64,000 bases of DNA, from positions 1 to 64,000 of the forward strand of contig NZ_BCQV01000026.1 in NCBI RefSeq assembly GCF_001552255.1. Direction: 5' to 3'. Under the pieces are notes generated by a model, which was given only the letters and a program-made list of their open reading frames with translations, did no database searches and was not told the DNA's origin. Origin of the DNA: Alicyclobacillus shizuokensis NBRC 103103. GTDB lineage: Bacteria; Bacillota; Bacilli; Alicyclobacillales; Alicyclobacillaceae. Shown here in pieces: positions 1 through 64,000 of this stretch. The translations under genes and the position numbers were made by a program. Numbering within the stretch: position 1 is the first letter of the stretch; every line of letters starts with the position of its first letter.

Positions 1-497
1 AAAAAAGCAAAGCAAGTTAAGCGGGGTTATGACAGTACATATCTGAATATTCACTTTAAGTTTTTCTCGATTTGGTGTGTCCAATCTATTGACATAGCAC
101 CAGCTTTGACATCGTCAGACTTACGGAGGACGAGTGGCAAAATGATGACGTTTCACCTCACAAAACAGTGACTGCAACAACGGATGTATCCGACGATGCC
201 GAATCGACGAGTACATCCGCCGAAAATCTGAATGGTCTTGGTGAGAGCGGCGCTTGCTCGGATCTGGGGGACAAGCAAACGTATGTTCACATCCACTTGA
301 GTTACCGACTTGGTGATTGAACGTCATGTTTGTGTTTCACGGTTATTATGTCCTAGTTTCCCTCTTTTCCTGTCCCACATTTCGAGCCCACTTTCGGGCG
401 CAACATTGCTTTCGACAGGCCTTCCTGACAAGGGCGCATACGTGCCTTGACCTCGTCGCCTAATGCATTGATCCCCCGATGAAAGCTTGGAATCTGA
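1..497. other. Left-edge region without a recognisable gene
   Basis: Bases 1-100 are AT-rich and the rest has mixed composition. An open frame without a usable start runs on the + strand from 93 to 327 (about 78 codons, ending ...SYRLGD, rich in Ser, Thr and Asp). I do not recognise it. It could be the decayed tail of a gene or chance. On the minus strand the stretch 353-480, just beyond the IclR stop, also has an open frame in a different phase, with no start or ribosome site of its own. I see no terminator, repeat or RNA gene here. Confidence 0.4.
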
Positions 498-1292
498 TCA
501 CACAGACCTGGGGTGGTTGTCCTGGTGGTGACCAAGCCGCTGCGAGATGCGTCGGCCAGTGTCCATGACCAACGGCGCCAGTTCGACCAACCTGGCTGGG
601 TCGAGGCGTTGGCGGGGACCTGAGACACTGCAGGCGGCCACCACCTGTCCAGTGTTGTCGAAGATGGGAGCCGCTACGCAGCAGATGCCAAGCTCGTGTT
701 CTTCCACATCCATCGCGTAACCCAACCGGCGCGTCGTTTCCAGGGATGCCAGGAACTCGGCTTCGTCGGTCACCGTGTACTCCGTCAACTTCGGCAAGCC
801 ATAGCGACGGATGAGTGCGCGCAGTTCGCCCGCTGGGAGAAACGCCAAGATGGCCTTTCCCAGGCCCGTGGCATGCACGGGGACACGTTTGCCGACGCGC
901 GAATGCATGCGGATGGTGTGCGGGGTCTCGACCTTTTCGATGTAGACCACCTCGCCTTGGTCGAGCAGGGCGAGATGGACGACCTCCTGCGCCTGCCGCG
1001 CCAGCTCCTGGAGGTGGGGTAGGGCTTCGGATCGGAGGTCGATGGAGGACAACAGCCGCATGCCCAAATCCAACAGGCTGTAGCCGAGCTTGTAGCGGCC
1101 GGTCTGCGTGTCCTGTTCCACAAATCCCCGCTTCATCATCGTCCCCAAGAGACGATGCACCGTGCTTTTGTACATGCCGGAGCGACTAGCCAGTTCTGTG
1201 ATGGCTGCGCCTTGCGGGTACTCACTCATCATCTCCAGCAGGCTGAGCGCCTTGTCGACCGATTTCACTGTGTAGTCTTCCACGGGTCCCAC
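498..1292 (-). CDS. IclR-family transcriptional regulator
   Basis: DNA-binding regulator of the IclR family, 264 aa if started at the GTG at 1292; a second GTG at 1283 has a better placed GGAGTGGG site and would give 261 aa. Residues about 8-60 form the winged helix-turn-helix (SVDKALSLLEMM... AITELASRSG...KSTVHRLLGTM); the rest is the effector-binding domain, with the family pattern VGKRVPVHATGLGKAILA near residue 135 and EEHELGICCVAAPIF near 200. It is transcribed away from malate synthase across a 190-bp gap holding a perfect palindrome, so it probably controls that gene and itself. IclR proteins of enteric bacteria repress glyoxylate-shunt genes; that this one does is inference, and the effector is unknown. 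Confidence 0.93.
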   Translation of the reverse strand: MGPVEDYTVKSVDKALSLLEMMSEYPQGAAITELASRSGMYKSTVHRLLGTMMKRGFVEQDTQTGRYKLGYSLLDLGMRLLSSIDLRSEALPHLQELARQAQEVVHLALLDQGEVVYIEKVETPHTIRMHSRVGKRVPVHATGLGKAILAFLPAGELRALIRRYGLPKLTEYTVTDEAEFLASLETTRRLGYAMDVEEHELGICCVAAPIFDNTGQVVAACSVSGPRQRLDPARLVELAPLVMDTGRRISQRLGHHQDNHPRSV

Positions 1293-1369
1293 TCCGATGC
1301 CATTCCGGTTGTGCTGTCGTCTTCATTATACAGGAGTTCAGACCAGGCAGACGACAGGCGATCGCCACC

Positions 1370-1407
1370 TTGTTCTGTATTACAGAACAATCTTCCGTAA
1401 TACGTAA
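1370..1407. promoter_or_regulatory. Candidate IclR operators (palindrome plus related second site)
   Basis: TGTTCTGTATTACAGAACA at 1371-1389 is a perfect odd-centred palindrome, extended by one more pair on each side. A related imperfect copy, TTCCGTAATACGTAA, lies at 1393-1407 and matches the core TTCTGTATTACAGAA at 11 of 15 positions. Both sit in the gap between the divergent IclR and malate synthase genes. A -10-like TATGAT at 1416-1421 lies just downstream, so occupancy of the second copy would cover a -35 region. Assignment to the neighbouring IclR protein is inference from position. Confidence 0.6.
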
Positions 1408-1483
1408 TGGTGTGTTATGATGAAATTCAGAATCGTGCTAAGGATCCCGAGGCGCGGACAGTGTGGACAGGGAGGCTGAGGCC

Positions 1484-3088
1484 ATGGAAACCACGTATCC
1501 ATGCCCAAACGGCGTGATGGTGAGCGGATTGTACCAGGAACGGTTTGCGGAAGTCTTGACTCCCGAGGCTCTCGCCTTTATCGCCGGGCTGCACCGGCGC
1601 TTTGAGCCGCAGCGGCGACGGCTGTTGGAGCAGCGTACAGCTCGCCAGCAGGCGATTGACGCGGGGCAGTTGCCCGACTTTCTGCCGGAGACGCGGGAGA
1701 TTCGCGAGAGTGAGTGGAGCGTGAGCCCGATTCCTGCGGATCTGACGGACAGGCGAGTGGAAATCACGGGACCGAGCGGCGACCGGAAGATGGTTATCAA
1801 CGCGTTGAATTCGGGCGCGCGCTGCTTTATGGCCGACTTTGAGGACGCCAACTCGCCGACGTGGGAGAACACGGTGGGCGGGCAGGTCAACCTTCGCGAC
1901 GCGGTGCGGCGCACGATAGAGTACGTCAGTCCGGAGGGGAAGCGCTACGCGCTGCAGCCACGGGTGGCCACGCTCATTGTTCGACCGCGCGGTTGGCACC
2001 TGGTGGAAAAACACGTCCAGGTGGATGGGCAGCCGGTGGCCGGCGCCCTGTTTGACTTCGGGCTCTATTTCTTTCACAACGCGCGTGAACTCCTGGCGCG
2101 GGGCAGCGGCCCGTATTTCTATCTGCCCAAGCTGGAAAGCCACCTGGAGGCCCGGTTGTGGAACGATGTGTTTGTGCACGCCGAAAGGGAGCTGGATATT
2201 CCTCGCGGAACTATCAAAGCTACAGTCCTCATCGAGACGATTTTGGCCACCTTTGAGATGGATGAAATCCTGTACGAGTTGCGGGAGCACGCCGCGGGGC
2301 TCAATTGTGGGCGCTGGGACTACATCTTCAGTTATATAAAAAAATTCCGCAACCGGCCCCAGTTCATTTTGCCAGACAGGGCCCAGGTGACGATGACCGT
2401 ACCGTTCATGCGCCACTACACGCTCTTGACCATTCGGACCTGCCATCGCCGTGGGGCTTTTGCCATCGGCGGCATGGCGGCGCAGATCCCGGTCAAGAAT
2501 GATCCGGCTGCCAACGAAGACGCGTTGGCCAAGGTGCGGGCGGACAAGGAGCGGGAAGCGAAAGACGGGCACGACGGCACATGGGTGGCGCACCCGGGAT
2601 TGGTGCCGGTGGCGCTCGAGGTCTTCGACCGGTACATGCCACAGCCCAACCAGCTGGACAAGAAGCGGGAAGACGTTCAGGCCACGGCCGCGGACCTGCT
2701 GCAGGTGCCGGAGGGCACCATCACCGAGGACGGGCTGCGTATCAATGTCAGCGTAGGTCTGCAGTACATCGCGGCTTGGCTCGGCGGAGCTGGCGCGGTG
2801 CCGATTTTCAACCTGATGGAGGACGCCGCCACCGCGGAGATATCCAGAGCTCAGGTTTGGCAGTGGATCCGTCACCCCAAAGGTGTGCTGGCGGACGGAC
2901 GCAAGGTGACCATCGATTTGTTCCGCCAGGTGCTGGCGGAAGAATTGGAAAAGATCCGGACTACCGTCGGGGAGCGGCGCTATGAGTCCGGAAATTATGC
3001 CGTGGCGGCACAGCTGTTTGAGGAGTTGACCACAGCGGATGATTTCGTTGACTTTCTCACCCTGCCCGGGTACGAGCGATTGCCGTAG
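1484..3088 (+). CDS. aceB: Malate synthase A
   Basis: Condenses glyoxylate with acetyl-CoA to malate in the cytosolic glyoxylate shunt. The protein is 534 aa from the ATG at 1484, which has GGGAGG about 8 bases upstream; a GTG at 1463 in frame would add 7 residues but lacks a spaced ribosome site. Family motifs are visible: [20 protein letters not shown] near residue 120, [20 protein letters not shown] near 215, [20 protein letters not shown] (acetyl-CoA/Mg region) and [16 protein letters not shown] near 280. Length and motifs fit the A isoform. Isocitrate lyase is not in this window. The divergent IclR gene and the palindrome between them suggest acetate- or glyoxylate-dependent control. Confidence 0.97.
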
Positions 3089-3236
3089 TCTGTCACATGA
3101 CCAGATTGGGGCGGATGGCTACCGAGGAAACCTCTGTACAGGACGCATAGCCATTTGTAAGATAGCCAGTGTTCGGTGTTTTGCAGCAAGACTGGATAGG
3201 CGCCACGTGCGCAGACCAGCGGAGGGAGACGGGAGC

Positions 3237-4154
3237 GTGAAGATTGCCAATCTACGCAGAGACGGTCGCTGGCAGCTGGCCATTGAACACGAAGGGCGGC
3301 TGGCGACGGTGTTCGACATTGCGGAGGCCGCGGGCGAGTCGGTCAATTCTCTACCCCAGACAGTGGACGATTTCATCGCGCAACCGGGGCAGCGGCAACG
3401 TCTGCGGGAGATCTGCCGGCAAGGGCTGCAGCAGGCGCGTTGGCAGACCCTGGCGGAGGATGAGGTGCAGTTTGGACCCTGCGTGCTGAACCCGCAGAAG
3501 ATCATCTGCATCGGTCTGAACTATCGCAAGCACGCGGCGGAGACCGGTTCCCCCGTGCCGACAAGTCCGGTCGTGTTCAGCAAGTTCAACAACACCCTGG
3601 CCGGGCACCGAGAGCCCATACCGTTGCCGTCGGCGTCCCGCCAGGTGGACTATGAAGCCGAACTGGCCATCGTGATTGGGCAGAAGGTCAGCGGCGTGGA
3701 TACGGAGCACGCGTTGGCGGCGGTGGCTGGGTACACTGTGGCCAACGACGTGTCGGCTCGCGATTTGCAAAACCGTACACCGCAATGGCTCCTCGGCAAG
3801 ACATGCGACAAGTTTGCCCCCATCGGGCCGTATTTTGTGACCGCGGACGAGATTCCCAACCCGAACGCTTTACCCATTCGCGCCTATGTGAATGGAGAGC
3901 TTCGTCAGAATTCAAACACCAGCGACATGATCTTCTCCTGCGCGGAGTTGGTGTCCTACCTGTCGCGGCACATGACGCTGTGGCCGGGAGACATTATTTT
4001 GACGGGCACACCGGAGGGGGTTATCCTCGGCCTGCCTCCGCATGAGCGGCGCTGGCTGCAGGCTGGCGACGAGGTCACCGTCGAGATTGAAGGCATAGGC
4101 CGGCTGACCAACCGCTTTGTGCAAGTGACAGAGGAGACCGACGGCGAACGTTAG
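3237..4154 (+). CDS. Fumarylacetoacetate hydrolase (FAH) family protein
   Basis: Member of the FAH fold, about 305 aa. The GTG at 3237 is preferred because GGAGGGAG lies 8 bases before it. Domain landmarks: ICIGLNYRKHAAET near residue 90, PVVFSKFNNTLAG, then the metal-binding VDYEAELAIVIG near 140, GYTVANDVSARDLQ, and the C-terminal GDIILTGTPEGV. The metal ligands (E-x-E... D) appear intact. The family includes acylpyruvate hydrolases, oxaloacetate decarboxylase (FAHD1-like) and 2-hydroxyhepta-2,4-dienedioate isomerases, and sequence alone does not choose between them. The position 148 bp after malate synthase on the same strand would suit an oxaloacetate or acylpyruvate role, but that is inference. 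Confidence 0.9.
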   Translation: MKIANLRRDGRWQLAIEHEGRLATVFDIAEAAGESVNSLPQTVDDFIAQPGQRQRLREICRQGLQQARWQTLAEDEVQFGPCVLNPQKIICIGLNYRKHAAETGSPVPTSPVVFSKFNNTLAGHREPIPLPSASRQVDYEAELAIVIGQKVSGVDTEHALAAVAGYTVANDVSARDLQNRTPQWLLGKTCDKFAPIGPYFVTADEIPNPNALPIRAYVNGELRQNSNTSDMIFSCAELVSYLSRHMTLWPGDIILTGTPEGVILGLPPHERRWLQAGDEVTVEIEGIGRLTNRFVQVTEETDGER

Positions 4155-4245
4155 GCCAGATTGCCCGGACCAGCGTGGCAGTCGGTGCGCGCCCTGCCAC
4201 TTTACGGCCTGGGCGGGCCGCCTCCGCTGGATGGGTGCATGACCT

Positions 4246-4283
4246 GGGACCACGCCCGGACAGACTAGGCGTGGTCCCTCTCC
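4246..4283 (+). terminator. Strong hairpin after the FAH gene
   Basis: Perfect 11-bp stem GGGACCACGCC (4246-4256) and GGCGTGGTCCC (4268-4278) with an 11-base loop, followed by TCTCCTTTC. The pyrimidine tract is weak for an intrinsic terminator, so it may be a partial terminator or a structured leader of the next small gene. Confidence 0.55.
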
Positions 4284-4326
4284 TTTCGGGGGGCGCCCAC
4301 TGGCCGACAGGGGGGAGGTGAATCCT

Positions 4327-4515
4327 GTGTCGGGAGGGCCGAATCCCAGACAGCGCCGCGCGCTCCGCGATCCGATGCTGCCAGACCCAGAGGAGACGCC
4401 GGAGCCGGTGGAAGCTAGTGTGGAGCGGATGTCCAACGAGGGGGGCGTGGCCCCGGAAATTCCGCACGATACCCAGGAATACAAAGGGGTGGACGAGGAA
4501 GTTAAGCCGGAGTGA
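4327..4515 (+). CDS. Small acidic protein of unknown function
   Basis: A 62-aa frame rich in Pro and Glu (PDPEETPEPVEASVERM... KGVDEEVKPE) with a basic patch RQRRALR near its start. The GTG at 4327 is chosen because the strong GGGGGAGG at 4311-4318 is spaced about 8 bases from it; a GTG at 4318 overlaps the ribosome site. It has no membrane segment or Cys and is probably disordered. No family recognised. It sits between the hairpin at 4246 and a MalY/PatB-type lyase. The good ribosome site is the main evidence that it is real. Confidence 0.5.
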   Translation: MSGGPNPRQRRALRDPMLPDPEETPEPVEASVERMSNEGGVAPEIPHDTQEYKGVDEEVKPE

Positions 4516-4609
4516 GGATGTTCGACTCAACTTTCGGTATGATGGAATGGCGGGATTCCAACACAGCTCCTGTAATCCCTTGGAGCCGAGAAAGGAGACG
4601 CCATACCAC

Positions 4610-5797
4610 GTGAAGTATGACTTTGATGCCGTCGTCGAGCGGGTGGGCACCGGCTGCTCGAAATGGGATGGACTGCAAGAACGGTTTGGCACCACAGACG
4701 TATTGCCGATGTGGGTGGCCGACATGGATTTCCCGTCCCCGGAACCGGTGCTCGCGGCGCTGCGCAAGCGCGTGGAGCATGGGGTGTTTGGGTATCCTTT
4801 GGTCACTCCAGGCTATCTGGAGGCGGCGGCAGACTGGTACCGCCGCCGCCAGGGTTGGCCTGTAGAGGAAAAATGGCTGGCGCACGCCCCGGGAGTGGTC
4901 CCGGCCATCAGTATCCTCATCGAAGCACTCACGGACCCGGGGGACGGGGTGCTTGTGCAACCTCCGGTCTATTACCCGTTCATGCGCGTCATTCGCGAAA
5001 CCAGGCGCCGAGTCGTCGAAAACCCGCTGCGGCTGGAAGACGGCCGATACGTGATGGACTTGGCGGATCTGGATGCGAAACTCCAGTCCGGGGGTGTCAA
5101 GCTGGTCATTCTGTGCAGTCCGCACAACCCGGTCGGCCGCGTTTGGGACAAAGAAGAACTGCGTCAGTTTGCAGAGGTCTGCGAGCGTCACGACGTGCTC
5201 ATCATTGCCGACGAAATTCACGGCGACCTCATTCTGCCTGGACACCATCACACCCCACTCGCCTCACTGGGGGACCGCATTGCCGAGCGGACTGTGACGT
5301 GCGTGGCGCCGAGCAAGACGTTTAACCTCGCCGGACTGCAAACGGCGTTGGTGGTGGCCAGCAATCCACGTCTACGCGAGGCGTATCTGGCGGCACAGCG
5401 CCGACGCTCGCAGGCCGGTGCGAACGCCTTGGGCTTGGTGGCGGCGGAGGCCGCCTATCGGTACGGCGACGACTGGCTCGATGAGCTGGTTGTCTATCTG
5501 CAGGGCAATGTCGATGTCGTGGTATCCACAGTGAAGGCCGAGATCCCGTCATTGTCGGTGGTGGTGCCCGAGGGGACGTATCTTGTCTGGCTGGACTTTC
5601 GGAAGCTGGGGCTGGCCCAGTCCGAGCTTGATCAGTTCTGTCTGACACAGGCGCGAATTGCGTTCGACGAAGGGCACATTTTTGGCACTGGCGGTCAGGG
5701 CTTCATGCGCATGAATGTCGGCTGCCCGCGGACGTATGTGCGGGAAGCGATGGACCGCTTGAAACGGGCAGTCAATGCACTATCCGTCGGTGCCTGA
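4610..5797 (+). CDS. MalY/PatB-type PLP-dependent C-S lyase
   Basis: Fold-type I PLP enzyme of about 395 aa from the GTG at 4610 (AAAGGAG 12 bases upstream). It matches the MalY/PatB family, whose members cleave cystathionine or cysteine thioethers to pyruvate, ammonia and a thiol, or act as aminotransferases. Visible motifs: LPMWVADMDFPSPEPV near residue 35, WLAHAPGVVPAI, LCSPHNPVGRVW near 165, DEIHGDL near 205, and the Schiff-base lysine in APSKTFNLAGLQ near 238. Substrate choice between cystathionine and other thioethers is not decided by the sequence. Neighbours give no strong metabolic clue. Confidence 0.9.
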   Translation: MKYDFDAVVERVGTGCSKWDGLQERFGTTDVLPMWVADMDFPSPEPVLAALRKRVEHGVFGYPLVTPGYLEAAADWYRRRQGWPVEEKWLAHAPGVVPAISILIEALTDPGDGVLVQPPVYYPFMRVIRETRRRVVENPLRLEDGRYVMDLADLDAKLQSGGVKLVILCSPHNPVGRVWDKEELRQFAEVCERHDVLIIADEIHGDLILPGHHHTPLASLGDRIAERTVTCVAPSKTFNLAGLQTALVVASNPRLREAYLAAQRRRSQAGANALGLVAAEAAYRYGDDWLDELVVYLQGNVDVVVSTVKAEIPSLSVVVPEGTYLVWLDFRKLGLAQSELDQFCLTQARIAFDEGHIFGTGGQGFMRMNVGCPRTYVREAMDRLKRAVNALSVGA

Positions 5798-5985
5798 CGT
5801 GCATGCGGCGCGGTCGTGCGCCCTATTCCACTGCGTTCCGGTGCTGGTCCGCACACATCCTTTCCGACGCTCTGAGTTGGCGTTGGGCGGCGGTCGTGCC
5901 GCCCTCTTTGTTCGTTCTTCCCGGACATGTGGGCGCTGTTCAAAAAAAATTCATTTTCTCTTCGAGTCCCAATTCCAATGCTATA

Positions 5986-6021
5986 GTAAGCGTTTACCGA
6001 CAGAATTGGGTAAACGCTTAC
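5986..6021. promoter_or_regulatory. Paired LacI/CcpA-like (cre-like) operators before ilvE
   Basis: GTAAGCGTTTACC (5986-5998) and GGTAAACGCTTAC (6009-6021) form an inverted pair with a 10-base spacer. Each half also resembles a cre site by itself (consensus TGWAANCGNTNWCA; the extended left copy fits 12 of 14 positions, the right copy 13 of 14). They lie about 27-60 bases upstream of the -35 box at 6048, a position that suits activation more than blocking. CcpA activates ilv-leu in B. subtilis from an upstream cre; the same role here is inference, and another LacI-family protein is possible. Confidence 0.65.
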
Positions 6022-6047
6022 ATTTATAATAAGGAAAGTTGTGACTA

Positions 6048-6077
6048 TTGACACTCGTCTTCCCTGGAGTCTACAAT
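6048..6077 (+). promoter_or_regulatory. Sigma-A promoter of the ilv-leu-hom-thr operon
   Basis: TTGACA at 6048-6053 and TACAAT at 6072-6077, 18 bases apart, near consensus. This would start the message about 140 bases before ilvE. I find no T-box sequence or tRNA-binding domain in that leader. A second TATAAT at 6025-6030 has no partner -35. Confidence 0.7.
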
Positions 6078-6224
6078 GTCCTTCAAACTTCTTTTCGCCT
6101 CATCGTTCTCACTTTTTTCACTAGCTATATTTGGCTTACAGAAAATAGTAGGACGATTCGAACGGGTCCCGGTTATGGGGCACGTGCGGCTTTGTTGATT
6201 TCTTCTTCGGGAGTGTGAAAGAAC

Positions 6225-7133
6225 ATGGGGCAAACCATCTTTCTCAACGGCGACTATGTCAGCCGTGACGAAGCCAAGGTCTCCGTCTATGATCATGGAC
6301 TCTTGTACGGGGACGGGATCTTCGAGGGCATTCGTGTGTACGGGGGAAACGTGTTCCGACTTCGCGAACACCTGATTCGCCTGTACGAATCGGCGCAGTC
6401 GGTTATGTTAAAGATCCCCTACAGCTTGGACGAGATGGAAGGCATCGTTGTCGAGACGGTGCGTCGGAATGCCTTGGATGACGCTTATATTCGTCTGGTG
6501 GCGACACGCGGCACGGGGGACTTGGGGCTTGATCCATGGAAATGTCAGACTGCAGCGGTGTTCGTCATCGTAGAGGAACTGGCCATGTTCCCGAAGGAGC
6601 TATACGAGCAGGGCATTGACGTCGTGTCCGTGCCCACGCGGCGCAGCCGTGGCGATATTCTCAACCCGAGAGTGAAATCATTGAATTACCTTAATAATAT
6701 TTTGATTAAAATCGACGCCCGTGTCGCAGGGGCGAGCGAAGCCCTTGTATTGAACACGGAGGGCTACGTGGTCGAAGGGTCGGGCGAAAACGTGTTTATT
6801 GTAAAGAACGGCGTCTTCTACACACCGCCCACGTATCTCGGCGCCCTCGCGGGCATCACGCGTCAAGTGGTGATGGAGATTGCCGAGGAACTGGGCTACA
6901 TGGTGAAGGAAGAGGCGTTCCATCGCCATGATGTGTATGTGGCGGATGAAGTGTTCCTGACGGGTACAGCGGCTGAGATTGTACCGGTGGTCAAGGTGGA
7001 TGGACGTGTCATCGGCACGGGGGAACCCGGATTCTGTACCAAGCAGGTGCATGAGGCTTTCCGGCGGCGTGTGCTTGTCGATGGAGTGCAGGTCTATCCC
7101 GACCGAGCGGCATCGGTTGCATCCCGCGTCTGA
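6225..7133 (+). CDS. ilvE: Branched-chain amino acid aminotransferase
   Basis: Class IV PLP aminotransferase, 302 aa, for the last step of Leu, Ile and Val synthesis with 2-oxoglutarate/glutamate. Motifs: [22 protein letters not shown] near residue 20-45, the PLP lysine in [12 protein letters not shown] near 150, [14 protein letters not shown] near 185 and [15 protein letters not shown] near 245. D-alanine aminotransferase shares the fold, but the operon context settles the role. It is the first gene of the long biosynthetic run, with a GGGAG ribosome site about 11 bases before the ATG. Confidence 0.96.
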
Positions 7134-7165
7134 TCAGTCACGGATACTATCAAGGAGGTGCCTGC

Positions 7166-8830
7166 ATGCGCAGCGACATGATAAAAAAGGGCGTGGACAG
7201 GGCGCCTCATCGCAGCCTGCTGTATGCGACCGGGGTGAAACCGGCGGACCTGCCGAAACCGTTCATCGGGGTGTGCAATTCGTACGTCGACATTGTTCCT
7301 GGTCACGTCCATTTGAAACAGATGGCTGAAGTGGTCAAAGCCGCCATTCGCGAAGCCGGCGGCATACCCTTTGAATTCAACACCATTGGCGTGGACGACG
7401 GCATAGCCATGGGCCACATCGGCATGCGCTATTCCCTGCCCAGCCGCGAACTGATTGCGGATGCGGCGGAGACGATGATCAGCGCGCACTGGTTTGACGG
7501 TGTCTTTTATATCCCGAACTGCGACAAAATCACCCCCGGTATGCTGATGGCAGCCGTGCGGACCAACGTCCCCTGTGTGTTCGTCTCCGGCGGCCCGATG
7601 GAAGCCGGACGTTCGCGGGAGGGCAAGACGCTGTCGCTGGTGTCCGTGTTTGAAGGGGTTGGCAGCTACCAATCCGGGCGCATCAGCGAGGAAGAACTCA
7701 TGGATTTGGAACGGAACGCCTGTCCAACGTGCGGATCGTGTTCAGGCATGTTCACAGCGAACTCCATGAATACGATCATGGAAATTCTGGGAATAGCCCT
7801 CCCCGGCAACGGAACACTCGTTGCCACCTCCAAAGAGCGGGAAGAACTCATCTACGAGGCGGCCCGCCACCTCATGCGACTCATTCAGGAAGATGTGCGT
7901 CCGCGCGACATCATCACCCGCGAAGCCATTGATGATGCGTTTGCCCTCGATATGGCCATGGGCGGATCGACCAATACCGTCCTGCACCTGATGGCGATTG
8001 CCAACGAGGCGGGGATTGATTACGACCTGGAGCGCATCAACGAGATCGCCCAACGCGTCCCGTATATCGCCAAGATCAGCCCGGCGTCCGAATACAGCAT
8101 CCAGGATGTGCACAAAGCGGGCGGCGTGTCGGCCATTATCAAGGAGTTGATTGAAGCTGAGGCCATTCATCCGGAGCGCATCACCATTACCGGGAGGACG
8201 ATTCGAGAAAACGTCCAGGATGCCGAAATTCTGGACGAACGGGTGATTCGCCGGCGTACCGCTCCTTACAGCCCGGTCGGGGGGTTGTCAATCTTGTTCG
8301 GAAACCTGGCGCCCGATGGTGGGGTCATCAAAGTGGGCGCGGTGCAGGATGGCATCACGGAATTCGAAGGCGAAGCCATCGTCTACGAGTCGCAAGAGGA
8401 CGCTCAGCGCGGCATCAACAGCGGCGAGGTCCGCGAAGGGCACGTGGTGGTCATCCGCTACGAAGGGCCCAAAGGGGGGCCGGGAATGCCGGAAATGTTG
8501 GCTCCCACCTCTTCCATCGTCGGGCGTGGCCTTGGCACGAAGGTTGCCCTGATTACCGACGGCCGGTTTTCGGGTGCCACACGCGGCATCTGCGTCGGGC
8601 ACATCTCACCGGAGGCGGCTGAAGGGGGCCCCATTGCCTGGGTACAAAACGGGGACCGCATCCGCATTGACATGAACGCGCGCACTATCGATGTGTTGCT
8701 GGATGACGCCGAACTGGCCCGGCGCAAGGAGCAGTGGTCGCCGCCGGAGCCGAAACAGAGAAGCGGTTATTTGCGGCGCTACTCGCAGTTGGTGACGTCG
8801 GCCAACACGGGGGCGGTGTTGCGCGGCTGA
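7166..8830 (+). CDS. ilvD: Dihydroxy-acid dehydratase
   Basis: Iron-sulfur dehydratase, 554 aa, converting 2,3-dihydroxy-3-methylvalerate and dihydroxyisovalerate to the 2-oxo acids. Visible: YNxC-like [13 protein letters not shown] at about 30-45, [11 protein letters not shown] near 115, [17 protein letters not shown] near 185 (cluster cysteines), and [26 protein letters not shown] near 465. Start ATG 7166 has the very strong AAGGAGGTG nearby. It lies 32 bases after ilvE and is full length. Confidence 0.97.
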
Positions 8831-8944
8831 GGCCGATGCGGCGGGTGAGGGCGACATCCGCCGCCCGGATGGGCAAAGCGTAATCGCGTGGAATCACGGA
8901 TCCCTGCTGCAGCGGGGCCGACAAACAGAGATGGAGGGAGAGAA

Positions 8945-10719
8945 ATGATGAGCACGGGAGCGGAAGCCGCAGCGCCAAAACCGATGCCGGAGAAAGCGGG
9001 CGCCGAGCCCAGTCCGCAGGCGCACGGGCGGCAGGTGCATAGCACGCTGGAATTGACCGGGGCCGAGATGCTGGTGGAGGCACTGCGCAGGGAGGGTGTC
9101 GAGGTTCTGTTTGGCTATCCCGGAGGGGCGGTGCTTCCCGTATACGACGCCCTCTACCAATGTGGGATTCGGCACATCCTGCCCCGTCACGAACAAGGGG
9201 CCATTCACGCGGCGGAAGGCTACGCGCGCGTGACCGGGCGACCTGGGGTTGTGCTGGCGACGTCGGGGCCGGGCGCGACCAACCTGGTCACGGGTCTGGC
9301 AGATGCGATGATGGATTCGTTGCCTCTCGTCGTCTTCACCGGTCAGGTGGCGACCGCGGTCATCGGTACGGATGCGTTTCAAGAGGCCTCGGTGCTCGGC
9401 ATCACGATGCCGGTCACCAAACACAGCTATCAGGTGCGTGAGGTAGCGGAGCTGCCGCAGGTGATTAAAGAGGCTTTCCACATTGCCACCACGGGTCGTC
9501 CAGGGCCCGTACTCATTGACCTGCCCAAGGACATTTCCAGCGCCAAGGGCGTGTTTCATTATGACGCACCGGTTTACCTGCCTGGCTATCAGCCGACCGT
9601 AGAGCCCAACCGGCTGCAACTGCGCAAACTGGCGGCCGCTGTGGCAACGGCGCGCCGGCCCGTAATCCTCGCCGGGGCCGGTATTCTGCACGCCCGTGCG
9701 CACACCTTGCTGCGCCAGTTCGCCGAACGCACGCGGATTCCGGTGGTCAACACCTTGCTCGGGTTGGGAGGCTTTCCGGGCAATCACGAGCTGTTCCTGG
9801 GCATGGGAGGCATGCACGGGACGTTTGCCGCCAACCACGCGCTGTATGAAACCGACCTCCTGATCAACTTTGGGGCTCGCTTTGACGACCGCCTGACCGG
9901 CAATCTCAATCACTTCGCCCGGCGGGCGAAGGTTGCCCACATTGATATCGATCCGGCCGAAATCGGCAAGAACGTCGAGACGGACATTCCGGTGGTCGGG
10001 GACGCCGGCCGCGCTCTTGAGGTGCTGCTGCAGGAATGTGCCGGTCCGGGCCATTATGAGGACTGGGTTTCACACCTTCTGGAGCTCAAGCGGGATTACC
10101 CGTTCTGGTACGAGCGGGACGACAGCGGGCTCAAGCCTCAGTGGGTGGTGGAGGAGATTTGCCGCGCGACCCACGGAGACGCGATTGTCGTGACGGACGT
10201 CGGTCAACATCAGATGTGGGCGGCTCAGTTCTATTTGTTCGCGGAACCCAATCGATTTGTGACGTCGGGTGGTTTGGGCACCATGGGCTTTGGTCTGCCT
10301 GCCGCTATCGGCGCTCAGCTCGGTGATCCCAATCGGGTGGTGGCCGCCGTGCTCGGCGATGGCGGGTTTCAGATGACGGTGCAGGAGCTCGCCGTGGTGG
10401 CCCAGTATCAGTTGCCGATCAAGGTGATTGTGCTGAACAACTCCGCGCTGGGCATGGTCAGACAGTGGCAAGAACTATTTTACCAGGGGCGCTATTCCCA
10501 TTCCTTGCTCCCATTGCAACCGGACTATGTCAAGCTGGCGGAGGCGTACGCAATTCCGGGTCGCCGGGTGGAGGACGAGGAAAGTTGCGCTGCCGTCCTG
10601 CGCGAGGCGTTGGCGCAGCCCGGCCCTGTGCTCATCGAGTGTCGGGTCAAACCGGAGGAGAACGTGTATCCAATGGTGGCCCCGGGCAGTGGCCTGCACG
10701 AGATGATAGGGGTGAAACC

Positions 10720-10723
<4 letters not shown>
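8945..10723 (+). CDS. ilvB: Acetolactate synthase, catalytic subunit
   Basis: ThDP- and FAD-dependent large subunit of acetohydroxyacid synthase, about 592 aa. The ATG at 8945 (or 8948) is preferred over an upstream GTG at 8888 because GGAGGG lies 7 bases before it. Motifs: [37 protein letters not shown] (the ThDP glutamate), and the C-terminal ThDP motif [21 protein letters not shown] with [13 protein letters not shown]. The N-terminal 30 residues are an Ala/Pro/Glu-rich extension before the core. The stop overlaps the ilvN start (ATGA), implying translational coupling of the two subunits. Confidence 0.97.
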
Positions 10724-13843
<3,120 letters not shown>

Positions 13844-13847
<4 letters not shown>

Positions 13848-14998
13848 CGAAGCGGATTGCGGTTCTGCCCGGCGATGGCATCGGGCCGGAAGTGACCGCG
13901 GCGGCGGTACGGCTTCTGCACGCTGTGGCAGCTTGGACCGGGGAGCGGTTTGAGTTCAGGCACGGTCTCATCGGCGGCGCGGCGATTGACGAGACGGGCG
14001 AACCGTTGCCGCAGGAGACGGTGGAACTGTGCAAAGACAGCGATGCGGTGCTGCTGGGGGCTGTTGGCGGACCCAAGTGGGATCAGGGGGCTGGGCACCA
14101 GCGCCCGGAGGCGGGTCTGCTGGGCATTCGCAAGGCGCTGGGGGTGTACGCCAACCTGCGGCCCATCACGGTCTTCCCCAGTCTGGTCGACGCGTCGCCG
14201 TTGCGGCCAGAGGTGGTCCGCGGCGCCGACTTTGTGATTGTCCGCGAACTGACGGGCGGTCTGTATTTCGGTCAACCGCGGGAACGCCGGCAGGTGGATG
14301 GTGGACTGGAAGTGGTCGACACGCTGGTGTACACGCAGGGGGAGATTGAGCGGATTTTGCGTCTCGCGTTTGAACTCGCCCGCCAGCGCCGCGGCAGGTT
14401 GACCTCCGTGGACAAGGCGAACGTGTTGGAATCGAGCCGGGTTTGGCGAGAGACGGCGGAGCGGCTGGCTCCAGAGTACCCGAATGTGCAGCTCAATCAC
14501 CTCTTGGTGGACAACGCGGCCATGCAGTTGATTCAGAACCCGGGCCAGTTTGACGTGCTGGTGACGGAAAACCTGTTTGGTGATATCTTGAGCGACGAAG
14601 GAGCCATGATTACGGGGTCCATTGGTTTGTTGCCGTCGGCCAGTCTGGGCAGCGGGGGGCCCGGGTTGTACGAGCCCGTGCACGGATCGGCCCCCGACAT
14701 CGCCGGTCAGAACAAGGCCAACCCGCTGGCCACCTTCTTGTCGACGGCGTTGATGCTTCGGCATTCCTTGGGACTGCCGGAGGCTGCGGACGCGATAGAG
14801 CAGGCTGTGCGTGACGTCCTCGCCGCCGGCTGGCGGACGGCCGACCTGATGGGCGGGGGCGTGACAAATTCGGCGCACAGCCCGCTGGGTACCGGCGAGA
14901 TGACCGACAAGGTGCTGGACGTCCTGAAGACTCGATTGGAAGGGCAAGGGAGGGGAATCATCGATGTCCACAGCGCGGCCGAAGACGCTGTTCGATAA
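13844..14998 (+). CDS. leuB: 3-isopropylmalate dehydrogenase
   Basis: NAD-dependent oxidative decarboxylase, 384 aa. Start ATGA overlaps the leuA stop. Motifs: [18 protein letters not shown] at the N-terminus, [13 protein letters not shown]-like [28 protein letters not shown], and the family signature [25 protein letters not shown] near 250. The C-terminal 20 residues ([21 protein letters not shown]) run 35 bases into leuC and are longer than usual, possibly because the stop was extended. Confidence 0.96.
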
Positions 14999-16442
14999 AA
15001 TCTGGGAACCACACGTAGTCGTGGAGGAAGGCAGTCAAAGCCTCATCTACATCGATTTGCATTTGATCCACGAGGTCACGTCGCCGCAGGCGTTTGAGGC
15101 TCTGCGCTTGGCAGGTCGCAAGGTGCGCCGGCCCGATTTGACGTTCGCCACCATGGATCACAATGTGCCGACGGACAATCCGTTCGACGTGCGCGATCCC
15201 ATCGCGGCCAAACAGATCCAGACGCTGGCGGACAACTGCCGGCAGTTCGGGATTCCGTTGGCCGATTTGAACAGCTGCGATCAGGGCATTGTGCACGTCA
15301 TTGGGCCGGAGCTGGGCCTGACTCAGCCCGGAAAGACGATTGTCTGCGGCGACAGTCACACCTCCACCCACGGGGCGTTCGGCGCCCTGGCGTTCGGCAT
15401 CGGGACCAGCGAGGTCGAACATGTGCTGGCCACGCAGTGCCTGTGGCAGGTGCGGCCGAAAACGTTGAACGTGCGTCTGAACGGGCGGATCCCAGCCGGA
15501 GTTACGGCGAAGGACATCATCTTGGCGGTGATTGGCCGTTACGGTGTTGATTTTGGCACCGGCTATGTGATTGAGTTTTCGGGCGAGGCGGTGCGGAGCC
15601 TGAGCATGGAAGGCCGCATGACCATGTGTAACATGGCGATTGAGGCCGGCGCCCGGGCCGGCTTGGTCGCGCCGGATGAGAAGACCTTTGCCTACCTTCA
15701 GGGCCGGCCCTACGCGCCGCAGGGGGCGGACTTCGACCGGGCCGTAGAGGCCTGGAAGCAGCTGTGCACGGACGAGGGCGCCGAGTTTGACAAGGTCATT
15801 GAATTGGATGTGGCGGACCTGGAACCGCAGGTCACCTGGGGCACCAACCCGGGCATGTGCCTGGGTGTGAACGACGTGGTGCCGAGCCCGGACAGCTTCA
15901 CCTCTCCTGTCGCGCGCCAGGCGGCCGAACAGGCGCTTGCCTACATGGGGCTGACCCCGGGAACGCGCTTGACCGATGTGTCCGTCCAGCACGTGTTCAT
16001 CGGCTCGTGCACCAATGCCCGGATTGAGGACTTGCGGCTGGCGGCTGCTGTCGCCAAAGGCCGGCGGGTGGCGCCCGGGGTGCGGGCTCTGGTGGTGCCC
16101 GGATCGAAGCGGGTCAAGGAGCAAGCGGAGGCGGAGGGGCTGCACGAGGTCTTCCGCGCGGCTGGCTTTGAATGGCGGGAACCGGGCTGCAGCATGTGCC
16201 TGGCCATGAATCCGGACTTTGTCCCGGCCGGGGAGCGGTGCGCCTCGACATCCAACCGCAACTTCGAGGGCCGTCAGGGGAAGGGAGCGCGTACGCACCT
16301 GGTCAGTCCGGCGATGGCGGCTGCCGCGGCCATCGCGGGTCACTTTGTCGATGTGCGCGAGTTTCTGGACGGATCTCCGTCGCCGTTGGCGACCGGATCG
16401 AACACTGGGGGTGCAGGCAATGGAGCCGCTCGTCCGGCATGA
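14964..16442 (+). CDS. leuC: 3-isopropylmalate dehydratase, large subunit
   Basis: Aconitase-family [4Fe-4S] isomerase subunit, 492 aa. The start ([19 protein letters not shown]) aligns with the usual LeuC N-terminus, so the 35-base overlap with leuB seems real. Cluster cysteines occur in [14 protein letters not shown] near 350 and [11 protein letters not shown] near 410; [30 protein letters not shown] is near 130. The C-terminal tail is extended and overlaps leuD by 23 bases. Confidence 0.96.
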
Positions 16443-17019
16443 AGGGAAAACGGCGTTCCTGGACAGGGTCAACGTCGATACGGACCAGATTATACCGAAA
16501 CAGTTTCTGAAGCGGATTGAGCGCAGCGGTTTCGGCCAGTTTCTGTTCTACGATTGGCGGTACTTAGACGATGGCTCCCCCAATCCGGAGTTTGCGCTCA
16601 ACCACCCCGATTACGCGGGGGCGAGCATCCTCGTGGCGCGCGACAACTTCGGCTGCGGGTCCTCCCGTGAACACGCCGCCTGGGCGTTGGCCGACTACGG
16701 GATTCGGGTCATTTTGGCGCCTTCGTTTGCGGACATTTTTTACAACAACTGCTTCAAGAACGGGCTGCTGCCGGTGGTTTTGGCGTCCGAAACCATTCAG
16801 CACCTGTTCACTGTCGGCGCGGGTCATCCGTACAGCCTGACGGTGGACCTGGAGAAGCAGCGCGTGGAGCTGCCGGATGGAACTAGTTACCCATTCGACA
16901 TCGATCCACAGCGCAAACACAAGCTGCTGAACGGTCTGGATGATGTCGGTTTGACCCTGCAGCACGAGGCCGCCATAGCGGATTACGAACAACGGCGCAG
17001 CAAGGCGGCGGTCGGCTGA
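16420..17019 (+). CDS. leuD: 3-isopropylmalate dehydratase, small subunit
   Basis: Partner of LeuC, 199 aa, carrying the swivelling aconitase domain. Motifs: [21 protein letters not shown] near 20, [20 protein letters not shown] near 80, and [13 protein letters not shown] near 105. Start ATG 16420 lies within the 3' end of leuC. The final base is shared with the start of hom. Confidence 0.96.
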
Positions 17020-18374
17020 TGGACGTACAGGTTGGATTGCTCGGGTGTGGAACGGTCGGGTCCGGAGTCGTGCAGCTGCTGCGGCGTCGGGCCGGCAAGA
17101 TCCAGGCTTTGACCGGCATGCGCCCGGTACTAAAGCACATTTTGGTGCGCGACGCGACGAAACCGCGGGCTGTCGACCTGGCTGGCGTCCATGTCACCAC
17201 GCGGCCGGAGGACATCCTGGAGGATGGGGACGTGCGCGTGGTCATTGAGACGATAGGCGGCGTGGAGGACGCGAGGCGGATGCTGCTAGCCGCCATCGCG
17301 GCCGGCAAGCACATCGTCACGGCCAACAAGGACCTGATTGCCAGCCATGGCCCGGAGATCTGGGAGGCCGCCGCCAAGGCGGGCGTGGACGTGTACTACG
17401 AAGCGGCGGTGGGCGGCGCGATTCCGCTCATTCGTCCGCTCAAGGAATCCCTGACGGCCAACGACATCACCGACCTGAAGGGAATCCTGAACGGAACCAC
17501 GAACTACATCCTGACGCGTATGACGGAGACCCGGGCGGAGTTTGCCGACGCGCTGAAGGAGGCCCAGGATCTGGGCTATGCAGAGGCCGATCCGTCCAGT
17601 GACGTGGACGGTCTGGATGCGGCGCGGAAGCTGGCCATCCTCGCTTCGATTGCGTTTCATACCCAGGTGCGCTTGGAGGATGTCGAGGTGGCGGGCATCC
17701 GCTCCGTGTCCGCGCGCGACGTGCAGTACGCGCAGGAGTTAGGCGCGGTGATCAAGCTACTGGCCACGGCTACCGACCGCGGCGGGCAGTTGGCGCTGCG
17801 GGTGCGGCCGACACTGGTGCCGCGGGACCACCCTCTGGCCAGTGTTTCCGATTCGTACAACGCCTTGTTCGTACGCGGCGATGCCTCGGGGGATCTCATG
17901 TTCTTTGGCCGCGGAGCGGGCTCGCTGCCGACCGCCAGTGCCGTGGTCGGTGATCTGATTGAGGTGCTGCGCAATCTGCGGCTGGGTGTGGTGCAGATGG
18001 CCCCGCAGGTCTGTCTGTTGCATAAACGGGTGGACGCGGCTTCCATGGAGCCGGCGCGCCACTACCTCAGGCTGCTGGTCGACGACCAACCGGGGGTATT
18101 CGCGCAGATTGCCGGTCTATTTGGCGAAGGCGGCGTGAGCATGGAGTCGGTACTGCAAAAACGGGTCCACAACAGCTGCGCCGAGATTGTCATTGTCACC
18201 CATCGGACGTCCCCCCGGCGATTGCGCGAGGTGCTGTCAGCCCTGCGGCAGTTGGCCAGTGTGCGGGAGATCTGTAGCGTGATGCCAGTGGAACCGGGAG
18301 ACAAGGAAGGGGAATCCGCGGCTGATCAGGAGACGGCTGGGGCCGCCATGCTGCCGCTGGCCGTGGATGGATGA
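17019..18374 (+). CDS. hom: Homoserine dehydrogenase
   Basis: NAD(P)-dependent reduction of aspartate semialdehyde to homoserine; 451 aa. Rossmann motif VGLLGCGTVGSGVVQLL at the N-terminus, TANKDLIASHG near 108, YEAAVGGAIPLIRPLKESL near 127, and GILNGTTNYILTRM with DPSSDVDGLDAARKLAIL near 155-210. A C-terminal ACT domain (about 345-420, LRLLVDDQPGVFAQIAGLFGEGGVSMESV) should sense an amino acid, threonine in relatives. Start ATG overlaps the leuD stop (TGATG), so threonine synthesis is physically coupled to leucine genes. Confidence 0.95.
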   Translation: MDVQVGLLGCGTVGSGVVQLLRRRAGKIQALTGMRPVLKHILVRDATKPRAVDLAGVHVTTRPEDILEDGDVRVVIETIGGVEDARRMLLAAIAAGKHIVTANKDLIASHGPEIWEAAAKAGVDVYYEAAVGGAIPLIRPLKESLTANDITDLKGILNGTTNYILTRMTETRAEFADALKEAQDLGYAEADPSSDVDGLDAARKLAILASIAFHTQVRLEDVEVAGIRSVSARDVQYAQELGAVIKLLATATDRGGQLALRVRPTLVPRDHPLASVSDSYNALFVRGDASGDLMFFGRGAGSLPTASAVVGDLIEVLRNLRLGVVQMAPQVCLLHKRVDAASMEPARHYLRLLVDDQPGVFAQIAGLFGEGGVSMESVLQKRVHNSCAEIVIVTHRTSPRRLREVLSALRQLASVREICSVMPVEPGDKEGESAADQETAGAAMLPLAVDG

Positions 18375-18425
18375 AGAAAAACCGAGACTTCGTTTACACC
18401 GTGCGGGCAGGGGAGGAGCCTGTTG

Positions 18426-19505
18426 ATGATCAACGTGCAGACACGGCACAGGCGCTGGCCGGGGATTCTGTCGAGCTATCGGGAATGGTTGCCGGTGACC
18501 GAGCAGACGCCGGAACTCAGCCTGTGTGAAGGCAATACACCACTGATTCCGTCGCCTCTCCTCAGTCGGCGCACGGGCTGTGACGTGTTTTTGAAGTATG
18601 AGGGTGCCAATCCGACCGGATCGTTCAAGGACAGGGGCATGGTGTTGGCCGTCGCCAAGGCTTTGGAACAGGGTTCGGAGGCGGTCATCTGTGCTTCCAC
18701 CGGCAACACGTCGGCTTCCGCGGCGGCCTACGCGGCGCGCGCCGGGGTGCGCGCCATTGTGTTGATTCCCGAGGGCAAGGTGGCGCTGGGCAAGCTGGCG
18801 CAAGCGGCCATCTACGGGGCGGAGGTCGTGTCCATCCGCGGTAACTTCGATGAAGCGTTGCAGTTGGTGCGGGAGCTCTCGGAGGTGTTGCCGGTGACGG
18901 TGGTCAATTCCATCAACCCGCACCGGTTGGCGGGCCAGCAAACGGCCGCCTTCGAGGTTTGCGACGCGCTCGGCGGCGCCCCGGACAGGCTGTGCATTCC
19001 GGTTGGAAACGCGGGCAACATCAGCGCCTATTGGCAAGGGTTCACGGCTTACCACAGGGCGGGCGTGGTGAAATCGACCCCGAAGATGAACGGATTTGAG
19101 GCGGAGGGGGCCGCCGCCTTGGTGGTGGGGCACCCGATTGAGCACCCGGAAACGTTTGCCACCGCCATTCGCATCGGCAATCCGGCATCCGCGGAGTTGG
19201 CGCTGAACGCCGCCAGAGAATCCGGCGGCGCCATCGGTTTCGTCAGCGATAACGAGATTCGCGAAGCGTATCAATGGATTGCGGGAGAAGGCGTGTTTGC
19301 GGAACCGGCGTCGGCGGCATCCGTTGCCGGCCTGCTGAAGTTGGCACGCACCGGCCAGTTGAACCCGGGCGAGACGGTGGTGTGCGTGTTGACCGGCAAC
19401 GGGCTGAAAGACCCCGATTCAGCCACCAGCATCGCGGCTGCGTCGGCCCAGGTCGTGAATGCGGAGTTGTCGGCCGTGCGGCAGGTGCTCGAGAAGCGGT
19501 TGTGA
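18426..19505 (+). CDS. thrC: Threonine synthase
   Basis: PLP enzyme of about 359 aa converting O-phosphohomoserine to threonine. The ATG at 18426 is 8 bases after GGAGGAG; a TTG at 18423 is also possible. Motifs: [12 protein letters not shown] near 35, the Schiff-base lysine in [11 protein letters not shown] near 62, [20 protein letters not shown] near 85, [14 protein letters not shown] near 190, and GNGLKDP near the C-terminus. Short (class II) form, typical of Firmicutes. Confidence 0.95.
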
Positions 19506-19515
19506 GAGAGGCAGG

Positions 19516-20508
19516 ATGGCGGTAGACATGGATGCAGCGATGACAGCACGGGATCAAGCCAGATCCACCCTGCGCCTGCGCGTACGGGTTCCTGCCACCT
19601 CGGCCAATCTGGGACCTGGCTTCGATTGCATGGGGCTGGCGCTGGCCCTGTTCAATGAAATCGAGGTGGAGACCGGTCGCCCGTTTGCGATCACGATGGA
19701 AGGAGAGGCGGCCAACCAGCTTCCGCTCACGCGTGACAACGTCATCGTGCAGGCGATGGAGCTTTTGTTCGAGCGGGCGGGGACCACGCGCGTACCTGCG
19801 GACTTTTGCATTCGCGCCCACAACCACATTCCCATCGCGGCGGGACTGGGCTCCAGCGCCAGCGCGATTGTCGGCGGCCTGCTGCTCGGCAATGGCTTGG
19901 TTCAGCACTTTGATCCGGAGCGTGCGCTGGATGACGCGGCTCTGCTGAAACTGGCGACGGAATTGGAAGGACACCCGGACAACGTCGCGCCTGCGCTGTT
20001 TGGAGGGGGGTGCCTGTGTACGGCGGACGGATACGGCCCACCCTATACGCCTCTGCCCATACCCGAGCAGCTGGTGTTTGCGGTCGGCGTGCCCAACTTT
20101 CCCTTGCCGACGGAAAAGGCGCGCAAGGCGCTGCCGCAACAAGTCTCGATGGCCGATGCGGTGTACAACGTGGCGCAGGCTGCGCGTCTGATGCTCGCGT
20201 TGGCGAGCGGGCAACTGGACGGGCTGCGGGCGGGCTTTGGCGACCGGCTGCATGAGCCGTACCGTCGCCAGTTGATACCCGGGTTTGAGGACGTGCGCCG
20301 CGCGGCGGTGCGGCAAGGAGCGAAGGCGCTCACGTTGAGCGGGGCCGGGCCTTCGCTGTTGGCTTGGTGCGACAGCGAGAAGGTGGCTCTGCGGGTGGCC
20401 GACGAGATGACCCTCGCCTGGCGGGAGTACAATGTGGAGTGTGTATCGATGGTGCTCCGGCCCTGGCTGGACAAGCCCCGTGTGGAACGATTGGCGCCGC
20501 AGGCTTGA
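19516..20508 (+). CDS. thrB: Homoserine kinase
   Basis: GHMP-fold kinase of about 330 aa making O-phosphohomoserine. Start ATG 19516 follows an AGAGAGGCAGG stretch. Motifs: VRVPATSANLGPGFDCMGLAL near 25, the ATP-binding PIAAGLGSSASAIVGGLLLGN near 105, GHPDNVAPALFGG near 150, and ALTLSGAGPSLLAWC near 275. Last gene of the run; its stop codon lies inside the stem of the terminator. Confidence 0.95.
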   Translation: MAVDMDAAMTARDQARSTLRLRVRVPATSANLGPGFDCMGLALALFNEIEVETGRPFAITMEGEAANQLPLTRDNVIVQAMELLFERAGTTRVPADFCIRAHNHIPIAAGLGSSASAIVGGLLLGNGLVQHFDPERALDDAALLKLATELEGHPDNVAPALFGGGCLCTADGYGPPYTPLPIPEQLVFAVGVPNFPLPTEKARKALPQQVSMADAVYNVAQAARLMLALASGQLDGLRAGFGDRLHEPYRRQLIPGFEDVRRAAVRQGAKALTLSGAGPSLLAWCDSEKVALRVADEMTLAWREYNVECVSMVLRPWLDKPRVERLAPQA

Positions 20509-20523
20509 CCTGCGGCGCTTTTT
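20494..20523 (+). terminator. Intrinsic terminator of the ilv-leu-hom-thr operon
   Basis: GCGCCGCAGG (20494-20503), loop CTTGA, CCTGCGGCGC (20509-20518), then TTTTTG. A 10-bp perfect stem with a U-run. The stem covers the thrB stop codon. Confidence 0.9.
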
Positions 20524-20544
20524 GACGGTTTGATTGTTTTGTGG

Positions 20545-21093
20545 CTAATTTCGCGCGTGTCCGTGCTCCGACGCCTCGAGCTGCCTTTCCTTCCACAGCA
20601 GATACGCGAAGTAGGCCGCGTAATACGCGAATAAGATGACAATGACAAGCACGGTCCAAGGGTCGCTCGTATAGTTGTTCGCCTGCAGATGAGCCGGTTG
20701 GCCATTGGATGCGGCGACGAGGTCTTCGCTGTGGTACAATTCCAACAATCGGTAGGCCAGGCGGCCGATAAACAGGAGCAGCACCACACCACTCACCCAG
20801 CCGCTGGGCCGATAGTGCCACACGCCGTTCCGGATTTCGAAACGGGTGGTGGCCGCCGCGACCCATGCCAATGCCAACCCGAGCAGGATGCCGATGCCCA
20901 TCACCCAATCAGACAGGTGAGTCTGGGCTGCTGTCACCACAAACAGTACGAGCAGCGCCACGAACAGCAGGCAGCGGATACTCATGCGTCGGCGCTGGAT
21001 GGGTTGGAACGAGATGGTGCGGCGGATGCGTCGGTAGAGGCCGAACGCGACGAGGATGACGATGACGAGTACGGGCAGGATGTGACTTTCCAC
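20545..21093 (-). CDS. Multi-pass membrane protein, possibly CcdC/DUF1453-like
   Basis: About 182 aa from a GTG at 21093 with GAAAGGAG upstream on the minus strand. Four to five hydrophobic segments are visible: ILPVLVIVILVAFGLY at the N-terminus, CLLFVALLVLFVVTAA, GIGILLGLALAWVAAA, GVVLLLFIGRLAYRLL and VLVIVILFAYYAAYFAYLLW. The pattern RRIRRTISFQPIQRRR after the first helix, then a motif of the type TRFEIRNGVWHYRPSGWVSG and GRLAYR, recalls DUF1453/CcdC-like proteins; I am not sure of this. Function unknown. Confidence 0.7.
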   Translation of the reverse strand: MESHILPVLVIVILVAFGLYRRIRRTISFQPIQRRRMSIRCLLFVALLVLFVVTAAQTHLSDWVMGIGILLGLALAWVAAATTRFEIRNGVWHYRPSGWVSGVVLLLFIGRLAYRLLELYHSEDLVAASNGQPAHLQANNYTSDPWTVLVIVILFAYYAAYFAYLLWKERQLEASEHGHARN

Positions 21094-21207
21094 GCAATTT
21101 CTCCTTTCGGCTTGTGTGAGCCGCAGACAGGATTGCCGTGCGTTTGTGTCTTGCTGCGCTCTTTCCCTTCTTATACCACAGTCCATAAGAGGATGGGAGG
21201 GTATGGC

Positions 21208-21567
21208 GTGTCACAGTCCGAAGAATCCAAATACGTCCAGCAACATCTGGCCAACGAACGGACGTTTCTGGCTTGGATTCGCACCATCATCGCGATTTTG
21301 GGCATTGGCTTTGTGACCACGAGCTTGCACTTTGAATTAGCGCGCGACATGCATCCGTTCTCTGATGCCCTGATTCGCGGTATCGGCTTGTTCACGATTT
21401 TCATCGCCTTGGCGGCTGCGTTCTACGCGTGTTGGAGCTACCTTCACAAACGACGCGGCATCAACTCCGACCAGTTTCAATCCGCTTTTCGCTTCCCCGT
21501 CTTCCTGAGCGCGTGTCTGATCTTGATGCTCCTGGCTATGGTTGTCTATCTCCTGACGGCCTACTGA
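21208..21567 (+). CDS. DUF202/YidH-like small membrane protein
   Basis: About 119 aa from the GTG at 21208, spaced 8 bases from GGGAGGG; an ATG at 21193 is an alternative. The N-terminal QQHLANERTFLAWIRTIIAILGIGF is the typical DUF202 pattern (NERTFLAWxRT). Three membrane helices follow (about 25-45, 60-85, 100-118). Cytoplasmic membrane protein of unknown function. It is divergent from the gene at 20545. Confidence 0.85.
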   Translation: MSQSEESKYVQQHLANERTFLAWIRTIIAILGIGFVTTSLHFELARDMHPFSDALIRGIGLFTIFIALAAAFYACWSYLHKRRGINSDQFQSAFRFPVFLSACLILMLLAMVVYLLTAY

Positions 21568-21658
21568 CGCGAGCGCTGCGACTCCCGACTGGTCCACCTC
21601 CGCCGCACCGCGCGATTGTGCAAGATACGGTACAATGGGAGGGTCGAGGAGGGAGAGC

Positions 21659-23341
21659 ATGGTTCCACGCAAGGTCCGGCATTTCAATCGCTATCGAACG
21701 ATTGCGCAGATCCTGGTCCGAAACGGGTTTGCCTGGCTGGTGGCGCGCCTGGGTTTGCACGACGTCCTACGGCTGCCCCGAAAGTGGTTTACTCCCGGTG
21801 ACGAGTCGTCCGCGTCCCAGCCCAGCATGCCGTGGCGGGTGCGCAGGATGCTGGAGGAACTCGGCCCCGCGTTCATCAAGGTGGGTCAGGTGGCGAGCCT
21901 GCGCCGGGACCTGCTGCCGGAGCCGTTGATTCTGGAACTGGAGAAGTTGCAGGATCAGGTGCCGCCGTTTTCCTTCGCGGATGCCAAGGCCATCGTGGAA
22001 GACGAGCTCTCCTGTCCGCTGGAAGACGTGTTTGCCATGTTCGAGGCCGAACCTATCGCGGCCGCCTCCCTGGGTCAGGTGCACCGGGCGGTGCTGCGGA
22101 GCGGCGAGGTGGTGGCGGTCAAGGTACAGCGGCCCGGGGTTCAGCAGCAGGTCCGCGTCGACCTGGAGATTTTGGCCGATCTCGCCTGGCGGGCGGAGCG
22201 GCACCTGAGTGTGGCCAAGCATTACCGCGTCAGCGACATGGTGGAAGAGCTCTCCCGCACCGTTCTGCAGGAATTGGATTACCGCGCGGAAGCCCGCAAC
22301 TGCGAACGCATAGCTCGCGAAAATCGTGGCAACCCGGAGATCTACATTCCCAAGGTGTATTGGCCCTATACCACCTCCCGCGTTCTGGTGATGGAGTACG
22401 TGCAGGGGATAAAGCTCGGTGACGTGGCCAAATTGCGCGAGCAGGGATTCGATTTGTCGGAGTTGGCGGCGCGGGCTTCACGGGCCGTTTTCGAGCAGTT
22501 GCTGATTCGCGGCTTCTTCCATGCCGATCCGCACCCCGGTAATCTGGCGGCGCTGCCGGACGGGCGCATTCTGTTTCTGGACTTTGGCATGGTTGGCCGA
22601 TTGACGCCGGAGATGCGGGATCACCTGACTTCGCTCGTTATCGCGCTGATGCGCCGCAACACCGACCAGATTGTGCGGGCACTCACGCGCATGGGGGTGG
22701 TGCCGCCGGATGTCGACATGGCGAAGGTGCGCCGCGACATTGACGACCTGCGGGAAAAATACTACGACGTCCCCTTGGCGGAGGTCTCCTTGGGCGAGTC
22801 CGTCAAGGACATCTTCACCGTGGCGTACAAGCACCGCATCGAAATCCCGCCCGATCTCACCTTGGTCGGCAAGACGCTCCTGACCATCGAAGGGGTGGTG
22901 GAGAATCTGGATGAAGGGTTCCGCATCATGGATATTGCGGAACCGTTTGGTCGCCGGCTGCTGTGGGAGAAGGCGAACCCGGCGACGGCCGCGCGACGGT
23001 TGCTGCACGGCGCAGAAGTGCTGTCCGAGTTGACCGTTGAGCTGCCGCGCGTTCTCCAGGATGTACTCCGGCAGCTGCGGCGCGGTCCGGTCGAATTCAA
23101 CCTGCGCGTGCCCGAATTGGAACAGGTGTTGCGCAATCTTGACAGGATTGGCAATCGACTCTCGTTCAGCCTGATGGTTCTGGCTATCAGCATCCTGGTG
23201 GCGGCCTGGATGGTTGCGTGCTCGCTGACCGATCCGAAGCTCCCCGTACTCGGGTTGCCTGCCACGGACGTGGGTCTCTTTCTGATTTTCGCCATGCTGG
23301 TTTGGCTCATCTGGTCCATCTTCAGGTCCGGGCGGTTTTGA
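21659..23341 (+). CDS. ABC1/UbiB-family atypical kinase
   Basis: About 560 aa from the ATG at 21659 (GAGGAGGGAG upstream). Contains the ABC1 hallmarks: the KxGQ motif in FIKVGQVASLRRDLLP near 75, the Ala-rich loop PIAAASLGQVHRAVL near 125, the ATP lysine in VVAVKVQRPGV, GFFHADPHPGNL near 285 and the metal-binding LDFGMVGRL near 310. Two C-terminal hydrophobic segments (about 505-555) anchor it in the membrane. UbiB/COQ8 relatives support isoprenoid-quinone synthesis; no quinone genes are adjacent, so the role here is inference. Confidence 0.92.
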   Translation: MVPRKVRHFNRYRTIAQILVRNGFAWLVARLGLHDVLRLPRKWFTPGDESSASQPSMPWRVRRMLEELGPAFIKVGQVASLRRDLLPEPLILELEKLQDQVPPFSFADAKAIVEDELSCPLEDVFAMFEAEPIAAASLGQVHRAVLRSGEVVAVKVQRPGVQQQVRVDLEILADLAWRAERHLSVAKHYRVSDMVEELSRTVLQELDYRAEARNCERIARENRGNPEIYIPKVYWPYTTSRVLVMEYVQGIKLGDVAKLREQGFDLSELAARASRAVFEQLLIRGFFHADPHPGNLAALPDGRILFLDFGMVGRLTPEMRDHLTSLVIALMRRNTDQIVRALTRMGVVPPDVDMAKVRRDIDDLREKYYDVPLAEVSLGESVKDIFTVAYKHRIEIPPDLTLVGKTLLTIEGVVENLDEGFRIMDIAEPFGRRLLWEKANPATAARRLLHGAEVLSELTVELPRVLQDVLRQLRRGPVEFNLRVPELEQVLRNLDRIGNRLSFSLMVLAISILVAAWMVACSLTDPKLPVLGLPATDVGLFLIFAMLVWLIWSIFRSGRF

Positions 23342-23401
23342 CACGCCGATGGTGACCGGGACCGCACGGCACCAGTCGGCTCCGCTTCCGTCACATCGGC
23401 G

Positions 23402-24235
23402 CTATCTTTGCACCGCCTCGGCGGGGGGTGTGGCCATCACCTCATCCAGCCACTTGACCATTTCTGTGAACACCAGCTCGCGCTCCGGTTCATTGAACAA
23501 CTCGTGATAGCACGCCTCGAACAAGAGAAATCGCTTGCTGGGGGCCTGCAGCTGGTCGGCAAAGCGCCGGGACGCCTCCGGTGAGACAAGTTTGTCCGCA
23601 CCCGCCTGGAGAATCAGGACTGGTATGGAAAAGCGGCTGGGGTGGGCGGTCGCGGCCGCCATGGCGCGCTGCAGTTCCATGAACCAGCGTACGCTGACGG
23701 TCTGCACCAGCAGCGGGTCGTTGGCGTAGGCGTGGACCACTTCCGCAGAGCGGCTGATGGAATCGGCCTGAATGCCGTTGGGTTGCTGCAGGCGGGGCCA
23801 GACCCGGTCCAACACGGTGGCCATGCGCGCCTTGAAGCGTGGTACGGTCATGGACAGCTGCAGGCAGGGGGAGGACAGGACGGCGGCGCGCAGGTTGCGC
23901 TGCGCTTGCGGGCGCGTTTGCAGGTAGCGCACCACGATCAGACCGCCCATGCTGTGACCAAACAGGATGTGAGGGATGTTGGGGTACAGTTCGTCCGCTC
24001 GGCGGACGAGCCTGTCGACCACGTGCAGGTATTGTTCGAAGGAGTCGATGTGTCCGCGGCGGCCGCCGGATCGGCCCAAGCCCGGTAAGTCGGTGCCGAG
24101 GACGGCGTATCGTCGCCGTTGCCATTGTGAAGCCAACCACTCATAGCGGCCGCAGTGTTCGCCGGCTCCATGCACCAGCAGTACCACGGCACGTGCGCCG
24201 TGCGTCGGCCAATGCCAGTCTTTCAGTTTTACCAT
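23402..24235 (-). CDS. Alpha/beta hydrolase, monoacylglycerol-lipase-like
   Basis: About 277 aa from the ATG at 24235 (GAGGAA 10 bases upstream). Serine hydrolase fold: oxyanion region VVLLVHGAGEHCGRYEWLA near 20, nucleophile elbow LFGHSMGGLI (GHSMG) near 96, catalytic Asp likely in LILQAGADKLVS near 215 and His in FEACYHELFNEPE near 245. The HGxGEHxGRY pattern and GHSMGG fit the monoglyceride lipase/lysophospholipase group (hydrolase_4). No signal peptide. Convergent with the UbiB gene. Confidence 0.9.
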   Translation of the reverse strand: MVKLKDWHWPTHGARAVVLLVHGAGEHCGRYEWLASQWQRRRYAVLGTDLPGLGRSGGRRGHIDSFEQYLHVVDRLVRRADELYPNIPHILFGHSMGGLIVVRYLQTRPQAQRNLRAAVLSSPCLQLSMTVPRFKARMATVLDRVWPRLQQPNGIQADSISRSAEVVHAYANDPLLVQTVSVRWFMELQRAMAAATAHPSRFSIPVLILQAGADKLVSPEASRRFADQLQAPSKRFLLFEACYHELFNEPERELVFTEMVKWLDEVMATPPAEAVQR

Positions 24236-24459
24236 TCCACCCGTTCCTCGCTTATCTGGACGGCGGCAGCCAGGGAAGGTATCCCATCCGCCGTTCGTCA
24301 AGATCCGTTTATAGGTATTATACGACTTTATAGATAGATGTCATGCAGTTTGCTCCGCATGGAGGTGGGGTCGCTGTGTGCAGCGGACGGCCGACGCAGC
24401 AGGTTGTGGTACACTGGCGAGAGATTTAATCGCAGCCGAGACGAACGGGGAGACAACAG

Positions 24460-25848
24460 ATGGGATTGGAAACGGGACAACGGTATACGACACGGGAAGC
24501 CATCTCGCTGATTTACGAATGGTTGAATCGGGCACGCCCGCTCCTGCCAGACGGGCCCGACAGGGTGGTGCGCCACCCGGAGTGGACCGGGCGACTCCTG
24601 GCGGAGTTGGGCAACCCGGATGCGGCGGCGTTCAACGTGGCTGTCACCGGCAGCAAGGGAAAGGGATCCAATGCGATTCTTCTGGCGGCCATCCTCCAGT
24701 GCCTGGGTCTGCGCGTAGGACTGTTTACCAGCCCACACCTGATTGACTTCATGGAGCGGATTCGTTTGGGTGGACAGGTGATGCCGGAAGCGGTGTTTGT
24801 GCACTGGATGACACAGGTGTATGACGAAGCGAGACGGTTGCCTGTACCTCCCAGTCAATACATTGGGCCGGTGGGCCTGTTGGCGTGCGTGGCCGCATTG
24901 TGGTTTGCCGACGAGCAGACGGATGTCAACGTGTTTGAACTCGGGCGCGGGGCGTTGCACGACGATGTGAATCAGGTCCGTCATGAAGGCGCGTTGTTGA
25001 CACCGGTGTTCTTGGAACACGCGCGGGAACTGGGGCCGACGCTGCCCGACGTGGCACGGGAAAAGGCGGGGGTCCTGCGGACCGAGACCCGTTGGCTGGT
25101 CAGTCACCCCCAGTCGGAGACGGTGCAGGCGGTGTTGAACCGGTGTGGGCCGCCGGGGACGGACACCCAGCTGTTGGGCTGCGACTTTTCCGCCAGGGTG
25201 GATTCGCGGCCGGGTGGGGATGAGACAAGGGTGTGGGTGCGTTTCGCCGCCGGGGACGAAACCTGCATCCGCCTGCCGGGGGTTCCCGATTTTCTCGCCC
25301 GCAACGCCGCTGTTGCCGCGGCGGCGGCCAGGCAGGTGGCGAAAGAGCGGTGGGGCCATGAGGCGTTGCTTCCGGACGAGATTGACCTGAGGCGCGTGCG
25401 GCTGCCGGGCCGGATGGAAGTGATAGCCCGGCGTCCGCTGGTGCTGGTGGATGGAACGGTACACCGTGAGACGGCTCTGCACGTCGGCGCATGGGCCGCA
25501 TCGGCTACGCGACGCGGCTCAGCGCGGCGATTTGGGGCCGTGCTCGCCATTCCTGTGGATAAGGATGGTATGGGCGTACTGGGCGCACTCCAGGAGCACG
25601 TGCAGTGGGTGGTATGGACCGGGGCCAGCAATCCGCACCTACGGTTTGATGACCGTTTCTGCCGCGCCGCGCTCGCCCTGGGGATGCGCAGCGAGTGGGT
25701 GCCGGACGTGGCCCAGGCCCTGGACGCGGCGTGGGCTCGCGTCGATCCGGCGGACGGCCTGCTGTTGTTGGGGACCCAGTCCTTTGTGGCTGACGTGATG
25801 CAGCACTTTGCCATCGACACGCGCACCATCTGGCGCCTGGGGGAATGA
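24460..25848 (+). CDS. Divergent FolC-like Mur ligase family protein
   Basis: 462 aa. It resembles folylpolyglutamate synthase but departs from it. The P-loop is VTGSKGKGSNAILLAAIL (family form GTNGKGS), followed by GLFTSPHLIDFMERIRLGG. The region that normally reads GLGGRLDATN reads ELGRGALHDDVNQV, and the C-terminal-domain motif normally DGAHNP reads VLVDGTVHRETA. ATP use and amide-bond formation between an amino acid and a carboxylate are family properties; the folate role is doubtful with these changes. It is followed 61 bases later by a ComA-like gene, with which it probably forms a two-gene operon. Substrate unknown. Confidence 0.75.
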   Translation: MGLETGQRYTTREAISLIYEWLNRARPLLPDGPDRVVRHPEWTGRLLAELGNPDAAAFNVAVTGSKGKGSNAILLAAILQCLGLRVGLFTSPHLIDFMERIRLGGQVMPEAVFVHWMTQVYDEARRLPVPPSQYIGPVGLLACVAALWFADEQTDVNVFELGRGALHDDVNQVRHEGALLTPVFLEHARELGPTLPDVAREKAGVLRTETRWLVSHPQSETVQAVLNRCGPPGTDTQLLGCDFSARVDSRPGGDETRVWVRFAAGDETCIRLPGVPDFLARNAAVAAAAARQVAKERWGHEALLPDEIDLRRVRLPGRMEVIARRPLVLVDGTVHRETALHVGAWAASATRRGSARRFGAVLAIPVDKDGMGVLGALQEHVQWVVWTGASNPHLRFDDRFCRAALALGMRSEWVPDVAQALDAAWARVDPADGLLLLGTQSFVADVMQHFAIDTRTIWRLGE

Positions 25849-25909
25849 CACCTTCCCCCTTCTCCGCCCATATGCTGATGTAGGCAACGGGGCTTCGGGA
25901 GGTGTGGCG

Positions 25910-26833
25910 GTGGACAGTGCACATTGGACGGATTGGATTCGTCAGTCGCTGCGCGAACGAGTTGGGAAACCTCGGATCGCCGGGTTGACCGTGGTGCTTG
26001 ATGATGGGATAACCTCCGCCGGCATGCGCGACTGCTTGCAGGCGGCCGCTGAAGGTATCGATTTCTGGCTGTTGTCGGGATGCCACGCCGTGATGCATTC
26101 GCCCGAATGGGTTATGGATAAGGTGAGTTTGTGCCAAGAGTACGGGGTGCTGGCCTGTCCCAGTGGTCGGGCGTTTGCGGCCGCCTTGAATCAGGACGCT
26201 TTGCCCGCGTACATCCAGTCCGTGGCGGAGGGCGGATTGCGGGCGCTGGTCATGGCGGATGAATCGGAGCGTATGAGCGCGCGCCAGCGCCGGGACGTCG
26301 TTCGCCGTGCACACGCCCTGGGACTGTTGGTGCTGTCGCAGATGCCGCGGCGGGCGGCAAGCGCCAACATGGACACGGTGATCCGCTACCTGCACGGTGA
26401 CCTGCAGGCTGGGGTGGATTACATCTTGCTGCCGCTGCAACTGGGGCCCTGGGGGACCGATGATCTGTGGTGGGGACGGCAAAAACGCCGTCTCACCAAC
26501 ATCCTGGAGGGCGTCGGTCCGTTGCAGAACCGCCTGATTCTGAAAACTCCCTGTCGGCTCTTGCAGTTTCGCCTGCTCACGGAGCTGGGGACGAAGTTGA
26601 ACCTCGGTGACGTGGCCCCTGAATCGGTGATCGTACTGGAAGGGCTCCGGCGCGGCGTGGACCCCGAATGGGTATGGGTGAAGGAGGCCGCCGATGAGCC
26701 AGGGGTAGAACCGACACCATCGCCGGTGGACGCATCATCGCCGAGACCGCGAGCGGACAACGCAGGGCCCGTGATTTGGCTGGACGGCCGCCGTGGGTCG
26801 TCCGGCCGCAGACGCAGGGATGCGCCTTCCTGA
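25910..26833 (+). CDS. ComA-like (phosphosulfolactate synthase family) TIM-barrel protein
   Basis: 307 aa from the GTG at 25910, 7 bases after GGGAGG. Residues about 18-260 follow the order of phosphosulfolactate synthase: KPRIAGLTVVLDDGI at the start, EGIDFWLL, GVLACPSGRAF in the place of the PGGTLFE strand, LGLLVLSQM, AGVDYILLPLQ, and the C-terminal TKLNLGDVAPESVIVLEGLRRG (family form NLANIA..VxxLExLRRG). The conserved KFGWGTS stretch is replaced by LLSGCHA, so the catalytic lysine is missing. The last 50 residues are Pro/Ser/Arg-rich and disordered. It follows the FolC-like gene. Not expected to make phosphosulfolactate; function unknown. Confidence 0.65.
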   Translation: MDSAHWTDWIRQSLRERVGKPRIAGLTVVLDDGITSAGMRDCLQAAAEGIDFWLLSGCHAVMHSPEWVMDKVSLCQEYGVLACPSGRAFAAALNQDALPAYIQSVAEGGLRALVMADESERMSARQRRDVVRRAHALGLLVLSQMPRRAASANMDTVIRYLHGDLQAGVDYILLPLQLGPWGTDDLWWGRQKRRLTNILEGVGPLQNRLILKTPCRLLQFRLLTELGTKLNLGDVAPESVIVLEGLRRGVDPEWVWVKEAADEPGVEPTPSPVDASSPRPRADNAGPVIWLDGRRGSSGRRRRDAPS

Positions 26834-26863
26834 AGGTCGGCTGTTGCGCGAATGTACGGGAGG

Positions 26864-26897
26864 CAGGAGAATTTCTCCTGTCTCTCTTCATTTTTTC
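26864..26897 (+). terminator. Short palindrome with T-rich tail after the ComA-like gene
   Basis: CAGGAGAATTTCTCCTG (26864-26880) is a perfect odd palindrome followed by TCTCTCTTCATTTTTTC. It is compatible with a weak terminator, though the loop is small; it could instead be an operator for the downstream acyl-CoA ligase operon. Confidence 0.4.
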
Positions 26898-27058
26898 GTC
26901 ATAATTCGGGAGAATGGGGTGTATGGTTCACTAAAAGCGCAATCGTTGCCGATGTGAACCTGTGAGGTCGCAGCAACACTTGTTGTCCGCGGGCCGCAGC
27001 CCTGCGGCGGGCGATCTCGCGGTCCGCAATTTGCAGCACCATTCGGAGGTGTGAGTAC

Positions 27059-28693
27059 GTGCAAACATGGTGGTTCCATCATCCGCCTGCCCAGCGGGAA
27101 GTGTACCGCCGCGAAGGCCATTGGCCGGACAAGACCGCGTCCGACTTCCTGGCTGAGGCGGTGCAGCGATTGCCAGACAAGGTCGCGATTTTGGATCCGT
27201 TGCGTCGGTATACGTATCGGGAACTTGCGGACAAGGTCCGCCGCGCCGCGTTCGGCTTGTTGGAAATGGGCATCCGTCCGGGGGATGTCGTGTCCTTCCA
27301 ACTGCCCAATTGGTGCGAGTGGATCATCTTGCATTACGCCTGTTCCCGTATCGGCGCCATATCCAATCCGCTCATCCCCATTTATCGCGGCCGCGAGCTG
27401 GAGGTGATGCTTCGCCAGGCACAGCCAAAGCTTATCGTGGTTCCGAGAGAGTTTCGCGGTTTTGATTACCCAGCCATGCTGCGGGAGGTCGCCGAGCGCG
27501 TGCCGCTCGGGGGCAACGTCCTGGTGGTCGGCAGAAGGCAGCCCGACAGCTGGGAATCGTTCATGGACAGCGCTTTTGAGGAGGGCAGAGACGACGCAGA
27601 CCTGGACGCGTTCCGGCCGTCCCCGGATGATCCCACCGAACTCATCTTCACCTCCGGGACGACGGGCACGCCCAAAGGGGTGATTCACACTCACAACACG
27701 CTGAACGGGCCAATTGTGGCGTGGGCGAAACGGATGCAGGTCGGCGTGGACGACGTGTTCCATATGGCCTCGACCTTCGGGCACCAGACCGGGTTCTTGT
27801 ATGGGGTGCTCCTGCCGACGATGCTCGGGGCGACGGCGGTCTATCAGGACGTGTGGGACCCCGAGGAGTTCGTTCGGTTGGTCGCCGCTCATCGCATCAC
27901 CGTGACCAACGGGGCGACGCCGTTCCTGTACGACTTTATCCACGCCGCGAATCTGCGGGACTACGACGTTTCGTCGCTGCGCATCTGGGGCTGCTACGGT
28001 GCGCCGATTCCCCGTCCGGTTATCCGCCAGGCCTTGGCGGTGGTTCCGAATTGCAAGGTGTTGGCCGGCTGGGGACAGACCGAGAACGCTCTTGTGACCG
28101 TGACCAAACCGGACGATTCGCTCGAGAAGCTGACCACTACCGACGGCATTGTCTTTCCCGGATTGGTGGTACGTGTCGTTCATCGCGACGGCAGCCTCTG
28201 TCCGCCCGGCCAGGAGGGTGACCTGCAGTGCCGTGGGGCCACCCTGTTTGTCGGATACGTAGATCAGCCAGAATTGATGCAGGAGTCGTTTACAGAGGAT
28301 GGCTGGTTTCGGACCGGTGACCGGGCCGTGATGGATGAGGACGGGTACGTCAAGATTACGGGCAGGACAAAAGACATCATCATCCGCGGCGGCGAAAACA
28401 TACCGGTGAGTTACCTTGAGGATGTCCTGCACGAGCATGAGGACGTGCAGGCGGTGGCGTTGGTCGCCAAACCGGATCCACGGTTGCAGGAGAGGGTATG
28501 CGCCTTCATCGTGCAAAAGCCCGGCAGTGAGCCGCTGACGCTCGAGCGTCTGCAGGCGTTCTTGCGCGAAAAGGGGGTGGCGAATCACTACTGGCCGGAA
28601 TTTTTGCGGCTCGTCGAGGAACTGCCACGGACGCCAAGCGGCAAGATTCAAAAATTCAAGCTGCGTGAACAGCTGCTGGCGGAAGGCGATTAG
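27059..28693 (+). CDS. Acyl-CoA synthetase, probably cyclohexanecarboxylate-CoA ligase (AliA-like)
   Basis: 544-aa adenylate-forming enzyme from the GTG at 27059 (GGAGGTG spaced 7). AMP-binding motifs: TELIFTSGTTGTPKGVIHTH near 200, WGQTENALVTVTKP near 345, GWFRTGDRAVMDEDGYVKITGRTKDIIIRGGENI near 420-450 and the C-terminal lysine in TPSGKIQKFKL near 530. It is followed by BadH-like and BadI-like genes, which points to activation of a cyclohexane-type carboxylate to its CoA ester. Medium-chain or aromatic acids remain possible substrates. The 160 bases upstream hold a GC-rich inverted-repeat cluster (about 26985-27035) that may be a structured leader. Confidence 0.8.
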   Translation: MQTWWFHHPPAQREVYRREGHWPDKTASDFLAEAVQRLPDKVAILDPLRRYTYRELADKVRRAAFGLLEMGIRPGDVVSFQLPNWCEWIILHYACSRIGAISNPLIPIYRGRELEVMLRQAQPKLIVVPREFRGFDYPAMLREVAERVPLGGNVLVVGRRQPDSWESFMDSAFEEGRDDADLDAFRPSPDDPTELIFTSGTTGTPKGVIHTHNTLNGPIVAWAKRMQVGVDDVFHMASTFGHQTGFLYGVLLPTMLGATAVYQDVWDPEEFVRLVAAHRITVTNGATPFLYDFIHAANLRDYDVSSLRIWGCYGAPIPRPVIRQALAVVPNCKVLAGWGQTENALVTVTKPDDSLEKLTTTDGIVFPGLVVRVVHRDGSLCPPGQEGDLQCRGATLFVGYVDQPELMQESFTEDGWFRTGDRAVMDEDGYVKITGRTKDIIIRGGENIPVSYLEDVLHEHEDVQAVALVAKPDPRLQERVCAFIVQKPGSEPLTLERLQAFLREKGVANHYWPEFLRLVEELPRTPSGKIQKFKLREQLLAEGD

Positions 28694-28744
28694 CCGGCGC
28701 CAGGGGTGTCTACAACAATGCCAGCAGGGCGGGAGGTGGAGTGG

Positions 28745-29491
28745 ATGGAGCCGAGGGTGGCGGTGGTCACGGGGGCCGGCCAGGGCATCGGTCGAGCCAT
28801 CGCCCTGCGGTTGGCGAAAGCGGGGCTGTGCGTGGTCGCCGCAGACATCCAGGGCGAGTTGGCGGAGGCGACCGCCGCCGAGATCCGGGCGGCGGACGGC
28901 GAGGCCGCCGCGCAGGTGTGCGACGTCTGCCGCACTGCGGACGTGGTGCGCACACGCGACGTGGTCATGGAGCGCTTCGGCCGCTGGGACGTGTTGGTCA
29001 ACAACGCCGGATGGGATAAGGTGGAGCCGTTTGTGGACAGCGACGAACCGACATGGCGGAAGATTCTTGAGGTCAACCTGCTGGGGAGCATCCGCTTTAC
29101 GCAGCAGGCACTGCCCATCATGATGAAGGCCGGGTATGGACGCATCGTCAACATCAGCTCCGACGCGGGCCGCGTTGGCTCCACCGGGGAGGCGGTGTAT
29201 TCCGCGGCCAAGGGCGGCATCATCGCCTTTACCAAGACGATAGCTCGGGAAATGGCGCAGCACGGCGTGACCGCCAACACGGTCTGCCCCGGTCCGACGC
29301 AGACCTCATTGCTCACGCAGATCGCGGCGGGCCATCCGCGCTTGATAGACGCCATGACCAAGTCCGTACCCATGCGGCGGCTTGGGCAGCCGGAGGATGT
29401 GGCCGCGGCGGTGGCCTTTTTAGCCTCGGAGGACGCTGCCTACATCACCGGCCAGACGTTGAGTGTCAGCGGCGGGCTCACCATGTGTTAG
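28745..29491 (+). CDS. SDR dehydrogenase, BadH-like (2-hydroxycyclohexanecarboxyl-CoA dehydrogenase)
   Basis: 248 aa from the ATG at 28745 (GGGAGGTGG about 8 bases upstream). Classical SDR: VVTGAGQGIGRAIALRLAKAG cofactor loop, VLVNNAGWDKVEPFVDSDEPTW near 85, catalytic Ser in VNISSDAGRVGSTGEAVYSAAKGG near 140 with YxxxK (YSAAK) near 155. The strings NNAGWDKVEPFVDS and SDAGRVGS.GEAVYSA are characteristic of BadH of the benzoate/cyclohexanecarboxylate route, which oxidises the 2-hydroxy to the 2-oxo CoA ester with NAD. It lies 51 bases after the ligase. Confidence 0.82.
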   Translation: MEPRVAVVTGAGQGIGRAIALRLAKAGLCVVAADIQGELAEATAAEIRAADGEAAAQVCDVCRTADVVRTRDVVMERFGRWDVLVNNAGWDKVEPFVDSDEPTWRKILEVNLLGSIRFTQQALPIMMKAGYGRIVNISSDAGRVGSTGEAVYSAAKGGIIAFTKTIAREMAQHGVTANTVCPGPTQTSLLTQIAAGHPRLIDAMTKSVPMRRLGQPEDVAAAVAFLASEDAAYITGQTLSVSGGLTMC

Positions 29492-29503
29492 GGGGCGCGG
29501 GAG

Positions 29504-30346
29504 TTGGCTTTTCAGGACATCCTTTACCGTAAAGAGGCGGGCATCGCGACCGTCACCATCAATCGTCCGCACGTGCTCAATGCTTTCCGCTGGCGCACCG
29601 TCGAGGAGATGATTGAGGCGTTGTCGGATGCCTGGGCGGATAGGGAAATTGGGGTGGTGGTGCTGACGGGCGCGGGAGACCGCGCATTTTGCGTCGGCGG
29701 CGACCAGAAGGAGCGCAGCGCTGCCGGTGGCGGCTACGGTGGGCGCAGCCGCAGCGATCTAGGGTTGGACATCGAGGAGGTGCACGCGCTCATTCGCAAC
29801 ATTCCGAAACCGGTGATTGCGGCGGTCAATGGCTACGCCATTGGTGGGGGGCACGTCTTGCATGTGGTATGCGACCTGACGATTGCCTCCGACCAGGCGG
29901 TCTTTGGCCAGGTCGGGCCCAGGGTCGGATCTGTCGATCCGGGCTACGGCACGGCCTATTTAGCCCGTGTCGTGGGCGAGAAGAGGGCGCGTGAGATCTG
30001 GTACTTATGCCGTCGCTACAGCGCTGCCGAGGCGTATGCGATGGGGCTCGTCAACAAGGTGGTCCCGCACGCTGATTTGCTCACCGAAGTGCGGTCCTGG
30101 TGCGAGGAAATCTTGGACAAAAGCCCGACCGCGCTGAAGCTGGCCAAATACTCGTTCAATGCCGACACGGCTCACATCGGCGGCATCGCTCAGCTGGGTA
30201 TGAGCGCGGTCAGTCTCTATTATGGAACTGAGGAGGCGATGGAGGGCAATCGCGCCTTCACGGAGAAAAGAAAGGTGAATTTCCGCCCGTTTCGACGCTG
30301 GCACTCCGTCCATCCTGGCCACGACAATCCCCGGGGCTCTGTGTAA
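29504..30346 (+). CDS. Crotonase-family ring hydrolase, BadI-like (2-ketocyclohexanecarboxyl-CoA hydrolase)
   Basis: 280 aa from a TTG at 29504 preceded by a G-rich ribosome site. Crotonase fold: NRPHVLNAFRWRTVEEM, AGDRAFCVGGDQKER near 62, PVIAAVNGYAIGGGHVLHVVCDLTIASDQAVFGQVGPRVGSVDPGYGTAYLARVVG near 105-155. The GQVGPxxGSVDPGYGTA and REIWYLCRRYS strings match BadI, which opens the six-membered ring to pimelyl-CoA, more closely than MenB, its near relative. With the two genes upstream it forms a short operon. The dehydrogenase and hydratase steps between ligase and BadH are not in this window. Confidence 0.82.
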   Translation: MAFQDILYRKEAGIATVTINRPHVLNAFRWRTVEEMIEALSDAWADREIGVVVLTGAGDRAFCVGGDQKERSAAGGGYGGRSRSDLGLDIEEVHALIRNIPKPVIAAVNGYAIGGGHVLHVVCDLTIASDQAVFGQVGPRVGSVDPGYGTAYLARVVGEKRAREIWYLCRRYSAAEAYAMGLVNKVVPHADLLTEVRSWCEEILDKSPTALKLAKYSFNADTAHIGGIAQLGMSAVSLYYGTEEAMEGNRAFTEKRKVNFRPFRRWHSVHPGHDNPRGSV

Positions 30347-30403
30347 GCCTGCCGCCGCCTGCGCACCCTATGGGCAGCGAGGTGCGACAAAGGCTATGGG
30401 GGC

Positions 30404-30862
30404 ATGCTCATGGCGGTACAGTGGCAGACGGGGTGGCTGTTGGCGCTGGTAGGATTGAGCTTCGTTGGGTGCGCCCATCCGGAGGCGGCGGGCGTTCGCG
30501 ATCCGGCCGGACCGGCCTGGTACGCCGAGGATTTGAGCAGCGGACTGGCGGCCCTGCTGGCCCAGGCGGAGGCGCTGCGGCAGGCGCTGGAGCAAGGCAG
30601 CGCGGAAGAAGCGAAGACGCAACTGTCGGCGCTGCGGCGCACCTGGACGGGGGTCGCAAAAGCCGCCGGGGGAGACCCCGCGATGCGCACTGCGATGGGC
30701 CGCATCCTGGCGGCGATGCAGGCGGAGTTGGCCCAATCCCGGCCGGATTGGCACAGGCTGCGCCGCCAACATGAGACGCTGGCGGCCAACCTGTCCACAC
30801 TCAGACGCCACCTGAGGCAGTCTGGGGGATACAAAGGCCCCCTGTTTGGGGCCGGGCGTTAG
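30404..30862 (+). CDS. Predicted lipoprotein with helical domain
   Basis: 152 aa (start ATG 30404, or 30410 at better distance from GGGGGC). N-terminal hydrophobic stretch GWLLALVGLSFVGC ends in a lipobox-like LSFVGC, so it is probably exported and lipid-anchored. The mature part is helical and rich in Ala, Leu and Arg (LAALLAQAEALRQALEQGSAEEAKTQLSALR...), with possible coiled-coil character. No family recognised. Located 57 bases after the BadI-like gene but possibly unrelated. Confidence 0.65.
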   Translation: MLMAVQWQTGWLLALVGLSFVGCAHPEAAGVRDPAGPAWYAEDLSSGLAALLAQAEALRQALEQGSAEEAKTQLSALRRTWTGVAKAAGGDPAMRTAMGRILAAMQAELAQSRPDWHRLRRQHETLAANLSTLRRHLRQSGGYKGPLFGAGR

Positions 30863-30929
30863 CGCTCGTGAGACGCCGACGCCTGTTGGGCACCCGGTGC
30901 GGGTTGAGAAGGTTCTCGCGCCCGGATGT

Positions 30930-31448
30930 TCAGCGGACCGCCTTGGCGGCGCTCACCGCGGCCTCATAGTTCGGGTGCTGAGTGACCTCCGGGACATACT
31001 CCACGTAGGTGACCGTGCCATTTGAATCGATCACAAAGACGGCTCGGCACTCCAGGCGCATTTCCTTCATGTAGGTCCCGTAGGCCCGTCCGAACGACAT
31101 GTTTCGGTGGTCGGACAAGGTCTGCACGCGGTCGATGCCCGCGGCCGCGCACCAGCGCTTTTGCGCAAACGGCAGGTCGGCGCTGATGGTCAGGACCACC
31201 GCGTTGTCGCCCAGGGCGGAAGCCTCTTGGTTAAACCGGCGCGTCTGCGCGTCACAAACCCCCGTGTCCAGCGACGGAACGACGCTGATGATGCGGACCT
31301 TTCCATTGGAATCCGCCAGCGTCACCGGGGACAGATCATTGGCCAGAACCTCAAAATCCGGGGCCTTGTCGCCCACGCGTATTTCGGGGCCAATCAAGGT
31401 AACAGGCTTGCCCGCAAAGGTCACAACTCCGGTGCGCTCCTGCTCCAT
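30930..31448 (-). CDS. tpx: Thiol peroxidase
   Basis: Atypical 2-Cys peroxiredoxin, 172 aa, reducing hydroperoxides with thioredoxin. Peroxidatic Cys in [20 protein letters not shown] near 60; resolving Cys in [21 protein letters not shown] near 95. Full length. Expressed from the promoter at 31509-31536 on the minus strand. Confidence 0.96.
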
Positions 31449-31508
31449 TTATTCCCTTCCTCTCTCAAAGCTGGGTGATGGATTTGCCCGACTAGTGGGC
31501 ACAATTTC

Positions 31509-31536
31509 ATCATAGCACACCTCTGTTTCCAGACAA
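31509..31536 (-). promoter_or_regulatory. Sigma-A-like promoter for tpx
   Basis: On the minus strand, TTGTCT (31536-31531) and TATGAT (31514-31509) are 16 bases apart, about 60 bases upstream of the tpx start. Confidence 0.55.
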
Positions 31537-31716
31537 GCCGATGGCCGTGAGGGGGTTACACGCTTTCATCCTCGCCCTGAACCGCCAGTGGTCGACAGGG
31601 TACGCGGCCCCGGGCGCATGGGCGTGAGGCCGCCGACGCCGCGTTTTTCCCTGCTTGTCAGGTTGTAGTATAATCGACCCTGTGGCCACATGTGGCGTGA
31701 TTTGGGAGGGAATCGT

Positions 31717-32853
31717 ATGAGCCAGCAAGCTACCTTCAAAGCCGGGTTGGAGGATGTCGTTGCGAATACGTCCGAGATCTGCTACTTGGACGGCCGGGAA
31801 GGCCGATTGATTTATCGCGGGTATAACATTCACGACTTGGTGAACGGCGGGGCTTCGTTTGAAGAAGTGATTTATCTGTTGTGGCATGGGGATTTGCCCA
31901 ACAAAGCCCAGCTGAACGAGTTGAAACAAGCGATTGCGAGTCAACGGGCGCTGCACCCGAAAGTGATGGACCTGCTCAGCGGCCTGCCGAAGGACGCCAA
32001 TCCGATGGACGTTCTGCGGACGGCCGTTTCCTACGCCGCCCTGTTCGATCCGGACGTCGCCGACGACTCCTATGAGGCCAGCGTCCGCAAGGCGACGCGA
32101 TTGGTGGCCCAGGTGCCGACGATTGTCGCAGCGGCAGAGCGTCTGCGGCAGGGTTTGGCGCCGGTGGAACCGGACGCGAGTCTCAGCATGGCGGCCAGTT
32201 TCTTGTATCAGCTGCAAGGGGAGAAACCGGACGAGTTTACGGAACGGGCGTTCAATACAGCGCTCATCCTGCATGCGGATCATGAACTGAACGCTTCCAC
32301 GTTTTCCGCCCGTGTCACCGCGGGTACGCTGTCGGATATCTACTCGGCCATCGTCTCGGCTATCGGGACTCTGAAGGGACCGCTGCACGGCGGAGCCAAC
32401 GAGCGGGTGATGCGGACATTGCTGGAAGTTGGTTCGATAGACAACGTGGATGCGTGGCTGACGGAAGCGTTGGCGGCCAAGCGCAAGATCATGGGCTTTG
32501 GCCATCGCGTCTATCGCACGGAGGATCCGCGCGCGACGCACCTGCGCCAGTTGAGCAAAGAGGCCGGGGAACGGGCCGGCGAGACCAAGTGGTTTGAGAT
32601 GTCGCAGAGAATGGAGCAGTTGATGCGCGAAAAGAAAGGGCTTAACGCGAACGTGGATTTCTATTCGGCCTCCATGTACTACAGCATCGGTTTGCCCATC
32701 CACCTGTACACGCCCATCTTCGCGTGCAGCCGCATCTCCGGCTGGACCGCGCACGTGCTGGAACAATACCAGAACAATCGCCTGATTCGTCCGCGCGCCG
32801 AGTACACGGGCGAGACGGATCGCCGCTTCGTGCCGCTCGCCGAGCGTGGGTGA
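31717..32853 (+). CDS. Citrate synthase
   Basis: 378 aa from ATG 31717 (GGGAGGG upstream). Type I short citrate synthase of Gram-positives: EICYLDGREGRLIYRGYNIHDL near 22, the active-site His in LHADHELNASTFSARV near 190, GPLHGGANERVMR near 225 (second His), and MGFGHRVYRTEDPRATHL near 260, with the catalytic Asp in NVDFYSASMYYSIG near 315. 2-Methylcitrate synthase is a close homologue; no prp genes are nearby, so citrate synthase is preferred. A TATAAT at 31669-31674 and the palindrome TGTGGCCACA at 31681 precede it. Confidence 0.92.
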   Translation: MSQQATFKAGLEDVVANTSEICYLDGREGRLIYRGYNIHDLVNGGASFEEVIYLLWHGDLPNKAQLNELKQAIASQRALHPKVMDLLSGLPKDANPMDVLRTAVSYAALFDPDVADDSYEASVRKATRLVAQVPTIVAAAERLRQGLAPVEPDASLSMAASFLYQLQGEKPDEFTERAFNTALILHADHELNASTFSARVTAGTLSDIYSAIVSAIGTLKGPLHGGANERVMRTLLEVGSIDNVDAWLTEALAAKRKIMGFGHRVYRTEDPRATHLRQLSKEAGERAGETKWFEMSQRMEQLMREKKGLNANVDFYSASMYYSIGLPIHLYTPIFACSRISGWTAHVLEQYQNNRLIRPRAEYTGETDRRFVPLAERG

Positions 32854-32921
32854 GCCAGAATGTAACAGCGTATCCCTCCTTGATGCGGGTACACTATGCC
32901 TACACCAGGGAGGTGATGAAC

Positions 32922-33137
32922 ATGGCACAAGGACAGAAGACGAACACGCTGGTCGTGCAGAGCGCGGCCAAGGCGTTGGACCAGCTGAAGTACGAGGTGG
33001 CCTCCGAGTTGGGCATCCAGCCCCCGTCCGATGGCTACTGGGGCACGATGGCCACTCGCGACACCGGTGCTATCGGAGGAAATATCACACGGAAACTGGT
33101 GGCGCTGGCGGAGCAGCAGTTGGCTGGCCGCAGCTAA
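32922..33137 (+). CDS. Alpha/beta-type small acid-soluble spore protein
   Basis: 71 aa from the ATG at 32922 (GGGAGGTG 8 bases upstream; an ATG at 32916 is too close). Matches the SASP pattern: an N-terminal helix with LDQLKYEVASELGI, whose E-(V/I)-A-x-E segment is the usual GPR protease cleavage site, then GYWGTMATRDTGAIGGNITRKLVALAEQQL. It coats DNA in the spore core. A possible forespore promoter precedes it (GTATC at 32870, TACACTA about 16 bases on), which I hold only weakly. A terminator follows. Confidence 0.93.
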   Translation: MAQGQKTNTLVVQSAAKALDQLKYEVASELGIQPPSDGYWGTMATRDTGAIGGNITRKLVALAEQQLAGRS

Positions 33138-33160
33138 CAAGTGAATGGCTATTGGTAAGG

Positions 33161-33192
33161 GGCTCCACGCCGCGGGCGTGGGGCTCTTTTGT
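33161..33192 (+). terminator. Terminator of the SASP gene
   Basis: Stem 33161-33172 with 33176-33187 (core CCACGCC/GGCGTGG, outer wobble pairs), followed by TTTTGTTTG. Confidence 0.8.
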
Positions 33193-33288
33193 TTGAGGGT
33201 AGCGTCTTTTCAGGCAAGCGAGGCTATCCAAAAGCCACAAAACAGCCCGCGGACCAAGGCGCCCACGGGCCAGCCAATTGGAGAACCG

Positions 33289-33726
33289 TTATTGCAACTG
33301 ACTCTGTGCCTGCGTCGGCTGCGAGATGCGGTTGAGCGCGTCTCCTGCTTCGTTGATGTGGATGTTTTGACGCGCCAGGTCGCCAATCGCGCAAATGCCC
33401 TGGAGGGTGCCCGCGTTGTCGCACACCGGCAGGCGTCGAATTTGGTGTTGGGCCATTAGGTCAGCCGCTTCGTGTGCGTCCGTGTCCGGGGTGGCTGTAA
33501 TCACCTGGCGGCTCATGCAATCGCCGACTTGTGCGTTGAATTTACCGTTGGCCACAGCCTTGCAGGTGATGTCTCGATCGGTGATGATACCAACGACGCG
33601 CTTGTTGGCGTCGCACACCGGAACCGATCCACAGTTGACCGAGTTCATGATCTGGGCGGCTTTCTGTACAGGGTCGGACTCCTGGACATACGAAACGTTG
33701 GTCGTCATCAAGTCCCGGACTTGCAT
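33289..33726 (-). CDS. Tandem CBS-domain protein
   Basis: 145 aa made of two CBS domains (about 6-60 and 70-125): MQVRDLMTTNVSYVQESDPVQKAAQIM... VVGIITDRDIT, then MSRQVITATPDTDAHEAADLMAQHQIRRLPV. Stand-alone CBS pairs bind adenine nucleotides and act as energy or stress sensors. Strong GGGGG-type ribosome site upstream. The Gln-rich tail (QPTQAQSQLQ) is likely disordered. Partner unknown. Confidence 0.9.
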   Translation of the reverse strand: MQVRDLMTTNVSYVQESDPVQKAAQIMNSVNCGSVPVCDANKRVVGIITDRDITCKAVANGKFNAQVGDCMSRQVITATPDTDAHEAADLMAQHQIRRLPVCDNAGTLQGICAIGDLARQNIHINEAGDALNRISQPTQAQSQLQ

Positions 33727-33793
33727 GCAATCGCCCCCCTTGGTGCAGTGTGCGGACAGGTCCGCTTGGTTAGTATGCGCTCGTGGTGCCGCT

Positions 33794-34159
33794 TCATGCT
33801 GTCAGGCGGCGACGGCGCCAACTCAGGGTGTCTTCGACCGCTGTATAAACTCCCCACGCACCGGCAATGATGCGCAACGCGCACTCCAATGGCTCTGCCG
33901 TGGCGCCGGGCAGATGGGATTGAAAGCTTCCGTCCACGCCCCACAAGAACAGCGCGATGCCGAGAACGAGCGCGACGGCGACCGTATAGCGCAGCCGTGA
34001 ACGCGCCCCCAGCAGGGCCAGAACGCCGAAGCCCAGCAGGATGCAGGACTCCAGTGGTAAGATGTGCATATAATCGCCGATATGTCCAAACAGCCAGCCG
34101 ACGGCGGCAGCGGCCAGACACAGCCAGCCGACGAGACGATTGTAGACCCTTGCGTACAC
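33794..34159 (-). CDS. Small membrane protein, possibly DUF4383-like
   Basis: 121 aa from a GTG at 34159 (GGGAGGG upstream on the minus strand). Four hydrophobic segments: LVGWLCLAAAAVGWLFG, ILLGFGVLALLG, YTVAVALVLGIALFLWG and ALRIIAGAWGVYTAV. The layout recalls DUF4383 proteins, but I am not certain. Function unknown. It lies 67 bases upstream of the CBS gene on the same strand. Confidence 0.6.
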   Translation of the reverse strand: MYARVYNRLVGWLCLAAAAVGWLFGHIGDYMHILPLESCILLGFGVLALLGARSRLRYTVAVALVLGIALFLWGVDGSFQSHLPGATAEPLECALRIIAGAWGVYTAVEDTLSWRRRRLTA

Positions 34160-34313
34160 GGGTAGCCCTCCCTTCCTGGGTGCGGCTTTCGGTCTCGTCG
34201 CTATGGTCTCACCATGATGGTTATGCGGCCTGCGGACAAACTATGCCCAGCGCATTGGCTTGGAGCGCGTGGGCAGGATATGGATGTTGTGGTAAACCTG
34301 ACGCGAGTGAGGG

Positions 34314-34649
34314 ATGGGCATGCAGGAGAGAGGTACAGACTTGGAGCTGACAACGCTGCTGCGCGAGCTGCGACAGGTGGAGGCGCAATTGGTCGCGGTG
34401 GAGGAGAGGCTGAGCCGGTACTTGCACAATGTCGGGGTGGCTGACAGCCATATCGCGTCAGCATCCGGGGCGCCATGGCAGACCCAGTCCGTCGTCGATT
34501 ATGGGGCCCGCTACCTCTCCTGGCCAAAGCCCAATCTGCGATCGGACGAGGCTGCCCGGGGGGCGGCGGTCGGCGCGGTGAGCCCTTCTGGGTCCATCGG
34601 GAGACAGTCGGAGCACGTTGACTACATGCGCCCGCATCCGCCCGTGTGA
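34314..34649 (+). CDS. Hypothetical protein with N-terminal coiled coil
   Basis: 111 aa if begun at the ATG at 34314; a TTG at 34341 lies 8 bases after GGAGAGAGG and would give about 102 aa. Residues 10-40 (LTTLLRELRQVEAQLVAVEERLSRYL) form an amphipathic helix or coiled coil; the rest is Gly/Ser/Pro-rich. No Cys, no membrane segment. Not recognised. The ribosome site and codon pattern support it moderately. Confidence 0.5.
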   Translation: MGMQERGTDLELTTLLRELRQVEAQLVAVEERLSRYLHNVGVADSHIASASGAPWQTQSVVDYGARYLSWPKPNLRSDEAARGAAVGAVSPSGSIGRQSEHVDYMRPHPPV

Positions 34650-34783
34650 CGGCACGACGCGGCGCGCCGGGAGGTGCCTTGGAGGCAACCAGAGCGGGAT
34701 GGCGCGAGCCCCCTTTTCCAATCCGCTGTCGTCATGTATTGTTGAGGTATCGGCGTGTCTGGGATACATGAGGAGTGACGTGG

Positions 34784-35832
34784 GTGAAACAGGAGACGCG
34801 ACGCCGATTTCGACGCTGGTGGTGGGTGGCAGGGCTTTTCGTCCTTGCCGCGGCGGCCTGCGCAACCTGGCGGGCGTGGCCGCGTCAACCCACGGTGCAC
34901 GTCGTGAAAGTCGAACGCAAGACGCTCAGCAATCGAATTTTCGCCAGCGGTACGGTCCGTCCAGTCAACCGGCAGGACGTGATGGCCTCGGCGTTGCCGG
35001 CTCCAATTGCTCAGATCCGCGTTGACGTCGGGCAGAGGGTCCACCAGGGGGATATCCTGCTCACGTGTCAGAATCAAACCCAAGCCGCATCGCTCAAGGC
35101 GGCGCAGACAGCTGTGCAAAACGCCCAACAGGCGTATGAACAGGCCAAGGAGCAGTATCAATCTGTGCCGCCCGGGTTGCAACCCCAATTCAAGGGAACC
35201 TTGGACCAGGCGAGCACCACGCTGGCGCAGGCCAAGGTGCAGCTGGCGCAGGCGCAGGCGGCTTATGACGCGACCATCGTGCGCGCCCAGTTCTCTGGGA
35301 CAGTGCTTGTGGTGAACCCAACGGGCGTTGCCCCAGATGGCACGGCGGCTCCGGTGGTCGAGGTGGTTGGAGAGGACAAGCAGGTGGTCATCAGCGTCTC
35401 CGAGGTGGACGCCGTACATATTCATAGGGGAATGACCACGTCGTTGACCAGTGACGCGTATCCCAACCAACAGTGGCGGGGCACCGTGTCGCACGTGGCC
35501 GGTTATGCGACCAGCCAGACTTCGGGCGGTGGACAGGTGGAAGTGGACATTGCGCCTGCCCCAGGGTTCCCAGTTCCCATGGGGTATCAAGTCGATGCTC
35601 GGATTGCCAGCACGACAGCCGGCAAGGTCGTTGTCGTGCCGTATGAGGCTCTTGTGCAAACCGGCAATGGCTACTCAGTCTACGTGTACCGCGAGGGGCG
35701 TGTACACCAGGCAGCCGTGCAACTGGGCCAGTCGAGCGACACCGAGGTGCAGGTCACCAAGGGTGTGCATCCAGGGGACGAGGTGGTGCTCAACCCCGGC
35801 AACCTGCATAATGGAGAGGCTGTGACCGCCAG

Positions 35833-35836
<4 letters not shown>
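34784..35836 (+). CDS. HlyD/MacA-type membrane fusion protein
   Basis: About 350 aa from a GTG at 34784 (ATGAGGAG spaced 9). One N-terminal membrane anchor (WWWVAGLFVLAAAACATW), then a lipoyl-type half (VERKTLSNRIFASGTVRPV... DVGQRVHQGDILLTCQ), an alpha-helical hairpin rich in Gln and Ala (about 95-165), the second lipoyl half (ATIVRAQFSGTVLVV) and beta-barrel domains. Adaptor subunit of an ABC exporter whose ATPase and permease follow with 4-base overlaps. Exported substrate unknown (macrolide, peptide or lipid in relatives). Confidence 0.9.
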
Positions 35837-36515
<679 letters not shown>

Positions 36516-36519
<4 letters not shown>

Positions 36520-37724
36520 ACTGGGCGGAGACGCTGTTGTCGGCGTGGACGGCTATCCGCAGTAATAAGCTGCGCTCGTTCCTTACCATGCTGGGCATTC
36601 TCATCGGCGTTTCGGCCATCATCACCATCGTCGCGTTGGGGCAGGGCGGCCAGGCGGCGGTCATTGCCACCATCGAGAGCCCGCGGCTGCAGAACACAAT
36701 TCAGATTCTACCCAAGGAGACGTTGGAACCGGGGCTGCCCCAGCCGGACCAGGTTCTCTCTTTTTCAGACCAGGATTTCCAGTTGGCGCGGCAGTTTCCG
36801 GGCGTAGCGGACGTCTATTATACCTTGTACGGTCAGGCCACGGTAGCCAGCGGCGGTCGTGTGGTCAACGCCTCACTCAACGCCGGCCCGCAATACTTGA
36901 ACGAAATTGCCCACTTCACAGTGGTGCAGGGGCGGATGTTTACGGTTTCGGACGTGTTGGCGCACCGCCGCGTGGTGTTGCTCAGTCCTTCGTTGGCTGA
37001 AAAGCTGTTCACCGGATCATCCCGTATTGGGCAGACGGTTCAGATTGGCGGGCAACCGCTGCAGGTGATTGGCCTTGCCGAGCCTGCGCAGCTCAATCTG
37101 CTGGGCAACTTTTTGGGCACCGATTACGTCTACATGCCTGCGACCACCTGTCGCGACCTGTTTCCCTGGTGGAGCATCAGTGAGATGGATGTGCAGGTCA
37201 AGCCCGGGGTTGACAAGGTTGATCTGGGCAACCGCATCGTCACCGCCCTGAACATTCGTGTGCATGACAGCAACGCGTTCGAGGAGAGCACCCGCTTTTA
37301 CGCCGGGCTGGAGCAGACGATAGGGCAGGTGACGCGGATTTTCACCCTGGTCATCGGTTCCATTGCCGGCATCGCATTGGTGGTGGGCGGCGTCGGGGTG
37401 ATGAACATCATGTTGGTATCGGTGACGGAGCGCACCCAGGAAATCGGCATCCGGGTCTCTTTGGGTGCCACCAAACGGGCCATTCTATTGCAATTTCTCA
37501 CGGAATCGGTGCTGATTACGCTGATTGGCGGCGTGCTCGGTGTTTTGCTCGGTGTGATGGGGTCGTTCGTCATGCGCGCCGTTGTGGGACTTCCCACCGC
37601 CGTTTCCGGTTGGGCGATTGCCGTCAGCCTGGTCTTCTCCACCCTGATTGGGCTCATCTGCGGCATCTACCCCGCCAACAAGGCCGCCCGTCTCAACCCC
37701 ATTGATGCGCTGCGCTATGAATAA
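36516..37724 (+). CDS. MacB-type ABC transporter permease
   Basis: 402 aa. First helix near 20-45 (LRSFLTMLGILIGVSAIITIVALG), a large extracellular domain (about 50-270), then three C-terminal helices of the FtsX domain (IFTLVIGSIAGIALVVGGVGVMNIML; ESVLITLIGGVLGVLLGVMGS; WAIAVSLVFSTLIGLICGIYPA) and the closing motif PANKAARLNPIDALRYE. Forms a tripartite exporter with the two preceding genes. Start overlaps the ATPase stop. Confidence 0.95.
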
Positions 37725-37729
37725 ACCAA

Positions 37730-37757
37730 AAAGAGCCCCGGGACTCCGGGACTCTTC
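37730..37757 (-). terminator. Terminator between macB-type permease and htpX
   Basis: AAGAGCCCCGG (37731-37741) pairs with CCGGGACTCTT (37746-37756) with one mismatch. On the minus strand the stem is followed by TTTTTGG, so it suits htpX best; it may act in both directions. Confidence 0.75.
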
Positions 37758-37773
37758 TGCGCAATCCGTCAGG

Positions 37774-38622
37774 TCAGCCGAGCACCCGCATCGCCCGCAG
37801 GCGGCGCACTCGTTCACGTGTCGACGGGTGGGTGCTGAACAGTGTGACCAACCCCTCAGCCCGCAGCGGGTTGACGATGAACAGATGGGATGTGGCCGGC
37901 GAGAAGCCACCGGGGATGTGCTGGGCGTATGCCTCCAGGCGTTCCAGCGCGTCTGCCAGTGGATTCGGATCGCCCACGAGCTCGGCTCCCGTCGCGTCCG
38001 CCTTGAACTCACGAGCGCGCGAGATGGCAAACTGGATGAGGGTGGCGGCAATCGGCGCCAGAATGATCATCGCCAGCTCCGCCAGGATGCCTCCGTTGTC
38101 TTCGTCGTCACGGCGTCCGAAGCCGAAGATGGCCGCCCACTGCAGCATGTTCGCGATGGACGTAATCAACCCGGCCATCATCGCGGCCAGGGAGCCAATC
38201 AGGATGTCGTGGTTCTTGATGTGTCCAATCTCGTGCGCCAGTACCCCTTCCAGCTCCCGCGCCGAGAGCGTGCGCAAAATACCTTCTGTCACGGCCACTC
38301 TGGCGTGGTCGGCGTTGCGGCCGGTGGCAAACGCGTTGGGCTGCGGCGACGGGGTGATGTACACCTTCGGCATCGGCAGTCCCGCTCGGTTGGCCAGGCG
38401 GCGGATGATGGCGTACAGTTCCGGATACTCGTGTTCCGCAACCGGGTAGGATCGGGTCATCAGGATTGCCATGTCTCCACTTTTCCAGTAGCCGATGAAA
38501 TTCATGACGATGGAAATCAAGAGAAACACCAGCATACCGGTGTGGCCGCCGACCCACTCGCCAATCAGCACCAGGATGACGGTCAACAGTCCCATCAGGA
38601 ACCAGGTCTTGATGGAGTTCAT
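37774..38622 (-). CDS. htpX: HtpX-type membrane zinc metalloprotease
   Basis: 282 aa from the ATG at 38622; upstream extension of the frame lacks a ribosome site. Two N-terminal helices (WFLMGLLTVILVLIGEWVGG, GMLVFLLISIVMNFIGYW), active-site LEGVLAHEIGHIKNHDIL (HExxH) near 135, third zinc ligand in SRAREFKADATGAELV near 205, and two further helices between them. Family members degrade misfolded membrane proteins. Confidence 0.94.
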   Translation of the reverse strand: MNSIKTWFLMGLLTVILVLIGEWVGGHTGMLVFLLISIVMNFIGYWKSGDMAILMTRSYPVAEHEYPELYAIIRRLANRAGLPMPKVYITPSPQPNAFATGRNADHARVAVTEGILRTLSARELEGVLAHEIGHIKNHDILIGSLAAMMAGLITSIANMLQWAAIFGFGRRDDEDNGGILAELAMIILAPIAATLIQFAISRAREFKADATGAELVGDPNPLADALERLEAYAQHIPGGFSPATSHLFIVNPLRAEGLVTLFSTHPSTRERVRRLRAMRVLG

Positions 38623-38832
38623 TTCCTCAATCCTTCCCCATATGTGATGAAACTCACGTCTATAAATACATGGTAACGGTCGCGGAAATAGGGTGTAAAG
38701 GGGAAAGTCCCAAGGTTCCGTGACGAATTTGTCGCATTTGAGCCACAAAACGGCCCCAGAGCGGGCCGCACAGTCAAATTGTCTGCCGTTTCGGGATTCG
38801 CTATACTGGCAGCGAAGAGGGTGGATAAAATC

Positions 38833-39138
38833 ATGCGGTTAGGACTCACGATTGAATACGAAGGAAAGAATTACGACATATTAGAACTACCGCCCGAGGC
38901 GTTCGTACACTTGGTGCCGAGCTTGAATTTTGACCAGTTTCGCCGCATTGACGAGTACTTTCAGGCCGTCTGGCCCGAACCGACGCAGCGGCGCCACCAT
39001 GTACTCGCCTTTGCGGCGGAACTGACCGGCGCTTCCATTGATTATCTGTTGCTGCATCGAGAGTGCATCCACTTTGACGACCACGACCTTTCGACCTACG
39101 TCATGGAACACACCAAACAGGTGCACCGTCCATCCTGA
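38833..39138 (+). CDS. Hypothetical protein, 101 aa
   Basis: Acidic and aromatic small protein (MRLGLTIEYEGKNYDILELP...), ATG 38833 with a GAGGGTGGAT stretch upstream. No membrane segment; His/Asp-rich near the end (HRECIHFDDHDLSTYVMEH). Not recognised. The stop overlaps an ATG at 39138 that is out of frame with the following glycosyltransferase. Confidence 0.6.
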   Translation: MRLGLTIEYEGKNYDILELPPEAFVHLVPSLNFDQFRRIDEYFQAVWPEPTQRRHHVLAFAAELTGASIDYLLLHRECIHFDDHDLSTYVMEHTKQVHRPS

Positions 39139-40282
39139 TGTATCGCCGCTCCCAACCGTCCTCGTCTTGGCCAAGGGAGCGGAGCGGGGCGGCGCGGCCA
39201 GCCACTTGCTGGCCTTGGCCGATGCCCTCCGTCAAACCCCGCAACGTCGGGCCTACCGCTTTGTGGTGACCGGATCAGGGTACCTGAGGGAACATCTGCA
39301 AGCCATCGGTGTCCCCGTCATCGATCTGCCGGACGCGCATCTGCAAGCCCTCACCGCGCTCGTGAGGTTGCTGATTCAGCAGCCGCAGGCGGTGCTCAAC
39401 GCGCATGGACCGCGCATGAATGCCCTGGCCGCTTTGGCCGCCCACAGGTGCGGCTGCCGCTGGACGTCGACGATTCATTCGGATCCGCGCCACGACTTTT
39501 CCCATCGGCGCTTGCGGGGCAGGCTGTGGTCACACATCAACACCCGTTTTTTGCAGCGCGCGGACGGTCTGTTCATGGTCAATCCCGACTACCAATCCCT
39601 GTGCCCAGACCGACCCTCTTACCATGTCCCCAATGCTGCCGTCCTGACCCCGCTGCCCCAGCCGCGCAGCCATTACCGCCGATTGTTGCGCGAGCGGATT
39701 GGCATTCCGCCGGACGCTGCGGTTGTGGGGGTGGGCGCCAGGCTGCATCCCAGCAAGAGCATTGACACCTTAATCCGAGCCATGGCGCGCATTGAGCGAC
39801 CGAATGTCTACCTGGCGGTGGCGGGTTGGGGTCCATCCGAGTCCGCACTCAAACGCCTGGTTTGCGAACTGCAGGTGTCCTCGCGCATTCGCTTTCTCGG
39901 CTACTGCGATTGGATGCCTGAGTTTTACGCCGGACTCGATTGCCATGTGCTCTGCTCCAGGAGCGAGGGATTCGGTCTGTCCATCTTGGAAGCTGGATTT
40001 TATGGCGTTCCCAATATCGGCAGCGATATTCCCGGCATCCGGCAATTGATCACCGATGGTGCCACCGGATTGTTGGCTCCCGTGGGTGATGCGGACGCGC
40101 TTGCGGCCTGCATTGCCCGCCTTCTTGATCACCCAGCGACCGCCCGGCAACTGGCCGTCCGCTTCCAAGAGACGGTGCTGCCCAGCCACACACCCCAGCG
40201 CCTGCTGGCGGCCTATGAGCATGGGTTTCAGGCGTTGCTCGGGCTCCAGGAGATGCGGAACACCTGGCCTTTCTCGCTGTAG
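39038..40282 (+). CDS. Glycosyltransferase family 4 (GT-B) protein, start uncertain
   Basis: Recognisable from about 39155: TVLVLAKGAERGGAASHLLALADAL (N-terminal GT-B strand and Gly-rich loop), then VGVGARLHPSKSIDTLIRAM near 240, and SRSEGFGLSILEAGFYGVPNIGSDIPGIRQLI, the E-x7-E donor-site motif. The frame opens at a TTG (39038) inside the preceding gene, and the first 38 residues do not look like a GT start. No good in-frame start with a ribosome site lies near 39155, but an ATG at 39138 overlapping the previous stop is one frame off. Donor and acceptor unknown. The 3' end overlaps the convergent gene by 55 bases. Confidence 0.8.
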   Translation: MIICCCIESASTLTTTTFRPTSWNTPNRCTVHPDVSPLPTVLVLAKGAERGGAASHLLALADALRQTPQRRAYRFVVTGSGYLREHLQAIGVPVIDLPDAHLQALTALVRLLIQQPQAVLNAHGPRMNALAALAAHRCGCRWTSTIHSDPRHDFSHRRLRGRLWSHINTRFLQRADGLFMVNPDYQSLCPDRPSYHVPNAAVLTPLPQPRSHYRRLLRERIGIPPDAAVVGVGARLHPSKSIDTLIRAMARIERPNVYLAVAGWGPSESALKRLVCELQVSSRIRFLGYCDWMPEFYAGLDCHVLCSRSEGFGLSILEAGFYGVPNIGSDIPGIRQLITDGATGLLAPVGDADALAACIARLLDHPATARQLAVRFQETVLPSHTPQRLLAAYEHGFQALLGLQEMRNTWPFSL

Positions 40283-40752
40283 CCAAGGATCTGCGCCGGC
40301 CCGTCGAGTTCGACCGGCTCAATGATGCCGTCCCCGTGAAATGGGAAGTCCTGCGCCGAGTGGCTGTCTGCCCTTTCGATCACACGCAGGCGCACCAATC
40401 GGTCATCACGACGAACAGCGCATAGCCAGTACCCACCCGTCAATCCGTAGCTGCGATTGGGCAACAGGACCAGTTTCGCGCGGGCTGAGGGGCGAATCCA
40501 CTTGCCCTCAGCCTCTATTATCCAGCCTCCGTCGCGCGAGTAGCGCAAGAGGGTGGCTTCTTCCTCACTTCCCTTGCGGATTTCGCCGACAGCCATGGTG
40601 GACGTTTGGTACAACAGGTGGCCCGCTCCTGTCGCCAGAACGCGTTCCGGCGATTGGTTGCGCCAGAGCACGAAAGTGTACACGCCGCCTCCAACCACCA
40701 CCAGAGCGGCTACAAACGACAGCAGCTGGCCCAGAACCCGCCGTTCGGACAT
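40228..40752 (-). CDS. Membrane-anchored hypothetical protein
   Basis: 174 aa, ATG 40752 after GGGGGCATGACGC. One N-terminal helix (LLSFVAALVVVGGGVYTFVLW) then a likely extracytoplasmic beta-rich domain (LLRYSRDGGWIIEAEGKWIRPSARAKLVLLPNRSYGLTGGYWLCAV). No family recognised. Convergent with and overlapping the glycosyltransferase end. Confidence 0.6.
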   Translation of the reverse strand: MSERRVLGQLLSFVAALVVVGGGVYTFVLWRNQSPERVLATGAGHLLYQTSTMAVGEIRKGSEEEATLLRYSRDGGWIIEAEGKWIRPSARAKLVLLPNRSYGLTGGYWLCAVRRDDRLVRLRVIERADSHSAQDFPFHGDGIIEPVELDGPAQILGYSEKGQVFRISWSPSNA

Positions 40753-40888
40753 GCGTCATGCCCCCATCCCCCGTTCGATATGAACGCTTGGATGGATGTA
40801 AGAATATACAGAAACAAACCCCGATGCAAGTGGCATCGGGGGACGCGGCCTAAGCGGCACTATTTTTCGCGGTTGGTGAAAGTTCTGG

Positions 40889-40917
40889 TTGCAAAATGAC
40901 AGGCTGCATCGTATACT
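40889..40917 (+). promoter_or_regulatory. Sigma-A promoter of speD
   Basis: TTGCAA at 40889-40894 and TATACT at 40912-40917 with 17 bases between. Predicts an mRNA leader of about 160 bases before speD. Confidence 0.7.
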
Positions 40918-40939
40918 GTCACTCGTAATCTTTGGCCGC

Positions 40940-41083
40940 GTCCACAGGATACAACCGCAGACTTGGAACCCTCCTTCACTTAAAGGGTTAGGACCTCGAA
41001 GGACTAACTTTCCCCCGTGGTGAACGGTCAGGGCTCCACATGCCGTAAGGGCATGGCATTTGCGCTAAAAGGGGGATTTTTTT
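40940..41083 (+). ncRNA. Candidate structured regulatory leader of speD
   Basis: Several helices can be drawn: AACCCT/AGGGTT, TTAG/CTAA enclosing CCT/AGG, GTGG/CCAC, and ATGCC-GTAAG-GGCAT. The last G-run, GGGGGA, just before the ATG is both the only ribosome site and complementary to TCCCCC about 60 bases upstream; it is followed by TTTTTTT. The pairing would therefore hide the ribosome site or form a terminator-like hairpin. I cannot match it to a known riboswitch class (not SAM-I, SAM-II or T-box by visible motifs). Confidence 0.5.
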
Positions 41084-41473
41084 ATGGACACTTTTGGGCG
41101 TCACGTGATTGCGGAACTGTGGGGGTGTAACCCCGAAAGCCTGAACGACTTGCAGAGCATTGAACGTATTATGGTCAACGCGGCGCTGGAAGCGGGCGCC
41201 GAGATCCGGGAAGTGGCGTTTCATAAGTTTGCCCCACAGGGAGTCAGTGGGGTAGTCATCATCTCGGAGTCTCACCTGACCATTCACAGTTTTCCTGAAC
41301 ACGGATACGCAAGCATTGATGTGTACACATGTGGGGACCGCATAGATCCCAATGTCGCCTGCGACTACATCACAGAGGCGCTGGGGGCCACCAAGCGGGA
41401 CGCCATCGAGGTGCCGCGGGGCATTGGACCTATCGCATTGGATAATGTGAAGGTGCGCGCGGTCTCCGTGTGA
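41084..41473 (+). CDS. speD: S-adenosylmethionine decarboxylase proenzyme
   Basis: 129-aa short (SpeH/class 1B) proenzyme. Self-cleaves at the Ser in [26 protein letters not shown] near 63 to form the pyruvoyl group; the His and Cys of that segment complete the active site. Provides decarboxylated SAM for spermidine. Preceded by a structured leader and its own promoter, followed by a terminator, so it is monocistronic. Confidence 0.96.
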
Positions 41474-41551
41474 GGGACCGCAGGCAGATGGGACCCACCT
41501 GTATCCATAGACGTTTATACGCGGTTTTAAGCATCGTCCATGCAGAACTAG

Positions 41552-41579
41552 GTCGCGCCAGGGAGCGCGGCTTTTTTAT
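41552..41579 (+). terminator. Terminator of speD
   Basis: GTCGCGC, loop CAGGGA, GCGCGGC (one G-U pair), then TTTTTTATTTTG. It may also serve the convergent PepSY gene. Confidence 0.8.
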
Positions 41580-41631
41580 TTTGTGGAGGGCACCCCACTC
41601 GCGTTGACGAGCGGGGGCCTTCCCGAGGCAC

Positions 41632-42123
41632 TCAATCGCCCGAGAACACGCGCTCGTGATGGGTGGGCAGCAGCCTGTCCAGCAGCAGCTTGCCGTTGCC
41701 CGCGTCCACAATGACCAAATACCGTTCTTCGTCATCCTGGGCGAGACCCGTATACACCAGGTCGGTACGAATGTTGCGTAATTGCACGTCTTCCACCTTC
41801 ATGCCTGGGTGGGCTTGGGCAATCGCTTTTTTGGCCTGGCTGGGTGTAACCTTCGCGTATTTCTGCAGCTTTTCTGTGTATACAGCACGGCTGGCCAGGT
41901 AGGCTTCACGAAGCACCTGACGGCTGACGCGTACGCTGGATCGGAGCTGCCAGTCATGCTGAACGTCGGCGTGTCCCGCAAACGGTCCGCCTGCCACAGC
42001 CCGAGCGCTGCTGTGCGCGTGAGTGGAGGGGACGTGGCGCCAAAGTCCATCACCTGCCCAGGCGATGGGGATGGCGCTGCCCATCATCACAACGGCGCTG
42101 GTTGTCAAGAGCCACTTTTTCAT
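41632..42123 (-). CDS. Secreted PepSY-domain-like protein
   Basis: 163 aa from the ATG at 42123 (GGAGG spaced 8 on the minus strand). N-terminal signal peptide (MKKWLLTTSAVVMMGSAIPIAWA, cleavage probably after AWA). The C-terminal 80 residues (KVTPSQAKKAIAQAHPGMKVEDVQLRNIRTDLVYTGLAQD...YLVIVDAGNGKLL) follow the PepSY pattern, often found in secreted protease inhibitors. Function unproven. Confidence 0.78.
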   Translation of the reverse strand: MKKWLLTTSAVVMMGSAIPIAWAGDGLWRHVPSTHAHSSARAVAGGPFAGHADVQHDWQLRSSVRVSRQVLREAYLASRAVYTEKLQKYAKVTPSQAKKAIAQAHPGMKVEDVQLRNIRTDLVYTGLAQDDEERYLVIVDAGNGKLLLDRLLPTHHERVFSGD

Positions 42124-42290
42124 AGCGAACATCCTCCTCTACGGCTACCCCGTTATCGTTGCCTATCCCATTCCAAAATATGTATTCCGACGATCCCGCT
42201 TGACTGCGGCGTTGCCATCGGCTACAATAGCGATTGTCCGATTCGGGACGGGTGTCCAAGGGTCATCGGGTTCCAGAGTCGGGAAGGTGA

Positions 42291-42365
42291 GGGACCGTAG
42301 CTCAATGGGAGAGCACTGCGCTGGCAGCGCAGGGGTTGTGGGTTCGAGTCCCATCGGTTCCACCA
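42291..42365 (+). tRNA. tRNA-Ala (anticodon GGC)
   Basis: Cloverleaf: acceptor GGGACCG/CGGTTCC, D arm GCTC/GAGC, anticodon stem CTGCG/CGCAG with loop CTGGCAG (GGC), T arm with TTCGAGT, encoded CCA. A terminator follows directly. Confidence 0.95.
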
Positions 42366-42370
42366 TGACA

Positions 42371-42396
42371 GACCTGCTTGGCGGCAGGTCTTTTTT
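42371..42396 (+). terminator. Terminator of tRNA-Ala
   Basis: GACCTGC, loop TTGGCG, GCAGGTC, then TTTTTT. Confidence 0.9.
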
Positions 42397-42530
42397 ATTA
42401 TAGGATGATCTGGAAGGAGAGGATGGCGGCCTGGCCATCCCTGCGCCGAGATTGCTGGTTGATTCCTGCCGGTTCATCTTGTACTCTGTTTCTGCAACCG
42501 AAACATTTGAACGCTGAAGGAGGGTTCATC

Positions 42531-43346
42531 ATGGGACTGGATACTCGCTGGGTGCGCTACGGCGCAGACGACCGCTACATGGGCTATCTGGCCGTGCAGG
42601 ATCACGCGCAGACGCCGTTGCCGGCGGTTGTGGTGCTGCAGGAAGTCTGGGGGGTGGACCAGCACATTGAGGACGTGACCGAACGGTTTGCCAAGGCCGG
42701 CTATGTGGCGTTTGCCCCAGATCTGTACGCTGTCGGCGGCAAGCGCCCGGAGGCCCTGCATCGTGATCGGGTGGAGGCGGTGAAAGCGTTTATGGAGAAG
42801 CTGCCGCCCACCGCGTGGGGCAATCCGGCTGAGCGCGACGCGGAGCTGGCGAAGCTGCCGGGGGACGAGCCTCAGCGCGTGAGAGAGACGATGACCGCCT
42901 TGTTCAGCGGTCTGGATGTGGACAACTATACTGATCAACTGCGTGCCACTGCTGACTTTTTGCGTAACCAGTGCCAGTTGAGTAAGGGCCAGAGTGTGGT
43001 TGCTGTGGGCTACTGCCTGGGCGGAGCGCTGGCGGCTCATTTGGCGAGTCATGATCCGGAGTTGAAAGGTGCAGTCATGTATTACGGACGTTCGCCCAAG
43101 GACGAGCGTATCGCCGCCATTCAGTGCCCGGTCCGGGCGTTTTATGGCGAGTTGGACGCGCAGCTGACCGCTACCGCACCTGCGCTGGCGGAGGCGATGA
43201 GCAAGGCGGGGAAGGACTTCGAATACAAAGTGTATCCGGGCGCCCATCACGCCTTCTTCAATGATACGCGCCGTTCCTACAATGTGGCCGCCAGCCGCGA
43301 CGCCTTTACCCGTACGCTGGCCTACTTCAATGAATGGGTTGGTTAA
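42531..43346 (+). CDS. Dienelactone hydrolase family protein
   Basis: 271 aa from ATG 42531 (AAGGAGG spaced about 8). DLH fold with a Cys nucleophile: VVVLQEVWGVDQHIEDVTERFAKAGYVAFAPDLYA near 30-60, elbow VAVGYCLGGALAAHLA near 165, catalytic Asp region RAFYGELDAQL and His in YPGAHHAFFND near 240. Longer than the classical 236-aa enzyme because of an insertion around 75-140. Substrate unknown; relatives hydrolyse dienelactones or small esters. Confidence 0.92.
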   Translation: MGLDTRWVRYGADDRYMGYLAVQDHAQTPLPAVVVLQEVWGVDQHIEDVTERFAKAGYVAFAPDLYAVGGKRPEALHRDRVEAVKAFMEKLPPTAWGNPAERDAELAKLPGDEPQRVRETMTALFSGLDVDNYTDQLRATADFLRNQCQLSKGQSVVAVGYCLGGALAAHLASHDPELKGAVMYYGRSPKDERIAAIQCPVRAFYGELDAQLTATAPALAEAMSKAGKDFEYKVYPGAHHAFFNDTRRSYNVAASRDAFTRTLAYFNEWVG

Positions 43347-43384
43347 ACGCCCGAGGTTGCAGTAGACTCGTCTGATAGCGACAG

Positions 43385-43419
43385 GTGCCCTCGCTTTGCC
43401 GTCTGCGAAGCGAGGGCAC
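43385..43419 (+). terminator. Long hairpin after the dienelactone hydrolase gene
   Basis: Perfect 12-bp stem GTGCCCTCGCTT (43385-43396) with AAGCGAGGGCAC (43408-43419), 11-base loop, 38 bases after the stop. There is no U-run, so termination may be factor-dependent. The remaining 43420-43596 holds no gene that I can see and presumably the promoter of the spore-coat operon. Confidence 0.55.
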
Positions 43420-43596
43420 TGTCATGCGAGGGGGCTGTTGCCGAGCGGCAGAGGTTCGGACAAGTGCCGCTTCTTCGCTCGCATCGGCCCTTCTGCCTGA
43501 GTCTCCGGCCCATAGATGGTGCCTACTGGTCTTGAGTCCTGTACTGTTCGTCCTGTCTGCCAATACACTGTGGCAACATGGGGAGGAGGGACAGGG

Positions 43597-44694
43597 ATGG
43601 CGATGCCAGTTGGGCCATGGGCGGACAGGGGATACCCAAATCCAGACCAGATGGTTCCCCCGGAGGTGCAAGCGGCTGCCGAACGTGTGATGGCCCGCTA
43701 CGACATGAACGTGGCCGGCATGACACTCATCACTGCCAAGTCGGACAAAGGCGGAGCGATATGGAAGCTGGAGACTGACCGGGGGCCGCGCAGCTTGAAG
43801 CTGTTGCACCGCGCTCCGGAGCGCAGTCGCTTCGCGGTGGCCGCACAGGACTATCTGGTCCGCCGCAAGGCGCGTGTCCCGGCGCTCGTGACGTCGAAAA
43901 AGGGACGGCTGTACAGCCAGGCGGGCGGAAAACTGTGGATTGTCACGGACTGGATTGAACCGCTGCAGCCAGTCTCCAAAGTGGACCTGGCGGGTGCGCA
44001 GGAATTGTGCTACGGGTTGGGAGAATTCCATCGCCGCTCTCGGGGATTCATCGCTCCGTGCCGCGCGCGGCGCGCCTCTCGCCTGTACAAATGGGAACAG
44101 GCGTATCGAAAGATGGCGGTGAAGATAGGTTGGTTTCGCAACCTTGGAGAGGTGTACCAGGACGTCCCGGGCAGTCAAGCGCTGCTTGATGTGGTGGACA
44201 AATTCGCGGCGCAGGCCTGGGAAGCGTATCAGCGGCTTCAGGCATCACCGTATCGCAAGCTCATCCAGCGCGGTGAGTCTGCCTGGGGTCTCGCCCATCA
44301 GGATTACGGTTGGTCCAACGGCCAGCGTGGTCCGGGTGGACTGTGGATCATCGACCTAGACGGGGTGGCGTACGACCTTCCCATCCGCGACCTGAGGAAG
44401 TTGATCAGCTCGACCATGGAAGACGCGGGGCGTTGGGACGTGGAGTGGATGCGCGGCATGATTGACGCCTACCGTGAGGCGAACCCGGTCCGACGGCAGG
44501 TGTTGGAGGTCTTGTTGGTGGACTTTTCATTGCCCAACGAATTCTACAAAAACGTGAAGGAGATGGTCTTCCGCCCGGTGGAGTTTATGGGAATGGAGTT
44601 GGAACCAGTGTTGGCTCAGGTGGCGACCTCCGAGGCGAGCAAGTGGCAGGCGCTCCAAGAACTTGCCCAGGTGCTGGGGGTGAGCAAGGCATGA
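43597..44694 (+). CDS. CotS-family spore coat protein (kinase-like fold)
   Basis: 365 aa from ATG 43597 (GGGGAGGAGGG upstream). Aminoglycoside-phosphotransferase-like fold of the CotS/YutH group: IWKLETDRGPRSLKLLH near 55, LCYGLGEFHRRSRGF near 150, and the catalytic-loop-like WGLAHQDYGWSNGQRGPGGLWIIDLDGVAYDLPIRDLRKLI near 230-270. CotS of B. subtilis is a coat protein assembled with CotSA; the next gene here is a CotSA-like glycosyltransferase overlapping by 4 bases, which supports the assignment. Confidence 0.9.
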   Translation: MAMPVGPWADRGYPNPDQMVPPEVQAAAERVMARYDMNVAGMTLITAKSDKGGAIWKLETDRGPRSLKLLHRAPERSRFAVAAQDYLVRRKARVPALVTSKKGRLYSQAGGKLWIVTDWIEPLQPVSKVDLAGAQELCYGLGEFHRRSRGFIAPCRARRASRLYKWEQAYRKMAVKIGWFRNLGEVYQDVPGSQALLDVVDKFAAQAWEAYQRLQASPYRKLIQRGESAWGLAHQDYGWSNGQRGPGGLWIIDLDGVAYDLPIRDLRKLISSTMEDAGRWDVEWMRGMIDAYREANPVRRQVLEVLLVDFSLPNEFYKNVKEMVFRPVEFMGMELEPVLAQVATSEASKWQALQELAQVLGVSKA

Positions 44695-45842
44695 AGGTGC
44701 TGTTGATAGTCACCGAGAAGCTGCCCGTTCCAGCCGTGCGCGGCGGGGCGATTCAGACTTACATCGACGGTGTCCTGCCCTACTTGGCGCGTGTCCACGA
44801 CGTGACCGTGCTTGGCGTGGCCGACCCGGAACTGGACGCAGACGAAACAGTGGAAAACGTGCGTTACGTGCGCTTTCCGGGCAAAATTTTCGGAGTCTAC
44901 GAAAAACATGTCCTCACGTTCTTGGCGAAGGCGGGCTCCAGTTTCGACTTGATTCACATCTTCAACCGGCCGCGTCTCGTCCAAGGGGTGCGTCAGAAGG
45001 CGCCTCAGGCTCGCATCATCCTCAGCATGCACAACGATATGTTTCTGCCTGGAAAGATATCTCACGACGAGGCCGATACAGCCATTCAAGCCTGTGAACG
45101 CATCGTCACCGTAAGCGATTACGTGGGACGGCGGATCGTGCAGGATTATCCGCAGGCTCAGCCGCGGCTGCGTACCATTTATTCGGGAGTGGACGTGCAG
45201 CGCTACAATCCGCGGCGTCACCGTGATCAAGTTAAGCAGGCGCGCCGGGAACTGAAGGGGCTGTATGGCATCGAAGGGCGCAGCGTGGTGCTGTTTGTCG
45301 GCCGTCTGTCGCCGAAAAAGGGAGCGGACGTCCTAGTCAGATCCATGTGGTATCTGGCCCAGGCGCATCCCGAGGCGGCCTTGGTGCTGGTGGGCGGCAG
45401 GTGGTACAGCGACAACGAGATGAGCGATTACGTTGCCTATGTCAAGGCGCTGGCGGACAGATGCCCGCTGCCGGTTGTCACAACCGGGTTTGTCGCGGCC
45501 GACGAAATTCATCGCTGGTTTTGGCTGGGAGATGTTTTTGTCTGTCCGTCCCAGTGGGAGGAACCCCTGGCGCGCGTGCACTACGAGGCGATGGCGGCTC
45601 GCCTGCCGATTGTCACCACGGCTCGCGGGGGCAATCCCGAGGTCATCGCGCACGGGGAGAACGGGTTCATTGTGAAGCGCCCGGAAGACCCGCGTGCGAT
45701 GGCGAAGGCGGTTGGCCGGCTGCTGGCGAGTCCAAGTCTTCGCCGGAAGATGGGGAGAAACGGTCGGCGCCTGGCCAAAAGCCGATACCGGTGGCGGCGG
45801 GTGGCCCAAGAGATCCTTGATGTCTGGGAGAATACACCATGA
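44691..45842 (+). CDS. CotSA-like glycosyltransferase (GT4)
   Basis: 383 aa, start ATGA overlapping the cotS-like stop. GT-B fold: KLPVPAVRGGAIQTYIDGVLPYLA at the N-terminus, VVLFVGRLSPKKGADVLVRSMWYL near 200, and CPSQWEEPLARVHYEAMAARLPIVTTARGGNPEVIAHGENGFIV near 285-325 with the E-x7-E type donor site. By analogy with CotSA it is a coat-associated protein and may build spore-surface glycan. Confidence 0.9.
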   Translation: MKVLLIVTEKLPVPAVRGGAIQTYIDGVLPYLARVHDVTVLGVADPELDADETVENVRYVRFPGKIFGVYEKHVLTFLAKAGSSFDLIHIFNRPRLVQGVRQKAPQARIILSMHNDMFLPGKISHDEADTAIQACERIVTVSDYVGRRIVQDYPQAQPRLRTIYSGVDVQRYNPRRHRDQVKQARRELKGLYGIEGRSVVLFVGRLSPKKGADVLVRSMWYLAQAHPEAALVLVGGRWYSDNEMSDYVAYVKALADRCPLPVVTTGFVAADEIHRWFWLGDVFVCPSQWEEPLARVHYEAMAARLPIVTTARGGNPEVIAHGENGFIVKRPEDPRAMAKAVGRLLASPSLRRKMGRNGRRLAKSRYRWRRVAQEILDVWENTP

Positions 45843-46798
45843 GCACCGTCATCGTCACAGGCTGCGCCGGTTTCATCGGGTCTCACCTGTGTGACAGGCT
45901 GCTCGCCTCAGGGCACGAAGTCATCGGCCTGGACGCCATGACTGGTAACTATCCGCGCTGGGTGAAGGAGAGGAACCTGCGCGCTGCCGCTGGGCACCCG
46001 AAGTTCCATTTCATGGAGGTCGACCTGTGCGCGGGAGACCTCGAGGAACTTGCGCGCCGGGCCGCCGTGGTCTTTCATTTGGCAGCGCTGCCTGGGGTGC
46101 GCAGCAGTTGGGGGACGTCCTTTGCGGATTATTTAGGAGGCAATGTCCTGGCCACACAGCGGCTGCTTGAGACGGTAAAAAACCTGGATGCCATACGTCG
46201 ACCCACGGTCGTCTACGCTTCCTCATCGTCCGTGTACGGCGACATGGAGGGGCCGCTGGCGGAGGACGCCCCCACCAGCCCACGCTCTCCCTACGGCGTC
46301 AGCAAGTTGGCGGCTGAGCAATTGTGCCGGCTATACGCATCGGAATTCGGAATCCGGGCGGTGTCGCTGCGTTACTTCACCGTTTTCGGGCCTCGTCAGC
46401 GCCCGGATATGGCTGTGCATCGATTCATTCGCGCCGCCCTGTGCAGTCAGCCGGTGACAGTTTACGGGGACGGTGAGCAGACGCGCGATTTTACCTATGT
46501 CGGCGACGTGGTGGACGCCAACCTGGCGGCCGCGGAGTTGGGCCGAGCAGGGGATGTGTTCAATATCGGAGGCGGCAATCGTGCCAGCGTCAATGACTTG
46601 TTGGCCATCATAGAGTCCGTCTGCTCTGTGGCGGTACAGCGCCAGGTCTGTCCCGCGCAACCGGGCGACGTGCGGCGAACTTACGCCGATATGGAGAAGG
46701 CGGCTGCGCGGCTTGCGTTTCGTCCCCAGGTTGGTTTGACGGAAGGTATCGAGCGGCAGGTGGCGGACATGCGGCGTTTGTATGGACGGCAATCGTGA
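45839..46798 (+). CDS. NAD-dependent sugar epimerase/dehydratase
   Basis: 319 aa, start overlapping the previous stop. Extended SDR: VTGCAGFIGSHLCDRLLASGHEVIGLDAM (GxxGxxG), FHLAALPGVRSSW, catalytic YASSSSVYG with YGVSKLAAEQLC (YxxxK) near 145, and RDFTYVGDVVDANLAA near 220. Typical of UDP-glucose/UDP-glucuronate 4-epimerases. With the UDP-glucose dehydrogenase next to it, UDP-glucuronate 4-epimerase is the most economical reading, an inference. Confidence 0.88.
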   Translation: MSTVIVTGCAGFIGSHLCDRLLASGHEVIGLDAMTGNYPRWVKERNLRAAAGHPKFHFMEVDLCAGDLEELARRAAVVFHLAALPGVRSSWGTSFADYLGGNVLATQRLLETVKNLDAIRRPTVVYASSSSVYGDMEGPLAEDAPTSPRSPYGVSKLAAEQLCRLYASEFGIRAVSLRYFTVFGPRQRPDMAVHRFIRAALCSQPVTVYGDGEQTRDFTYVGDVVDANLAAAELGRAGDVFNIGGGNRASVNDLLAIIESVCSVAVQRQVCPAQPGDVRRTYADMEKAAARLAFRPQVGLTEGIERQVADMRRLYGRQS

Positions 46799-46826
46799 GC
46801 TTGGCAGAAAAGCAGGGGTGCGGACG

Positions 46827-48131
46827 GTGAATATTGCGATTGTCGGTATGGGCTATGTCGGGGTATGTACGGCGGTGGCTCTGGCCGCGCATGGGCACCA
46901 GGTGGTTGGCGTCGACATTGATGTGGAGAAAATCCGGCAACTGCAGGCCAGCCTGCCACCCATCTACGAACAGGGAGTGGCGGCGCGGCTGCAGAAGTAC
47001 CGCCAGACGGGCCACCTGCGCTTCACGACCACGCTGGCCGATGCGCTGGCGGATTGCCCCGTGGTGTTTGTCACCGTTGGTACGCCGGCGGCCGCCGACG
47101 GAAGTTGTGACCTGTCGTTTGTTTTCAGCGTCGCGGAGACCATTGGACGGCACATGCACAGGTACACCATCGTCGTCATCAAGAGCACGGTGCCGGTGGG
47201 GACCTGTGAGCAGGTGCGGGAAAAAATTGCAGGGGAGCTGGGGCGGCGCAGGTTGCAGATTCCGTTTGACGTCGTCTCCAATCCTGAGTTTCTGCGCGAG
47301 GGTCAAGCTGTGACGGACGCCCTTGCGCCTGAGCGGATCGTCCTAGGAATCGATTCCCAACGGGTGCTGGCGGTGCTACGGATGGTGTATCGAGGTTTCG
47401 CTAGCCAGTGGGTAGTGACAACACCTCGCAACGCGGAAATGATTAAGTACGCCAGCAATGCGTTCCTGGCCAGCAAGGTCTCGTTTATCAATCAACTGGC
47501 GCGAGTGTGCGACCAGATGCGGGTGGATGTGGTGACGGTGGCGCACGGCATGGGGCTGGACCCTCGCATCGGTGGCGATTTTCTGCGGGCAGGCATTGGC
47601 TACGGCGGTTCCTGCTTTCCTAAAGACGTGCGCGCTTTGTTGCACCAGGCCCATCGCTGTGGTGTTCCACTGTCCATCGTGGCGGAGGCAGCCGCGGTGA
47701 ATGAGACACAGGTCTCCTGGTTTCTGGATGTCATGCGGAGGTATCTGGGGGACTTGCAAAACCTGCGCGTCGCCCTGCTTGGCGTGACCTTCAAGCCGCA
47801 TACGGACGACCTGCGCGAGGCCCCTGCGCTGCGCCTGGCGGCTGCGCTGACGGCGGAGGGTGCCGAGGTATCTGCGTACGATCCGACCGGGGCCGCGCGC
47901 GCCGTCTCCGTTTGCCCGGAGTTGATTCCGGCCGCCACGGTGGCCGCAGCGGTGAAGGACGCGGACGCACTGGTATTGGTGACCGAATGGCCGCAATTGA
48001 TCGATACAGACTGGCCTGAACTGCGGCCCCTGATGCGGGGGGACTGGTTGTTCGATGCCCGTAATGCGTTGGATCCAGCGCGAGTTGTACAGGCTGGGTT
48101 TCGCTACGTGGGTGTCGGACGAGGGGGGTGA
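46827..48131 (+). CDS. UDP-glucose 6-dehydrogenase
   Basis: 434 aa from the GTG at 46827 (AGGGG spaced 8). Motifs: VNIAIVGMGYVGVCTAVALAAHGHQVVGVDID, VTVGTPAAADGSCDLSFV, VIKSTVPVGTC, NPEFLREGQAV near 150, active Cys in GIGYGGSCFPKDVRAL near 258, and the C-terminal LGVTFKPHTDDLREAPAL. Oxidises UDP-glucose to UDP-glucuronate with 2 NAD. Supplies an acidic sugar to the operon's glycosyltransferase. Confidence 0.94.
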   Translation: MNIAIVGMGYVGVCTAVALAAHGHQVVGVDIDVEKIRQLQASLPPIYEQGVAARLQKYRQTGHLRFTTTLADALADCPVVFVTVGTPAAADGSCDLSFVFSVAETIGRHMHRYTIVVIKSTVPVGTCEQVREKIAGELGRRRLQIPFDVVSNPEFLREGQAVTDALAPERIVLGIDSQRVLAVLRMVYRGFASQWVVTTPRNAEMIKYASNAFLASKVSFINQLARVCDQMRVDVVTVAHGMGLDPRIGGDFLRAGIGYGGSCFPKDVRALLHQAHRCGVPLSIVAEAAAVNETQVSWFLDVMRRYLGDLQNLRVALLGVTFKPHTDDLREAPALRLAAALTAEGAEVSAYDPTGAARAVSVCPELIPAATVAAAVKDADALVLVTEWPQLIDTDWPELRPLMRGDWLFDARNALDPARVVQAGFRYVGVGRGG

Positions 48132-48178
48132 GGGCGGTCGCCAGTCGGCCCAGTTTACTCGCGGATGGGGGTGGCCAA

Positions 48179-49429
48179 GTGAAGTCGTTGGTCTTTCTAG
48201 GATGCAGCCAGTCTGGCTCCAGCAAGGACGCTATCGAAGCGGCCAAGCGGTTGGGGTTCACGACAGCGTTGTTGACGGACCGCCACGGTTTTCTGCACAG
48301 GCGCGACGACTTCCCGTACGTGGACCGCATGGTGCTGGTCGATCTGAAAGATCCGTGGCGAGTGGAGGAACAGGTCCGGAGCCTCATCGAAGAAGGTCTG
48401 GATGTCAGCGCAGTCGTGAGCTTCACAGACGCTCACGTGAGGGAAGCGGCCCGCCTGTCTCGAAAACTGGGCATGCCGTATCAGACTGTGGAAGCGATAG
48501 AACGGATGCAGGACAAGATTATCCTGCGCGAATGTCTACGTGAGGCTCCCTACTCGGTGCCTTTCCAGATTGTGAAGGCCCATCACGAGGTGCCGTCGCT
48601 CACGCTCGATTTGCCCATCGTGGTCAAGTCGCCTCGTTCCACCGGATCGAAGGATGTACTGTTTGCGGCGAGCCGGTCCGAGTTTGAACGGCATGTGGCC
48701 GGGCTGCGCGCACGGTACCCAGATGGCGACGTCCTCGTCGAGGCCTACGTGCCTGGGACGCAGTATTTGGTAGAGGCGGTAGTGCATCAAGGGCAGGTGT
48801 ACGTGGCGGCCATTGTCGAACAGGTGGTGACCTTCGGGCAGCGTTTCATTGTCACCGGTTATTCCCTGCGCCCATCCATCCCTTGGAAATTGGCCGCAGC
48901 GGTGGAGGACATGGTGACCGATATTTGCCAGCGCACAGGCATGAAGACCGGCGCCTTTCACACCGAGTTTCGCTGGAGCGGCGGTGGTTGTCGGGTCATC
49001 GAGGTCAACCCACGCATCTCCGGGGCGGCCATGAATCGTTTGATTGAGCACGCCTACGGCTTTAACCTTGCCGAGCAGACCCTTCGTTCCCTGTTCGGTG
49101 ACACACCGGACGTGTCGCCTCGAAACAGCAAATGTGTCTATGCCTGCTATCTGACGGTGAACAAATCAGGGTATCTCAAGAAGGTGACCGGGCGTCGGCG
49201 CGCCAGGCGGGTTTCCGGCGTGCGGGAGGTGTTTATCAAGCCGCGCAAGAACGCGTACCTCACTCCACCCTTGTCAATGGGCAAGCGGTATGCCTACGTC
49301 ATTGCGGAAGCCGACACCGAGCGCCAAGCCAGGGCGGCTGCGGAAAAGGCAGCGTCGCACATTCGGTTTCACCTGCGGAGTGGGAAAACGCGCCGCAAAG
49401 GGGCGGTGGCGCGGAAACGAAGATCCTGA
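48179..49429 (+). CDS. ATP-grasp family ligase in the spore-coat operon
   Basis: 416 aa from the GTG at 48179 (GGGGGTGG upstream); a GTG at 48128 is adjacent to its own G-run. Order: an N-terminal Rossmann-like domain (KSLVFLGCSQSGSSKDAIEAAKRLGF), ATP-grasp with IERMQDKIILRECL near 105, LPIVVKSPRSTGSKDVLFA near 142, VLVEAYVPGTQYLVEAVVHQG near 185 and GAFHTEFRWSGGGCRVIEVNPRISGAAMNRLIE near 265 (metal E/N). Carboxylate-amine/thiol ligase fold; substrate unknown. The C-terminus is very basic (GKTRRKGAVARKRRS), which may suit binding to an acidic polymer. Same strand as and close to the UDP-glucose dehydrogenase gene. Confidence 0.82.
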   Translation: MKSLVFLGCSQSGSSKDAIEAAKRLGFTTALLTDRHGFLHRRDDFPYVDRMVLVDLKDPWRVEEQVRSLIEEGLDVSAVVSFTDAHVREAARLSRKLGMPYQTVEAIERMQDKIILRECLREAPYSVPFQIVKAHHEVPSLTLDLPIVVKSPRSTGSKDVLFAASRSEFERHVAGLRARYPDGDVLVEAYVPGTQYLVEAVVHQGQVYVAAIVEQVVTFGQRFIVTGYSLRPSIPWKLAAAVEDMVTDICQRTGMKTGAFHTEFRWSGGGCRVIEVNPRISGAAMNRLIEHAYGFNLAEQTLRSLFGDTPDVSPRNSKCVYACYLTVNKSGYLKKVTGRRRARRVSGVREVFIKPRKNAYLTPPLSMGKRYAYVIAEADTERQARAAAEKAASHIRFHLRSGKTRRKGAVARKRRS

Positions 49430-49518
49430 TTCAGCGTCCCGACGGGTGTCTGAGAAGGAATGGAACAAATCAACAAACGACCTCCAGACTGGAAGCCGCT
49501 GCATTTCTCAGGTGGATA

Positions 49519-49592
<74 letters not shown>

Positions 49593-49596
49593 GTCT

Positions 49597-49671
49597 TGGA
49601 GCGGAAGACGGGATTCGAACCCGCGACCCTCGCCTTGGCAAGGCGATGCTCTACCCCTGAGCCACTTCCGC
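49597..49671 (-). tRNA. tRNA-Gly (anticodon GCC)
   Basis: Minus strand: acceptor GCGGAAG/CTTCCGC, anticodon loop TTGCCAA (GCC), T loop TTCGAAT, encoded CCA. Only 4 bases from tRNA-Cys. Confidence 0.94.
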
Positions 49672-49686
49672 ACTGCACGAAGAAGA

Positions 49687-49762
<76 letters not shown>

Positions 49763-49917
49763 AATTGAGCTGAACACCCAAGACTATAACCGATACATAG
49801 CAGTGTGTCAAGAGGAGGGTTCTGGCTCGGGCAGCCACCTCTGGACCGCGCGGCGCAGGCATACGGAGCGGGCCCGAGGAGAGGGCCAGGATAGGGGACT
49901 GACCCTGGATTTCGGGG

Positions 49918-50109
49918 CTATTCCATGTCTTGTTTCGACGCCAGGCGATCAGGAGATAGTTCATCGCTTGTACCCGATGTGTAAGCGTCGCGCAGCTGCT
50001 GCTGAATGATGGACAATCCTTCCTCTTGCAGGCGCGCGTCCTCTGCGCGGGCGGCTTCGCGAACCTCCTGTGCTGCTTCATCGTCCAGTGGGCGTTCTTT
50101 GCGTGCCAT
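49918..50109 (-). CDS. Small charged protein of unknown function
   Basis: 63 aa from the ATG at 50109, with GGGAGAGATCCG before it. Charged and helical (MARKERPLDDEAAQEVREAARAE...), then a polar tail. No Cys or membrane segment. Not recognised. The frame stays open upstream, but only this start has a ribosome site. Confidence 0.6.
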   Translation of the reverse strand: MARKERPLDDEAAQEVREAARAEDARLQEEGLSIIQQQLRDAYTSGTSDELSPDRLASKQDME

Positions 50110-50204
50110 CGGATCTCTCCCTGCCTTTCGCGCTGTGTGTTCTGACCGCTCTAGTGTTGCCGTGTCCCCCTCGCTCGATGCAACTTGAGTCTGAACACAA
50201 AAGT

Positions 50205-50222
50205 CCCGCGGCGAACCGCGGG
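50205..50222 (-). terminator. Minus-strand hairpin without an obvious upstream gene
   Basis: CCCGCGG-CGAA-CCGCGGG; on the minus strand it is followed by ACTTTTGTGT. It would end a transcript coming from the right, but no convincing minus-strand gene lies between 50223 and 50700. Confidence 0.55.
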
Positions 50223-50411
50223 CCATCAGGGAAAGGGTAGCTCTTGGGGGATAGGGCAAGGGCAGGATTGCCCTGCCGCCAGCAAGGGTAACGCAGGATG
50301 CTTGAAATATGCTAGAAATCCAGAGGACGTCCAATCCACCGCCCGGCGACGGTGATTGTCCACGCGAGCTTGTTCGCATCTGCATAGGATACGTTGCAGG
50401 GAGGTGGTTTC

Positions 50412-50522
50412 ATGAGCCGTCGGCGTAGGACCGTGGTCATTGTCTTGCGGCCGGGCCAGAGGGCCATCGTTATCGCGAAAAGGTCGCATCGACGCCACCA
50501 TCATCACCACCGCTGCCGTTAA
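50412..50522 (+). CDS. Arg/His-rich 36-residue peptide
   Basis: ATG 50412 is preceded by a very strong GGGAGGTGG. The peptide begins MSRRRRTVVIVLRPGQ and ends with SHRRHHHHHRCR: a basic head, a short hydrophobic stretch, and a His/Arg/Cys tail with five consecutive His. Net charge is high; the tail could bind metal or nucleic acid. No family recognised. A terminator follows at 50554. The ribosome site and terminator make a real gene likely despite its length. Confidence 0.55.
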   Translation: MSRRRRTVVIVLRPGQRAIVIAKRSHRRHHHHHRCR

Positions 50523-50553
50523 ACATCAGGTCAATCTTCTTATTTCACTTCCG

Positions 50554-50579
50554 TGCCCGCTCACGCGGGCATCGTCTTT
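50554..50579 (+). terminator. Terminator after the Arg/His-rich peptide gene
   Basis: TGCCCGC, loop TCAC, GCGGGCA, then TCGTCTTTC. Seven perfect pairs with a weak U tract. Confidence 0.55.
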
Positions 50580-50602
50580 CGTGCATCTGGGACAGGCTTT
50601 CT

Positions 50603-50632
50603 TTGCAATGAAGTTACGGCTTGTGCCATGAT
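50603..50632 (+). promoter_or_regulatory. Candidate promoter for the low-molecular-weight phosphatase gene
   Basis: TTGCAA (50603-50608) and CATGAT (50627-50632), 18 bases apart, about 85 bases before the start codon. Confidence 0.45.
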
Positions 50633-50716
50633 AGCAGTTGGAAACCGCTTCAGACCATGCCTCGTCCGTTCGGCGGGGGCCGAGAGAGCGGCAAGGACTG
50701 GGGAGAGTGACGGGGA

Positions 50717-51199
50717 TTGATACGGGTGCTGTTTGTTTGTCTTGGGAATATTTGTAGGTCACCGATGGCGGAAGCCGTCTTTCGCCACATGTTGGAGGAG
50801 AAGGGACTGGCAGATCAGGTCACCGTCGATTCGGCCGGTATCGGCGGATGGCATGTGGGCGATCCGCCCCATCGCGGCACTCTGGCTGTGCTGGCGCGAG
50901 AAGGGATTCCTGCGGATGGCCTGCGCGCGCGCCAGCTGTCACCGGCGGATCTGGACAAGTTTGACTATGTGGTGGCCATGGACGAGGAGAACCTGACCGG
51001 AATCCGCCGCCTTGGCCAATCCAGGGCACGTGTGTTGCGGCTGCTCGACCTGGTGGACGACCTGGACGACAAAAACGTACCAGACCCATATTATACGGGG
51101 AATTTTGAGCAGGTATACGCACTAGTGACCAAAGGCTGCGGCCGTCTGCTGGAGCACATTCAGCAGGAGTATGGGCTGAGTGTACGCCGCCAGGCGTAG
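50717..51199 (+). CDS. Low-molecular-weight protein tyrosine phosphatase
   Basis: 160 aa from a TTG at 50717 (GGGAGAGTGACGGGGA upstream). P-loop VLFVCLGNICRSPMAEAVF (C-x5-R) at residues 5-23, DSAGIGGWHVGDPPHRG near 40, and the general-acid Asp in VPDPYYTGNFEQVY near 118. Close to YfkJ/YwlE-type enzymes, which remove phosphate from tyrosine or arginine; the residue after CLGN (Ile) would favour phosphotyrosine-type rather than arginine-type, but I hold that loosely. Confidence 0.93.
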   Translation: MIRVLFVCLGNICRSPMAEAVFRHMLEEKGLADQVTVDSAGIGGWHVGDPPHRGTLAVLAREGIPADGLRARQLSPADLDKFDYVVAMDEENLTGIRRLGQSRARVLRLLDLVDDLDDKNVPDPYYTGNFEQVYALVTKGCGRLLEHIQQEYGLSVRRQA

Positions 51200-51476
51200 G
51201 GGATGGTTTGTGTGCAGTACGTCTGTACATGACCAACTAGGTCTGATTGGGTTTGTGCAAGGCGCACTGCGTGGTTCGAATACTCGGTGGTGGTTGCAGT
51301 AACTTCTGCAGGCTTGTCGTCCAATTCTTGTGACATTCGCGACGGGACCGTCAACCTTTGGGCAACAGATGAGGGCTCCTGCGGCTAAGGAGCATCTGTC
51401 CGTAGGAGCTTGTTTGATAACGGGACAGACAGAGACGGGCGCCAGGCCTTGGCGAATCTCTCACGTTCCGCGCCGT
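51200..51476. other. Gene-free junction between core and accessory DNA
   Basis: No gene is visible. Composition starts to fall here. An imperfect hairpin (GCTCCT...AGGAGC, about 51377-51401) and a partial repeat of its TAGGAGC arm at 51405 could be a terminator of the phosphatase gene or the remnant end of a mobile element. Confidence 0.35.
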
Positions 51477-52049
51477 TCACACGACCTGATGGATACCCAC
51501 ACCAATCAGCAAAAATCCAGCGGCAAGCGAGGAATATTTCCCCAATAGACGTGACAGGAATCGAATCGCCATCGAGTTTCCGAGCCAAATCATGATATAA
51601 CCCCATCCTGTGATGCTCAACACGGTTATCCATACAGAGGCAGAATGGGCGACCGTCGCGCTGAATCCACTTGCGATATTCGTACAGGAAAGGGCCAATC
51701 CAAGCATGACCGCTTGTTTGAGGCCGGGGCTGGCAAGTTTCGTCACTGGTGCAGGGGGTGACGAAATTCGCGGATGCAGGTACGCTGAATAGAGGGAGAA
51801 CACGCCGATGGCACACAACACGAGGCACGCCACCCATCTCGCGCCTGCTGCGGAAATGTAGTGAGAAATCAAGCTGCCCGCGTACGTTCCAAGCAGGGTG
51901 GTGCAAAAACCGATTCCATTAATGATGGCGTTGACCCAGCCTTGAATGGTTATATTTTTCGTGTCGTACGCAATGCCTACGCCACAGTTGTCGAGGTTCG
52001 ATCCGATTCCAATCAGGTTGGCCATCACAAACGAGGACAACCAGTTCAT
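51477..52049 (-). CDS. YtaF/MntP-like sporulation membrane protein
   Basis: About 190 aa from the ATG at 52049; a further ATG at 52055 touches the GGGGGG ribosome site. Six hydrophobic segments in two repeats: MNWLSSFVMANLIGIGSNLDNCGVGIAYDTKNI, then INGIGFCTTLLGTYAGSLI, WVACLVLCAIGVFSLYS; and GLKQAVMLGLALSCTNIASGFSA, VWITVLSITGWGYIMIWLG, SLAAGFLLIGVGIHQV. The (N/S)LDN.GVG(I)xY pattern of repeat one fits YtaF/MntP-type transporters. Repeat two has TN in place of the usual Asp. Transported ion unknown. Confidence 0.75.
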   Translation of the reverse strand: MNWLSSFVMANLIGIGSNLDNCGVGIAYDTKNITIQGWVNAIINGIGFCTTLLGTYAGSLISHYISAAGARWVACLVLCAIGVFSLYSAYLHPRISSPPAPVTKLASPGLKQAVMLGLALSCTNIASGFSATVAHSASVWITVLSITGWGYIMIWLGNSMAIRFLSRLLGKYSSLAAGFLLIGVGIHQVV

Positions 52050-52426
52050 GCTCATCCCCCCGGGTCGTGATGTTTTCCAGGGTACGCGGGGACAAGTTCG
52101 AGAGAATTGGACAGCACGACCAAGCTTTCCGCCTATTTCTGGTGAAATCATGCGGCTTGGATGGGCGCAGGTTGGCTGGAAACGTTGAACACCGTGAGCA
52201 TCGGCCGACGCATGGGAACCTTCACGATTGGCGTTTGGGTGTCGTCGGACTCGCAGTGGCAACGAGTTTCATGAACTGTCGGTGTGCGGACCCGTATGTA
52301 CGGCGGAGTGGGGGTAGTCATTCCAGTGATAAGGGCTATACACATATTTCCTGAGTTCTCGAATATGGATTCCATTGACAATCTACGGGCGAAATATGAC
52401 CCACTCTTACATACACTCCACATTTA

Positions 52427-52441
52427 ACCGTTGGTCGGTTC
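52427..52441. promoter_or_regulatory. TetR-operator-like inverted repeat
   Basis: AACCG-TTGGT-CGGTT, of the type bound by TetR-family repressors. No TetR gene or intact target is adjacent, so it may be a leftover. The zone 52056-52690 otherwise holds no gene that I can support; it is AT-rich and looks decayed. Confidence 0.3.
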
Positions 52442-52695
52442 AAAAATACACGGGCTTTCCAATCCGCCATTTCAGAAACCGAAAATTTCAATGAAAGCCA
52501 CAGTACATGAGATTGTCGTTGAAAACATTGATGAAAGCAGAAAATCAAAAATTGAAATTAGGATACCTCTACAATGACTCGGTAATGACTCAATGTACGC
52601 ATAGAGACGGTCATGCCGGCTTGGCACCACGATCTATGAAAATGGTAATCAGCGGTTGTATTATGTTACCAGGCAGCCGCCCAGATCTCGAGAGT

Positions 52696-52788
52696 GCTTG
52701 GCGCTTCTTGAAAGATGGGCATCTGGAGTTGGACAGCAATCGGAGTGAGCGGTCGATTCGGCCGCATGTGTTGATGATTGGGGCATAG
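52696..52788 (+). pseudogene. IS66-family transposase C-terminal fragment
   Basis: The frame AWRFLKDGHLELDSNRSERSIRPHVLMIG resembles the conserved IS66 transposase segment (LEDGRLEIDNNRAERAIKPFVIGRK), after which similarity stops. Only about 30 codons remain, in a frame whose upstream part is unrelated. A remnant of an old insertion. Confidence 0.7.
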
Positions 52789-52821
52789 TTTTTTCGCTCT
52801 TTCGTTGGCTGGTACGTTCCT

Positions 52822-52837
52822 TGGCATGGAAATTGCT
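52822..52837 (+). promoter_or_regulatory. Sigma-54 promoter for the alpha/beta hydrolase gene
   Basis: TGGCATG-GAAA-TTGCT: GG and GC of the -24/-12 elements are exactly 10 bases apart, and the match to TGGCACG-N4-TTGCW fails only at one base. The start codon lies 48 bases further on, after AGGAGG. Confidence 0.8.
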
Positions 52838-52884
52838 CTAAGAGGGGGGTGAGTACGAACTCAACAAACTTAGGAGGTTCTTAG

Positions 52885-53769
52885 ATGCAGGAACGGAAAG
52901 TATCATTTTTCAGCGATGGATACAAACTTGACGGAACTCTTTACCTGCCGGATGACATTCAGCCAGGCGAACGGAGGCCTGCTCTCATTCCCAACTCCGG
53001 ATTTCAAGGATTTAATCAATTTTATCCGAGATTGTTTGCACATGAATTTACAAAACGAGGTTACGTATGCCTTGGATTTGATTATCGCGGTTTTGCCAAG
53101 AGTGAAGGAACAAGAGGCCGGGTTATTCTCGATGAACAGGTTAAAGACATCATCAATGCCATTACGTTCCTACAAACGCAGGATGAAGTGGATCCTGGTA
53201 GAATCGGGATTCTTGGTTGGGGGATGGGGGCGTCCAATGTCGTGCGTGTTGCAGCGATGGACGACCGTGTTCTCGCTGTGGCAGCCCTAAACGGCTTTTA
53301 TAACGGAAAGAGATGGCTTCGTACCATACATTCGTATGTCGATTTCAATCATTTACTCGAGGAAGTCAAGGAGGATCGAATTCTCAGGGTTGTCAGTGGT
53401 CAGTCCAAAGAGGTCGAAACCTTCCACCATTATCCGCTTGATAGGATCACAACCGAGAATGTGAATGTCGAGCTCTCCTCTATTCCAGGGTTCGGACACC
53501 CAGTCACCATCGAGTTTACCGAATCAATTCTTAATTTAGATGCTGAAAAGGTCGTCGCGGAACTGTCGCCCATCCCCTTGTTTGTTGCGCATGGGAAGGG
53601 GAATTTGCTTCATCCCTTAGAGGAAGGTCAAAGTCTCTTTGCGGCAGCCCAAGAACCAAAGGAGTTTTATCTTATTGATGGACAACATAACGACTTTATG
53701 TATAAGGATCACCCAGAGTTTCAAGCACTTATCGAACGTTTAGTTCAGTTTTTCGCCGCGAACGTTTAG
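52885..53769 (+). CDS. Alpha/beta hydrolase with altered nucleophile elbow
   Basis: 294 aa, ATG 52885 after AGGAGG. Fold of the dienelactone/acetyl-xylan-esterase-like hydrolases: FSDGYKLDGTLYLPDD, PALIPNSGFQGFNQFYPRLFAHEFTKRGYVCLGFDYRGFAKSEG near 32-75, RGRVILDEQVKDIINAITFLQ, then DPGRIGILGWGMGASNVVRVA near 112. The elbow, normally G-x-S-x-G, reads G-W-G-M-G, so the nucleophilic Ser is replaced by Gly. Asp and His candidates remain (LFVAHGKGNLLHPLEE; DGQHNDFMY). It is either non-hydrolytic or uses another nucleophile. Sigma-54 promoter upstream; an IS1595 element separates it from its terminator. Confidence 0.82.
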   Translation: MQERKVSFFSDGYKLDGTLYLPDDIQPGERRPALIPNSGFQGFNQFYPRLFAHEFTKRGYVCLGFDYRGFAKSEGTRGRVILDEQVKDIINAITFLQTQDEVDPGRIGILGWGMGASNVVRVAAMDDRVLAVAALNGFYNGKRWLRTIHSYVDFNHLLEEVKEDRILRVVSGQSKEVETFHHYPLDRITTENVNVELSSIPGFGHPVTIEFTESILNLDAEKVVAELSPIPLFVAHGKGNLLHPLEEGQSLFAAAQEPKEFYLIDGQHNDFMYKDHPEFQALIERLVQFFAANV

Positions 53770-53798
53770 CCCTCACTATGAAAGTCAAGAAAATCAAA

Positions 53799-54810
53799 CA
53801 TGGCTATCCCCATGTCTCAGCTTGACTTGATACGCGAACGCATGTTTCCTAGAATCATTTTGAAAAACTAGAATCATGCATGACCGAGGCGACGCGCCGA
53901 TGTTTCAGCGCCCGATGACGCTTCTGGAGTTCCAAGCCAAATTCCCCACGGACGACGCATGCCGCAATTACCTGTTCTCCCTACGCTTTCCTGATGGATT
54001 CCGTTGCCCGCGGTGCGGGCATGACCGGTTCTACGTGATCCGGAGCCGACACCTGTTGCAGTGTCAGTCGTCCGCTTGCCGACATCAGACTTCCCTGACG
54101 GTCGGCACCATCTTCGAAAAGTCGCGCACCCCACTGCGCAAGTGGTTCTGGGCGATCTTCCTCGCATCCCACGACAAGCGGGGCATATCGGCGTTGACTC
54201 TTGCGCGCGAAATTGACGTCACCTACAAGACCGCTTGGGCGATGCTGCACAAGATCCGCCACGCCATGCGCACCCGCGAGCAATCCTACAAGCTCGGCGG
54301 TATCGTCGAGGTGGACGAGACGTACGTCGGCGGTCCTGGCGAGAACCCGAAACCAGGGCGTGGTACCAACAAGACGCCCACCCTCGTCGCACTGTCGCTG
54401 TCTCCCGACGGGAAGCCCGGCTACTTGCGCATGCAGGCCGTCGAGAATGTGAAGGGTGAGACCATCGCTGCCTTTCTGAATCAGCATGTCGAGAAGGAAG
54501 CGACCATCGTGAGCGACGGGTTTCCCTCCTACGCGCCCGTGGCTCAAGACCGGCCGGTGTTGGCGATGAAATTCGACCCTAAGAATAATCCGGACCATAT
54601 GAAGTGGCTGCACCGCGCCGTGTCCAACGCCAAAACTTTTCTGCTGGGTACGTACCACGGGATCAAGGGCAAGCATCTGCAAGCCTATCTGAGTGAGTAC
54701 ACGTATCGGTATAACCGTCGCCATTTCCAGGGCGAATGGTTCAATCGCTTGCTACAGGCATCCATTTCTGCCAGTCCCATCACCATTGCTGAACTGACGG
54801 GATAGCCATG
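53799..54810 (+). mobile_element. Complete IS1595-family insertion sequence
   Basis: 1012 bp. Ends are perfect 12-bp inverted repeats, CATGGCTATCCC (53799-53810) and GGGATAGCCATG (54799-54810); a further TCAGC match 6 bases inward extends the similarity. One transposase gene fills the element and its stop codon lies in the right repeat. GC content of the element is higher than its surroundings. Confidence 0.92.
53876..54805 (+). CDS. IS1595-family transposase
   Basis: 309 aa from ATG 53876, with an alternative ATG at 53900. N-terminal zinc ribbon FRCPRCGHDRFYVIRSRHLLQCQ...C (four Cys, about 40-65), then a helix-turn-helix region, and the ISXO2-like catalytic domain: GIVEVDETYVGGPGENPKPGRG near 142, EATIVSDGFPSY near 205, and KWLHRAVSNAKTFLLGTYHGI near 245. 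Ends LSEYTYRYNRRHFQ as in ISXO2-like proteins. Appears intact and probably active. Confidence 0.94.
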   Translation: MHDRGDAPMFQRPMTLLEFQAKFPTDDACRNYLFSLRFPDGFRCPRCGHDRFYVIRSRHLLQCQSSACRHQTSLTVGTIFEKSRTPLRKWFWAIFLASHDKRGISALTLAREIDVTYKTAWAMLHKIRHAMRTREQSYKLGGIVEVDETYVGGPGENPKPGRGTNKTPTLVALSLSPDGKPGYLRMQAVENVKGETIAAFLNQHVEKEATIVSDGFPSYAPVAQDRPVLAMKFDPKNNPDHMKWLHRAVSNAKTFLLGTYHGIKGKHLQAYLSEYTYRYNRRHFQGEWFNRLLQASISASPITIAELTG

Positions 54811-54834
54811 AAATCAAATTATGAAATACAGCGG

Positions 54835-54866
54835 ATCGGGAATGCAAACGCATTCCCGATTGTTCT
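54835..54866 (+). terminator. Terminator displaced from the hydrolase gene by the IS
   Basis: ATCGGGAATGC, loop AAAC, GCATTCCCGAT, then TGTTCTG. A perfect 11-bp stem 16 bases beyond the IS duplication. Before the insertion it would have lain about 40 bases after the hydrolase stop. Confidence 0.75.
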
Positions 54867-55196
54867 GTAATAATATTTTTACGTTCTTCTCCACGGGGCA
54901 GTGTCTTGTTAATAAGTGTGCTGCAGAGCGCAGGACCGGGTCGATGAATGTGCGCCTTCCGTCCCGGTCATCGTGACTCCCGCCGAGAGATTGTCAAACC
55001 AGATCTTCCTCAGAACACGGTTCCTATCCGTACAAAGATGCATTTCATTGCCTCCAGGAAGCATTCAGGGTTCTCCTTCCATATCCTTTTGCCAGTGATT
55101 TGTGACAGGTAAAAATATCTTAATCCACGTCAAAAAAAATTAACGAATTCCTCGCGTATTTTGCTTTGCGGCTATTACAACCTTGCCACAGTGCCT
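54867..55196. other. Intergenic region upstream of the sigma-54 operon
   Basis: No gene is visible. It contains the inverted repeat GACCGGG (54935 region) and CCCGGTC (54964 region) about 22 bases apart, and an A/T-rich stretch with phased A-runs at about 55110-55145. These could be the enhancer-binding site and the bend usual for sigma-54 promoters; neither role is shown. Confidence 0.4.
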
Positions 55197-55212
55197 TGGC
55201 ACGATTTTTGCT
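55197..55212 (+). promoter_or_regulatory. Sigma-54 promoter of the importer/oxidase/nitrilase operon
   Basis: TGGCACG-ATTT-TTGCT matches the -24/-12 consensus (TGGCACG-N4-TTGCW) at every position, with GG and GC 10 bases apart. It is 45 bases before the first start codon. The -24 box is also the right half of a GTGCC-TT-GGCAC palindrome (55191-55202). Confidence 0.88.
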
Positions 55213-55256
55213 TCTCTAAGTTCTTGAAAGCGATGAACCGAGCGAGGTGAAGGCGA

Positions 55257-56138
55257 TTGTCCAGGTTTCATCCTCTGCTGCGAGACGGCATTGATATGCA
55301 CGTCCACAGTTATCCAAGCATCTTCCCCCGCAAACAGTCCGATTGGGAACTGATTCACGATGTGAAAGAAGCTCAGATGGCGGGCGTCGTGCTGAAGTCC
55401 CATGAATCCCAGACAGTTGACCGAGCTCACTTGATTCGCATGAAAGAGCCTGGTTTGCATGTATACGGTGGCTTGGTTTGTAACCACTTTACCGGCGGAC
55501 TGTCTGTTGCTGCGGTCGACGCTGCGCTGCGACTTGGTGCAAAAGTCATTTGGATGCCAACCTTTTCATCAAAGCAGCATCAAGACCACTTCGCGAAAAA
55601 GAAGACCAAATTCTTTACGACAGATCGCGCTCTAGTTCACCCGGAAAAGGGGCTTGAGATTTGGGACGAGGATAGGGAACTCCTAAGTGAAGTCCATGAA
55701 ATACTCTCGTTGATTTCCGAAGAAAGCGCCATCTTGGCAACTGGTCATTTGTCCGAAGAAGAGGTTCTTGCGCTCATGGCGGCTGCCAAAGAACACAAGG
55801 TGGAGAAGATTTTGATTCAGCACGCCGACCTCGGGATTGCTCCTCTTTCGAGCGATGTTCAACAATTACTGGCCCGTCAAGGGGCTTTTATTGAGAAGTG
55901 CTATCTGGCGTGTAGCGCTGACTTTCGAGACATTTCTGTTGAACAGATGGCTGCGAGTATTCGTGCACTAGGTGCTGAATCCTGCGTGCTCGTAACCGAT
56001 TATGGTCAAACGCACAATATCCCTCCGGTTGCAGCGCTAAGTGAATTTGTCACAGAACTCGTAGCATGTGGAATTTCAGAGAGCCAGATTGAACATATGC
56101 TGTCGAGTAATCCAAAAGCATTGTTAGGCATCAGATAA
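55257..56138 (+). CDS. DUF6282-like amidohydrolase-type protein
   Basis: 293 aa from a TTG at 55257 (GAGGTGAAGG upstream). DGIDMHVHSYPSIFPR near the N-terminus gives the H-x-H metal pair of amidohydrolase or PHP-like barrels; further His and Asp occur in KSHESQTV near 45, ATGHLSEEEVLAL near 158, ILIQHADLGIAPLS near 182 and LVTDYGQTHNIPPV near 242. The order H-x-H, H, H, H, D fits a metal-dependent hydrolase. DUF6282 is my best family guess. First gene of the sigma-54 operon; substrate unknown. Confidence 0.72.
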   Translation: MSRFHPLLRDGIDMHVHSYPSIFPRKQSDWELIHDVKEAQMAGVVLKSHESQTVDRAHLIRMKEPGLHVYGGLVCNHFTGGLSVAAVDAALRLGAKVIWMPTFSSKQHQDHFAKKKTKFFTTDRALVHPEKGLEIWDEDRELLSEVHEILSLISEESAILATGHLSEEEVLALMAAAKEHKVEKILIQHADLGIAPLSSDVQQLLARQGAFIEKCYLACSADFRDISVEQMAASIRALGAESCVLVTDYGQTHNIPPVAALSEFVTELVACGISESQIEHMLSSNPKALLGIR

Positions 56139-56172
56139 ACTTCCAAATACCTGGACCAAGGGGCTGTTTAAC

Positions 56173-56826
56173 GTGGAGTTGTTAGCTTTTTTTCAATCTC
56201 ACTGGTCTGAAGCCGTCGGATTGACCTTGCAACACTTGCGACTTGTCGGGGCATCCGTCGGGATTGCCATTGTTACCGGGGTTCCCCTGGGGATCTACGT
56301 GAGCCAAAAGGAGTCCCTAGCTGAATTTATCCTGGCTCTGGCAGGCATGGTGATGACGATTCCGAGCATTGCCATGTTCGGCATTCTCATTCCAATTCTA
56401 TCATTAATCAACCAAGGCATCGGATTTCTCCCGGCAGTCATCGCCCTAATTCTCTATTCCGAGTTACCCATTATTCGAAATACGTACCTAGCTATTAAGA
56501 ATGTTGACCCATCAGTGCGTGATGCTGCGGTCGGGATGGGGATGACACCGCGTCAAAGATTATTGAAGGTAGAATTGCCAATCGCGATACCCGTCATAAT
56601 GGCTGGGGTGCGAGTTGCTGTGGTCATGACCATCGGGATTGGAGCTATCGCGGCTTATATTGGAGCAGGTGGACTGGGAGTTTACATCGCTCAAGGGATT
56701 TCGAATAGTTATACAACCATGATTCAAGCCGGTGCTGTTGCGGTGTCCGTGCTGGCCATCTGTGCGGACGTCATATTGGCATCAGTCCAACGCCTTTATA
56801 CACCGAAGCGTCAAGCTACGACTTAG
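56173..56826 (+). CDS. OpuC-type ABC importer permease (first)
   Basis: 217 aa, GTG 56173. BPD_transp_1 permease of the osmoprotectant/quaternary-amine type: SHWSEAVGLTLQHLRLVGASVGIAIVTGVPLGIYVSQ, TIPSIAMFGILIPIL, and the EAA-like loop VDPSVRDAAVGMGMTPRQRLLKVELPIAIPVIMAGVRVAVV near 120-160. About six helices. Works with the ATPase, second permease and binding protein that follow. Confidence 0.92.
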   Translation: MELLAFFQSHWSEAVGLTLQHLRLVGASVGIAIVTGVPLGIYVSQKESLAEFILALAGMVMTIPSIAMFGILIPILSLINQGIGFLPAVIALILYSELPIIRNTYLAIKNVDPSVRDAAVGMGMTPRQRLLKVELPIAIPVIMAGVRVAVVMTIGIGAIAAYIGAGGLGVYIAQGISNSYTTMIQAGAVAVSVLAICADVILASVQRLYTPKRQATT

Positions 56827-56847
56827 GACAGAGGAGGCATCACCATA

Positions 56848-57840
56848 ATGATTGAGTTTCAACATGTGACGAAGGTTTATCAGTCGGCGGGTGCGACGAC
56901 GAAAGCGGTAGATGATGTGAGTTTCGCAGTAGAAGAAGGCGAAATTTGTGTTCTTCTCGGTCCCTCGGGGTGTGGCAAAACGACTCTTCTCAGAATGGTT
57001 AACCGGTTAATTGGATTGACGAATGGAGACATCATCGTCAACGGTCGAAACATCAATAGCGTCAATCCAGTTGAACTGCGTCGGACGATTGGTTACGTGA
57101 TTCAGCAGACGGGGCTATTTCCCAACATGACCATTTTCGACAACGTATGCACGGTTCCTAAAATGTTAGGTTGGAGTCGCGCTAAAATGCACGACCGTTA
57201 CGAAGAATTGATGGTGATGATTGGACTTGATCCAAAAGAATATGCAAAACGGTTTCCATGGGAATTGTCTGGGGGACAACAGCAACGCATTGGTGTCGCA
57301 CGGGCGTTGGCTGCAGATCCGCCGGTGATGTTGATGGATGAGCCCTTTGGAGCGTTGGACCCAATAATTCGCGACCACCTTCAGCGTGAATTTTTGAAGA
57401 TTCAACAGACCGTAAAGAAAACAATTGTCTTCGTGAGTCATGATTTGGACGAAGCACTCACACTAGGTGACAAAATTGCCATTCTTAAGTCGGGTAAGCT
57501 CATGCAGTTTGGAACGCCGGACGAGATTCTTTCGGCACCCGCAAATGACTTTGTTTCAAGTTTTATCGGAGCCGATAAGTCCTTAAAGAGACTAAGCTTG
57601 TTTACTGCTGGGCAGCTCCTGCAGTCTCGACGGATCACACGCATCTGTTCAAGTAAACCTTCTGTGGCCGTGCAGATGGATACAGATCTTCGAACGGTGC
57701 TTGCGCATATTCTAGCCGATCCGAACGGCGAAGTGAGCGTGTTAGACAAAACTGGTAATTGCGCAGGTGTGATCCATTACAACGATCTCGCTCGTTTTCT
57801 GGAGGATGATTCGAACGAAATGGAACCAGCGGCCAATTGA
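56848..57840 (+). CDS. OpuC-type ABC importer ATPase
   Basis: 330 aa, ATG 56848 after GAGGAGGC. Walker A LLGPSGCGKTTLLRMVNRLI near 35, Q-loop YVIQQTGLFPNMTIFDNV near 83, LSGGQQQRIGVARALA near 138, Walker B VMLMDEPFGALDP near 158, and HD loop FVSHDLDEAL. A C-terminal extension (about 245-325) carries one CBS-like repeat (VAVQMDTDLRTVLAHIL... GVIHYNDLARFLEDD), shorter than the usual tandem pair, which senses ionic strength in OpuA-type systems. Confidence 0.93.
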   Translation: MIEFQHVTKVYQSAGATTKAVDDVSFAVEEGEICVLLGPSGCGKTTLLRMVNRLIGLTNGDIIVNGRNINSVNPVELRRTIGYVIQQTGLFPNMTIFDNVCTVPKMLGWSRAKMHDRYEELMVMIGLDPKEYAKRFPWELSGGQQQRIGVARALAADPPVMLMDEPFGALDPIIRDHLQREFLKIQQTVKKTIVFVSHDLDEALTLGDKIAILKSGKLMQFGTPDEILSAPANDFVSSFIGADKSLKRLSLFTAGQLLQSRRITRICSSKPSVAVQMDTDLRTVLAHILADPNGEVSVLDKTGNCAGVIHYNDLARFLEDDSNEMEPAAN

Positions 57841-57854
57841 GGTGGGGGAGCGCG

Positions 57855-58583
57855 ATGGCGAAGCAAAAACTGGAGTTAACGGTCCGATTGCTTGTTGTCG
57901 TTGTCGTTGTGGCTTATCTGTTGTGGGCTTACGTGCTAGGCTCGTTTTCTTACATGGTGGAAAACAGTAGTCAAATGGTATTTATGTGTGTGCGTCACCT
58001 TCAACTCGCTGGCATCTCCTCCCTGTTGGCTGTCATCATTTCGGTGCCCGCTGGCATTGCTGTGACAAGAAAATCGATGAGAAGGTTCTCATTTGTCGTG
58101 GAGAACATTGCAAACCTCGGACAAACCATCCCCGGATTGGCCGTGATGGCGCTTGCAATGACCTACATGGGTGTCGGAATGGAAACGGCAATCTTTGCAA
58201 TCTGGGTCTATTCTCTGCTTCCAATTCTGCGCAATACTATCGCGGGACTGGAAAGTGTCAATACGGCAATCCTTGACGCTGGAAAAGGGATGGGGATGAC
58301 GGCAACACAGATCTTTTTCAAGTTGGAGCTGCCAAATGCGGCACGAACAATCCTTGGCGGTGTCAGGACATCCATCGTGATTAACGTGGGTACCGCAGCG
58401 CTTGCGTCACTCATTGGGGGAGGTGGTTTAGGTGACCTAATTTTTATGGGGATTTCGCTGGACGACACAGGAACAATGCTTGCGGGGGCCATTCCTGTTA
58501 CTTTCTTAGCATTTTTTATCGATTTCTTACTCGGAAGGCTAGAGAAGATTATCGTTCCAAAGGGATTACGAGCACAAAATTGA
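57855..58583 (+). CDS. OpuC-type ABC importer permease (second)
   Basis: 242 aa from ATG 57855 (GGTGGGGGAG upstream). Helices near 10-30, 45-75, 85-110 and beyond; conserved VENIANLGQTIPGLAVMALAM, VNTAILDAGKGMGMTATQIFFKLELPNAARTILGGVRTSIVINVGTAALASLIGGGGLGDLI near 140-205 (EAA loop). Paralogue of the first permease. Confidence 0.92.
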   Translation: MAKQKLELTVRLLVVVVVVAYLLWAYVLGSFSYMVENSSQMVFMCVRHLQLAGISSLLAVIISVPAGIAVTRKSMRRFSFVVENIANLGQTIPGLAVMALAMTYMGVGMETAIFAIWVYSLLPILRNTIAGLESVNTAILDAGKGMGMTATQIFFKLELPNAARTILGGVRTSIVINVGTAALASLIGGGGLGDLIFMGISLDDTGTMLAGAIPVTFLAFFIDFLLGRLEKIIVPKGLRAQN

Positions 58584-58593
58584 AGAGGTGATC

Positions 58594-59532
58594 ATGTTGA
58601 AGAAAAATGGAATCCAACTAACTTCATTGCTGAGCATTCCGCTGCTGCTTTCACTTGCCGCCGGGTGTGGCACGGCTTCCGATCAATCAACCAGTGGGAA
58701 TATGGCTAGCAACAAAGGGACGGTTGCTGTTGGTGGAAAGGACTTCACTGAACAGCGGGTTCTCGAAAAAATGACCGCAATCTACTTGAAAGAGCATGGC
58801 TATCAGGTCAATGAATCGACGAACCTCGGTTCCACCGTAGCTTGGTCCGCGTTACAACACGGTCAAATCGATATGTATTGGGAATATACGGGGACTGCGT
58901 TAGTTGTCTACGACAAACAGCCCGCTGAGTCACAACCTCAGGTGGCGTACGACAAAGTAAAACAACTTGACGCGAAGAGTGGATTATCCTGGCTTGATCA
59001 ATCCCAAGTCGATGACACTTACGCCATTCTCATGAGCAAATCTGAGGCTCGGAAGGACGGAATTAAGACCATTTCGGATTTGGCCAAGTATGTCAGCCAA
59101 CATCCGTCCTTTAAGTTCGCGACGGATAACGAATTTTATGGACGATCCGATGGGTTGCCAGGTCTTGAAAAGAAGTACGGCTTTAAGTTTGCCACGCAGG
59201 ACGTTGTGAGGATGGATGCCGGTCTGGTTTACAACGCATTGAAGGATAATCAGGTCGATGCCTGTATGGGGCTGTCCACGGATGGGCGAATTAAAGCTTA
59301 CAATCTCGTGGTACTGAAGGATGATAAGAACTTCTTCCCGGCGTACTATGCGGCACCCGTCGTTCGGACGGACACTCTAAAGAAATATCCGGGTCTGAAA
59401 TCGCTGCTAAATAAGCTGGCCGCAAAGTTAAGTTCAGACGCGATGACGGAGTTGAATTACGAAGTCGATGTTCAGCACAAGGACCCATCCGAAGTGGCTA
59501 GAACCTGGTTGTCTTCTCAACACCTGATTTAG
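58594..59532 (+). CDS. OpuC-type substrate-binding lipoprotein
   Basis: 312 aa from ATG 58594 (GAGGTG just upstream). Signal peptide with lipobox LSLAAGC near residue 22-28; the mature protein binds substrate outside the membrane. Family pattern: VAVGGKDFTEQRVLEKMTAIYLKEHGYQV near 45, NLGSTVAWSALQHGQIDMYWEYTGTALVVY near 75, and YNALKDNQVDACMGLSTDGRIKAYNL near 210. Relatives bind glycine betaine, choline, carnitine or similar; the ligand here is not deducible. Gene order (permease-ATPase-permease-binding protein) differs from B. subtilis opuC. Confidence 0.92.
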   Translation: MLKKNGIQLTSLLSIPLLLSLAAGCGTASDQSTSGNMASNKGTVAVGGKDFTEQRVLEKMTAIYLKEHGYQVNESTNLGSTVAWSALQHGQIDMYWEYTGTALVVYDKQPAESQPQVAYDKVKQLDAKSGLSWLDQSQVDDTYAILMSKSEARKDGIKTISDLAKYVSQHPSFKFATDNEFYGRSDGLPGLEKKYGFKFATQDVVRMDAGLVYNALKDNQVDACMGLSTDGRIKAYNLVVLKDDKNFFPAYYAAPVVRTDTLKKYPGLKSLLNKLAAKLSSDAMTELNYEVDVQHKDPSEVARTWLSSQHLI

Positions 59533-59619
59533 ACCCCTGAATTGTCTGTCCGGGGTGTGCTTCGTGGACAGCCGGGCCACCCTGGAATGGATATTTGAAG
59601 TCGTAAGGAGTCCTGCTCT
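59533..59619 (+). other. Short gap with weak hairpin inside the operon
   Basis: ACCCC...GGGGT (59533-59559 region) could form a weak hairpin directly after the binding-protein stop; binding-protein genes often have such 3' structures that stabilise the upstream mRNA. The AAGGAG site for the next gene follows. Confidence 0.35.
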
Positions 59620-61032
59620 ATGAGTTATGGTGACGCATCACAGGTAGTAAGCGAACTTCACGGTAAATTGCAACGGGAAATACTGACGGATGAAGCGGAC
59701 CGTTGGAGTTACAGCTTTGACGCGTCCTTTGGCACCTTCCTTCCGGACGCCGTGATTCAGCCAGTGAGTCGGGACGAGGTGGTTAAAATTGTCCAGACTG
59801 CGGTCAAATACCGTGTTCCAATCTATCCACGAGGCACGGGGAGTTCGTTGAGTGGAGGGCCGTTGCCCGTATATGGAGGTATTGTTGTTGATACGTCGTG
59901 GATGAGAGATAAGCTGGAAGTTTACCCAGATGACTTAGTTGCCGTCGTGTCACCAGGGATTCACACGGCTGAAATTCATCGCGCAGCTGAGGCATACGGT
60001 CTGTTCTATCCACCAGACCCAAGCAGCTCAGAGGTTTCCACAATCGGTGGGAATGTTGCGGAGAACTCGGGCGGACCACGAGGACTGAAATATGGTGTAA
60101 CCCGAGATTACGTTCTAGGATTGGAGATTGTCACGCCTGAGGGTGGAGTTCTGCGAACGGGCGGAAGAACGGTAAAAAACGTCACCGGTTACGACTTGAC
60201 AAGGTTGATTGTTGGCTCTGAAGGCACGTTAGGAATTGTAACTGAAGTGATTCTGCGGCTTGTCCCTCGGCCCCAGGATCGAAGGACTGCCCTGATTGTT
60301 TTCGACGATCTCGTTTCATCGGGACGGGCCATTTCCAAAGTTTTAACTTCCGGGATTCTGCCTTGTGCCATTGAACTCATGGATCAAGCTTGCTTGATAG
60401 CGGTTGAATCCTATCGCCCGAGCAACTTACCGACAGATGCACAAGCTGCTTTATTAATTGAGGTCGATGGTCATCCGGAGGCCGTGAGAGATGAGATCAA
60501 GAAGGTTGAAGCCATTTGTTTAGAACTCGGCGCGAAAGAAGTCAGAGTTGCGCGGAATGAAACCGAGCGGCAGCAATTGTGGTTTGCTCGCAAGCAGATT
60601 TCGCCGGCCATCGCCAGAATAAAACCAACGAAAATTTCAGAAGATGCAACAGTTCCGCGCAGTCAAATCCCTGAGATGTTTCGCCGATTGAATCAGATTC
60701 GTGAGAAGTATGACCTTCAATTGGTTGTTTTCGGACATGCAGGGGATGGGAATTTACATCCAAACATCATGTGCGACATTCGCGACGATGAGGAAATGGA
60801 GCGGGTAGAAGAAGCTGTGTCAGAAATCTTTCGCGCAGCTATCGAACTTGGTGGCACCCTATCCGGTGAACATGGGATTGGCACCATGAAGGCTCCGTTT
60901 CTTCCCATGGAAATCGGTGAGATAGGGCTTGACATGACACGCCGGATTAAAGCAGCGTTCGATCCGTTGAACATCATGAATCCCGGGAAAATCATACCGA
61001 ACAACGAGCGAAACAGGGTGGTATTGAGATGA
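59620..61032 (+). CDS. GlcD-type FAD-linked oxidase subunit
   Basis: 470 aa, ATG 59620 (AAGGAG upstream). PCMH-type FAD domain: VPIYPRGTGSSLSGGPLPVYGGIVVD near 70, DPSSSEVSTIGGNVAENSGGPRGLKYGVTRDYVLGLEIV near 128-165, LIVGSEGTLGIVTEVILRLVP near 198; C-terminal FAD-oxidase domain with FGHAGDGNLHPNIMC near 370 and LGGTLSGEHGIGTMKAPFLPME near 410. Oxidises a 2-hydroxy acid such as glycolate or lactate in relatives. Its Fe-S partner follows with a 4-base overlap; no glcE. Confidence 0.92.
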   Translation: MSYGDASQVVSELHGKLQREILTDEADRWSYSFDASFGTFLPDAVIQPVSRDEVVKIVQTAVKYRVPIYPRGTGSSLSGGPLPVYGGIVVDTSWMRDKLEVYPDDLVAVVSPGIHTAEIHRAAEAYGLFYPPDPSSSEVSTIGGNVAENSGGPRGLKYGVTRDYVLGLEIVTPEGGVLRTGGRTVKNVTGYDLTRLIVGSEGTLGIVTEVILRLVPRPQDRRTALIVFDDLVSSGRAISKVLTSGILPCAIELMDQACLIAVESYRPSNLPTDAQAALLIEVDGHPEAVRDEIKKVEAICLELGAKEVRVARNETERQQLWFARKQISPAIARIKPTKISEDATVPRSQIPEMFRRLNQIREKYDLQLVVFGHAGDGNLHPNIMCDIRDDEEMERVEEAVSEIFRAAIELGGTLSGEHGIGTMKAPFLPMEIGEIGLDMTRRIKAAFDPLNIMNPGKIIPNNERNRVVLR

Positions 61033-62300
61033 AATCGCCCGAACTGCCTTATGCGGATACATTGAAGTGCGTACAGTGCGGGTACTGTTTACCTGCGTGT
61101 CCCACGTACCAAACGACCGGGAACGAGACGCAGTCGCCGCGGGGACGCATTAACCTCGTTCGTCTAGTCGCGGAGGGAAAGATTTCAGATGAGTCTCTTT
61201 TAGAGGGACCGATTGATCTATGCCTCGGCTGCAGAGCCTGTGAAGAAGCCTGTCCTGTTGGTGTACCGTATGGAGAAATTCTGGAGCAAACACGGTATTT
61301 GCTGCGGGAGCATTCCACCAAGAGAGGGTTGGGTCAACGGGTTCAAACGGCTATTTATCGACATCTTCTGCCGGACAAAGGGCGGCTTAACCTTCTCGGC
61401 GACTTTATTTGGTTCTATCAGCAGACGATTGGGCGTTGGCGTTTGATGAACCGACTGTTGCCGTTGCGGGAGTTCGTCGAGATTATGCCCAAGATTGAAG
61501 GGCCGATTGTTCGTCGCCGGAAAGAATCTAAAGAATCTATTCACGCGCGGCAAGGGAATAAAAAGGTGATGTTCTTTCGCGGGTGCATCATGGACGTGAT
61601 GTTCTCCTCTATCAATCGCCAGACGACAGAGTTGTTAAGACACTTGGGTTGGAGTCCAATTGTCCCGGAAGAGCAAACCTGCTGTGGTGCCCTTCACGCT
61701 CATGCTGGGGATCTGGAGTTCTCTAAAGAATTGGCCAAGAAAAACATCATGGCATTTGAAGCAAGTGGAGCCAGGGTAATTGTTCACAATGCGGGCGGAT
61801 GCGGTGCTATGCTTTACGAATACAAACATCTTTTTGAGGGTGACTCGGAGTGGGCAGAGAGAGCGCGGAAGTTCTCTGACTCTGTTCAGGACATCAGTCA
61901 AATTGTTGCTTCATCTGAACAAGGTAAATTCGCGAAGGCTGTCGATGCCGTCGTCACATATCAATGTTCCTGCCATCTGAATCATGTTGAAAAAGTCAAA
62001 AGTGAGCCCGTGCAAGTCATCAAGAATTTGCCCGGGGTTACCTATAAACAGCTCCCGAACGGCACTTCCTGCTGTGGCTCAGCCGGAATCTATAACTTGG
62101 TTCACAGGAAAGAGGCTGACGCAATCCTGCAGGCTAAAATGTCGGATGTTAAGAAGGTGAATGCACAAGTCCTCGTCACGTCGAATCCTGGGTGCTACTT
62201 ACAAATGAAATTAGGAATCCATCAAGCTGGACTGTCAAAGCAAACAAGAGTCGTTCATTTGGTGGAGTTATTGGCAGAGGCAAGTGGAACAGCAGATTGA
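61029..62300 (+). CDS. GlcF-type iron-sulfur oxidase subunit
   Basis: 423 aa, start ATGA in the glcD-like stop. Two 4Fe-4S motifs: CVQCGYCLPACPTY near 13 and CLGCRACEEACPVGVPYGE near 67; two CCG domains with EEQTCCGALHAHAGD near 218 and NGTSCCGSAGIYNLVH near 345. Passes electrons from the flavin subunit to the membrane pool. Confidence 0.93.
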   Translation: MKSPELPYADTLKCVQCGYCLPACPTYQTTGNETQSPRGRINLVRLVAEGKISDESLLEGPIDLCLGCRACEEACPVGVPYGEILEQTRYLLREHSTKRGLGQRVQTAIYRHLLPDKGRLNLLGDFIWFYQQTIGRWRLMNRLLPLREFVEIMPKIEGPIVRRRKESKESIHARQGNKKVMFFRGCIMDVMFSSINRQTTELLRHLGWSPIVPEEQTCCGALHAHAGDLEFSKELAKKNIMAFEASGARVIVHNAGGCGAMLYEYKHLFEGDSEWAERARKFSDSVQDISQIVASSEQGKFAKAVDAVVTYQCSCHLNHVEKVKSEPVQVIKNLPGVTYKQLPNGTSCCGSAGIYNLVHRKEADAILQAKMSDVKKVNAQVLVTSNPGCYLQMKLGIHQAGLSKQTRVVHLVELLAEASGTAD

Positions 62301-62347
62301 ATTCTTCACGAGGCTTCATTTGTAGAGGATAAGAGGGGAAATTCACA

Positions 62348-64000
62348 GTGACGAACAGGGCTCCCTTTGTCGTGGCGGCCGTTCAGTTTAACCCACGATT
62401 GAATGATAGAGAACATAACCTTGCAGCCCTATACGAGATTGTAGAGCGAGCGGCAAATGCTGGGGCAAAGCTAATTGTTACGCCAGAAATGGCGACGACG
62501 GGGTATAGCTATCCAAACCGGGCTGCCATTGCCCCGTTCGTCGATACGATCCCTGGCGTGACGACAGAGTTGTTTGCGGAATTAACTCGTCAATACAATG
62601 TCTACGTTGTTGTCGGAATGCCCGAAGTTGAGTTAGAAACGAACTTTTATTATAATTCGGCGGTGCTTATTGGCCCCAAGGGGGTTGTCGGTTGTTATCG
62701 AAAAATCCATTTATGGGAAGTTGAAGCCCATTGGGCCCTGAGCGGGAATCTTGGGGTACCGGTATTTGATACAGATATAGGAAAGATTGCGATAAATATT
62801 TGTATGGATGCGAATTACTTTGAATCGGCGCGGCTCGCGGCTTTGGGAGGGGCAAATATCCTGGCCTTCCCTACCAATTCATCGCTCCAAACGATTTCCA
62901 TCTTACAAGCTCGCGCTGAGGAAAACGGACTATTCATTGTCAGTGCGAACCGTTCGAACACAGAGCAAGGATTCCATATGGTTGGAGCGAGTGCCATTTG
63001 GTCCCCATTTGGTGAAAAGTTAGCTGAGGCCGATTTTGTTCCATCCCCTGAGCAAGATATCCATGAATCAACTGTGATTTACGCCACAATCGATCCAACG
63101 TTATATGATAATCCAGCAAGAAGACGCTTCATACAGCGTCGACCTGCTCTTTATAAGGAACTCATGCTGCATATCGCTCCGTGGAACAATTCGGCGAATC
63201 AAAGCTCCCAACATGTCAAGGTCGCCGCAATACAGTATGAACCTATACTCAAGGAGAAAGCCAAAAATTTGGTGAAAATCAAGGGTATGATTTCACAGTG
63301 CGTGGCACAAGGCAAATCCACTGGCAAGGAGGTGGACCTTGTTGTCCTTCCAGAGTTGTGTTTCACTGGAGTCGATGAATCCTGGGGAAAAGACGAGATG
63401 GCCAGTTTGGCAGACGATCTCAACAGCGTGTATATACGGGAGCTTGTCGAATGTGCCATGATACATCAGATATATGTCGTGGCCGGGTTCATTGAGCGGG
63501 ATCGTGATCGTCTATACAATTCAGCGATCTTGATTTCACCGCACGGAACAATTGTTGGGGTGCACCGTAAAACTCATTTGAATCAGTTTGACAGAACTTG
63601 GGCCATGGCTGGAGACCAGGTTGATGTGTTTTCAATCAACATCGGGCGGATTGGAATACTCATTGGTTCCGAAGTTCTTTTTCCTGAACTGTCTGGCCTG
63701 ATGGCTGTCAAGAGAGCTGACATTCTTACGATTCCTTCCAGCTGGCGCGGGGAATTTGGGAATCGGATTTCTTTTCACAAGGGAAGTGGCCAAGGCGTGT
63801 TCCCAGAGGGCGTACTCACGATGTGGAATCGAACAGCTTTGGACACACAGGCCTATACCATTGTGTCCAATTTTGTCGGCACGGTGCTTGGTTTTCAAGG
63901 TACAAGCGCCGTCTACATGTTGGACCCGCTGTACAGTGGCGAAGTACCTGTTATTGCCCCAACCAATTGCGAAGAGGTCTTGATTGCCGAATTCGACACA
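62348..64000 (+). CDS. Tandem nitrilase-superfamily protein (cut by the window edge)
   Basis: Begins at a GTG at 62348 (AAGAGGGG upstream) and stays open for 551 codons to the right edge, so the end is missing. Domain 1 (about 8-280): VVAAVQFNPRLNDREHN, Glu in IVTPEMATTGYSYP, Lys in GCYRKIHLWE, Cys in INICMDANYFESAR, a complete Glu-Lys-Cys triad. Domain 2 (about 295-551): VAAIQYEP, Glu in VVLPELCFTG, Lys in VHRKTHLN, but the Cys position reads GILIGSEVLFPEL, so Cys is replaced by Gly. The first half is probably an active C-N hydrolase (nitrile or amide) and the second a degenerate partner. Last visible gene of the sigma-54 operon. Confidence 0.85.
   Translation, partial: MTNRAPFVVAAVQFNPRLNDREHNLAALYEIVERAANAGAKLIVTPEMATTGYSYPNRAAIAPFVDTIPGVTTELFAELTRQYNVYVVVGMPEVELETNFYYNSAVLIGPKGVVGCYRKIHLWEVEAHWALSGNLGVPVFDTDIGKIAINICMDANYFESARLAALGGANILAFPTNSSLQTISILQARAEENGLFIVSANRSNTEQGFHMVGASAIWSPFGEKLAEADFVPSPEQDIHESTVIYATIDPTLYDNPARRRFIQRRPALYKELMLHIAPWNNSANQSSQHVKVAAIQYEPILKEKAKNLVKIKGMISQCVAQGKSTGKEVDLVVLPELCFTGVDESWGKDEMASLADDLNSVYIRELVECAMIHQIYVVAGFIERDRDRLYNSAILISPHGTIVGVHRKTHLNQFDRTWAMAGDQVDVFSINIGRIGILIGSEVLFPELSGLMAVKRADILTIPSSWRGEFGNRISFHKGSGQGVFPEGVLTMWNRTALDTQAYTIVSNFVGTVLGFQGTSAVYMLDPLYSGEVPVIAPTNCEEVLIAEFDT

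Follow-up and report, generated by a model that had tools for sequence, protein, structure and literature searches.

The distal end of the 64,000-nucleotide stretch of the Alicyclobacillus shizuokensis genome analysed here (the window) is read by us, at a probability of about 0.6, as an acquired regulon under sigma-54 and two-component control that serves to import and degrade a small amide, the substrate being probably zwitterionic or cationic and perhaps methylated. The chances are about even that it represents one form of an undescribed pathway for zwitterionic amides, in which a constant core (an alpha/beta hydrolase, a DUF6282 amidohydrolase and GlcD/GlcF) is combined with one of two swappable entry cassettes, either an OpuC-type importer with a cytosolic tandem nitrilase and a kinase/sigma-54 activator pair, or a GltS-type importer with an exported tandem nitrilase and a GntR regulator. 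Literature searches for this combination of genes returned nothing relevant, as judged by title. If the reading is true, this would be a recurring, inducible pathway of the Bacillota in which the compartment of the amidase is matched to the importer, and its substrate could be found by a ligand screen on a single binding protein. The features in question are as follows.

52822..52837, + strand, second sigma-54 -24/-12 site, TGGCATGGAAATTGCT, 63 bases 5' of the alpha/beta hydrolase start
52885..53769, + strand, alpha/beta hydrolase (Pfam Peptidase_S15/Hydrolase_4)
53876..54805, + strand, IS1595-family transposase (NF033547, 203.4 bits, cut-off 75)
55128..55147, + strand, weak candidate activator-binding palindrome (score 8.4 with a motif fitted on 31 promoters)
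55197..55212, + strand, predicted sigma-54 -24/-12 promoter, TGGCACGATTTTTGCT, matching TGGCACGNNNNTTGCW with no mismatch
55257..56138, + strand, predicted DUF6282 metal-dependent hydrolase, TTG start (PF19799, 227.6 bits)
56173..56826, + strand, OpuC-type permease (PF00528)
56848..57840, + strand, OpuC-type ATPase (TIGR01186, proV subfamily, 333 bits, cut-off 326.6)
57837..58583, + strand, OpuC-type permease (PF00528)
58588..59532, + strand, OpuAC-type substrate-binding protein (PF04069, 243.8 bits)
59620..61032, + strand, GlcD-type FAD D-2-hydroxyacid dehydrogenase (PF02913, PF01565; TIGR00387, 496.4 bits, below the cut-off of 567.9)
61029..62300, + strand, GlcF-type Fe-S subunit (PF02754, Fer4; NF008434, 253.3 bits, below the cut-off of 333)
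62348..64081, + strand, two-domain nitrilase/amidase, ending 81 bases past the window (PF00795, two stretches)

Gene Content and Genomic Setting

The operon consists of eight same-strand genes (55257-64081), encoding, by Pfam, DUF6282, the four importer proteins, GlcD, GlcF and the two-domain nitrilase, with neighbouring genes overlapping by up to 4 bases or lying at most 87 bases apart. The sequence-only reading of this DNA had counted seven co-directional, tightly spaced genes behind a perfect -24/-12 promoter at 55197-55212; direction and spacing hold and the count is corrected to eight, the promoter sequence is borne out by a motif scan, and the families it had named (a DUF6282-like hydrolase, GlcD/GlcF and a tandem nitrilase) all have Pfam matches. 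Its four-gene OpuC-type quaternary-amine importer stands as to family (Pfam, proV cut-off), the assignment being at family level only. Missing from that reading were a ninth regulon gene, the alpha/beta hydrolase, which possesses its own -24/-12 site, and the IS1595 transposase, which separates this hydrolase from the operon and is not a component of the system. Inverted repeats of at least 14 bases were not found around the IS1595 copy, and a fragment at 52507-52788, IS66-like by eye, matched no Pfam family at E<=1e-5. The GC content is 0.48-0.53 from 52 kb onward versus mostly 0.59-0.64 before 50 kb, and close matches to the cluster were not found in either of the two congeners sampled. Both observations support the transfer that had been suggested from base composition, and the gene set has apparently been acquired by this genome.

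Promoters and Regulators

The site at 55197-55212 is the sole perfect match to TGGCACGNNNNTTGCW in the window. Matches with up to two mismatches number nine, below the 14.9 expected, and thus only the perfect match and its position count as evidence. When TGGCAYRNNNNTTGCW is allowed at most one mismatch between 50 and 64 kb, two sites are recovered, at 55197 and 52822, both perfect. In 12 further OpuC-type loci, 29 of the 35 -24/-12 sites are located at most 170 bases 5' of a cluster gene, preceding importer and enzyme genes alike, with at least one site in every locus (in L148 the only one carries a mismatch and lies 139 bases upstream), while resampled sequence of the same loci holds 5.85 sites in total on average and nine at maximum. 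None of the 45 gene starts in seven GltS-type loci has such a site upstream. Scans for sigma-70 promoters and terminators gave numbers close to those expected from shuffles. As to the palindrome, its score in the window is not significant alone, since 65 of the 310 controls score 8 or more. Over the 31 promoters, the palindrome TTTGTAAAAATTTTTACAAA reaches a top-16 mean of 17.3, versus 9.6-11.5 after refitting on resampled sequence, a signal that A-tracts may explain.

The genome encodes RpoN (PF04552, contig C40, 214.5 bits), on which the sequence-only reading depended, and the activator that it had proposed to look for past position 64000 is found directly beyond the operon, in the form of the C-terminus of an NtrC-type protein at 64078-64401 on the minus strand. 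This NtrC-family activator, with a receiver and a sigma-54 domain carrying the GAFTGA loop, is represented by two parts on two contigs, and it is apparently split at the break between contigs C6 and C26 shortly after the window ends, across which the parts would join. A matching histidine kinase in the same genome shows 44% identity over residues 3-697 of 701; its dCache_1 match is just below the cut-off of 45 (44.7 bits, E 1.6e-11), and the L030 kinase scores 80.2 bits (the kinase and activator queries for the comparison of loci were from L030). The cluster, with its predicted control by this pair, shares with sigma-54 two-component catabolic regulons employing NtrC-family activators a kinase, a receiver plus AAA activator with GAFTGA, and -24/-12 sites at the transcription units. 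Described regulons with the enzyme set of this cluster did not turn up in literature searches, judged by title, and a word search of one regulon paper (PMC6615313) for nitrilase, betaine, methyltransferase, amidohydrolase, OpuC and glycolate was negative.

Importer and Enzymes

The importer shares with OpuC/ProU systems (OpuCA-CD, ProVWX, OsmF, EgtU) two permeases, a proV-subfamily ATPase and an OpuAC-type binding protein, and the solved structures nearest to the latter are those of OpuCC, ProX and sensors based on proteins of this kind. It misses the characterised osmolyte equivalogs (OsmF, 178.7 of 400; choline ATPase, 257 of 483.75; ProW, 99 of 439), and differs from the known systems in its linkage to catabolic enzymes and sigma-54 sites. 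It also differs at one of four positions that we take to be the OpuCC aromatic cage: three are kept as Tyr, and at the fourth the window has Leu where all 12 aligned relatives of the binding protein (nine genomes) have Phe, so that a quaternary-ammonium ligand is not assured.

Domain 1 of the nitrilase matches the PH0642/PaNit-type amidases 1j31 and 3ivz over approximately 220 residues and, like them, keeps the Glu-Lys-Cys triad (Glu47-Lys119-Cys152). The cluster protein departs from them by its tandem second domain, in which the catalytic Cys is replaced (by Gly440 in the window). The intact triad of domain 1 and the Gly in place of Cys in domain 2 are both found in 78 of 78 relatives counted (of 84 matches, five were too short for alignment, and one of the other 79, L106, belongs to neither of the two groups counted). 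These residues suggest that an active and a dead domain are obligately fused, and such a fusion forms part of the two-cassette reading. Literature searches on two-domain nitrilases, on nitrilases with MttB and betaine and on nitrilase pseudoenzymes turned up nothing on the cluster protein, judged by title. The conserved dead domain offers a defined case for the role of the pseudoenzyme half in a fused pseudo-dimer. One locus (L145) encodes a single-domain nitrilase where others have the tandem one. An export-type N-terminus, assessed from hydropathy and from start codons by eye rather than with a signal-peptide predictor, is seen in four of four GltS-type loci versus none of the 11 OpuC-type loci tested, nor in the window. 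The nitrilases of L033, L035, L038 and L039 have an additional late start codon that would remove the signal, that of the OpuC-type L052 has a hydrophobic stretch within an open upstream frame, and the nitrilase tree separates export-type from cytosolic proteins at 67% support only.

The predicted fold of DUF6282 is a barrel of the amidohydrolase superfamily. The model (mean pLDDT 93.1) matches structures of this superfamily at Z of about 19-21 and, together with the invariant columns, places in a TIM barrel an HxH on strand 1, His after strands 5 and 6 and Asp after strand 8, as in phosphotriesterase-like lactonases, isoaspartyl dipeptidase, dihydroorotase and 2-pyrone-4,6-dicarboxylate hydrolase, from which it is distinguished by an additional invariant Lys-x-His after strand 2. 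By sequence it has no match among solved chains at E<=10, and a literature search found no papers naming it; the present cluster, if correctly interpreted, would provide its first functional setting. Of the NCBIfam models, the one closest to the alpha/beta hydrolase describes a lactonase family (102.1 of 400 bits). The GlcD- and GlcF-type subunits are adjacent, as in GlcDEF glycolate oxidase, but identity with this enzyme is rejected on the missed equivalog cut-offs for both; furthermore, a glcE gene was not found between or beside them. Compared to solved relatives, GlcD scores 308.7 bits with glycolate oxidase, 296.1 with the lactate dehydrogenase LctD and 153 with D-2-hydroxyglutarate dehydrogenase.

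Related Loci and Module Exchange

As the sequence-only reading would have it, other genomes also keep these genes together. In the 12 further OpuC-type loci, all from Bacillota, the alpha/beta hydrolase, DUF6282, kinase, activator, first permease and ATPase are each present in all 12, the tandem nitrilase in 11, and GlcD and GlcF in 10 (L051 and L056 are without them within the stretch read). These counts, for which identity limits were set in the script, exclude L028, L036 and L040, which share their genomes with L142, L143 and L148 and represent those genomes in the export test and the nitrilase tree. PrpD is encoded in seven of the 12, and a search without a positive control did not find it in the window genome. 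The seven GltS-type loci, also from Bacillota, encode a GltS-type symporter as importer and GntR as regulator, along with relatives of the alpha/beta hydrolase (7/7) and the nitrilase (4/7). As loci were found through nitrilase or DUF6282, absence of either is under-sampled. Among 398 genomes of the class, including that of the window, the hydrolase (E<=1e-50) is found in 11, and close DUF6282 (E<=1e-100) in 10, all among those 11; the remaining genome, G241, has the hydrolase and a nitrilase. Holders of the cluster include Schinkia azotoformans LMG 9581 and a Brevibacillus isolate, and a GltS-type locus with an export-type nitrilase is known from a Halobacillus. One hybrid (L091), with kinase, activator, binding protein and a GltS-type gene, was assigned to neither group.

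In a tree of the enzyme core (L051 and L056 excluded), the OpuC-type L148 is nested among GltS-type loci at 100% support, and its nitrilase (as L040, from the same genome) groups with the cytosolic ones. Thus the match between importer and compartment is not mere ancestry, and these placements indicate that the entry and regulation module has been exchanged over a constant core. With midpoint rooting, the tree leaves the ancestral importer type unsettled, and we claim no direction of exchange.

Proposed Pathway and Alternative Readings

In the pathway that we propose, an extracellular ligand would activate the dCache-type kinase, which would phosphorylate the NtrC-type activator, and this in turn would open both -24/-12 promoters. 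The substrate would be taken up by the OpuC-type ABC importer and its amide bond hydrolysed in the cytosol by nitrilase domain 1, whose catalytic residues are in place; the dead domain fused to it would serve structure or specificity. One or two more hydrolytic cuts (ester, lactone or amide) could fall to the alpha/beta hydrolase and DUF6282, and the D-2-hydroxy acid so formed may be oxidized by GlcD/GlcF to a 2-oxo acid, with electrons passed to quinone. If the amide is instead cleaved outside the cell and the acid imported, the pairing of a GltS-type symporter with an export-type nitrilase is what one would expect.

A mainly osmoprotective importer, with catabolic genes as unrelated neighbours assembled by insertion elements, would agree with membership in the OpuC family and with the IS1595 copy inside the island, but we consider it very improbable, given that the same genes recur together, with sigma-54 sites 5' of importer and enzyme genes, in the 12 further OpuC-type loci; on this conserved catabolic linkage, osmoprotection alone is rejected. 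Nor is it at all probable that this is a nitrogen-scavenging regulon, with ammonia release by the nitrilase as its purpose and the kinase/activator pair as a general nitrogen sensor. Nitrilase-superfamily amidases do release ammonia, and the activator is of the NtrC family, with a receiver domain. However, the NtrB kinase is without an extracytoplasmic sensor and answers to PII, unlike the cluster kinase with its dCache-type region, on which the nitrogen-sensor reading is rejected, and three of the seven GltS-type clusters have the remaining core genes but no nitrilase in the 20 kb read.

A different substrate, a C5 hydroxydicarboxylate amide or lactone, with the OpuC-type binding protein recruited for a non-quaternary ligand and GlcD/GlcF converting D-2-hydroxyglutarate to 2-oxoglutarate, is the more probable of the alternatives, even if we regard it as rather unlikely. 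It would fit with importers of the sodium/glutamate symporter family standing in for OpuC, with the lactonase affinity of the alpha/beta hydrolase and with D-2-hydroxyglutarate dehydrogenase being among the solved relatives of GlcD. It would also fit with the eight distant DUF6282 clusters that possess GlcD/GlcF, of which six hold a relative of a protein matching L-2-hydroxyglutarate oxidase at 590 bits (cut-off 299), and seven a metallo-beta-lactamase-fold protein that comes closest, among NCBIfam models, to lactonases, though far under their cut-offs. Against it, GlcD is nearer to glycolate oxidase and LctD than to the dehydrogenase in question, and tandem nitrilases of the same family adjoin MttB-family genes in three anaerobe loci, which favours a methylated amine.

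Gene content, control and conservation

The sequence-only reading proposed a sigma-54-driven operon for import and catabolism, with seven genes behind a perfect -24/-12 promoter. A pattern search of the window bears out this -24/-12 sequence, with a mismatch-free match at 55197-55212, and the interpretation as a whole is supported, with corrections: eight same-strand genes, not seven, follow the site, and a further hydrolase and the control genes need to be added. The features are:

52885-53769, alpha/beta hydrolase, upstream of the operon
53876-54805, IS1595-family transposase, between the alpha/beta hydrolase and the operon
start 55257, operon strand, DUF6282 protein, first gene behind the 55197-55212 site
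start 56173, operon strand, permease
start 56848, operon strand, ATPase
start 57837, operon strand, second permease
start 58588, operon strand, OpuAC-type binding protein
start 59620, operon strand, GlcD-type protein
start 61029, operon strand, GlcF-type protein
62348-64081, operon strand, two-domain CN_hydrolase (nitrilase)

A further perfect -24/-12 sequence, at 52822, precedes the alpha/beta hydrolase gene, which we assign to the regulon because it is a regular member of the gene set at other loci. Several relatives have the hydrolase and DUF6282 genes side by side; here the transposase gene lies between them, and a search around 53876-54805 gave no inverted repeats of 14 bases or more.

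The window's contig ends at 64401, and its final 324 bases are minus-strand coding sequence for the C-terminal end of an NtrC-type activator. Contig C6 of the same genome ends with the rest of a matching activator (351 residues, with a GAFTGA loop; 92.6 bits for the receiver and 240.4 bits for the sigma-54 domain). Directly in front of it is a histidine kinase gene (C6:88636-90780) whose product is 44% identical to its counterpart in the Schinkia azotoformans cluster (residues 3-697 of 701). As no exact overlap of at least 9 bases was found between the two contig ends, the junction is one that we infer; the proposed joining is supported by the arrangement in congener G048, where a single contig carries both the island's left flank (window up to 51155) and the C6 tRNA-Leu gene, with 6.5 kb between them. 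A search of the window's genome gave one rpoN match; the sigma-54 activator family gave nine, including two weak ones.

Related loci came from plasmid searches, from class surveys of 398 genomes (the window's own included) and from one nitrilase scan of species genomes, in which 80 of 152 relatives were retained. The hydrolase (E≤1e-50) was found in 11/398 genomes and a close DUF6282 (E≤1e-100) in 10/398, all within those 11. All 12 further loci with an OpuC-type ABC importer (duplicates removed) possess the hydrolase, DUF6282, kinase, activator, first permease and ATPase, and most possess the tandem nitrilase (11/12), second permease, GlcD and GlcF (10/12 each), binding protein (8/12) and an MmgE/PrpD-family gene (7/12). 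Importer genes missing from these counts fall where the stretches read stop, which is not so for GlcD/GlcF at loci L051 and L056. The seven loci with a GltS-type (sodium/glutamate-type) symporter all encode the hydrolase, DUF6282, GlcD, the symporter and a GntR regulator, along with GlcF (6/7) and nitrilase (4/7), while OpuC genes, kinase and activator were recognized in none of the seven at the identity limits used.

When the GG and GC cores must match exactly and one mismatch is tolerated elsewhere, 35 -24/-12 sites are present in the 12 OpuC-type loci (250 kb). Of these, 29, spread over all 12 loci, lie no more than 170 bases upstream of a cluster gene; distances to the estimated start are 41-79 bases, with a single exception of 139. 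In 20 rounds of first-order resampling, the sequence gave a mean of 5.85 sites in all and a maximum of 9. Only 3 sites occur in the seven GltS-type loci (151 kb), none upstream of any cluster gene. The promoter at 55197-55212 thus belongs to a conserved group of such sites. Comparative sequence evidence supports the gene set as an inducible catabolic operon, conserved and regulated; our literature searches on the set, its enzymes and the regulon found no description.

A probably exchanged entry module and a fused, presumably dead nitrilase domain

These are the two main points of the analysis. Judged by eye from hydropathy and start codons, an export-type nitrilase N-terminus is absent from the window and from 11/11 OpuC-type loci tested, while a signal-like or lipoprotein-like N-terminus is present in 4/4 GltS-type loci, as well as in 6/6 loci with a chemoreceptor neighbor and 3/3 MttB-family loci. 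At L033, L035, L038 and L039 a late start codon could remove the signal, and the OpuC-type L052 shows a hydrophobic segment in the open frame upstream. The enzyme core (hydrolase, DUF6282 and GlcD) gave a tree of 18 rows in which L148, the OpuC-type locus of Melghirimyces, joins GltS-type L147 and L149 (100% support), and L106, a GltS-type locus on a Priestia plasmid, clusters with OpuC-type ones (98%). The nitrilase tree places the Melghirimyces copy (L040) among the cytosolic copies and joins the Priestia copy to the export-type copies (100%), the export-type/cytosolic division overall having 67% support. Both trees and the N-termini thus suggest that importer, regulator and nitrilase compartment change jointly over a constant core. 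The same amide would be cut in the cytosol once OpuC has imported it, or outside the cell ahead of import by GltS.

In nitrilase domain 1, Glu47, Lys119 and Cys152 are kept in 78/78 relatives counted (31 near, 47 far); in domain 2, Gly replaces Cys in all 78. A separate tandem-nitrilase clade (L043-L048, L050, L053, L054), from Bacillaceae such as Halobacillus and Pontibacillus, has no export-type N-terminus by eye, and the stretches read around it hold no catabolic cluster. A tandem nitrilase with 36% identity is encoded on the pAt plasmid of Agrobacterium fabrum (L107:4222-11740), behind genes for a Urt-like ABC importer and for an ANTAR regulator.

Substrate clues

Two classes of substrate may be considered, with none of the clues decisive. 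A methylated or quaternary amine is suggested by the OpuC family of the importer, and by MttB-family genes adjoining export-type nitrilases (L026, 417.5 bits; L029, 412.5; L041, 98.8), the L026 protein being closest to a solved glycine betaine methyltransferase (L029 is 81% identical to it, L041 24%). A hydroxydicarboxylate is suggested by the GltS-type symporter and by eight remoter DUF6282 and GlcD/GlcF clusters (L151-L155, L158-L160; DUF6282 39-44%), of which six encode an L-2-hydroxyglutarate oxidase relative; all eight encode an MFS transporter and GntR, and seven a metallo-beta-lactamase-fold protein. The closest solved relatives of GlcD are glycolate oxidase 9qgz (308.7 bits) and LctD (296.1), with D-2-hydroxyglutarate dehydrogenase more distant (153 bits). 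Those of the binding protein are OpuCC and ProX; it has Tyr at three positions corresponding to the OpuCC cage, the fourth being Leu in the window and Phe in 12/12 relatives (9 genomes).

The predicted DUF6282 model (mean pLDDT 93.1, pTM 0.91) matches the best 50 structural neighbors listed at Z 19-21 over about 235-260 residues, these being mostly phosphotriesterase-like proteins, isoaspartyl dipeptidase, dihydroorotase, dipeptidase and TatD; Foldseek places 2-pyrone-4,6-dicarboxylate hydrolase at rank 24. H15, H17, K47, H49, H164, H189 and D248, invariant in 38 aligned sequences, lie at or after model strands 1, 2, 5, 6 and 8. The common fold predicted with these enzymes gives no substrate.

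More distant neighborhoods vary. In the anaerobes L026 (3158-11725), L029 and L041, an MFS transporter gene accompanies the nitrilase and MttB-family genes, with B12-binding corrinoid-type genes as well in L026 and L029. In L032-L035, L057 and the more distant L027, an export-type tandem nitrilase is directly followed by a dCache chemoreceptor gene (Pfam-checked for L033; four others 69-75% identical, L027 27%), as if an extracellular hydrolysis product were an attractant. PIG-L-family genes adjoin DUF6282 at L141:6962-9996, L157:9041-10892 and L161, the Thermus oshimai locus of this kind also having an annotated 4-carboxy-4-hydroxy-2-oxoadipate aldolase gene; a role in aromatic ring cleavage is possible for some DUF6282 proteins. 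A second DUF6282 copy, of the PIG-L-neighbor kind, is present on contig C24 of the window's genome.

A low-GC island

At about 52 kb, GC drops from mostly 0.59-0.64 to 0.48-0.53; the kinase and activator genes on C6 (0.45-0.47) adjoin tRNA-Leu at C6:88024-88111 (L172:13024-13111), at the island's edge. The two congeners sampled have no match to the nitrilase (E≤1e-40), DUF6282 (E≤1e-20) or hydrolase (E≤1e-50), and different genes occupy the island's place in both (L176, L177), so that the spot looks variable. Low GC, absence from congeners and the other genes there fit an insertion next to a tRNA gene, at a place where gene content varies. The tRNA-Leu region shares only two short matches (12-16 bases) with window 49-56 kb, which reveal no insertion ends. 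At the island's left edge, a gene of the MntP putative manganese efflux family (51480-52262, minus strand; 49.5 bits) lies in a region to which congener G136 has a homologous stretch.
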